DNA of 35,164 nt from positions 1 through 35,164 of IMG/VR virus record IMGVR_UViG_3300042357_000665. One strand, 5' to 3'. The stretch comes from a virus. This document shows positions 1 through 35,164 of this stretch, in pieces (within the stretch, counting starts at the first letter, position 1; every line of letters begins with the position of its first letter). Made by a program: the position numbers and the translations under genes. Under the pieces are notes generated by a model. It ran no database searches and had not been told where the DNA came from. It was given only the letters and a program-made list of their open reading frames with translations.

Positions 1-1
1 A

Positions 2-1552
2 AATGCTGACCCATATAAAATTACATCAGATTCTCAATATACTTGGTCACAAATTAAGTTTGCATTTATTGATAAAAACTTTAATAATTTTGATAAAACT
101 TATTACTTAACATTACCATTCAATCTAAATCAATCAGAACCAGTTCGAATTCTAAAGCTCCTCAACAATGAACTTTTTGCAATTACTAAAGGATCATCTC
201 TCTATAATTCCAACACAATTGTAAAAGACAATACGTCAAAAGTATTTAAGTTTATGTCATCTTACTGGATAGATGACACTGGAAGCTTCGAAATCTACAA
301 TCAAGGTATTACGTCTTCTTATATTTTGACTTCTCCATTTGACACAGTTTATTTTAAAAACAATTACTACATAACCGGCGCGACAAAAACCCTAAGTCAA
401 AAAAATCAAAATCCTTATATTTTACTGGGGTTATCCTCGAATATAGTTTATGAAGAACAAGATACTTATTTAACAATTGTGTATCCTAACAAAATTTCTG
501 CGGCAGGAGCAAATCTTTCAATCTCAAACAACAATGGCTTTTTAAATGTCCCTAATCAAGTCTTTTTTGACTTTAATACAAATAGTAAAACTATTAAAGT
601 TGGAGTTGCTTCAACATCTACAACTGTAATTTCAAACATTACGGTTACAGATGGCACTAATATTTCCACATCTTCGCTTACAATCAATCCTTTAGTTTTA
701 AGCGGATTTTCGCTCTCAACAACTTCATTTATTGGGTACACTAGTTCATTTATAATTGCTACAGTGCAACTCCCTTCGAGAGCAATTTCAAACAGAACAA
801 TTACCATAACTTCAAATAATGCAACAGTTTTAACAGTTCCGAACACCGGCTTAGCCACAATAACTTATCAGACAAAAACAACAGATGTTACTCTAGTTAT
901 GGGTGTTGCGACTAATATACAGGGGATTGTTACATTAACTGCCAGCTATCGCGGCTCAATACAGACAAGTATCACTGTAAGTCCATTGTCACTTTCTGCA
1001 TCCCTAAGCACAAATAATTTTGTGGCTGGAACTTTAGACGATTTAGTTTATGTCACTGCATCAGTTCAAAGGCCTGTATTCGGTAATTTGATAATTAATG
1101 CTATTCCTTCAGTTGGAGGGTTCTTCACCACACCAAATTATACATTAATTATAGGAGCTGGACAAACTACTTCAACAACTTTACTTACCCAAACTGGATT
1201 TGCATCCACAAATACAAACGCAGTGTATAATCTTTCTATCACTGGCTCATCTTTAGGATTAGCTTTTACGGCAAAACCACTTACATTTATTCAAACTGTA
1301 GATAATTTAAGACCAGTTTTGCCTTATCAATCTCCAGTAATCACTTACAAATTAAACAATTTACCGGCGCTTAAGTGCATAATTTATAATTCTGTTCAAA
1401 CTCCAGTCGGCATTGCTGTAACTTACCCTAGCTTTACAACTTTTGACACAGCTGAAACATTTCAAACTTGGTCATTTAGCACCTCAGTAATGAATGCTGC
1501 TCCTGGATTTGCAATCACAGTACTCTCTACTGACGTTAGTTTGGCTCCTTGA
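2..1552 (+). CDS. Ig-like repeat tail or fibre protein (5'-partial)
   Basis: The frame is open from base 2, so the gene begins upstream of the window and the ATG at 254 is probably internal. The visible 516 residues are rich in Ser, Thr, Asn, Val and Ile, have almost no Cys, and show alternating beta-strand patterns. Sections recur at roughly 80-90 residues, each with a start like 'LSISNNNGF', 'FSLSTTSFIGYTSSFI' or 'LSASLSTNNFVAGTLDD' and a close like 'SLTINPLVLSG' or 'SITVSPLSLSA'. This is the look of tandem bacterial Ig-like domains common in phage tail and baseplate decoration proteins. It heads a plus-strand chain of tail-type genes, which fits a virion surface role. The stop is TGA at 1550-1552, but the same frame stays protein-like to 1687 (see next entry). 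The exact role (fibre, baseplate or tube decoration) is not decided by the sequence. Confidence 0.75.
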   Translation, partial: NADPYKITSDSQYTWSQIKFAFIDKNFNNFDKTYYLTLPFNLNQSEPVRILKLLNNELFAITKGSSLYNSNTIVKDNTSKVFKFMSSYWIDDTGSFEIYNQGITSSYILTSPFDTVYFKNNYYITGATKTLSQKNQNPYILLGLSSNIVYEEQDTYLTIVYPNKISAAGANLSISNNNGFLNVPNQVFFDFNTNSKTIKVGVASTSTTVISNITVTDGTNISTSSLTINPLVLSGFSLSTTSFIGYTSSFIIATVQLPSRAISNRTITITSNNATVLTVPNTGLATITYQTKTTDVTLVMGVATNIQGIVTLTASYRGSIQTSITVSPLSLSASLSTNNFVAGTLDDLVYVTASVQRPVFGNLIINAIPSVGGFFTTPNYTLIIGAGQTTSTTLLTQTGFASTNTNAVYNLSITGSSLGLAFTAKPLTFIQTVDNLRPVLPYQSPVITYKLNNLPALKCIIYNSVQTPVGIAVTYPSFTTFDTAETFQTWSFSTSVMNAAPGFAITVLSTDVSLAP

Positions 1553-1687
1553 TATAATCTCGCGTCTAAAGAAATTGTCAACTACAACTTCCATGTCGGC
1601 GAGGAATTCTCTCGACACATTTTGAATGCTTGAAGCAAGGTTTATAGGCCAAAAATTCACAATTTTACAATAGATGTCCAACATTAA
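1553..1687 (+). other. possible UGA-readthrough C-terminal extension of the first gene
   Basis: Read in the frame of the preceding gene, this stretch runs from the TGA at 1550 through a second TGA at 1631 to a TAA at 1685-1687. With both TGAs read as Trp, it gives a coherent 45-residue tail with pieces such as 'APWYNLASKEIVNYNFHVG' and 'NAWSKVYRPKIHNF'. The TAA lies 14 bases inside the next gene, matching the overlapping layout of the other plus-strand genes. Without it, 1553-1673 is the longest gap in the tail block, and the next gene has no clear ribosome-binding site. The window otherwise uses TGG for Trp and TGA as a normal stop. It could be programmed readthrough, a decayed C-terminus, or chance. 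Confidence 0.35.
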
Positions 1688-4274
1688 CGAAATTTTCCTT
1701 ACTCAATTGGCTCAATCTATTGGTGTTTCATTCAACATAAAAAACAATATTCTTGGTTCAAATTTTAACCCTAATTCAGCAATTTTTAATTTATCACAAA
1801 TTGCAAGTATTTTGACAAAGGGAAAGCCAAGATTTGGAGTTTATGACGAGACAAACGGATTTGGGGTAAGCACGAATTTCAATTTTAATTTTGATGACAC
1901 TTCAAAGCTGTTCTACTTTGGTCCAGGAAGAGTGTTTTATCAGACACAGATGTCGCTCGTCCCATCTCAATATATTCCTGCAGTTTCTTCAAATGACACT
2001 CCAGGACAAAAACTATTTAACTTTTATTTAGATTATAATGATTTTATATTTTCTAGACAATCATATGTGGCAACTGTCACGGCTGTAAGTGGTTTTGAGA
2101 TTACGGTGAACCAATTGCCTCCAGTTGCGTATGTAAATAATTTTACAAAAACAAGTTTGAATGGGTACATCGTAGCAATTAATTTTATTGACTCAGTTAA
2201 TTTAAAAATTTATTTTGTCCAAAATGTTGAAACTTTAAATTATGTAGCCGTCGGATCTAACATCAATTTAATTTATCAGCCTACTCTTAAATTTTTGACA
2301 ACTACTGCTCTCAATGGTGCAACTCCACCAGATGTTCAAATACCATATTCTGGAATTTCGATTGCAAAAGCAATTTTAAATATTGACAGTAACTTTAATT
2401 ATTCAACACTTAGTACATCTAAAACTTTTCTCGGTTATCCTGAGTTTCAAAACCCTCAGTCTTATTTTCCTGACTCTAGATCATATAACGCATTTTTAAC
2501 TTTTGTAAATAATTCTATTAAATCAATTCAGGATTCACAAACTTATTCTTTTGAGTCAGATTTGGTTAATAGTTTTTTTAATTACACAGGCTCAATTGCA
2601 GGCATTAACACTTCTTTTGATGATTATTGGCACTCAAGACCTTATAGACCTCAAGAAAATTTTGAGTATGGCTTAAACTTTAATGGATTACAACAAACAT
2701 ATTTTGATTCAAGATTTAAAGACTTTTGGTATTTCTTAAATAATAACACATTAACTAAGACTCTTGCAATTTTCAGGGGTGATATTTATCGTGGAAGCTC
2801 TCGCGCGCTTTCTAATAATCAACTATCAATTAACGTGACTAGCGCAAGAGATTTTTCAGGAAAAAGCACACTATTTAATGGTTCATGGACCTACGGAGTT
2901 TCTGCAGTCAATGCTACAGGCGAATATAATCCCAACTATCTTTCTGGTCAAAATTTTTATTTAAATAAGCTCGTGAACAATTTTGTGAGTTGGACTTCTG
3001 TGTCAGCTATTTCACCTAGCCCACTATTTTTCCATGTTTACAAAAACGTTTATTCTTCCACAGGGTTTATTCAGCAAAGACTTACTTCGCCATTTGAAGT
3101 CACTAATTATACCTTAACAGATGATAATTCTGATTATTCAACAACTAATGCATTTGGTGTTGCGACGAATTATTTTGCATTTCCAATTACACAAGGGGCC
3201 GGTAACACTGGAATCATTGGTGGCATTCAATTCTATGGATATTTCAATTCAAATACCTCAACCAACTATGCAGATTATCCACTGCTAGGAGTGCAAAGCT
3301 GCACAATTCTAAATGGTGGATATAATTACAAGAACCCTCAGGTAATTATTAGTGGAAATGGATTCGGCGCCGCAATTTCTCTCACAACAGCAACAGTAGG
3401 ACCAAAACAAGGAGTAATTGTAAGCGCAACTGTTACAAGCTTTGGTAGCGGATATATTTCAATGCCAACATTAACTGTAGTAGATAGTCCTCAATCAAAT
3501 GGCACTGGGGCAGTTATACAACCAATCTTGTCTTATTTGAGCGCAGGAATTGCAACAGGCGACATAAATCAACCAATTGGCACATCTATAGTAGAATTTG
3601 CATCACTGACTCTTGCAGATATACCAACAACACCTGAGCAATTCGCTTTACCGTTAAAACAAAATAAATTTTTCAAGCTAAACGCAAATGTTAATTATTG
3701 GGCTGTTTTCAACATGAATGTCCCATATGCGGTTACATTATCACAGCAGCTTCAGCTTAATCATACACAAAATTATGTTGGCAAAATTGCATCATCGGTC
3801 AATAATTCGAATTGGGTGGCAGGAGTTTCAAGCGTTATGGTGGCTAAATTAGGATTAGTTGATCAAGGTTTGAGCGGTAATTTAGCTTTTTCAAATGGAG
3901 TGTATTTGACAGAAGAATTGCCCACGATACCATCCAGACTCAGAGTTTATGTCCCTAATTTAGAATTTAATACAGAAGATGGTCGCACATCTCAGGAAAA
4001 TGTCGGATATAATTCTGTATTGCCGATACAAAATTCAATGGATATTTATGTTACTGCCTATAACTCAAATACAGGTGTGCAAAAAACTATGTATTGCTTG
4101 TTGCAAAAAGACACTCCAAGAAATACATCTATACCAATCGGAAATGCCACCGATCTTTTTGACACGATTATTAACGTGCAAGTTTCGGCAAATGTTGCCA
4201 GCGGAGTTAAGCTCGTCAATGGAATCATACAATGGGATATAAATGACTTTTTCACAATTGATACAATACCATGA
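1674..4274 (+). CDS. large tail/baseplate structural protein with beta-repeat segment
   Basis: An 866-residue protein, rich in Asn, Ser, Thr, Phe and Tyr and beta-like throughout. No enzyme motif is seen. Around residues 540-625 there are two related Gly-rich units ('LNGGYNYKNPQVIISGNGFG' and 'SFGSGYISMPTLTVVDS'). They match the pattern 'G-G/S-Y-x-x-x-P-x-h-x-h' of short beta-repeats found in baseplate and fibre proteins of contractile-tailed phages. The start is the ATG directly after an in-frame TAG (1671-1673). No good Shine-Dalgarno sequence precedes it, so translation may be coupled to the frame overlapping from upstream. The gene ends with two TGA codons in tandem, overlapping the next gene by 4 bases. 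A baseplate wedge or receptor-binding/fibre role is inferred from composition and neighbours, not from a recognised family. Confidence 0.7.
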   Translation: MSNINEIFLTQLAQSIGVSFNIKNNILGSNFNPNSAIFNLSQIASILTKGKPRFGVYDETNGFGVSTNFNFNFDDTSKLFYFGPGRVFYQTQMSLVPSQYIPAVSSNDTPGQKLFNFYLDYNDFIFSRQSYVATVTAVSGFEITVNQLPPVAYVNNFTKTSLNGYIVAINFIDSVNLKIYFVQNVETLNYVAVGSNINLIYQPTLKFLTTTALNGATPPDVQIPYSGISIAKAILNIDSNFNYSTLSTSKTFLGYPEFQNPQSYFPDSRSYNAFLTFVNNSIKSIQDSQTYSFESDLVNSFFNYTGSIAGINTSFDDYWHSRPYRPQENFEYGLNFNGLQQTYFDSRFKDFWYFLNNNTLTKTLAIFRGDIYRGSSRALSNNQLSINVTSARDFSGKSTLFNGSWTYGVSAVNATGEYNPNYLSGQNFYLNKLVNNFVSWTSVSAISPSPLFFHVYKNVYSSTGFIQQRLTSPFEVTNYTLTDDNSDYSTTNAFGVATNYFAFPITQGAGNTGIIGGIQFYGYFNSNTSTNYADYPLLGVQSCTILNGGYNYKNPQVIISGNGFGAAISLTTATVGPKQGVIVSATVTSFGSGYISMPTLTVVDSPQSNGTGAVIQPILSYLSAGIATGDINQPIGTSIVEFASLTLADIPTTPEQFALPLKQNKFFKLNANVNYWAVFNMNVPYAVTLSQQLQLNHTQNYVGKIASSVNNSNWVAGVSSVMVAKLGLVDQGLSGNLAFSNGVYLTEELPTIPSRLRVYVPNLEFNTEDGRTSQENVGYNSVLPIQNSMDIYVTAYNSNTGVQKTMYCLLQKDTPRNTSIPIGNATDLFDTIINVQVSANVASGVKLVNGIIQWDINDFFTIDTIP

Positions 4275-5581
4275 TGAATTTATTTGCATATCCCGCTAAT
4301 TTTGGTTTCGCACAAATTTTTAAATGTGACTATTATGGCAATAAACTAAGTGAAGAAAGAGATTGTTTTATTGATAAGTTTTCAGTTAAAATTAATGAGA
4401 AAGGTGTTGATGATACCATGCTTTTTGGGTCTTTAGCACAAAATAACACTTTCATGCTAAGTAATCGTCAAATTTCAATAGACGCTACATTTTTATTTAA
4501 TTTGGACTCTTCAGGGCTTTTAAGTCCTGCTACTGACCTGCTCATGAATTTGTGCACACAAGCTCATCAAGGCACTCATACTTCCTACAAATTATCTTTA
4601 ACAAACTTGACAAGCACAGGATGCAATTATAACGAAAGCTTAATACCTATTTCATTAGGAATAAACAATACAGTTTTGACAAGTTTTAAATTTTATTTAG
4701 TCAGCGAAAACACATCAACAAAATTACAAATCAATTCAATAAATACTACCACACAAGCATTGACTTTTAATGTTGTTACTTTAGCTCAAAATACAGAATA
4801 CTGGATAGAAGTTTTTCAGTATGGAACAGTAAGCGCAACTCCAGAAACGTTTCCCTTAAATCTCGAAGGAGTTTTTAGATTAGACACTTCGGAAGGTAGT
4901 TTTTACAATTGTTTAATTGACGAACTGAGATTCAATTTGGGTGACGAATTTGTTAAAATAGAAACAACAATTTTAGCCACAGATTTTAATCGCTCAACAA
5001 GATTTAATTTTATTAACACAACCAGCAAAAATAATAAATTTCAATTTGCAAGACTTTTAAATAAATCAAGAATTAAAATAACAGACTTTGTGAATGATAT
5101 TAATCCAGACCCGTCAACAGGAGTGGTTTTTGATGTGAATCCAGATGTTCTAAAAAGCAGCAAATATCTTGATGGCCTTTTAACACAAACATTTTCAGAC
5201 ACACCTTTTAAAGATTTATCGATCACAATTTCTAATAATTTAAAGCCAGTTTATGGCAATGACTATAAAAAAATTAAAAGAACTTATGTAAAAGGATTCT
5301 ATTCTGAATTTAGAAAAATAAATGGAACTCTATCCACTTTCGCACTCAGAAGTGATCAACCAACATTGGAAAAATTTGCGTATCTAGCGAGCTCTGCAAC
5401 AAAATCAATGACTGTAACATTTGGCTCCCAAAATTTCTCTATACCATACACAGTTTGGTCGCCTGGAAAAATTGAAGCAAATCAAGATGATTTTGTGTCA
5501 GTGAGTTTTGAATGGGTGGCATTAGCTAAATCACAGCAAGGCCAGCCTCAATTCGAAATTAACAATGTCAATAATTTTTAA
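4271..5581 (+). CDS. tail/baseplate-type structural protein, unknown family
   Basis: A 436-residue protein whose ATG overlaps the previous stop (ATGATGA), implying translational coupling. It is beta-rich, with segments 'DKFSVKINEKGVDDTMLFG', 'RQISIDATFLFNL' and near the C-terminus 'DDFVSVSFEWVALAK'. Strand-turn-strand patterns of this kind occur in tail-tube and baseplate tube-initiator folds, but the resemblance is general only. No signal peptide, membrane segment or catalytic motif is visible. It sits in a run of co-directional structural genes of similar composition, so a virion tail or baseplate role is the best inference. It could equally be a tail-fibre connector. Confidence 0.65.
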   Translation: MMNLFAYPANFGFAQIFKCDYYGNKLSEERDCFIDKFSVKINEKGVDDTMLFGSLAQNNTFMLSNRQISIDATFLFNLDSSGLLSPATDLLMNLCTQAHQGTHTSYKLSLTNLTSTGCNYNESLIPISLGINNTVLTSFKFYLVSENTSTKLQINSINTTTQALTFNVVTLAQNTEYWIEVFQYGTVSATPETFPLNLEGVFRLDTSEGSFYNCLIDELRFNLGDEFVKIETTILATDFNRSTRFNFINTTSKNNKFQFARLLNKSRIKITDFVNDINPDPSTGVVFDVNPDVLKSSKYLDGLLTQTFSDTPFKDLSITISNNLKPVYGNDYKKIKRTYVKGFYSEFRKINGTLSTFALRSDQPTLEKFAYLASSATKSMTVTFGSQNFSIPYTVWSPGKIEANQDDFVSVSFEWVALAKSQQGQPQFEINNVNNF

Positions 5582-5629
5582 AATGCAAAAAAAAGGAAAT
5601 GTGTGACCAAAGAAGAACGTTAAAGTAAT

Positions 5630-6007
5630 ATGGACTCGATTTTTGTGAATTCTGTTTATCCATTTGAGGTAAATTATAGCTTTGAAAAAAAAGTAAATGG
5701 ATTAATAGTTTTCGGAGATGCAAAAAAAGATAATGACTATAAAATGAAATTTCTTGCCTATGGACCATCATTTGACATGGTTGCAAAAGGGCTTGAAGAA
5801 GCAACATATATCAATCATATTACTGGAGAGCCTTTTATAAGAACTTCTGTTTTATACCGTGAAATTTTTAAAACTGCTATTGTTCAAATTGAATTTCCAG
5901 AAAATCAAGAGCTGGAAACAATTGTGATGAAAAAAGCTGATTTAAACAATTTACCCTACACTCTTGTTCAAGTTGTTTGTAAAAAATGGCTTAAGGAAGT
6001 GTTATGA
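5630..6007 (+). CDS. small tail-block protein, unknown
   Basis: A 125-residue protein with an N-terminal beta part ('NSVYPFEVNYSFEKKVNG', then 'LIVFGDAKK') and a mixed C-terminal half ending 'VVCKKWLKEVL'. I do not recognise the family. The gene is 48 bases after the previous stop, the second-largest gap in the tail block, preceded by a purine-rich stretch with a weak ribosome-binding site. Its TGA overlaps the next ATG by 4 bases (ATGA), so the two are probably coupled. Small proteins in this position in tail clusters are often baseplate components or assembly factors. That is context only. Confidence 0.6.
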   Translation: MDSIFVNSVYPFEVNYSFEKKVNGLIVFGDAKKDNDYKMKFLAYGPSFDMVAKGLEEATYINHITGEPFIRTSVLYREIFKTAIVQIEFPENQELETIVMKKADLNNLPYTLVQVVCKKWLKEVL

Positions 6008-7359
6008 ATATTTCAAATACAACTTTTATTAAAAAAATAGCAGTAGCAATGCTCAATAATCCTATTTTTTTTGATCAAGAAGAAAATCTTCAATTCTTGT
6101 ACGCTCAGCCTGCTAACTATATCGCCTATTTAGATTTTTTCAATAAAAATAAAATTGAGCTTTTAAAAAATTTTTCTCGAAAAGAAACTAACTACAAATT
6201 AGGAACTGTCGAAGACTTTAGTATTGATGCGATAGACATCAATTCTCCAATTGATTTTTTTAATTACAGAAATTTTTCTTATACTTATAAAAATGATGTT
6301 TTAAAAACTAAAGGAACTTTAAAAGTCCCAGGAGTTCTGCCATTCATAAAAGATGATTATAACTCAATTTTTCAAGAATATATCTGGAATTTATCTCTTT
6401 GGCCGTTCGTGCCATTTTTCATTTACACTGACTTGGATCCAATTAATTTAGGTGGCCCGCTTTTTCTGACATCATTTACAATAGACTCAAAAGCAAATTC
6501 TCCTGTAGACATCAATTTAAGTTTTGAAGGTGGAACCACAATTCCCGAATCCTATAAATCAAAAACAGCCTCATATCTTTCTTCATTCAGTCGCTATTTA
6601 CCACAAAACATTGATTTTTCAGAAACTGAAACACAGAAAACTTATCGCTATTCCAAATCACATGACTGTTTTTTAACTATCAATGTAATTGAAGCTGAAC
6701 CAGAACAAGAACAAAATATCGCAGAAAAACATAACAATGATATAAATTGGATGTCTGGACAGGACTTTTTCATTACAAGCATGAGTTTAAAAGTAGAAAA
6801 CTCTGTAGACACAGTATATACAGCAAACGACGGTATCACAAAAAATCTATTAGATGGACCAAAATCAATTGGTTTAAAAAAAAGAACTGTCACTGGAAGC
6901 ATAACGTTTGAAGCCGCTCGTGATTTTAGCGCAATATACAATGGAATAAATCCAGGGGCCATTTCTTTGGTTATGTATTTTGGCGGACCATTTTACTACC
7001 CAATGAAAAATGTTATTTTTCAAAATTTTGATAGCAAACTTAATAGTGGTTCTTCAACATATTTGCACTCAATTAAATTTTTTGCTTTAGCACAGCCCAC
7101 AAATCTCAGTAAGTGGTATGAACAAAATGAGTTTGACCTAGACATACAAAGCATATTTTTTGAAGGAACATTTGATGGAACTTTAAAAACAAATCCTCAA
7201 CAGGTAACCACAAACGCTGAAGAAGAAGAATCAGACGATAATTTACAAGTTCCAGGCTGGTTGGCTCCCCCTCCATCGCCAGTTATCGCCTCTCCCAACC
7301 CGTTCCCTCCAGTATTTTTTCCACCTATTCGCCCCAATTTGCCGAATGAATTGAATTAA
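6004..7359 (+). CDS. tail/baseplate structural protein with proline-rich C-terminus
   Basis: A 451-residue protein starting in the ATGA overlap with the previous gene. Most of it looks beta-rich, with a central segment 'RTVTGSITFEAARDFSAIY' followed by 'ISLVMYFGGPFYYPMKNV' that recalls the strand pattern of tail-tube-like domains. The last 40 or so residues differ: an acidic stretch (EEEESDD) leads into a Pro-rich tail ('APPPSPVIASPNPFPPVFFP'), probably a flexible extension. There are no enzyme motifs. The next gene starts one base after the TAA. A structural part in the tail tube, baseplate hub or connector is the likeliest role, but the family is not recognised. Confidence 0.65.
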   Translation: MNISNTTFIKKIAVAMLNNPIFFDQEENLQFLYAQPANYIAYLDFFNKNKIELLKNFSRKETNYKLGTVEDFSIDAIDINSPIDFFNYRNFSYTYKNDVLKTKGTLKVPGVLPFIKDDYNSIFQEYIWNLSLWPFVPFFIYTDLDPINLGGPLFLTSFTIDSKANSPVDINLSFEGGTTIPESYKSKTASYLSSFSRYLPQNIDFSETETQKTYRYSKSHDCFLTINVIEAEPEQEQNIAEKHNNDINWMSGQDFFITSMSLKVENSVDTVYTANDGITKNLLDGPKSIGLKKRTVTGSITFEAARDFSAIYNGINPGAISLVMYFGGPFYYPMKNVIFQNFDSKLNSGSSTYLHSIKFFALAQPTNLSKWYEQNEFDLDIQSIFFEGTFDGTLKTNPQQVTTNAEEEESDDNLQVPGWLAPPPSPVIASPNPFPPVFFPPIRPNLPNELN

Positions 7360-7360
7360 A

Positions 7361-7858
7361 ATGGTTTACAAAAAGTTTGATTTTGAAAATAACGAGTATA
7401 CTCTAGAATTTCAAGAAATTACACTTGAGATTGCACTTAAAATTGACGCTCAAACTTATAAAGAAAAAGAATACCTAACCATTAATGAAATTACACAATT
7501 CTTAAAAAATGTTAAGTATTTAATTCTCTCAGATAAAGAAGTGATTTTTGACTCAATAAAGCATGATTTTAGATCTTTGAACTTTAATTTGATAAAAATT
7601 ATTTACGACAAAATTAAAGAAGAATTTTGTTTAGATTTGACAGAAACTCAAGAATTTATTCATAAATGTAAACTCTTTCTAGAAGCTGATAATATTGATG
7701 TTCCCCTTGAGCCTGAGCTTTTTGTTGCAAAAAATTTGTTTGAAAAAAATTTGTCGTTAACTTATTTAGAAATGATGAACATGAATTGTAAAAAATATGA
7801 AAAAATTATTCTTGCACTAAATATTTTGAAGAATAATAGCCCGGAGAGTGAAAAATGA
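7361..7858 (+). CDS. helical protein, possible tail or baseplate assembly factor
   Basis: A 165-residue acidic and lysine-rich protein. It opens with a short beta part ('YKKFDFENNEYTLEFQEIT') and is predicted mostly helical afterwards. It starts one base after the previous stop and ends in an ATGA overlap with the 90-residue gene that follows. A small beta-headed helical protein followed by a smaller helical partner recalls tail assembly chaperone pairs, but I see no slippery-site frameshift and no tape measure gene next to it. The chaperone idea is therefore only a suggestion. Confidence 0.55.
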   Translation: MVYKKFDFENNEYTLEFQEITLEIALKIDAQTYKEKEYLTINEITQFLKNVKYLILSDKEVIFDSIKHDFRSLNFNLIKIIYDKIKEEFCLDLTETQEFIHKCKLFLEADNIDVPLEPELFVAKNLFEKNLSLTYLEMMNMNCKKYEKIILALNILKNNSPESEK

Positions 7859-8127
7859 AACCAGATGATGTTGCAGAAGTTTACAGAAGTCAAGCTAAAT
7901 TGCTTATGAAATTTATAGACAAGGTTCAGACTGAAAATTTTAATAATGACGATTTAAAATTCTTTTTTATTATGATAGCGCGCAAATACTATGAGCTTCT
8001 TGTCAACCTTTCCGTACAAGCCAAAGTTCTCGAAGCCTACAATGTTAAATTTCACGAATTAAGCGCTGGCGAAAATCTTGATGAGCCACCGTTTGAAAAA
8101 GATTTTTTTAACAACAAAAATTTTTGA
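7855..8127 (+). CDS. small helical protein, last gene of the tail block
   Basis: A 90-residue, mostly helical protein ('EVYRSQAKLLMKFIDKVQ', 'FFFIMIARKYYELLVNLSVQ') with an acidic, Phe-rich C-terminus. Its ATG overlaps the previous stop (ATGA). The amphipathic helices suggest oligomerisation or partnership with the preceding protein. The hydrophobic patch around residues 41-57 is too short and too charged to be a clear membrane segment. This gene closes the plus-strand block; the opposing minus-strand block ends 4 bases away, so transcripts converge here. The family is not recognised. Confidence 0.55.
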   Translation: MKPDDVAEVYRSQAKLLMKFIDKVQTENFNNDDLKFFFIMIARKYYELLVNLSVQAKVLEAYNVKFHELSAGENLDEPPFEKDFFNNKNF

Positions 8128-8131
8128 TTGA

Positions 8132-8635
8132 TTAATTTCTTTTAAAAGGTTCATTAAATTCAGCTTCTGAGTCATATTCAGGAAGATAATATAGACCTTC
8201 TTTTTCAATTTCAGCTAATTCCTCAGAAGTGGGTTCTTCGTCATCATCAAAGGCGCCGATTAATTTTGCAAATTCATAATCTTTGATGGCTTTTTCTATA
8301 ATTCTTCGTTTCAACTCTTCTTGATCATTTTCATCACGGTCATTAAAACTGCTATATCTGAAAGAAACAGAAAATGGCTTGGCAATTTCATTAATTTGAC
8401 GCTTAGTTTTGTTTTCAATGTCAGACTCAGCAGAAATCATAATTTTTTGTTGATAATCAGAAAATCTTACATCTTGAATACCGTCTCGTGCAGTAAATTT
8501 ATTGTTAATATTCTTAATGACATCATTTGGGTTTGATGATGCAAGCCTGATTAGTTTTTCATTTAATTTATCCGCAAGTTTATAGTAACCTATCTCTTCT
8601 GCGCACTCAATTTCAAATAATAAATCTTTAAACAT
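8132..8635 (-). CDS. small virion-associated-type protein with shared N-terminal leader
   Basis: A 167-residue charged protein, the last gene of the minus-strand block. Residues 13-32 ('EEIGYYKLADKLNEKLIRLA') align without gaps to residues 12-31 of the protein at 29805-30245 ('EEAGFYKSADRVQNRLLKVA'). This shared helical leader ends in a [KR]-hydrophobic-A motif. The rest ('NNKFTARDGIQDVRFSDYQQ', then an acidic C-terminus) is unlike any family I know. The start ATG directly follows the upstream stop (TAAATG). The leader and the location suggest a protein destined for the capsid interior; that is an inference. Confidence 0.6.
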   Translation of the reverse strand: MFKDLLFEIECAEEIGYYKLADKLNEKLIRLASSNPNDVIKNINNKFTARDGIQDVRFSDYQQKIMISAESDIENKTKRQINEIAKPFSVSFRYSSFNDRDENDQEELKRRIIEKAIKDYEFAKLIGAFDDDEEPTSEELAEIEKEGLYYLPEYDSEAEFNEPFKRN

Positions 8636-8878
8636 TTACTTTAATTCCCGTTTCAGAATGTCGTCATCTGGAGTGACTTTTTCAAGAAATTTTCCAAGTT
8701 TGCCAAAAAGAATGCGCGCCTGCTTTGTAGAAAGGTGAATCGATTGGTTGTTAACCTCAATCGTGAAAACAGGATTATAAACTGCATCCGAATAATCAAC
8801 CTTAGGCTCTGATGGATGATTGTTTATCTCATCTTGTGTTAGAGAAAAAGTGAAAAATTGTGTGTCTCGTTGATTCAT
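8636..8878 (-). CDS. small protein, unknown
   Basis: An 80-residue protein with an N-terminal beta-like part ('DTQFFTFSLTQDE') and a middle 'PVFTIEVNNQSIHLSTKQA' followed by a helix rich in Lys and Leu. It lacks the leader seen in its neighbours. It lies between the 234-residue Cys-rich protein and the last gene of the block, with 18 bases upstream and none downstream (TAAATG junction), so it is probably co-transcribed with both. I do not recognise it, and nothing points to an enzyme. Confidence 0.5.
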   Translation of the reverse strand: MNQRDTQFFTFSLTQDEINNHPSEPKVDYSDAVYNPVFTIEVNNQSIHLSTKQARILFGKLGKFLEKVTPDDDILKRELK

Positions 8879-8896
8879 TTCTGTTATTCCGGTAGT

Positions 8897-9601
8897 TTAC
8901 CACGCCTTACAGGACCAAAATCTTGCTTTCCACTTAGGGCCTGGAGTTTCACAACGATGCCTTGCTCTAAAACTTTTTCTTCTTTTGGGATTGCTCTTTT
9001 TGATTCTCATGTTTGGGTCCCCAAAGTTAACTTTTACAACATTGCCCTTGTCATTCTTCACATAAACAGAAAACTTCTTTGGACCGTCAGGAGTTCGAAA
9101 AGGTTTATTTAACTTGACATTTTTTTTCTTTTTAGAAGCAGTTTTGCACTCACCACCACAAGAGCATGAGCCTCCATGTTTGCACGAATGATACATTTCT
9201 TCGTCTGGGTCGATTCGATAAGTGTTATCCCCTAAAAAATCAAATCTTCCACGAGAGCCTTCGTCTACAATATGTGACACTAAGTCTTCTAAATTATCAA
9301 AGTGCTGATTATCATCATCATTCATCAAACCATACTCAATTCCTTTTGGCCCTATATGAATCCAAATTTCTTGAACACTTGTGTGCTTTTGAGACCTCTC
9401 TGGGATACTCAGCTCGTCCATGAGTTCATTTTCATAATCTTCACACTGCTCAAAACCCATATTTCCAAGTACTTCAACTAAAGGATGATTTTGGTGAGCT
9501 ATACGAATAGCTGAAAAAAGCATTGCTTTAGATTCAGAAACATTTCCCTTTTCATACAGCTCTTGTGCAAGATTTGCTAGTTTGTGTGCCAGTTTGTTCA
9601 T
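8897..9601 (-). CDS. protein with helical leader, Cys cluster and conserved basic C-terminal domain
   Basis: I place the start at the ATG at 9601 (234 residues). A longer frame from a GTG at 9628 runs through a hairpin repeat and is unlikely. The N-terminus is a helical leader with Gly and Ala at the same spacing as in the proteins at 8132 and 29805. The middle is acidic, followed by a Cys/His cluster ('HSCKHGGSCSCGGECK', probably metal-binding). The C-terminal 60-70 residues are basic and distinctive: 'KKFSVYVKNDKG', 'FGDPNMRIKKSNPKRR', 'FRARHRC' and the end 'WSCKAW'. From memory, a C-terminal domain of this FRARHxC...WSCKxW type recurs in large-phage proteins, but I cannot name its function. 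A DNA- or metal-binding virion protein is possible. Confidence 0.6.
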   Translation of the reverse strand: MNKLAHKLANLAQELYEKGNVSESKAMLFSAIRIAHQNHPLVEVLGNMGFEQCEDYENELMDELSIPERSQKHTSVQEIWIHIGPKGIEYGLMNDDDNQHFDNLEDLVSHIVDEGSRGRFDFLGDNTYRIDPDEEMYHSCKHGGSCSCGGECKTASKKKKNVKLNKPFRTPDGPKKFSVYVKNDKGNVVKVNFGDPNMRIKKSNPKRRKSFRARHRCETPGPKWKARFWSCKAW

Positions 9602-9618
9602 AATTATATTCGTGATAA

Positions 9619-9651
9619 GAAACCCCACTCCTTGTGGGTGAGGTAGTTGAC
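9619..9651 (-). repeat. GC-rich hairpin repeat, copy 1 (IS200/IS605-end-like)
   Basis: On the minus strand this reads 'GTCAACTACCTCACCCACAA' followed by 'GGAGTGGGGTTTC', with a CCCAC/GTGGG stem. It matches 23400-23433 at 29 of 34 aligned positions, one of them a one-base gap. Both copies lie just upstream of a start codon. The shape and the 'CTACxTCxCCCACAAGG...GGGGTTTC' string resemble, from memory, the right-end or guide-RNA scaffold hairpin next to TnpB genes of IS200/IS605-type elements. No tnpA or tnpB is present here. Confidence 0.55.
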
Positions 9652-9652
9652 A

Positions 9653-10246
9653 TTAATAGATATTCTTCAAGCAAAAAATCGCGCCTATTCTAAATGCTTC
9701 TTGAGAAGATTTATTTTCAATATCCTCTGGCATTTCACGCATAATTTCTTCAAGAATTTTATCCATTCTTTCTTCATGTTCTGCTTTAGGGTCATCTCCT
9801 AATTCACCTGGGAGAGGAGGATTGAAATCGTCAGGGTTGTACTGATCATTAGGGCTATCATAGATTTGAGCCTTTTTCATGGTTTTAGGCTTTGAATCTT
9901 TACCATGCTCATCCAAAACAAAACAATCCTCATGCTTGGCTACTTTCCAATTAAGAAAAACTGCAGCTTGTTCTGCCACAGACAATGCTTTAGTAGCTTG
10001 AGCCTTAGTTTTGTATCCATAGCCCTTGCCTCTCATTCCGCAAAAACCATCCATTTCTTTAAGTTTGGACTTGAAAGAGCCTTTTTCACTTTTTTTAGCG
10101 TACTTGTTAATCAAGTTATTTAGTGTCGAAGATACTTTTTTAGTGGACTTTTTTTCTGTAGCTTCAATTAAATGATAAGCAAATTCATGGTCGCCATCGG
10201 CAGCCTTTTTTTCAGCTAATTTTTGAAGAATATTGTTCACGCTCAT
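9653..10246 (-). CDS. helical-leader protein, unknown
   Basis: A 197-residue protein with an N-terminal helical, Ala/Lys-rich segment ('ILQKLAEKKAADGDHEFAYH') that weakly resembles the leaders at 8132, 8897 and 29805. Next is a Gly-containing stretch 'MDGFCGMRGKGYGYKTKAQA', then an acidic Pro/Asp region ('NPPLPGELGDDPKAEHEER'). No known fold is recognised. It has a clear ribosome-binding site within the 19-base leader 10244-10262, which is repeated exactly before the 664-residue gene at 29771. It is probably co-transcribed with its neighbours after the capsid gene. Confidence 0.55.
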   Translation of the reverse strand: MSVNNILQKLAEKKAADGDHEFAYHLIEATEKKSTKKVSSTLNNLINKYAKKSEKGSFKSKLKEMDGFCGMRGKGYGYKTKAQATKALSVAEQAAVFLNWKVAKHEDCFVLDEHGKDSKPKTMKKAQIYDSPNDQYNPDDFNPPLPGELGDDPKAEHEERMDKILEEIMREMPEDIENKSSQEAFRIGAIFCLKNIY

Positions 10247-10262
10247 AATATTTTTTTCCTTG
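10244..10262 (-). promoter_or_regulatory. shared 19-base translation leader, copy 1
   Basis: Minus-strand 'CAAGGAAAAAAATATTATG' including the ATG. It is identical to 29769-29787, in front of the 664-residue gene. AAGGA can serve as Shine-Dalgarno, with a run of A/T before the start. The exact identity upstream of two unrelated genes suggests either a duplicated leader or a strongly preferred translation-start context. Confidence 0.5.
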
Positions 10263-10285
10263 TGTTACTGGTTAAAACCTTTTTT

Positions 10286-10543
10286 TCACTTATCTTTAAG
10301 ATAATTTAATAGCTGTTTTTTGGTAGAAAATGTCATCACATTTTTATCATTTTCCGTTGCGCGATACACTTGCTTTCCATTTTTGTCTAAGGTTTCAAAT
10401 ATTTGTATTTTAGATCCATTTGGACTATTTGTCTCCGCAACTTTATTTTTGAATTGTGTTTGATTGAGAGCTTTTTTAATCAGCTCAATTTTCGCGCGGG
10501 ATTCCACAGTCATATTTTTAAAAGATTCAATTTCTTTGTCCAT
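10286..10543 (-). CDS. small lysine-rich protein, unknown
   Basis: An 85-residue basic protein with a helical first half and a beta-like middle ('SKIQIFETLDKNGKQVYRAT') and a final helix 'TKKQLLNYLKDK'. The pattern recalls small beta-hairpin-plus-helix domains, but I cannot assign a family. It contains 'KVAE' at the helix-to-strand junction. The start shares a 20-base leader with the upstream hydrolase gene (10535-10554 versus 11278-11297). The stop is TGA, and the gene lies 2 bases after the hydrolase stop. Confidence 0.5.
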   Translation of the reverse strand: MDKEIESFKNMTVESRAKIELIKKALNQTQFKNKVAETNSPNGSKIQIFETLDKNGKQVYRATENDKNVMTFSTKKQLLNYLKDK

Positions 10544-10554
10544 ATTTACTTATT
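10535..10554 (-). promoter_or_regulatory. shared 20-base leader, copy 1
   Basis: Minus-strand 'AATAAGTAAATATGGACAAA' spans the start codon of the 85-residue gene and is identical to 11278-11297 at the hydrolase start. Both lack a canonical Shine-Dalgarno sequence. It may be a phage-specific start context or a promoter-proximal element, duplicated together with the first codons (Met-Asp-Lys). Confidence 0.45.
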
Positions 10555-11286
10555 CACTATGAACTGCGAGATTATCCTTCTTACATTAAAAGAATTGAAA
10601 TAAGCAAGATGACTAAACGGATTCCAGAAGGTAAAAAGATTGCCACATATTATAGATTTGTCAATTATATTTTTATCTTGGTAAAAGAATTTATTGATTT
10701 TTTTCACGGGAAAACCAATTACATCATAAGGAGAATAAATGTTTAGCCAATTTTTCACACGAATTGGAAAACCTCCATCGCGCTTTTGAAGACTGTAAAT
10801 GAACAAAGGAGAGCCTAATGTGACCAAATGTTCTAAGCTTGAAATTGCGTTTACAGCCGTAGCCTTAAATAACGTATTCGATTTAGTAGCTGGATTTTGA
10901 ATACTGTAAATGTAATCAAAAATAATCACAGACCCTAAACTATGAGCAATAATGCATAATTTGCCCCCATCAAGCCATTTCTCGATTTCTAAAAGTTTTT
11001 TATCGAGATCTGTGTGTAATTTTTTATAAAAAACCGAATCTTTTGCATAAGAAATAGCATCTCCAGCATACTCAATCGCTATTTTCCTTGAAAATCTCCA
11101 ACCTAAATCATTTAAATATCTTTTTAAATAATTTTCATGATCGTTTAGTAGATGCTGCCAATAAAATTCAAAAAACTTGACTTCACAATTCTTAAAGTTT
11201 TGACCTAACTTTTTATGGAAATCATCCGAATAGCCAGCTTTCTGGTCTCCAATTCCGTGTATTGATAAAATAGCTATTTTGTCCAT
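10546..11286 (-). CDS. alpha/beta-hydrolase (lipase/esterase-like)
   Basis: A 246-residue protein with a full alpha/beta-hydrolase signature: an N-terminal strand and 'SIHGIGDQ' (oxyanion region, His10-Gly11), the nucleophile elbow 'IIAHSLGSVIIF' (Ser116 in A-H-S-L-G), a candidate acid Asp188 in 'NIYSPYDVIGFP', and a candidate His226 in 'NPFSHLAY'. All three triad residues fall in the expected order. There is no signal peptide or transmembrane segment, so it is cytoplasmic or packaged in the virion. It lies directly after the capsid-gene terminator, with a leader shared with the next gene. The substrate cannot be told. Esterase or lipase action on host envelope or small esters is possible. 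Such an enzyme inside a head block is unusual. Confidence 0.8.
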   Translation of the reverse strand: MDKIAILSIHGIGDQKAGYSDDFHKKLGQNFKNCEVKFFEFYWQHLLNDHENYLKRYLNDLGWRFSRKIAIEYAGDAISYAKDSVFYKKLHTDLDKKLLEIEKWLDGGKLCIIAHSLGSVIIFDYIYSIQNPATKSNTLFKATAVNAISSLEHLVTLGSPLFIYSLQKRDGGFPIRVKNWLNIYSPYDVIGFPVKKINKFFYQDKNIIDKSIICGNLFTFWNPFSHLAYFNSFNVRRIISQFIVNK

Positions 11287-11297
11287 ATTTACTTATT
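11278..11297 (-). promoter_or_regulatory. shared 20-base leader, copy 2
   Basis: Exact match to 10535-10554, spanning the ATG of the hydrolase gene ('AATAAGTAAATATGGACAAA' on the minus strand). The flanking bases differ on both sides, so this is a bounded repeat and not part of a longer duplicated gene end. Confidence 0.45.
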
Positions 11298-11346
11298 TCG
11301 AGAGCTTGAAAATTAACCCTCTTTAGGAATGAGAGAATGTTAAGGC

Positions 11347-11377
11347 AAAAAAAATCCCCGGACAAGCCGGGGATTTT
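11347..11377 (-). terminator. strong intrinsic terminator after the major capsid gene
   Basis: A perfect 11-bp stem AAAATCCCCGG / CCGGGGATTTT with a 5-base loop, followed on the minus strand by a run of eight T. It starts 18 bases past the capsid stop codon. The GC-rich core and U-tract are the classical rho-independent form. It probably caps the abundant capsid transcript and lowers expression of the hydrolase and the small genes beyond it. Confidence 0.9.
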
Positions 11378-11394
11378 AACTTGAATGCTAGAAT

Positions 11395-12249
11395 TTAGCT
11401 AACAATAATTCTCGAAAGAGAAAAGTCATTTATGACTGCGAAGCCGAGTTCTTCGTAAACAACCCAACCCAATCGCAGGCGACGAGTGTCGTCAGCTGGA
11501 AGGACTGTGATGTCTTGTCGAATGGGAATTGCGCCAACGTATTGGGCAGGAGCCATAATAAACACACAGTTCTTTGGCACCATTGTCGACAAGTGAATGT
11601 CAGCAGTGTAGAGGTGACCATAGAGACCAGTCTGAAGAATATCGCGCTGAGTGGCTTGATCGTAAACGTCTGGGCCCCAGCCTCGGAAATCCTTGTAGCG
11701 AGCAGGAGGTACAACAATCTTTGCGCCGATGAGCTCGTGCTCTTCGATCAAAGTAAGTGCAAGGTTAACTTGCTCAAGCTGAACTGTACCGGCAACACTA
11801 ATGGTTTGATCGGTAGGAGTGCCAGCATTGATGACCTTGAACACTTCTGTGTCCTCTTGTCGCTGCAGTGAATCCTTGGCGCGAATTTGAGCTCGGTCAA
11901 CGATGTAGAACCGTCGGGCGCGAACTTCGCTGTAACGAATCACTGGGTTTGCAGCAATTTCAAAGGTTGGAACGAGTAGCTCTTCTGCTTCAATTTCTGA
12001 AGTAGGAACAGCGCCTCTCTTGCCAACTACGAACGACTTAGCTGTGACATCTCTTTCATAGCGAGGAAGAACGCCCTGCGGGAGTTCGTCCACCAAAAGA
12101 AGCTTTCGACCAATTGCTTGGTACTGAAGAGCGTTCTTGATTGGCTCAACCATTGCTTGTGCAAGCGCAGTCTTTCCTTCTGCTGTTTCGAGGGCCATAG
12201 CCACAATTTGTTCTCTTGTTTCGTTAATGTTATTTTTAATAAGTGACAT
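11395..12249 (-). CDS. major capsid protein (HK97-fold type)
   Basis: A 284-residue protein that forms the icosahedral shell. Visible features fit short HK97-fold capsid proteins: a helical N-arm ('REQIVAMALETAEGKTALAQ'), a long P-domain-like helix ('TVQLEQVNLALTLIEEHEL'), the loop 'GAKIVVPPARYKDFRGWG', and a beta-rich C-terminal A-domain ('PKNCVFIMAPAQYVGAIPIR', 'LGWVVYEELGFAVIND'). The gene is visibly less AT-rich than its neighbours, as expected for the most highly expressed phage gene. It lies last in the head operon before the strong terminator and downstream of scaffold and decoration genes. There is no obvious scaffold-like delta domain, so the separate upstream protein probably scaffolds. 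Its identity rests on fold pattern, composition and position. Confidence 0.8.
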   Translation of the reverse strand: MSLIKNNINETREQIVAMALETAEGKTALAQAMVEPIKNALQYQAIGRKLLLVDELPQGVLPRYERDVTAKSFVVGKRGAVPTSEIEAEELLVPTFEIAANPVIRYSEVRARRFYIVDRAQIRAKDSLQRQEDTEVFKVINAGTPTDQTISVAGTVQLEQVNLALTLIEEHELIGAKIVVPPARYKDFRGWGPDVYDQATQRDILQTGLYGHLYTADIHLSTMVPKNCVFIMAPAQYVGAIPIRQDITVLPADDTRRLRLGWVVYEELGFAVINDFSLSRIIVS

Positions 12250-12265
12250 TTTAATTTATTCCCCC

Positions 12266-12961
12266 TTATAATAGTGTCCAGTACAGAAGAGCTGCTCCGG
12301 AGTCATAGAAATCGACGCGCCCAACGGCTGGACCATCAGTTCCTAAATCATCAAGTTTGACTAATGTTCCACTGAGTGCGCCATTCACAGTATCAGCTGA
12401 AACCGTCAATAGATCACCACTAACAGGAGTCCAAGATGCAGCGGCACCATCGGTGGTAGCTGTAGCTGTGATCTTTAGTTGGAACCTGTCGGTCACAAAT
12501 TGTGAACCAGGTGTATTGTAAACGCTTACGCCTCTTTGAGCATAAGTTGGGATTGATGCAGTGAGGTTAGTCACCTGAGCGATTGATTCATCTTTAAAAT
12601 CACCAATTGCTCTCTTAGCGCCAACATAAAAGCCCGCAGTGTAGCTCTGGAATATGTTACCATTCACAAAGTTAGAACCAGCTGGATCATTGTTGATCAT
12701 TTGAGGTGTTTCACCGTTTGGATTAGTTCCCAGCGCGTCGTCAGCGGAGACTCCAACAATAAAACCTCGGCGATCTGCACCGCCACCAATTGTATTTTGC
12801 GCACCACCTAACGAACCGTTTCGAGTTGCGCGCATAACCAATGGGGGATTCTGTGAAGTGTCAGAAATTCTAATTGCTAGAATATCACCGGCAAGAATTG
12901 GGTCTGCAGAAAGTTTGTTGTAGTTTACTGCAGTAACTGTATTTAATGCTCTTAATGCCAT
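12266..12961 (-). CDS. putative capsid decoration or head-stabilising protein
   Basis: A 231-residue protein rich in Gly, Ala, Thr, Asp and Asn and beta-like throughout. It begins 'MALRALNTVTAVNYNKLSAD' and 'DILAIRISDTSQNPPLVMRA', a pattern seen in small head-decoration proteins encoded next to capsid genes. It lies 16 bases upstream of the capsid start, with a strong ribosome-binding site (AAGGAGA at about 12973-12979). Like the capsid gene it is less AT-rich than most of the window, suggesting high expression. No enzyme motif is seen. An alternative is a fibre-like head protein. Confidence 0.65.
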   Translation of the reverse strand: MALRALNTVTAVNYNKLSADPILAGDILAIRISDTSQNPPLVMRATRNGSLGGAQNTIGGGADRRGFIVGVSADDALGTNPNGETPQMINNDPAGSNFVNGNIFQSYTAGFYVGAKRAIGDFKDESIAQVTNLTASIPTYAQRGVSVYNTPGSQFVTDRFQLKITATATTDGAAASWTPVSGDLLTVSADTVNGALSGTLVKLDDLGTDGPAVGRVDFYDSGAALLYWTLL

Positions 12962-13014
12962 TTTTTTTAATTTCTCCTTTAAATGTTTTTTGGTAAGTCA
13001 AATTACTTTCGTAA

Positions 13015-14748
13015 TTAGCCCTCCATCTCAGTGTCAACTTTTGCTGTTGTCCATCCAATGTTGCGTAAAGCATTTTGAATATCAAGCGCACCACTCAAAT
13101 CGCTATTTGAAGCTGTTCGCACTGTTGGGTTAAAGGTAATCCCAGTGGAAGCAACTCGTGTGTTTTTACCACCCGAAGCAGCAAGCTTCTCGGCGTGAGC
13201 AGCGGCGTTTGCCAGCATAAGTTTAGTTTGTTTAATCATAGAAGTGACTGTCAGACCATCTGCCAGCATCCCTTCGGCGTAAGAATCAAGCTCATCATTT
13301 GGAAGAATTCCAGCAAGAGCTAGCTTGCTCGAACATGCATAAGAAGTTTTGAGTCGAGCCTTATAAAGCTCAGCTTTCTTTTCTTCAGATTCTGCATGAT
13401 CGTGATCATGATCTTCTTTGTCTCGCCCAGCTTTTGTAACTTGAACTTTCAACGGCACTTCCATGTCCATTGTTTGACTCTTTTTATGACCGAGATCATC
13501 TTTTTTAAGTAGCTTAGCAAGCATTTCTGAGTAAGTATTTTCGCCATGCTTCACCTCACCTGCATCTTCAGATTCGCAATCTTTTGCTTCATCTTTCATG
13601 TCTTTATGATCTTCAGAAGCATAATTGCCAGCTGTTCGAATAGCCTTGAATAGCTCAAGAGCTTCGGCATAGGTAATTTTGGCGAGATCTTCATCATCCA
13701 CACCGGCAGATCGAAGTGCGTAAGCTAGTGCTTCTTCAGCTTCTTCAGTATCAAATTCACCCAATGAAGATGAATTGACTGTTCTCTTAAGAGACAGTTC
13801 GCGCTCGGTGGGAATAGGAGCTTCAGTGTAAAGATCCTCGTTGCCTTGTGAAGGAACCTCAAATGGATTAAATTCCAATTGATATTCATGTGTGTCTTCT
13901 GGAGCACCATCAAACTTAGTTTGACTGAACTCGCTTAAGCCCAAATCTTTTTCTAGACCACTTAAAAGGTCAGAAAAAACTGGAATATTTTGGTCTGCAT
14001 AGTCTAATGAGTCGAGTTCAGGATCTGACGATCCTCCTTCGAATTTCATTGTTGGGTAACGGTCTTCCTCTCGATATTGTTCGCTATTTGCATAGTCGAA
14101 TTTTGATCTATGAGAGACAGACTCAAATTCATCATCTTGCACAGCGGCAAGAATAGTTTTTCGTAAAGCCTTTCGGGCTTCTAGCTGTTTTTTATCCATG
14201 TCATTGTCTCCAATATTTTTCTTGTTTTTGTGAACATTTGCGTGATCCATTGAATCTGCATCAGTGTCACCTAAAACAATCTCGAGAGCTTTTTCCACTT
14301 CTCTAATTTTGTCAGCAGGTACTGAAATGTGGATCGTTGCGATTTCATCATCACTTACTTCGAACTCGTCATTAAAAGCATCATCTTCATGATCTCCATC
14401 TTCGTCTTCGTCAATTTCATCTTCGTCGCCGTCGATTTCATCTTCGTCCTCGCAAATATCATGTTCGTCATCAGGGGTTTCATTTTCGAAGTCTTCGTCA
14501 TCGTAAACCATTTTTCCAATTAAATCCTTTGGCAAGTCATCAACTTCTAAGCCTTCTTTTTCAAAAAGCTTAGGTAGAAACATTTCTCTCATACTTTCTG
14601 CGACTACTTTTGCTGATTTTTCATCCATGGCCACTTTGGTCATAAGATCTTCTTTACAAGCAGTCAAGTCGTTTTTGTCAGAGGAAAGAATTTCATGAAG
14701 TTTCATTGCTTTCCTGATATTTAATTGTTCGCTTTGGTTTCCTTTCAT
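13015..14748 (-). CDS. acidic scaffold or head-core protein
   Basis: A 577-residue, strongly acidic protein with an Asp/Glu run at about residues 78-118 ('CEDEDEIDGDEDEIDEDEDG'). Highly charged helical segments follow, and the Ala-rich C-terminus carries 'KLAASGGKNTRVASTG' and 'RTASNSD'. It lies between the protease fusion and the decoration/capsid genes, where scaffold or core proteins are usual, and the acidic low-complexity composition fits a removable internal scaffold. The [KR]-h-A-S motifs near its C-terminus are candidate protease sites. The start ATG at 14748 has AAGGAAC upstream; an internal ATG (Met15, 'MKLHEILSSDK') also has a good site. No homologous family is recognised. Confidence 0.6.
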   Translation of the reverse strand: MKGNQSEQLNIRKAMKLHEILSSDKNDLTACKEDLMTKVAMDEKSAKVVAESMREMFLPKLFEKEGLEVDDLPKDLIGKMVYDDEDFENETPDDEHDICEDEDEIDGDEDEIDEDEDGDHEDDAFNDEFEVSDDEIATIHISVPADKIREVEKALEIVLGDTDADSMDHANVHKNKKNIGDNDMDKKQLEARKALRKTILAAVQDDEFESVSHRSKFDYANSEQYREEDRYPTMKFEGGSSDPELDSLDYADQNIPVFSDLLSGLEKDLGLSEFSQTKFDGAPEDTHEYQLEFNPFEVPSQGNEDLYTEAPIPTERELSLKRTVNSSSLGEFDTEEAEEALAYALRSAGVDDEDLAKITYAEALELFKAIRTAGNYASEDHKDMKDEAKDCESEDAGEVKHGENTYSEMLAKLLKKDDLGHKKSQTMDMEVPLKVQVTKAGRDKEDHDHDHAESEEKKAELYKARLKTSYACSSKLALAGILPNDELDSYAEGMLADGLTVTSMIKQTKLMLANAAAHAEKLAASGGKNTRVASTGITFNPTVRTASNSDLSGALDIQNALRNIGWTTAKVDTEMEG

Positions 14749-14805
14749 AGTTTGTTCCTTTTTACTAGAACTATTTGTTTATTCAAGAGAATTTTTGATT
14801 CTCCT

Positions 14806-17800
14806 TTAAATCCATACAATACTTGTATCAATTTCACCTGGTTTTCCTGGTACTTTTTTTACTTCTGTAACAGAAATTGTTCCACAATCGTAGCAATAGG
14901 TATTTTTTTCTTGCTTTGAGGCAGTTCTTGAACCACATGAGGGGCAAATCATTCCTACAGGAAGTTTGTGAGCAGTTCGTTTATCAAATCCTTCGGATAG
15001 AGCATTTGCATAAACATCAGCTGTTGTGCGGTATGCCACTTTGACCATGACTTTACTTGTGGATGCCATCGCACCCATTCCAGGAGCACCCATTCCAGCC
15101 ATACCCATTCCAGGAGCACCCATTCCAGGAGCACCCATTCCAGGAGCGCCAGCTCCAGGAGTGGCCATACCTGTTTCAGCAGTTGCCAGAGGCGCGCCAA
15201 TACCGCCAGTTGGAGGTAACGGCATAGCGGCAGTTGCTGCGTCTAGGCCACCTGCTTCACTTTCTTCTTTATCTCCTTTTCCTGAAGGAACAGCTTCTAC
15301 AATAAATTTATATTTAAGTTGAGTGTCACAGCTGTTGCATTCACCTTCGCCATTGGCGATATCAACATCTTTTGATCCGCATTGTGGACAAATAGTGCCC
15401 CAGGGAGACTTTGTTCCTGGCTCAGACTGTGCATCTAAAGCTGCATCATCGTCCATACCAGGAGTAGAACCAGTTAAACTTGAGAGACCTAAATCTGCGG
15501 CTCCACCGGCCATTCCAGCATCAGGTGCTCCTCCCAAGAGCGGATCCATGGCACCAGGAGCAGCACCAGCAGCACCAGGAGCACCAGGAGCAGCACCTGG
15601 CAAGCCCAGACCTTGAGCCACTTTAATTATATTTTGAAGTCTAGCCATTCTTCGCATTGATTTAGCCGAAGCTGTCATAACGATGGAAGGTGTTTCTTCC
15701 AAGGATTTCGGCATATTGTCAATTGGGCCCATTGACATAGCTTGAGCGCTTGGGTCAATTGGCATAGGAATATCAGACATTCCTTCTATTTCAGGCATTC
15801 CGGTGATTTCAGGAATTTCCGCTTTGACACGATCTTCATCAACGTAAGAATCTTCTTTCATCATTTCTGGTGAAAAAGACTTTGTTGCTTTCGTGCTCAC
15901 TTTTCCTGTAACCATTCCGTTGTCTTCGACATTAATTTCAGTTAATGCAAAAGTAGTTGGGTCAATCTCATATCCAGATTGCGAAAGAAGGTCAACAGCA
16001 AAATCTCTAAATTTTTGATTAAACGCTGCATCTTTAACATCAAAACCTAAATCTTCAACTGTTGCACAAATTGTAGTTTCATGCGATGTAATATCTGTTA
16101 CACGTACTGCGGCGGTTCGCATTGATTTCGATAGAACATTTTTTGCAGCATCAGGATACGAACAGAACAGTTTACTTGCAATTACAATTCTTTCTGTACT
16201 AAGATTATTTTGATTTGCTACATCTGCAAGCCAGCCAATAATTACGCTTCGGAGTTGATTCTTAGAAGCAGTCGCAGTTCTTCGATCTCTGGAACGTGCT
16301 GTAGCCAAGCTTGGGGTTCGCTGCATATCAATTTCTGAGGCCATATCTTCCGGAGCCATTTCGTTTACTGCTCCAACCATATCTTCAGGAGATACTCCAG
16401 CGTCTTCTCCAGCAAGGCTCAATCCAGTGACAGCGCCTTTCATAGCTTCATTATCTGTTGGCTCTTCAACTTCTTCATCCAAAACGCTTTCCATTTCTTC
16501 TTTTTTGGTATCTTTGGGAGCATTTCTTTCTAAAATGTCATCGAGTTTTTCAACAACTTTCTGTAAGTTATCTTTAATAACTGTGAAGGCTTCCATAATG
16601 TCGCCTTCTGAAGTTCCAGGTGTTGCTTCATCAGCAACGTCCTTCATCGCTTCAAGACCTAAATCGCTCGGATGCTCTTCGTCCATCATTGGTTCTTCGG
16701 GCACCATTGGGTCCGGCAGAGGTTGACCTTCTTTTTCGGCCTGAGCAAATTTAGTCATGAGTGAGCTGTACTCTCTTGTTCCTGTACCTAAGGATGCAAG
16801 CTTCAACACTTTTGGAAAATCTTGATTTGCAGAAAGAGTCAATAGCGCAGATAGCACAGTTCTTGGCGAAGATTTTGTTCTGGTGCAAGTTTTTATAATT
16901 CCATCAATAACATTGCACATCACTTCTCGCCCTGAAACTTCAGATCTGCTCAGATCAGGGTGAAGCATTTCTTGTAACGTTTTTGCACCAAGTCCTTTCT
17001 TGGCATCTTTTGACAACTCTGTTACAATGTAGACTAAATCTTCATGCCGTAGCGACTGAATCATTTCATTGTAGCTGTGAGTTTGCGGAGCATTTTTTCT
17101 TTGCTCTTCTAATTTAGCTTGGAAAGTTTCATCGGTGACACCAGCATGTTCTTTGTTAACTTCAGTTGTCAATCTCACAAGATCAAACTCTTTTTCTGAT
17201 TCAAGATTTTCATCAAGAGTCAGCATGTCATTCACTTTATTTTGCACTTCTGCAGTTTTCATGGTTTTTGAAAACTCTTGTAGAAGTTCACCGGCAACTT
17301 TATAACCGCTTCCGTTTTCCATTTGCGATAATTGTGTATCGTTCAAGTTTGGTTGCCAATTTGTCAATTGTCCTTTATAGAAACCTTTGATTCCTTTGTC
17401 GGTGGATAAAACCACTCTATTGCCATGGTTATCGTCCAGTTTAATGTCAATTCCTAAAGCAACTGAATTTTGCTTTTTGTAATCTTGTGCTATTTTTGCA
17501 AATTGATCCATAATATTTTTGTCTCCGCCAGAAACTGTTTGTATATTCTTCTGAGATGATAATAAATCACCTTCATAATTTTTTGTTTGTATTCCGCAAG
17601 CTTCTCGCAAATTATCTATTGCTACAATGACTTTTGAAATTTTATTTAATTTTTTGGTTTGTACATTCACTTCTTCAGTTTGATCTGAAGCCCAAACGAA
17701 TCTTGTGTTTGAAGTGTTTGCTGACACTCCTCCTCCAAGAGGCATCACGTATGGTTGTTGTGAAAACGGTGATATTAGCTGTCCAACAGAAGGCTGTTCA

Positions 17801-19134
17801 AGTGACGCTGGCATTTGTGCTTGAGCGCCGATTCCTTGTGCTGGAAGGGTTTGTTCTGCAGTTGCTCCTTGATTTGCTGGTGGTTGGGCTGGAGCCTGAG
17901 GTGTAATCATAGGTTGTCCTGCTGCTGCTGATCCGCCCGATGAATCGATACCATCATCAATCATATCTTGAAGTGTATTTTGTAGTTCGCCCATTGCTTT
18001 TGTAATTTTTGCAACGTGAACAAGATCTATGTTTTCTTTTCTTGAAAAAAGATTTAACACAGCCACTTCTAAAAAGTTAAGCGCTAAGTTAATCAGGTCT
18101 AGGATATTTAGTTGTCCAGATGGATCAATTCCAAGTCCTTGTAAAATTTTAACTACAGTTGCATTTTGAATTGCATTTCCACCTGCAATTTGTCCACCAA
18201 CCAGAGTTCCTGCTGATTGGGCAACTCTAATAATTGATGAGTTCAAGCTTTGTAGTTGCCTGAGTGTTTTTTCCACCTCTTTTTGTGTTGAAATATCATT
18301 ATGAAGTGATGCCGCGATTGTGATGGAAGAGTTAAGAGACCGCGCGGATTTTATCGTTGTCTCAGCTTTTTTCAAAAAGTCTTCTGAATCATATAATTCC
18401 AAAATTTCACACGATTCGAATGCTCCATCTCCCACGCATGAAAGTTCAATAAATTTAATTCCAAAATTGTATTCAAAAGTTCTTTTGCCAGATGGGTGCA
18501 TTTTGCCTTTATATTTTTTAAGACAATCGCAGTATTCTTTTTCTGTTGTTGCTTTGTTTCCACAGATTGAACACTCGCCCAAATCTACGGAACACCCCAT
18601 CGACACGTCGCGAATGTAGCCATGCCTAATTCCTCTGGCAATATCGGGGTATGCATCCTCGTCCACAAAAAACACACAATATACACATTTTTCTTCGTCA
18701 TCCCATTCAGCGTAGACAACCATGCCTTTTGCTTCTTCAATATTGTCATTTTTATGATTTGTATAAATTGGAACGCCTTCAAATGTTTTGTAGGCAGGTA
18801 ATTTTTTACCTTGATAGTCATTTTCTTTGAGAAGCTCTTCTTCAGAAAAGTAATCTCCATTAGTATTAACAACATCTGCATCAATCGCGCGAGCTCTCAC
18901 CCAGAGAAGATTTGAATTTTTTCTGGATTTCATCTCTTTAATCAAGTCAAAATCTTTATACCGCTCAAGAACTTCATCGGCATTTGTGTACAGAGTTTGT
19001 AAACCAATTTTTGCAGCTTCCCGCAACGAAGATGACGTGCGAACCATAGCTTGGTTGCTCATACTTTGTCTGTCCTTTGAATCCAAAAGGGATTTTACAG
19101 ACAACAAACCGCCACTAATTCCTTTTCTAATCAT
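14806..19134 (-). CDS. prohead protease fused to scaffold-like region and two zinc ribbons
   Basis: A 1442-residue protein. Residues about 75-250 match U35/HK97-type prohead proteases: 'RARAIDADVVNTNGDYFSEE', 'VPIYTNHKND' (His127, candidate catalytic), 'GYIRDVSMGCSV' (Ser178, candidate nucleophile) and 'GIKFIELSCVGDGAFE'. A small Cys group (C188, C191, C202, C204) follows the Ser. The middle is long, helical and acidic ('MKDVADEATPGTSEGDIMEA'), scaffold-like, and holds several [KR]-h-A-[QS] motifs. The C-terminal third has Gly/Pro/Ala/Met-rich linkers and two zinc ribbons: one near residues 1246-1270 (CPQCGS...CNSC) and one at C1397, C1400, C1414, C1417 (CPSCGS...CYDC). HK97-type proteases usually have about 200 residues, so this is a very large fusion. 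It lies between portal and capsid, the standard protease place. Met25 also has a good ribosome site and could be the start. Confidence 0.8.
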   Translation of the reverse strand: MIRKGISGGLLSVKSLLDSKDRQSMSNQAMVRTSSSLREAAKIGLQTLYTNADEVLERYKDFDLIKEMKSRKNSNLLWVRARAIDADVVNTNGDYFSEEELLKENDYQGKKLPAYKTFEGVPIYTNHKNDNIEEAKGMVVYAEWDDEEKCVYCVFFVDEDAYPDIARGIRHGYIRDVSMGCSVDLGECSICGNKATTEKEYCDCLKKYKGKMHPSGKRTFEYNFGIKFIELSCVGDGAFESCEILELYDSEDFLKKAETTIKSARSLNSSITIAASLHNDISTQKEVEKTLRQLQSLNSSIIRVAQSAGTLVGGQIAGGNAIQNATVVKILQGLGIDPSGQLNILDLINLALNFLEVAVLNLFSRKENIDLVHVAKITKAMGELQNTLQDMIDDGIDSSGGSAAAGQPMITPQAPAQPPANQGATAEQTLPAQGIGAQAQMPASLEQPSVGQLISPFSQQPYVMPLGGGVSANTSNTRFVWASDQTEEVNVQTKKLNKISKVIVAIDNLREACGIQTKNYEGDLLSSQKNIQTVSGGDKNIMDQFAKIAQDYKKQNSVALGIDIKLDDNHGNRVVLSTDKGIKGFYKGQLTNWQPNLNDTQLSQMENGSGYKVAGELLQEFSKTMKTAEVQNKVNDMLTLDENLESEKEFDLVRLTTEVNKEHAGVTDETFQAKLEEQRKNAPQTHSYNEMIQSLRHEDLVYIVTELSKDAKKGLGAKTLQEMLHPDLSRSEVSGREVMCNVIDGIIKTCTRTKSSPRTVLSALLTLSANQDFPKVLKLASLGTGTREYSSLMTKFAQAEKEGQPLPDPMVPEEPMMDEEHPSDLGLEAMKDVADEATPGTSEGDIMEAFTVIKDNLQKVVEKLDDILERNAPKDTKKEEMESVLDEEVEEPTDNEAMKGAVTGLSLAGEDAGVSPEDMVGAVNEMAPEDMASEIDMQRTPSLATARSRDRRTATASKNQLRSVIIGWLADVANQNNLSTERIVIASKLFCSYPDAAKNVLSKSMRTAAVRVTDITSHETTICATVEDLGFDVKDAAFNQKFRDFAVDLLSQSGYEIDPTTFALTEINVEDNGMVTGKVSTKATKSFSPEMMKEDSYVDEDRVKAEIPEITGMPEIEGMSDIPMPIDPSAQAMSMGPIDNMPKSLEETPSIVMTASAKSMRRMARLQNIIKVAQGLGLPGAAPGAPGAAGAAPGAMDPLLGGAPDAGMAGGAADLGLSSLTGSTPGMDDDAALDAQSEPGTKSPWGTICPQCGSKDVDIANGEGECNSCDTQLKYKFIVEAVPSGKGDKEESEAGGLDAATAAMPLPPTGGIGAPLATAETGMATPGAGAPGMGAPGMGAPGMGMAGMGAPGMGAMASTSKVMVKVAYRTTADVYANALSEGFDKRTAHKLPVGMICPSCGSRTASKQEKNTYCYDCGTISVTEVKKVPGKPGEIDTSIVWI
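15071..15160. repeat. 15-bp tandem repeat inside the protease fusion gene
   Basis: Six units of the type 'GCACCCATTCCAGGA', four of them identical or differing at two bases, coding on the minus strand for a Gly-Ala-Pro-Gly-Met linker. It is in frame, so copy-number change would alter only linker length. Confidence 0.8.
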
Positions 19135-19186
19135 GTATTTTTGAATTCTTTATTTCAAATAAATTAACCTTGCAGATAATTTTTTT

Positions 19187-21604
19187 TTAATCATTTTGTT
19201 GTTGTTTTTGAAATTTTTTGAACTCAAGTGAATTATCTTTGTAAGCAAAAAGAAGTTTTTGCATAGCTTGTTGAATTACCACAGCTACATCTTGTGGTTG
19301 TTTTTCAATTTCTCGATCAGTGAACCTTAAAATTGTCCACCCTTGTCTTGCTAAATTGATGTCTCTTTGTCTATCTGATTCAATTTTTTTAGGATTGTTA
19401 TGGAAGATTTCACCATCAGCTTCGATACCTAATTTTATAGCTGGAAAGGCTCCATCTAAAGTATATTCTTTTGATGGTCCAGCTTCAAATTGAGCATAAA
19501 AAGCTACAGGCACATTCATGGACATAATTAAACGATATAATTTTTTTTCTAAGTTATTGTAACCTTGAATGTTTTTCCTTTCTTTCTTTTTGCCGGCCTG
19601 TACTTCTTTTTTAGCGAGATAATTTTCAGGAACACCTAACCCTTCATGATCCCATGGATTAATTTGGCTTAAATCGTCTGGGACTTCTCCGAAATAAGAT
19701 CTTCCAGTGACAGCAAATTTTTGATTTAATTCTTGGTCAACTTTACTAATATAAGTGTTTTCTTCATAAGAAGAAAGTTGCTGCCTATTGTGTAAAATTT
19801 CATTCATCACATTGGCTGCAAAACGGTATTGCAAATGAATTGATTCAGCTGTTGGAGCTGGAGCTGGAGTTGGAGCTGTAGCTGGTGCTGCAGCTGGAGG
19901 TGCTCCAAAACCCATTCCCATGTCTGGAGCTCCGCCTACTGGGGCTCCGCCCACTGGAGTTCCGCCCATTTCTGAGCCACCCATTTCTGGACCACCCATT
20001 CCTCCTGTCAAAGGTTGATTGGTCCCACCTGTAAATCCTTGTCCCGTGACACCCCCAAACCCAATATTCATATCAGTATTCATAACATCTGCCGACGTTA
20101 CAAAATTCATACCTTGCTCAAAACGTAGTCTTTCAATTTCTTGGTCCCAGTTCAATCCAAGTTGTTCAACCAATGTTTCTGCAGAAATTGCTCCTGCTGA
20201 CTGAGCTGTTTGCATAACTTGCAAAATTCCCGTGTTGTCTTTGAGTTTGAGGTCATCAAAAATTATTTTAGGATAAATAAGTTCTTCTTGCCCTCCCTCT
20301 CCTGTTGCATAAAAATCATTCCATTCTGCGCACTTTTTAAATATTTTTTCTTCAACCCATTGTGCAACTTTCCTTCGCCAGGTTTCCAAGCGCTCATTCA
20401 TAGACATAAGCCCCACCTGAGCATTCCCGTATGCAGGACCTTCTCCGTTAAGTAAAGCTTTGTTCAGCATTAATCCGTCTAATATTTCTTGTTCGATCAG
20501 CTCCATTTCATTGGAAAGTTTAAGAACTTCGTTTCCTGCTCCGACAAATTTATAATCAAAAGCGTGTGGCACAACAAGAGTTAAATTAGGATCATTTGCC
20601 ACTGCAGAAATTTGCTCTTGAACAGCGTCCAAGTCAGCTTGAGATGCTGGCCTTTCATTATCACCAACCATCACAATTCTAACTGGTAAGATATGTCGTT
20701 CAGCAACAATCCATTGAGCTTGTCTAAGTTTATCTTTATAAGCTAATGTAACAAACAAAGGTCTTATGAGTGAATTACCATAATCTGCCCAAGGATCAGC
20801 TGCGTGTTTAAAATGGTGAACACACATCGCGCTTAATTTGATCGGTTGTTTACGAACTATCATAGCCTTGACTTCATCAGGGATTGCATCGTATTGTTCC
20901 TGCTCATGAGGACTTCTGTCCATTACCAGCCGAACTTCTCGATCATTTGGCATGTAAGCATATGTTGGTTCATTATCCATGAAACCAGGTGTGATCATCA
21001 CTGAATCTGGATTTAGAATGTGAATTGATTTCCATGAAGCTCCTTTGTGATCACATTCTTGTCCTCTTTTATCAATGTTCTTGCCTTGGCATTTGGGACA
21101 ATCAATTGAAGTCATTGCAAAACAATCTCCATATAGGTGATAACTTTGTGAAATTTCTGGAAGCCAGTGTTGAAAATTTAGTTTTTGAATTAACTTTTCA
21201 AAGTAGTCTTTTACGACGGAAGATTTACATTCAAGCTTCCATCCATTAAAAGGAAAGTTAGTATAAAAGTTAATTCCGGCGGCGACTTTGGGCTCATTAT
21301 TTCGCCACCAATTTGCCCACAGATAAATTTCTTTTCTTGTGTTGGGAATTTGAAAAGATGTTGGAGTTAAAAACGGGCTGTAAAAACCAGGTTGTGTGAC
21401 CGTACTGTTTGGGCTCGACATTTGAGCCATCCGATTCATGTTTGTGCTTACTGTTTGAAAACCTTTGGCAGATCTTATTTCAGCAAGTTTTTTGGTGCCT
21501 CCGGTTTTCTGTGAACTAGCATTTGTTTGTTTATTTGTCACTTGTCTTGCAGTTTGAAACAAAACACTTGCAAGAGACGGGATTTCATTAAAATTTTCAG
21601 CCAA
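19187..21604 (-). CDS. portal protein with C-terminal DUF559-type nuclease domain
   Basis: An 805-residue protein. Residues about 85-500 read as a phage portal: 'NEPKVAAGINFYTNFPFNGW', 'EISQSYHLYGDCFAMTSID', 'WKSIHILNPDSVMITPG', 'YGNSLIRPLFVTLAYKDKLR', 'NEVLKLSNEMELIEQEILDG', then the stem and crown helices. A Cys/His set (C169, C172, C184, H186) sits in an inserted loop. Residues about 515-585 are a Gly/Pro/Ala linker. Residues about 680-775 match DUF559/PD-(D/E)XK endonuclease-like proteins: 'YTLDGAFPAIKLGIEADGE' (D717, E728, D730), then 'RDINLARQGWTILRF'. Start: no suitable ATG, but a TTG at 21604 with AAAGGAG 8 bases upstream. Portal is the dodecameric DNA channel; the fused nuclease-like domain is unusual and may cut, trim or protect DNA at the vertex. 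Confidence 0.85.
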   Translation of the reverse strand: MAENFNEIPSLASVLFQTARQVTNKQTNASSQKTGGTKKLAEIRSAKGFQTVSTNMNRMAQMSSPNSTVTQPGFYSPFLTPTSFQIPNTRKEIYLWANWWRNNEPKVAAGINFYTNFPFNGWKLECKSSVVKDYFEKLIQKLNFQHWLPEISQSYHLYGDCFAMTSIDCPKCQGKNIDKRGQECDHKGASWKSIHILNPDSVMITPGFMDNEPTYAYMPNDREVRLVMDRSPHEQEQYDAIPDEVKAMIVRKQPIKLSAMCVHHFKHAADPWADYGNSLIRPLFVTLAYKDKLRQAQWIVAERHILPVRIVMVGDNERPASQADLDAVQEQISAVANDPNLTLVVPHAFDYKFVGAGNEVLKLSNEMELIEQEILDGLMLNKALLNGEGPAYGNAQVGLMSMNERLETWRRKVAQWVEEKIFKKCAEWNDFYATGEGGQEELIYPKIIFDDLKLKDNTGILQVMQTAQSAGAISAETLVEQLGLNWDQEIERLRFEQGMNFVTSADVMNTDMNIGFGGVTGQGFTGGTNQPLTGGMGGPEMGGSEMGGTPVGGAPVGGAPDMGMGFGAPPAAAPATAPTPAPAPTAESIHLQYRFAANVMNEILHNRQQLSSYEENTYISKVDQELNQKFAVTGRSYFGEVPDDLSQINPWDHEGLGVPENYLAKKEVQAGKKKERKNIQGYNNLEKKLYRLIMSMNVPVAFYAQFEAGPSKEYTLDGAFPAIKLGIEADGEIFHNNPKKIESDRQRDINLARQGWTILRFTDREIEKQPQDVAVVIQQAMQKLLFAYKDNSLEFKKFQKQQQND

Positions 21605-21612
21605 AAGTTAAT

Positions 21613-21619
21613 CTCCTTT
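21613..21619 (-). promoter_or_regulatory. ribosome-binding site setting the TTG start of the portal gene
   Basis: AAAGGAG on the minus strand, 8 bases before the TTG at 21604-21602. It is among the best Shine-Dalgarno matches in the window and decides for the rare TTG start. A TATAAT hexamer (21631-21626) lies just upstream but has no convincing -35 partner. Confidence 0.7.
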
Positions 21620-21658
21620 CACATTATTATACACACAATGTTGGCTGCGCCCCTTCTA

Positions 21659-21684
21659 AATTAATTTTCAGGCCGTGAATCAAT
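21659..21684. repeat. 26-bp direct repeat, copy 1 (end of nucleotidyltransferase gene)
   Basis: 25 of 26 bases identical to 23458-23483. In coding direction it begins 'ATTGATTCACGGCCTGAAAA' and includes the TAA. Both copies encode the same last residues, IDSRPEN. The two copies bracket the whole nucleotidyltransferase gene. Confidence 0.85.
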
Positions 21685-23379
21685 TGGTTGATAGTTGGTT
21701 TTCATATATATTGAAAGCCATTTTTGAGCAGACTCTTGATCAGCGAACTTGTTTTCTAACTGTGCATTCCAAGCATCATCTAGGATTTTTCCAACCTCTG
21801 GACCTCCACGTCCATTGAAATATGGCAAGACATGCTCGCCTCTCAACAAGGCCGCGCTGGGCTTGACATAGTTTTCAAGCCATGCTTTACCTTCTTCTAG
21901 AGTGGAATAATGGTCTTTGAGATAGGCTTTATATGCTTCTTGAACTGCTTTGCCTATATGAGGGCCTGTTTTTCCTTGAAAATATGGAACAACGTGCTTT
22001 CCAGTTATAACTGGTGCAGGCTTACGATTATGCACATCATCTGCTTTTGCGGCATCTAACAGCCATTGAGCTTGATCTGGTAGTTTTTTTGGAAGCGGCG
22101 GACGACCTGAATGGTCAGCTTCAATTAAGTCGACCAGCTCTTCAATAGTAGCCGGTGACAAATTGTGCGACAAAATCCTTACTTGCCGTTTACCTATGTT
22201 GCTGTCTTTATATTGAATATGATTTAGGTGGTTTGTGACCAAAGGTACAACACGATTAATAATATCGTTCTTCACTCCAATATTTTTGAGAAATTCTTGA
22301 ACCACTGGACCACCTGCCTCTTCGTGCCCGTGTGCTGTCCATCTCATTTTGCCACCTTTTTCCTTTTGTTCAGTGGTAAAAGCTTTAGCAAAATCGTGAC
22401 CAAGTGCTGCAAAAATAGCAACTGCTCGATCATCTCCCGTGAGCCCTCGCCTGTCGGCAATACTTGCTGCTGCATCCATAACATGCGCCGTGTGAGTGTG
22501 TACAGGGCCCTCGGGGTGCCACTCGTATTCTTGAGGCACATCAACGATTGCTTCAATTTGCGGGAAGTATTTAATCCAACCTGTGTCAATCAAATATTGA
22601 ATCGCACTGCCTGGAAATTTGCCTTTAGTAGCCAGTTTCATAAATTCTTCAGCAACACGTTCTCTTGAAATGCCATTTGTATTATCGGAAGTTTTATATA
22701 AATCCTTCAAGTCATCAGCCAATGTTTTAGCAATCTGCGCAGTTTTTGGTTCAATAGTCAGCCCCATACGAGCCGCGAACTGCATCCCACGCAACACACG
22801 AAGTGGATCTTCTCCAAATGTTTTTTCATCTGTGGCTCGGAGAATTTTGTTTTCTAAATCGTTTCGTCCTCCAAAATAATCATACATTTTGTAATTTAAT
22901 GGGTCGTATGCCAATGCGTTAAAAGAAAAATCTCTTCTTTTTGCAGCTTCAAATGGAGACATATTTGGGTCTACCTGGATATCAAATCCAGTGTGCCCCT
23001 CTCCAGTTTTACTATCGCGCCGAGGAAGAGAGAAGTCATAATCATTACCTTCTTTATCTCGAAACTTGATAACACCAAAAGCCTTTCCAATAATCGAAGA
23101 CGACTCTGCACTATTAGTGGCGTTTCCAAGGACGTAGCCATATTCATTTAATACAGAAGATAATTGATTGAAGTCAGGCCCATAAACTTCAATATCTATA
23201 TCTTTAGGAACATAACCCAGCAATGCATCTCGAACGGCTCCGCCAACAATTAACCCGCGCCAACCGTTTTGCTTAAATGCTTGCAAAATTTGCACTAAGC
23301 TGACACTCACCGGAATGTTTAAATTTTCCTCAGTAACACCATCCTGGTGCTCAGATGATAAAACTGTGCGATACCACAT
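21661..23379 (-). CDS. cca: CCA-adding-type tRNA nucleotidyltransferase with HD domain
   Basis: I place the start at the ATG at 23379 (572 residues); the frame runs further up to a TTG but through a hairpin repeat. Class II nucleotidyltransferase signatures are clear: 'LIVGGAVRDALLGY' (GG at 46-47), 'PKDIDIEVYG' (D60, D62, metal-binding), 'RRDFSFNALAYDP' and 'EDPLRVLRGMQFAARMG'. An HD phosphohydrolase domain follows ('HVMDAAASIAD', 'FAALGHDFAKAF' with H328-D329). The C-terminus holds two similar units of about 43 residues ('GKHVVPYFQGKTGPHIGK' and 'GEHVLPYFNGRGGPEVGK'). The expected role is repair or addition of tRNA 3'-CCA ends, with the HD part acting on phosphoesters. It interrupts the head operon, has a 26-bp direct repeat at its end and a hairpin at its start, and shares its last seven residues with the upstream gene. 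Poly(A) polymerase activity cannot be excluded. Confidence 0.88.
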   Translation of the reverse strand: MWYRTVLSSEHQDGVTEENLNIPVSVSLVQILQAFKQNGWRGLIVGGAVRDALLGYVPKDIDIEVYGPDFNQLSSVLNEYGYVLGNATNSAESSSIIGKAFGVIKFRDKEGNDYDFSLPRRDSKTGEGHTGFDIQVDPNMSPFEAAKRRDFSFNALAYDPLNYKMYDYFGGRNDLENKILRATDEKTFGEDPLRVLRGMQFAARMGLTIEPKTAQIAKTLADDLKDLYKTSDNTNGISRERVAEEFMKLATKGKFPGSAIQYLIDTGWIKYFPQIEAIVDVPQEYEWHPEGPVHTHTAHVMDAAASIADRRGLTGDDRAVAIFAALGHDFAKAFTTEQKEKGGKMRWTAHGHEEAGGPVVQEFLKNIGVKNDIINRVVPLVTNHLNHIQYKDSNIGKRQVRILSHNLSPATIEELVDLIEADHSGRPPLPKKLPDQAQWLLDAAKADDVHNRKPAPVITGKHVVPYFQGKTGPHIGKAVQEAYKAYLKDHYSTLEEGKAWLENYVKPSAALLRGEHVLPYFNGRGGPEVGKILDDAWNAQLENKFADQESAQKWLSIYMKTNYQPIDSRPEN

Positions 23380-23399
23380 TAATTTATAGTTCAAGCGGG

Positions 23400-23433
23400 G
23401 AAACCCCACCCCCTTGTGGGCGACGTAGCTGAC
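23400..23433 (-). repeat. GC-rich hairpin repeat, copy 2 (IS200/IS605-end-like)
   Basis: Minus strand: 'GTCAGCTACGTCGCCCACAA' followed by 'GGGGGTGGGGTTTC', then CCCGCTTGAAC. It is the counterpart of 9619-9651, with a few substitutions and one indel. It lies 20 bases upstream of the nucleotidyltransferase ATG. The stem CGCCCAC/GTGGGG and the trailing TTGAAC look like the right-end hairpin of IS200/IS605 elements as I remember them. No transposase remains. Confidence 0.55.
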
Positions 23434-23457
23434 TGGTCTGGCTGTGTTCAACGACTG

Positions 23458-23483
23458 AATTAATTTTCAGGCCTTGAATCAAT
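23458..23483. repeat. 26-bp direct repeat, copy 2 (end of the 98-residue gene)
   Basis: Matches 21659-21684 at 25 of 26 bases and encodes the C-terminal IDSRPEN and TAA of the 98-residue protein. Distance between copies is 1799 bases, covering the hairpin and the whole nucleotidyltransferase gene. Confidence 0.85.
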
Positions 23484-23756
23484 ATAGTTATCATGTTGTG
23501 GTGTATTAAGCAGCGACCTCTGATATAGGTATGTTCCACCCGCACCAGGGCCAGCTTTAAGAAGATCAGGTGACATATTCAACGCTGACAAGCCCATTTC
23601 AACACCTGAGTCCTTTTCATGAATTTGCTCTAAGGAACTTGATAAAGATAAATCTGAGATTTGTTTTTTTGGGGTTGCAGAAGTTTCCAAAGGTTTTTGA
23701 GTTAATTGCTCTTGAATCGATCTTACATAATCTTTTGAAAATTTCCACCAAGACAT
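23460..23756 (-). CDS. small protein ending in IDSRPEN, unknown
   Basis: A 98-residue protein beginning 'MSWWKFSKDYVRSIQEQ', Ser- and Leu-rich in the middle, with a C-terminal part 'LLKAGPGAGGTYLYQ' and the end IDSRPEN. That ending is identical to the one of the nucleotidyltransferase downstream. The 'AGPG' piece resembles the C-terminus of the 350-residue protein at 30245 ('LAGPGPAGAGVYPIAGYL'). Its ATG overlaps the preceding stop by one base (TAATG), so it belongs to the upstream operon. No fold is recognised. A small virion or portal-associated protein is possible from context. Confidence 0.5.
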   Translation of the reverse strand: MSWWKFSKDYVRSIQEQLTQKPLETSATPKKQISDLSLSSSLEQIHEKDSGVEMGLSALNMSPDLLKAGPGAGGTYLYQRSLLNTPQHDNYIDSRPEN

Positions 23757-24787
23757 TATTCTTTAATTACCTTTCTAATTTCCGCCTCAAGAACGTCTAG
23801 ATCATCATCATCAAAAACATCTCTTACATCTTTAAGTAGCATTTCAATAGCTTTATCAGTCACAGCTGTTATTTTTTTAGGTTGTTCTGTTTGTTTTTTG
23901 TGACTTTTTTCAAGTTGTGATTCCCATGATTCGTCTACTGTATTTTCAGTTCTTTTAACGAAGGAATCCAATGGGTCTTGATCAGAAATTGGGAATTTAG
24001 TTCTTTCATTTTTTTCAAGATTCATTGTCACATGATCGCTTTTAACTTTGTCGAAAAGATTCATAGCTTGCTCTTGTGTAATCAGGTTTTCATTTAACCA
24101 CTTTAAATAATTACACCCAACTGTTCCATCAGGATTCAGGCGAACATCAATGCAGTTCTCTCTACAGTTGGAAATTGCCATTGGCCTTGGCTGTCCCCAA
24201 ATATAAATCCCTTTTGGACACAGTTGATAAGATTCGCCAATTTGGTTTTTGACTGTTGTAAATGCAACCTTAATGTTTTTAATTGGATTCAAAGACGAAT
24301 ACACTTCTTTAATTTTTTCTGAAGCTTCATCTAAATTGGATTGATTGATCAAGTTCAATGCGATATTTAATTTTTCTCGATTGTTTCTTCCATCAACGTA
24401 TTTTGATAAAAATTTTGTAATTTTCGCGGCTTTTAACTGGGCGTGAACATCTGTCTCCAATGTTTCATTAATTTGATTTTCCAAAATAACGGCTTCATTA
24501 CTAGACTGTCTAACGTTTTTAATTAAATTAAAAGCTTTTCTTAGACCATGATCAGCAATTTCTTTGTGAGTGGTAGATAGCAAATTTATAAGCTGTTCTG
24601 TATTGGCTTCAGTAAAAAAGCTTGCTTGCCTGAAACCTTTGGGTACTACATCAAAAAAAAGTTTGACGCCCAGGTCTTCCATTTCAAAATCTTCTTGAGT
24701 AAGATTAGAAGCTTCTTTTAAAACAATCTCGTTTTTTTGAGCTGCTTTCAAAGCCGTCACAATGTCTTTTCCAGTTAATTTTTTCAT
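23756..24787 (-). CDS. helical protein with four-cysteine motif, unknown
   Basis: A 343-residue protein. The first half is helical with Lys/Glu-rich stretches. Residues about 185-230 hold a distinctive motif: 'YQLCPKGIYIWGQPRPMA', 'NCRENCIDVRLNPDGTVGC' and then 'NYLKWLNEN', placing cysteines at 190, 208, 212 and 225. This could bind zinc or an iron-sulfur cluster. The C-terminal part has many Lys, Glu and Asp and ends in an acidic helix ('DVFDDDDLDVLEAEIRKV'). It starts 3 bases after the preceding stop and overlaps the next gene by one base. I do not recognise the family. The neighbours suggest a virion-internal or head-assembly role. Confidence 0.55.
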   Translation of the reverse strand: MKKLTGKDIVTALKAAQKNEIVLKEASNLTQEDFEMEDLGVKLFFDVVPKGFRQASFFTEANTEQLINLLSTTHKEIADHGLRKAFNLIKNVRQSSNEAVILENQINETLETDVHAQLKAAKITKFLSKYVDGRNNREKLNIALNLINQSNLDEASEKIKEVYSSLNPIKNIKVAFTTVKNQIGESYQLCPKGIYIWGQPRPMAISNCRENCIDVRLNPDGTVGCNYLKWLNENLITQEQAMNLFDKVKSDHVTMNLEKNERTKFPISDQDPLDSFVKRTENTVDESWESQLEKSHKKQTEQPKKITAVTDKAIEMLLKDVRDVFDDDDLDVLEAEIRKVIKE

Positions 24788-24789
24788 AT

Positions 24790-25584
24790 TTATTTTAGTA
24801 AATTGTCTAAAGCTTCTTTAGACATTCCTCTTTTGATAAGTTCAGATTTAATTTCTTTAATCTTAGTTTTAATTCTGCTTTTATCTTCGATTTCACTTTT
24901 ACCAAAAGAATATTTCTTGAAATCAAATTTGTCAACAGAATTCAGCCAACAGACTGATGTTATAAGCTCTGCGTTTGATCTTTTTGAATAATTAATTTCC
25001 ATTGATCCCCACTCTTCAGCAGTGTTAAGCAAAGTTTGAGCTTCTTTGTGATGCTTTTTTTTGTATTTTTTCTTATTATAATCTCTCACAATATCAGTGG
25101 CGCGCCCAATTGTCTCTTCGTTCCAAATATTTTCTTTTAAAAGAGTCCGAACTACATCTCTTTTCGAAAGACCGTGGTCAATAAGCTTTCCTACTTTACC
25201 CATTAAAACTCGAAATGGGTTGCCTCTTTTCTTCTTTTTTGCACCTTGCTGAGCGAACTTTTCTAAATTGAAAATATTTCTTGACATTTTATTTGTTCCT
25301 TTTAGTTCATTCAAAAACTCTCTTATATTATCATGCGTGTTTTTGTATTTTTTTTGACTAATTGGGTCTTTAACTGCAAATCCTCCCTTGAGATCTCCTG
25401 GATTAGGCACAATAGTGGATTTGCACATAGATACTAGTCTTTTAGAATAATCTGGATGACTGACTTTACTGGCGCAAGTTAACAAAAAATCCTCCAATTG
25501 TTTTGGAGAATTAATTGTTAAAGCATTTTCTAGATCTTTAATAAGCTGTTCTAGGCTATAAAATTGAGCAAATTTATTTATCAT
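24790..25584 (-). CDS. basic helical protein with KFAQ motifs, unknown
   Basis: I take the ATG at 25584 as start (264 residues, 'MINKFAQFYSLEQL'); a longer frame begins at a TTG at 25605. It overlaps the previous gene's stop by 11 bases. The protein is basic and helical, with a second 'KFAQQGAKKKKRGNP' near residue 110. A following segment 'LIDHGLSKRDVVRTLLKENI' reads like a helix-turn-helix or UBA-like helical unit, and then comes a Lys-rich stretch ('NKKKYKKKHHK'), which suggests nucleic-acid contact. The two KFAQ motifs belong to the recurrent [KR]-h-A-[QS] set of the head block. The function is unknown; DNA-binding internal head protein is one option. Confidence 0.55.
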   Translation of the reverse strand: MINKFAQFYSLEQLIKDLENALTINSPKQLEDFLLTCASKVSHPDYSKRLVSMCKSTIVPNPGDLKGGFAVKDPISQKKYKNTHDNIREFLNELKGTNKMSRNIFNLEKFAQQGAKKKKRGNPFRVLMGKVGKLIDHGLSKRDVVRTLLKENIWNEETIGRATDIVRDYNKKKYKKKHHKEAQTLLNTAEEWGSMEINYSKRSNAELITSVCWLNSVDKFDFKKYSFGKSEIEDKSRIKTKIKEIKSELIKRGMSKEALDNLLK

Positions 25585-26392
25585 CAATAGAAATACCCTG
25601 TGCAAATTTTGCCAATAATGAGGTTTTTTCTAATGATTCCATAGTTCGAGCTGCAATTGATTCTTTATTTTCCCACTGTGATCTAGCTTCTTCTGGATTA
25701 AAGCCCTGTCTTTCGATCATTGCTTTTCTGTCGCGATTTGAAGTTCGAACCATTTCTCTGATATCATCTTGAGCCTGAGCATAAAAATCATCTTTAGAAC
25801 CAAATTTACCATGATCCAAAGGCCGCTCATTTCCGATACGAGCTAAACCTAGCCCTCTGTGGGGAAGCACATTAGATTGCCTGAGTGACTGCATCTGCTC
25901 AACTTCCCATTGCTTATTTGTGATTTTTCTTTTTTCTACAGCTGATAATCTTTCAAACTTCATGCTATTCTCTTCTTGCCCTTGCTGAAAAGCTTCTCGA
26001 ATTGCATCAAATTCAGGATCCCAAATAGACAAACCATTTTTGAGTGCAGACTCTGCATATCTATCATTATCAAAGCTGATATTTCTTATTTTTTCTTGAC
26101 CTGCAAATAATTCAGAGGATTCATCCGAAAATCTTTGGCCATTTCCTACTCTGCGAATGCCAGATTGATCATTTTTATAGATAGCTGGCTCAGGTTTTTC
26201 AAACTCGTAAGTTTTTTCTGCAACTTTTTTAAAATTTCTTACTCGATTTTCATAAACTGATTGATTTGACGAAGCTTCTTTTAAAAGCCCCGAGAACTCA
26301 TCTTCGATATTGATATCTGTATTTTCAAAATACGCATTATCAACAAATTTTGGCAATTCATTCAAATCTGAAGCTTTTTTAAAAATTGACAT
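25574..26392 (-). CDS. charged helical protein ending in KFAQ motif, unknown
   Basis: The start at 26392 (272 residues, 'MSIFKKASDLNELPKF') has AAGG at suitable spacing and follows the upstream TAA by 4 bases; a longer frame from 26428 overlaps the previous gene. The protein is hydrophilic, rich in Arg, Glu, Asn and Ser, and probably partly unstructured, with 'VRNFKKVAEKTYEFE' near residue 60 and 'SLLAKFAQGISIDDK' at the very end. No domain is recognised. The last 11 bases overlap the next gene. Composition and location fit a structural or internal head protein rather than an enzyme. Confidence 0.55.
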   Translation of the reverse strand: MSIFKKASDLNELPKFVDNAYFENTDINIEDEFSGLLKEASSNQSVYENRVRNFKKVAEKTYEFEKPEPAIYKNDQSGIRRVGNGQRFSDESSELFAGQEKIRNISFDNDRYAESALKNGLSIWDPEFDAIREAFQQGQEENSMKFERLSAVEKRKITNKQWEVEQMQSLRQSNVLPHRGLGLARIGNERPLDHGKFGSKDDFYAQAQDDIREMVRTSNRDRKAMIERQGFNPEEARSQWENKESIAARTMESLEKTSLLAKFAQGISIDDK

Positions 26393-26396
26393 TATG

Positions 26397-27410
26397 TTAT
26401 TTACCTTCTTGAGTGTAATCTTTAGCAACTAATGGCCAAAAATCTTTATCCTGATATCCAAGTACATTATTCCAGTAATCAATAAATTCATCCCTTGATT
26501 CAGGAGAAAGTTTTGCTTCTTTAATCAATGAAGCAATTACTGTGTTTTTAGTTTGAAAACTAATGTCAGATGAATATACCTCTTTAGCTTTATTGATCAA
26601 ACTAGTTGTTTTATTTGAAATTTTAGGAGGGCAAATACTATTCACATATTCGATAGGCATACCAGCTTTAATTGCAGCATTTACAAATGCTGTTCTTTGA
26701 GCTTTATTAAAACTTGAAGCTGCTTTGAATTCTGCACTAAATTCTTCCTCGCCAAAGGGCATAGATTTTGCGTCGAGAGCCTGGTTAACCTTTAGTTTTT
26801 CACTGTCGGGTAAGTCACTATTTTGTAAAGCTATTAAAGATTCTTCAGACAATTCTGCATAAGGAGTCATCATGCCATCAGAATTGCTGATGATATTCGC
26901 GCGCTTTGCCATTCGCTGTGACAGCTGAGCTTCTTTTTGTAGCTTTGATTGAATTGCATTAGCGATTCGTAAACGATTTTCTTTTCTTGCAGCAAGAATT
27001 GTGTTTACCAGTTGTGTATCGCCTTTTGCCTTTGCAGCCTCAATGGCTTCCGCGCTAATTTGAGAAGGATTAGTAAATGCAATTTTTTTCATTTTTTTTG
27101 TGCCTGATGTTTTGGAATAAGCAGTTGTCTCTTCTTCCTCTTCTACTTCTTCATCTGTTTCTTCCTCTTCTTCCTCTTCTTCTTCCTCTTCTTCCTCCTC
27201 TTCTACTTCTTCATCTGTTTCTTCATCTGTTTCTTCAACTTCTGAATCTTCAGCGGCAAGCTTTCGCAAAAGATTAAGCACCGCATCTTCTTGAGATGCT
27301 ACGCGCGGATTGTTAAGGTTGTTTTCAACTTGGTCCCAGTCAATTCCACTGAACTGAATCTTTGATCCCATGTCTACATTGATATTATTAGGAAATACTC
27401 TTTCTGCCAT
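26397..27410 (-). CDS. protein with long glutamate-rich tract, unknown
   Basis: A 337-residue protein. The N-terminal 50 or so residues are ordinary ('KIQFSGIDWDQVENNLNN'). A tract of about 40 residues of almost pure Glu with some Asp, Thr and Val follows (about residues 57-95). Then come a Lys-containing linker with 'KKIAFTNPSQIS' and a helical C-terminal half ('FNKAQRTAFVNAAIKAGMP', 'RDEFIDYWNNVLGYQDKD'). The acidic tract could mimic DNA, bind basic proteins or serve as a spacer. The coding triplet repeat (27141-27224) is a likely site of length variation. It starts after a weak ribosome site (GAGAAAAA). The family is unknown. Confidence 0.55.
   Translation of the reverse strand: MAERVFPNNINVDMGSKIQFSGIDWDQVENNLNNPRVASQEDAVLNLLRKLAAEDSEVEETDEETDEEVEEEEEEEEEEEEEEETDEEVEEEEETTAYSKTSGTKKMKKIAFTNPSQISAEAIEAAKAKGDTQLVNTILAARKENRLRIANAIQSKLQKEAQLSQRMAKRANIISNSDGMMTPYAELSEESLIALQNSDLPDSEKLKVNQALDAKSMPFGEEEFSAEFKAASSFNKAQRTAFVNAAIKAGMPIEYVNSICPPKISNKTTSLINKAKEVYSSDISFQTKNTVIASLIKEAKLSPESRDEFIDYWNNVLGYQDKDFWPLVAKDYTQEGK
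27141..27224. repeat. Glu-coding CTT/CTC repeat region
   Basis: Within the Glu tract, the 24-base string beginning TTCTACTTCTTC recurs exactly 60 bases apart (27141-27164 and 27201-27224), with CTTCCT-type repeats between. It encodes two 'EETDEEVEEE' units in the acidic tract. Confidence 0.75.
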
Positions 27411-27433
27411 TTTTTCTCCAATGTTTTTTAATT

Positions 27434-27802
27434 CTAATAAGACTTTTGTTTATCCTGCACAATTTTTATTTTATTTTTTTCAGGAAAGCAAAAATCTCCT
27501 AACTTTATGTTTTTTTCCGCAGGTAAATCTCTATGACCTTCTATTACATATTTTGTTAAGGGAAAATTTGCTCTACATGGTTTTTCTTGCTCCGCTTCTA
27601 AAAAACCTATATTTTGTATTTTAAAGTTTTCATCTAAAAATAAAAGTGAAATAGGATAACTTACATTTTTATTCCAAAAACTGTGATCTCCCATGTGATT
27701 AAACACAAACATTGCGCACTCATCTTTTTTTAAAGGCTCTGAAAACATCAAACCTTTCGCTAATTCTTGTGGTTTTTTAGCAATAAATCTTATGTGAAGC
27801 AT
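27434..27802 (-). CDS. DUF192 family protein
   Basis: A 122-residue protein matching the DUF192 pattern: 'KGLMFSEPLKKDE' (the G-L-M-F-R/S motif), 'AMFVFNHMGDHSFWNKNV' (family form F-x-F-x...H-x-F-W-M-K-N-T), 'PISLLFLDENFKIQNIG' and 'YVIEGHRDL'. DUF192 proteins are small beta-barrels, widespread in bacteria and archaea, often exported, with no settled biochemical role. This copy has no signal peptide, so it acts in the cytoplasm or is packaged. It overlaps the end of the preceding 664-residue gene by 26 bases, which implies coupling. Its presence in a phage head block is unexplained. Confidence 0.8.
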   Translation of the reverse strand: MLHIRFIAKKPQELAKGLMFSEPLKKDECAMFVFNHMGDHSFWNKNVSYPISLLFLDENFKIQNIGFLEAEQEKPCRANFPLTKYVIEGHRDLPAEKNIKLGDFCFPEKNKIKIVQDKQKSY

Positions 27803-29771
27803 ATTTTTTGAGCAAAATTTGTAATGAGCTTAATTTTTCCGAAGAAGACGTTTCGTTTTTCGAAAGTTTCTCAACATCTGCATTTTTAATGCGCTTAATC
27901 TCATCAATAATACTATTTTTAATTGTCTCCTCTTGTCCTTGAACTGGAACTTTAATATAGTTAAATTTGTTAGCTCCAGGCAAAGCACCTTCGATATGAG
28001 CTTTTTCAATATTGTGCAATTTATTTAAGATTACTTCAGCTAAATTAACAATCTGGTCTTCTGTCAAATTTGCAAGTGACCCCCCAAATTCTTCTTGCCT
28101 TGCTTTTGCAAGTTCGGATCTAAGTAAAAATAAAGGCACTTTTCTAACAACATGGTGATATGCTTTTGAACCTGTTTCTCGTTCTTCTTTACCATACGCC
28201 ATTGCATTCATGGCTTTTTCTAGTAATGTTTTTAATTTTTCAGGGTCTTGTTCCAATTTTCGAAGTTCAATTTCGATCAATGGCGCAAAAACGTGGTTTA
28301 AAATGTGAGTTTTTTTAGGGACTCCTTTTCCTGCCAATTCTTCTCGAAAAACTTTTGAAATAGGAATTTCATTGTGAGCAGCGGTATCCATGATTATAGA
28401 TGCTTTGATAATATTTGAAATCACTAATTTGGCCAAACGTCTATCTGCTCCAGAAAGCTCTCTCAAATTTTTACTCAAACTTGCGTATTCAAAATTCAAT
28501 AAATGTTCAGCCAAATCATCTATTTCATTCCAAAATGATGTTTTTAACATTTCGTTTAGCTTGAATTTTATTTCATCATCCACCATTTTACCATGTTTTA
28601 GAAAATAATTGTTCAGAAATACATTGAGAAATTGTTTTTCACTTTGAAATTCTGACTGAATATTTTCACCTAAATTGAATTTGTTTTTTAAATTTTCAAA
28701 ATTTTTGATGAATGAAAGAAGAGGTATTTGTACATATAAATCTTTTTCTGACAATTCTTTAAGCTTTTCAGTAATCTCATCAATTTGTTCATCAATTGGC
28801 AAATTTTCATCAAATGATGTGGATTGAGGCAAAGATTGTAATTTTTGTGTTGCCTTTTCTTCATTTTCTTTTTTTCTTGCCGCGTCTGATTTATCTTTTT
28901 GCTTGACTTGTCGGAATGCAGTGTTAAGTAGCCCATTAAGCCATCCAATTAATTCAACCGGTTCACCCAAATCCAATAATTTTTTAGGAACTTCTTGGAA
29001 AAATCTTTTTCCTAGATAATCGAGTGCCCTGTCCTTAAGTTCTTCGTTAAGGGCGAACGCATTAATGTACTCATAAATAATCACTGCATTATTTTTGAGA
29101 ATTTGGCTTACTCTCTCTTCTTTTTCATCATCAGATAAAAAAGAACTTTTTGCATCATTAATTCTTTCAGATACAAGATACAATTTTTCTTTAATTTCTT
29201 CTTTTGATCTTTGAGCAATTTTAATAAAGTTGATAAAAATGTCTGTGGTATTTTGAGATGCTGTTTTTTGATAAGCTAATTTCATGCATTTTTTGAAAAA
29301 ACTTTTATTATTGTCGTTCGAAAAAGATGCTACATTCTTTGATGCAATTCTTGAAAAGGAATTATAATCAAATTTATCAGAAACTCTATCATCTTTGAGT
29401 TTATTTGATTTATTCAGATAATGATCTCGAAGAGCGGTACGGCCACGATCTGTAATTTTAACAGAACGACCATTACCTGAAATAAAACCTTCAGCTTTCA
29501 AAGAAAGAATTGTGTTTTCGTCCATATGATTTGGAACAGAGCAATATCTTTCATTTGCCGAGTGAACTGAACCAAAAACAGACTCAGGATTTTTATCAAT
29601 TTCCTCCAAGGCTTGAATAGTGCTTAGTCCTGTAGTTTTTTTTCGCAAATCGGCAGCAGTGGGTTGTAGCAGCGTTGCTTGAATTTCAGATAAAGGGAAT
29701 TCAGGATTAGTTTGTTCAAAAAGAATTGGCATATTTTCTTGTCTGTGAATTGGAACTATTGGCTGAGGCAT
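27777..29771 (-). CDS. large helical protein with winged-helix-like N-terminal segment
   Basis: A 664-residue protein. Residues about 80-118 ('DENTILSLKAEGFISG', then 'SVKITDRGRTALRDHYL') read like the recognition-helix-plus-wing end of a winged-helix domain. After that the protein is long, charged and helical, with coiled-coil-like stretches around residues 200-400 and further helical repeats. The C-terminus is 'LLKKYASHKIYC'. It contains 'SRIASKNVASF', 'MKLAYQKTAS' and 'FIKIAQRSKEE', members of the recurrent motif. The leader 29769-29787 is shared with the gene at 10246. The function is unknown; a large internal head or ejection protein is possible from size, charge and position. Confidence 0.6.
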   Translation of the reverse strand: MPQPIVPIHRQENMPILFEQTNPEFPLSEIQATLLQPTAADLRKKTTGLSTIQALEEIDKNPESVFGSVHSANERYCSVPNHMDENTILSLKAEGFISGNGRSVKITDRGRTALRDHYLNKSNKLKDDRVSDKFDYNSFSRIASKNVASFSNDNNKSFFKKCMKLAYQKTASQNTTDIFINFIKIAQRSKEEIKEKLYLVSERINDAKSSFLSDDEKEERVSQILKNNAVIIYEYINAFALNEELKDRALDYLGKRFFQEVPKKLLDLGEPVELIGWLNGLLNTAFRQVKQKDKSDAARKKENEEKATQKLQSLPQSTSFDENLPIDEQIDEITEKLKELSEKDLYVQIPLLSFIKNFENLKNKFNLGENIQSEFQSEKQFLNVFLNNYFLKHGKMVDDEIKFKLNEMLKTSFWNEIDDLAEHLLNFEYASLSKNLRELSGADRRLAKLVISNIIKASIIMDTAAHNEIPISKVFREELAGKGVPKKTHILNHVFAPLIEIELRKLEQDPEKLKTLLEKAMNAMAYGKEERETGSKAYHHVVRKVPLFLLRSELAKARQEEFGGSLANLTEDQIVNLAEVILNKLHNIEKAHIEGALPGANKFNYIKVPVQGQEETIKNSIIDEIKRIKNADVEKLSKNETSSSEKLSSLQILLKKYASHKIYC

Positions 29772-29787
29772 AATATTTTTTTCCTTG
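29769..29787 (-). promoter_or_regulatory. shared 19-base translation leader, copy 2
   Basis: Identical to 10244-10262 on the minus strand ('CAAGGAAAAAAATATTATG'); it supplies the Shine-Dalgarno and start codon of the 664-residue gene. Flanking bases differ from copy 1. Confidence 0.5.
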
Positions 29788-29804
29788 AATTTTTGAAAAA
29801 TCCT

Positions 29805-30245
29805 TCAATATCTTGGCAAAAGATTTTTCCAATAATCTGGTCCAAAATTAACATCTCTTGCTTGATCCCAAGTAAAGTTGTCTAATCCTCCTGACATTGA
29901 AGGAGATAAATTAGTTGACTCTGGAAAAACATATGCTGGACCGGCAACAGGATCAGGACCATTCATTAGATTTTCAAGAGTTTTATCTTCACCTTTATCT
30001 ATGTTAAGAGTTCTGTAATCTGGGATTCTTTGTTTAAGTTCATCCCAAAAAACATTGTCATATTGTTTATAATCTTCTTCATTGTCCGCCCATAGTATGA
30101 ATCTCGCGGAAATGGGCAACTCGTCTAAATTTGATACATTATAGGGCCAAGCCGCTACCTTAAGCAAACGATTTTGAACACGATCTGCAGATTTGTAAAA
30201 TCCAGCCTCTTCTAAAAGATCAATTGCTCTTAAAATTTCTTTCAT
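29805..30245 (-). CDS. small protein with shared N-terminal leader
   Basis: A 146-residue protein from the ATG at 30245; a GTG one codon earlier is also possible. The ATG overlaps the previous TGA (TGATG). Residues 12-31 ('EEAGFYKSADRVQNRLLKVA') align without gaps to residues 13-32 of the protein at 8132. After this leader, the body is acidic and aromatic ('ARFILWADNEEDYKQYDNVF'), with a C-terminal 'NFGPDYWKNLLPRY'. No family is recognised. A leader shared between two otherwise different proteins at opposite ends of the block suggests a common sorting or processing signal. Confidence 0.6.
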   Translation of the reverse strand: MKEILRAIDLLEEAGFYKSADRVQNRLLKVAAWPYNVSNLDELPISARFILWADNEEDYKQYDNVFWDELKQRIPDYRTLNIDKGEDKTLENLMNGPDPVAGPAYVFPESTNLSPSMSGGLDNFTWDQARDVNFGPDYWKNLLPRY

Positions 30246-31297
30246 CACAAATACCCCGCAATTGGATAAACTCCCGCGCCAGCAGGACCAGGACCCGCTA
30301 AAGAAGTGTTTTCCAATGAGCCCTTACCGTCATTTTTATATGGAGTTTGATTTGACAAACTTCTTTCAGGCCATCTTCCACGAGTTTTTTCATCCCAATC
30401 TAATTGACCTAATTCTGTCTCAAGCCTTTTTGGATTTATTTTCTTTTTTAATTTTTCAATTTTTTCACTTAAACTAAGATCATTCGACTTTGATGGAGTT
30501 GTTAGTTGTGATGACAAATCTTTAAACTCATTGGGCGCTGAATAAGATGTGTTTTCTGCTGAATTAGGATAATTGGTCAAAAGTGTGTCATTTTCCATGT
30601 TATGAATATTTGGAAATATTGGATCGCTTAATTGTTTTTGATATTTTTCGAAGCCATCTTCTGGTCGATAATGATAATCCTGCCCTGTAAAAGGGTAAGA
30701 TAAACGAGCATCAGCAAGCTCATTTCTGTCAAATTCATTAGTAGAAGTTAAAGCCGAATTGACTAATGGAGGAGTGCTGGGTGTTCGAGTAAATGAAGAT
30801 TCATTTGAGTGCTGTGATTTTAATTTTAATTCTAAATTTTTTTCATCATAGGCTGAGGCAAATTTATCAAAATCTACAGATTCATTTTTTCTGCTTTGTG
30901 ACAAAAGATCTTCTATAGTTTTGTATTTTTCTTTTATTTGATCAATTTTTGATTCAGAGCGTTGTCTTTCATCTTTTAAATTCTGTTCTTTACTTCGAAT
31001 TTTTTTCTTTCTTTTAAGTTGAACTCGCTCATCAAAAGATAATAAATATGGCTCAGCATCTTTTTCAATACTTTCATGGAAAATTTCTAATAAAGTTTCT
31101 AACGGCTTATCAGAACCTAAAATTCCAGGCCTATGTGTTCTGCTCATAATAGCGTCCAGGCCTAAATCTGATCCGAACTCATTGATGCCATAGCCTCCGC
31201 CGCCAGATGGTCCACCTCTAAATAGAGGAGATCCTCCAGGCGAAAAAGGGTGAGATTGGCCTCCCGTTCCCCCAAATTGCGCGAATCGTTCGATCAT
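30245..31297 (-). CDS. low-complexity virion-type protein, unknown
   Basis: A 350-residue protein. The N-terminus 'MIERFAQFGGTGGQSHPF' and the Gly/Ser-rich stretch after it look disordered. Residues about 85-140 are Lys/Glu-rich and coiled-coil-like ('KRKKKIRSKEQNLKDERQR'), followed by 'DFDKFASAYDEK'. The C-terminal half is Ser/Asn/Pro-rich and ends 'LAGPGPAGAGVYPIAGYL'. It is the first gene after the large terminase and is coupled to the next by a stop/start overlap. Two recurrent-type motifs (RFAQ, KFAS) are present. No enzyme or known fold is visible. A structural or internal head protein is plausible. Confidence 0.55.
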   Translation of the reverse strand: MIERFAQFGGTGGQSHPFSPGGSPLFRGGPSGGGGYGINEFGSDLGLDAIMSRTHRPGILGSDKPLETLLEIFHESIEKDAEPYLLSFDERVQLKRKKKIRSKEQNLKDERQRSESKIDQIKEKYKTIEDLLSQSRKNESVDFDKFASAYDEKNLELKLKSQHSNESSFTRTPSTPPLVNSALTSTNEFDRNELADARLSYPFTGQDYHYRPEDGFEKYQKQLSDPIFPNIHNMENDTLLTNYPNSAENTSYSAPNEFKDLSSQLTTPSKSNDLSLSEKIEKLKKKINPKRLETELGQLDWDEKTRGRWPERSLSNQTPYKNDGKGSLENTSLAGPGPAGAGVYPIAGYL

Positions 31298-31324
31298 AGT
31301 TACAAGTTCTGTGTTTCTTGAAAA

Positions 31325-33439
31325 TTACCTAAAGGCTCTACCAGTGTAAGCAATTCTCGCTCTTGGAAATTTTTTATGATATGCTTGTTCTTGCGAACAT
31401 TCATAAAGACAAGCAGCGGTGGCATCACAAATATCATCTTTATAGCCAGAGAGAGCTTCGATTGTTTGTTTTCCATTTTTCCATTTTTTTTGCAAAAACG
31501 TAAATTGATCTTTTGCCTCTGGAATTTCATTTATTTCAAAAATCTTACCGCTTTTATTCATAGCGGTACCCGCCGACATTTTATAAAATTCAATTGATTT
31601 GCTTCTAAACATCTCAAGTAAGTTTATATAAATTTTGTCTTTATACTCTTTATTAAAAACTTTTAAAACAGCAGGCAGACCTTGATTTTGCAACCTTTCA
31701 ATGGTTTCTGCTGAATGCCACTGATCAAAAGATATTTGTTTAAAACTGAATTTTTTATGAAGATCAATAATATAATTTTCAACCACTTCTATATTGACTG
31801 GTTGCTTCATGTGTTGAGGAGCCCAATACTGAATATGATCAACATAAAATCTTTTTTTCTGTGTTCCGCTTAAATTAAAATCACCATATTGTTCTATGTG
31901 ACCAACTACTAAAGTGTAATAATCATTTCTATTGGCAGGATCTATGTGACAATAAAAGTCATAATTATTTTCTCTTTGTTCCAGCCTAGTGATTCTTTGC
32001 GACTCAATAAAAGCGTGAGCGACATCCTCGGGGTCAAGAAATGGGTTTTCTGAGTTTGTGCCAAATTCAGCTCCAAATTGCATGTTAAATTCTACAGGAT
32101 CTTGTCTTTTTTCCTCCATAAGATCTTTCGCGTTTATATTTGCATTTATCATCCAAGTGGGAAGTTTCAGAATTAATGTAGAATTGTCTTCAAGTCTTGT
32201 GTTGTAAAGATTAAAAAGCTGACCAAATGGGCCCTTAGGGTTCGATAAGCAAATGATTTTTCCATCTTTTTCAAATGTCTTCAAAGACGGTTTTAGCTCA
32301 TTATATAGTTTTTTATCATCACCACCATTTGGATTGTCACCAGCCATGGCAGCAAGCTCATCAATAATAATACACCAACAAGTTTTACCAACTAAGCCAC
32401 CTGCGCTTGAGCTACCGCATTTAAGAATAATGGTTCCATCTAATGGAGTAAGACTTTTTGCTTTTCTTCTCGTGTTTTCTTCTATATCTTTTTCGGTTAA
32501 AAATTTCATCTCCAGAGTATTGTCAACTCCAATATATTTTTGGAAAAAAGGAGAAGCAACAGCCATATTTTTCATAGGAGTGAAAATAGAATCTTTTGCC
32601 TGGTCTTCATTTTTTGCAACGTTCAGGATATGTATTTCTTGAAAATCAGGAAGACCTAGTTTTTTTTGAGGGTGATTCATTGAAAGAAGTTTATAAAGCT
32701 CATACAGTGCAATGGTCACAGTTAAAAACGATTTTCCGCCCCGACGACCCATAATTAAGACTAACTCTCTAAATTTTTTACCTAATTTATTTTTGATTTG
32801 CATTTTGACAGCTTCGTCAGGCACTTCGTCAATTAAATCAAGCTCAGATTGAAAAAAATCTTCTAGCTCAAGTTCTTTGAGTTCCTTTAAAGCAGTTTCT
32901 TCAGATATTTCTCCTGAATTTTCGATTGCATAATCTATTTTAGTATTTCTTACTGCCAATGGGCACCGAAGACATTTGAGGCATCTTGAATTTATTGGTT
33001 TGAGAATATTTTGCGGGGTCTCACCTTTTTCAATATTTTGTGCGGCTAAAATTTCATTGTCTAAAACATACTTCCACACACACTTATCACAATTTTTTTC
33101 TTCTTTTTTATCAGCAGCATTGAGCTCTAAGTTTGTGTTTCCCATTGACCCCATATAAAAAAGTTTTAGTGTCAACATCTGCCATGGGTATGGAGTTAAA
33201 TTCAAATAAAATGGATGTTTGATGAAAGTCTCGATGTCAACAATATTGTGTGGATTATATTTTGACTTATCTCTTGGATCTGGAGCTGGAACTTCATAGC
33301 GATTTGAATAAGTTTGAGGTTCTTGCGATTCCTCATCACTGTCTAAGCCTCTCCAAAGAGATTCAAGTTTTGCAGCATCACGAGCAATTCTTTCTTTTTG
33401 CTCAGCTAATTGTCTTTGTTGATTATTTTTACTGGCCAT
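31325..33439 (-). CDS. terL: terminase large subunit
   Basis: A 704-residue DNA-packaging motor. ATPase part: Walker A 'MGRRGGKSFLTVTIALYE' (231-237), Walker B 'WCIIIDELAAMAG' (D360, E361), and 'KIICLSNPKGPFGQLF' as the coupling motif region. RNase-H-like nuclease part: 'YDFYCHIDPANRNDYY' (D500), 'ISFDQWHSAETIERL' (D572), 'GYKDDICDATAACLYE' (D668/D669/D672), the expected acidic triad. An N-terminal insert before the ATPase core holds C117-x2-C120 and C153-x2-C156-x2-C159, a possible zinc site not usual in terminases. It cleaves concatemers and drives DNA into the prohead through the portal. It is encoded right after the small-subunit candidate, 7 bases apart. Confidence 0.95.
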   Translation of the reverse strand: MASKNNQQRQLAEQKERIARDAAKLESLWRGLDSDEESQEPQTYSNRYEVPAPDPRDKSKYNPHNIVDIETFIKHPFYLNLTPYPWQMLTLKLFYMGSMGNTNLELNAADKKEEKNCDKCVWKYVLDNEILAAQNIEKGETPQNILKPINSRCLKCLRCPLAVRNTKIDYAIENSGEISEETALKELKELELEDFFQSELDLIDEVPDEAVKMQIKNKLGKKFRELVLIMGRRGGKSFLTVTIALYELYKLLSMNHPQKKLGLPDFQEIHILNVAKNEDQAKDSIFTPMKNMAVASPFFQKYIGVDNTLEMKFLTEKDIEENTRRKAKSLTPLDGTIILKCGSSSAGGLVGKTCWCIIIDELAAMAGDNPNGGDDKKLYNELKPSLKTFEKDGKIICLSNPKGPFGQLFNLYNTRLEDNSTLILKLPTWMINANINAKDLMEEKRQDPVEFNMQFGAEFGTNSENPFLDPEDVAHAFIESQRITRLEQRENNYDFYCHIDPANRNDYYTLVVGHIEQYGDFNLSGTQKKRFYVDHIQYWAPQHMKQPVNIEVVENYIIDLHKKFSFKQISFDQWHSAETIERLQNQGLPAVLKVFNKEYKDKIYINLLEMFRSKSIEFYKMSAGTAMNKSGKIFEINEIPEAKDQFTFLQKKWKNGKQTIEALSGYKDDICDATAACLYECSQEQAYHKKFPRARIAYTGRAFR

Positions 33440-33446
33440 TTTAGCA

Positions 33447-34136
33447 TTATGTGATTAACTTTTTAAGTTCTTTCACTTTTTCACGAATGATTCGTTTATC
33501 ATCTTCACTTACCATTAACTCATGTACTTGATATAAAACTTCAAAAACATTAGGTAAATTAACTCCCAAGTCGTCACGATGCTGCTTAATTTGAATCAAT
33601 TTTGTGGTTAATCTATCGATCAACTGTGTTTTTTTAGCTTGTTCATCAAAAGATTTAGTTGTTAACCCTCGAATATCATTTAATTCTTTTAAAGTAGCAA
33701 TTAATGCTAACTCATACTCTCTAAACTTCCATTTAATTACATCTTCATCATCACCATCATAATCTAAAAGACCAGGCGTTTCAATTTTATTCATATCACA
33801 ATGATATTTGAGATGATGTTTAACTTGCGCCCAGTTTAATTTAGCATTGAAATGATTTTCAAAAAATTTTACAGTAGCCCTAATGTTTTTATTTTTATCA
33901 ACATATACATGCTCCAGTAATTCTCGATGAGGAGAATTGCATATAGCGCACTTTGCACTGTAATACTTGGGGTAGTCAATTCCATGCGTATTAAGTTTAT
34001 AATCTTTAACAGGGGTTACATCAGCTCTTAATGAGCTGAACATTACTAATCCGTCTTCTGGATCTACTTTTTGAGATGCATCATTGTCTAGAATAATGTT
34101 TTTGATTACTGCTTCAGAGGCTTTTTCAATGCTCAT
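33447..34136 (-). CDS. zinc/helix-turn-helix protein, probable terminase small subunit
   Basis: A 229-residue protein. Residues 63-113 show 'CAICNSPHRELLEHVY' (C63, C66) followed by a helical stretch and 'WAQVKHHLKYHCD' (H107, H108, H112, C113). This is the pattern of phage DNA-binding domains in which a CxxC precedes a helix-turn-helix ending in HxxxxH. The second half is helical and charged ('FREYELALIATLKELNDIRG'), suitable for oligomerisation. It lies immediately upstream of the large terminase, the classical small-subunit position, and after an intrinsic terminator that separates it from the gene before. Small terminases are too divergent to confirm by eye; a regulatory DNA-binding protein is the alternative. 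Confidence 0.6.
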   Translation of the reverse strand: MSIEKASEAVIKNIILDNDASQKVDPEDGLVMFSSLRADVTPVKDYKLNTHGIDYPKYYSAKCAICNSPHRELLEHVYVDKNKNIRATVKFFENHFNAKLNWAQVKHHLKYHCDMNKIETPGLLDYDGDDEDVIKWKFREYELALIATLKELNDIRGLTTKSFDEQAKKTQLIDRLTTKLIQIKQHRDDLGVNLPNVFEVLYQVHELMVSEDDKRIIREKVKELKKLIT

Positions 34137-34154
34137 GTTTTGATTGGTTCTTTG

Positions 34155-34191
34155 AAAAAATAGTAGTGCGCGCTAAGCACACTACTATTTT
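34155..34191 (-). terminator. intrinsic terminator upstream of the terminase genes
   Basis: A 12-bp perfect stem AAAATAGTAGTG / CACTACTATTTT with an 11-base loop, followed on the minus strand by a run of six T. It separates the gene at 34210-34911 from the terminase operon. The stem is symmetrical in AT content, so weaker termination on the plus strand is possible. Confidence 0.85.
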
Positions 34192-34209
34192 ACAATTTAA
34201 CTTTTGCTT

Positions 34210-34911
34210 CTAGTTCAAATCGTTAGCAATTTTAGAATATGGAGAATTTTTTTCATAAGCTAAAATCACGAATTCATCAGGGAATCCAAACTTTTCATAA
34301 TTTGAATCCACAAACTTTGCTGACGATGATTTTACTGGTTTTGTAGACGCGACCACAGTCTTGCCGTTGAATGTAATAGCAAGCCCACCCTCAGTGTTTG
34401 CAAAACTGCACTTATTTTTAATTTTGCGAGCCCTACAGACATTTTCGGCTAATTCAGATACAATTGAAGGCTTCATGTAAGCATGCAACGTCACCAGATG
34501 AACAGAATTTTCATAAGCTACATCGGCAATCTTTTGAAATGTTTCAATTTCTTTTTTAGAAATTTTCATCAATGGACTTGAGCCACTTGTAAGCATTTTT
34601 ACAAATTTAGTTGGCCCAATTTCCATTAAAACTTTTTCAAATTTACTGGAAACATCAGCATATTTCTTAGGTACTGTTGAGACTTCAACGACTTTTTGCT
34701 CAATTGTCTCGTCTTGAGAATCAAAATTCAAAGCTTCTTTTACTAGATTAGGCTTGTATCCTTCTGCAACTAAAATTTCTTCTATTTCTGTTGAAGAGTA
34801 AGCTTTCCTGAGTGTTTTGACTTCTGATTGAATTTTTCGGAACTGAATTTTGTCGTTTGTCTTAAGGGAATTGTTCCAATTGTAAAAAATTTCAAAATCT
34901 TGTGAATTCAT
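34210..34911 (-). CDS. unknown protein upstream of the terminase operon
   Basis: The start is placed at the ATG at 34911 (233 residues), which has AGGG 6 bases upstream; an ATG at 34929 lacks such a site. Near residue 40 'YSSTEIEEILVAEGYKPN' is a short helical unit of the UBA/CUE-like or helix-turn-helix kind. The middle is mixed and contains 'KISKKEIETFQKIADVAYE'. The C-terminal part has 'NTEGGLAITFNGKTVVAS', beta-like, and ends 'SPYSKIANDLN'. I do not recognise the family. It is closed by the terminator at 34155-34191, so it is transcribed separately from, or attenuated before, the terminase genes. Confidence 0.6.
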   Translation of the reverse strand: MNSQDFEIFYNWNNSLKTNDKIQFRKIQSEVKTLRKAYSSTEIEEILVAEGYKPNLVKEALNFDSQDETIEQKVVEVSTVPKKYADVSSKFEKVLMEIGPTKFVKMLTSGSSPLMKISKKEIETFQKIADVAYENSVHLVTLHAYMKPSIVSELAENVCRARKIKNKCSFANTEGGLAITFNGKTVVASTKPVKSSSAKFVDSNYEKFGFPDEFVILAYEKNSPYSKIANDLN

Positions 34912-34959
34912 AGGGGACCCTATTAACATATTAATTTTTCAACGCGCAAAATATAACCA

Positions 34960-35164
34960 TTATTGCTCAAAATATTTTTTTAGATTTTTGAGAGCTCGTT
35001 TAAGCCTTTTGTTAAATGCTGGTTGAGAAATTTTTAAAAATTTCGCGCACTCTGCTTGATTATAATTTTCGAAGTAGAACAGTTCAATTGCTTGCTGATC
35101 ATTTTTTTGCAGATTTTCTATTGCAGTTTGAAGTTCAATAAAATCTTCAAAATAACTTACTAGA
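34960..35164 (-). CDS. sigma-70 region-4-like protein (5'-partial)
   Basis: The last 67 codons of a minus-strand gene whose start lies beyond the window; the stop is TAA at 34960-34962. The residues 'LQKNDQQAIELFYFENYNQA' and 'ECAKFLKISQPAFNKRLKRA', with 'LKNLKKYF' after them, follow the pattern of sigma-70 region 4: an L-x...A-I-E-L-F-Y-F-E helix, then a helix-turn-helix with 'A-x-F-L-x-I-S-x-x-A-h-x-x-R-L-x-R-A'. A phage-encoded sigma factor directing late genes, or a short DNA-binding regulator with the same fold, would both fit. Position next to the head block is consistent with late control. Confidence 0.7.
   Translation of the reverse strand, partial: LVSYFEDFIELQTAIENLQKNDQQAIELFYFENYNQAECAKFLKISQPAFNKRLKRALKNLKKYFEQ

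Follow-up and report, generated by a model that had tools for sequence, protein, structure and literature searches.

The window, a stretch of 35,164 nucleotides of viral DNA (IMG/VR record IMGVR_UViG_3300042357_000665), carries on its minus strand a reading frame that is open over 805 codons from a TTG start at 21604 down to 19187 (Table 1). An earlier note on this DNA had read the product as a clear portal protein ending in a DUF559/PD-(D/E)XK nuclease-like domain, and profile searches bear out both parts, with matches well beyond chance. The portal part matches PHROG 16240 (E=2e-35) and Pfam Portal_Mu (8.7e-9, above the cut-off), and residues 682-781 match Pfam DUF559 with E=1.5e-9 and a score of 38.1 bits, where the cut-off is 20.6. 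The related family REase_MTES_1575 (PF18741) scores 8e-8 and 32.7 bits in the window protein, below its own cut-off of 38.2, which is passed by three relatives (L003, L075 and L077). The C-terminus was not placed in an ordinary portal domain by these searches, and a Pfam scan of the entire window protein gave no MuF match.

Table 1. Positions of the fused portal gene, its parts and neighbouring head and packaging genes in the window
Feature	Position	Strand	Basis
Portal-nuclease fusion gene, complete, 805 aa, TTG start	19187..21604	-	ORF reading
Ribosome-binding site GAAAGGAG, upstream of the portal TTG start, rated good	21613..21620	-	sequence
Portal core, residues about 72-504	20093..21391	-	PHROG 16240, Portal_Mu, fold match to solved portals
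Gly/Pro/Met/Ala-rich low-complexity stretch, residues 505-585	19850..20092	-	sequence, pLDDT, low conservation
Partly helical stretch, residues 586-680	19565..19849	-	alignment, model helix
DUF559 / Vsr-like PD-(D/E)XK nuclease domain, residues 681-785	19250..19564	-	Pfam DUF559, fold, dN/dS
E686, acid of helix-1, invariant	19547..19549	-	alignment
D717, invariant	19454..19456	-	alignment
E728, invariant	19421..19423	-	alignment
D730, invariant	19415..19417	-	alignment
H735, invariant	19400..19402	-	alignment
1442-aa protein, head-maturation-protease-like N-terminus	14806..19134	-	PHROG 18299 1.3e-19, synteny
Major capsid protein, same head module	11395..12249	-	PHROG 2522 2.6e-64, NCBIfam capsid_Caudo_2 2.6e-51
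Terminase large subunit	31325..33439	-	PHROG 2 1.5e-25

The portal core and the nuclease are about 175 residues apart, a distance made up of a low-complexity stretch of about 80 residues and a non-repetitive one of about 95. The linker of about 70 residues described earlier is therefore too short. Residues 586-680 are kept within the window's own clade and differ in other clades of the alignment. The reading frame is confirmed as a real portal fused via a flexible region to a DUF559/PD-(D/E)XK domain.

The gene lies among terminase, protease-like and capsid genes in a head and packaging module, and this order of head genes is conserved in its relatives. The protease-like gene comes next after the portal gene, across a gap of 52 bp. 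Its product contains low-complexity stretches as well as two CxxC...CxxC zinc-ribbon-like motifs near the C-terminus, and the motifs are common to the window and to a copy of the module in a MAG. Between the portal gene and a gene at 23460-23756 lies a CCA-adding-enzyme-like tRNA nucleotidyltransferase gene (21661-23451; PHROG 2244, 1.7e-65), which was not found at that position in syntenic relatives. The 3' ends of this gene and of the gene upstream of it are near-identical (TTGATTCACGGCCTGAAAATTAA / TTGATTCAAGGCCTGAAAATTAA) and look like an insertion scar.

Fused relatives and selection on the nuclease domain

Relatives were gathered by searching viral contigs with small alignments, which yielded many loci; as the nuclease itself was among the queries, the sampling is biased towards it. 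A single-sequence search of the viral contigs with the whole window portal gave no relatives, and the nuclease part alone, followed by alignments, was needed to find them. Among 84 distinct portal reading frames, the survey that the earlier note had proposed, 73 carry the nuclease, 6 run off the contig and 5 have no nuclease in the same frame (phage G, L074, L069/L076, L078 and L046); in the set found with the portal core as query, 27 of 33 loci are fused. The 73 fused portals come from independent IMG/VR contigs and share an identical type of DUF559 domain, which is matched at E 0.01 in all 28 members of one alignment (A5). The records reach up to 479 kb, with eight long ones of 476, 479, 379, 358, 347, 316, 301 and 255 kb. 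All eight have a DUF559 match in the portal, and in seven it is the sole DUF559 match. In the remaining one, the 476 kb record, a second match lies in a separate frame of 303 codons (locus L166, 222737-222967) and is the only DUF559 match outside a portal among the eight.

A maximum-likelihood tree built from the portal core puts the fused portals in one group with support of 100/99 and leaves phage G, L074, L069 and L078 outside it, with a long-branch warning for L078 and L069. The unfused L046 is nested in the tree beside the fused L134. Since the fused portals form one clade with unfused portals outside, the simplest reading of the sequences is a single ancient fusion, in which one ancestral portal would have gained a Vsr/DUF559-type nuclease at its C-terminus and passed it on by vertical descent. 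A known relative is the portal gp14 of Bacillus phage G (YP_009015325.1), which is homologous with 29% identity over residues 16-505 (2e-62). It has a Gly/Pro-rich tail after the portal and, as in the window, protease-like and capsid genes downstream; by contrast, gp14 is without a nuclease domain and there is no DUF559 match anywhere in the phage G record. The fusion also serves as a marker for a large, uncultured group of jumbo phages that are relatives of phage G.

The acidic residues D717, E728 and D730, which the earlier note had placed correctly, do not vary across the 45 fused portals that were aligned, nor do E686 and H735. The same holds for G731, D744, R747, D748, L751, G755, W756, R760 and F761. 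In the MAG portal (L174) EADS replaces EADG, with the acids and the histidine kept. The median dN/dS is 0.046 in the portal core, 0.072 in the nuclease and 0.27 in the region between them (Nei-Gojobori, 245 pairs that are non-independent). By these values the nuclease domain, whose active-site residues are intact, is under purifying selection, and there is very little doubt that the portal-nuclease fusion is genuine and selected.

Whether the domain stands in for another enzyme was considered for the terminase and for the resolvases. Replacement of the terminase nuclease is unsupported, as the nuclease-motif aspartates of the window terminase, D500 and D668/D669, align with T4 gp17. Replacement of a resolvase is unsupported as well: one of the eight long fused records has an Endo VII match, and four have RusA-like matches, two of which fall short of the RusA cut-off. 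RuvC, in a contrast that at first seemed telling, is present in phage G and absent from the eight records, which may be incomplete. In the same records RecU gave no match, T7 endonuclease I gave none in a search run without a positive control, and a BLAST search with T4 gp4, weak as a single-sequence search, gave none either. With the terminase aspartates kept and Endo VII or RusA-like matches in five of the eight records, it is not evident that the domain takes the place of any other enzyme. Membership of a defence system was also rejected, as PADLOC gave weak matches only.

Predicted fold and placement of the nuclease

The AlphaFold2 model of the window protein is of moderate confidence (mean pLDDT 61.7), with pLDDT below 50 over residues 503-590 and a long predicted helix at residues 586-629. 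Even so, a portal fold is recognised in it by VIA-align with Z up to 19.5 against solved portals. A separate AlphaFold2 model, built for the C-terminal 220 residues alone, is better defined, with block means in the nuclease domain mostly of 82-94 and one block at 73. The predicted fold of this domain resembles 3hrl (Z 14.1), the catalytic domain of I-Bth0305I, an EDxHD homing endonuclease (3r3p, Z 13.8), and Vsr (1cw0, Z 11.3). The latter two are free or intron-encoded enzymes and, unlike the window domain, are not virion parts. The fold also has relatives in mitoribosomes and in FASTKD4, where they belong to RNA-binding machinery.

The C-terminus of T4 gp20 is located on the crown side of the portal. 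Stem, wing and crown of gp20 lie within the capsid and the clip alone is outside (PMC9958956). In the VIA-align comparison with the predicted model, gp20 residues 74-513 align with window residues 92-504, so the extra 300 residues come after the standard portal C-terminus. With residue 504 at the position of the gp20 C-terminus and the crown inside, the nuclease domains would lie within the capsid. From this model we infer some twelve nuclease domains, hung by flexible tethers from the side of the portal that faces the capsid interior, where the DNA channel opens inwards. The earlier note had put the nuclease at the channel; a site in the capsid interior, as the model suggests, alters which roles are plausible.

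Possible roles of a portal-borne nuclease

Portals are usually regarded as passive channels and pressure sensors. The chances are about even that in this clade of giant phages a nuclease with catalytic activity has become a lasting component of the portal ring, on the face turned to the capsid interior, so that each genome would move past tethered DNA-cutting domains when it is packaged or ejected. The favoured explanation, held at slightly less than even confidence, combines identity and function: a working portal of a jumbo phage that belongs to a large clade of uncultured phages, with an added DNA-processing function. The function on its own, that the tethered nuclease processes the phage's own DNA during or just after packaging, is drawn by analogy and is a little more tentative still. 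As a dodecamer, the portal would present about twelve copies of the nuclease at the inner channel mouth, where the tethered enzyme would handle the phage DNA while it enters the head or just after, for example by end trimming or by cutting irregular structures. The portal domain would then do in cis the job of separate T4 nucleases that are bound to the portal or needed for head completion (gp49 and gp4).

The resolvase gp49 (endonuclease VII) of T4 is held at the portal during packaging, where it binds gp20 and frees packaging that has stalled on branched DNA (PMC9958956, PMC3485210). It is a separate protein of another fold and is thought to act before DNA entry, whereas the window nuclease is in the portal chain. 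Another T4 protein, gp4, is a DNase associated with the virion; it is required for packaging and has a REase fold like the window nuclease (PMC7824862), but it is a separate, TnsA-like protein. DNA processing is favoured because the same domain occurs in every fused member and because T4 offers these precedents in separate proteins. Near-universal retention and a single domain type are also more in keeping with a central role in the virion than with an accessory weapon. Several points stand against DNA processing. An interior location would mean that branches could not be cut before the channel, unlike with gp49, which counts against a simple gp49 role; a free nuclease within the head could harm the genome; the domain is not evidently a substitute for the terminase nuclease or a resolvase; and phage G manages without the domain.

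The main rival, which we consider unlikely without discounting it, is that the nuclease is cargo which enters the prohead by its fusion to the portal, may be freed by a cut of the head protease in the flexible region and leaves with the DNA, its target then being host or rival DNA in the new host. This would suit a C-terminus that the model places inside the capsid, a flexible region that is long and poorly conserved, and a protease-like gene directly 3' of the portal gene. It also has a parallel in the MuF toxins, which are encoded next to the portal, are predicted to be packaged into the head and are often nucleases (PMC5576092, PMC3482391). MuF-toxin fusions likewise attach an enzyme domain to a head protein made beside the portal (PMC5576092), but that protein is another one (MuF), the toxin domains are varied and immunity genes accompany them. 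In the fused portals, one domain type is found in every relative, unlike polymorphic toxins, the 52 bp between the portal and protease genes of the window leaves no room for a small immunity-type gene, and any cleavage site in the flexible region is putative. End trimming, attack on host DNA and exclusion of rival genomes, which the earlier note had listed side by side, cannot be told apart by sequence alone.

The same note had also raised a non-catalytic DNA clamp, in which the domain would have lost its nuclease role and would serve solely to grip or organise DNA at the portal. A clamp at the portal end is plausible for very large genomes, and the mitoribosome and FASTKD4 relatives of the fold would agree with a purely binding role. 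It is nevertheless improbable, as the catalytic residues are all invariant in the 45 aligned fused portals, which a clamp need not retain, and the domain is under purifying selection. Less probable again is a homing endonuclease that became attached to the portal gene and is still spreading selfishly. I-Bth0305I is among the closest solved folds and inteins abound in the portal genes of relatives, but EDxHD homing enzymes are found in introns or free-standing, with empty sites, whereas the window domain is in frame in the portal of one clade, at one position, with synteny retained and without an empty site in the fused clade, and is under purifying selection similar to that on the portal core. 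An assembly or annotation error that joined two genes, the other concern of the earlier note, can practically be dismissed: although in L046 (5992-8346) a single in-frame TGA in the linker parts the portal from an otherwise intact nuclease in one frame, which may be a real split, readthrough or a sequencing error, the join recurs in 73 distinct portals on independent contigs.

The fusion itself appears to be new, while both protein families and nucleases acting at portals are known already. In line with the earlier remark that no standard portal is known to have this arrangement, tblastn of 50,697 deposited phage records with the portal and three nuclease domains gave no portal-nuclease fusion, the portal matches being the best 40 of 244 records, none of which extend beyond residue 508. 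The nuclease matches in cultured phages fall to helicases, homing endonucleases, genes next to a methylase or genes lacking annotation, with no annotated portal among them, and literature searches found no description of a portal-nuclease fusion. If the nuclease is fixed to the portal throughout the clade, genome processing would be built into the channel. One active-site residue would then give a simple genetic handle on the role of nucleases at the packaging vertex, which has so far been tied to separate T4 proteins.

In a number of relatives, the portal gene contains between one and about four large insertions (L003 1839-5306, L060, L061, L064-L068, L070 5935-11484, L072, L075 3931-9453, L077, L078 and L151). 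In all five loci checked (L003, L070, L075, L077 and L078) the insertions match intein splicing and LAGLIDADG domains, and judging by these sequences the portal gene seems to be a hotspot for inteins.

A scan of genome contigs with a portal alignment (A4) gave no match, and a capsid query of the same contigs found one MAG, Armatimonadetes bacterium SZAS-3. Its contig of 1.36 Mb holds a fused portal (L174 406-2793) with protease and capsid genes, all of the window's phage type. These lie in the first ~531 kb (G010:C5 1-531000), where the sampled GC is about 0.54, and beyond this point the GC is 0.60 with bacterial-type genes in the sampled stretches. At the join, no integrase-like gene was seen by eye and no tRNA was found by ARAGORN; the contig may be a giant prophage or a phage contig that was wrongly joined. 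Right after the capsid gene, the MAG copy has a TnpB-like reading frame (L174 11067-12188) in which C-terminal CxxC motifs can be seen by eye.
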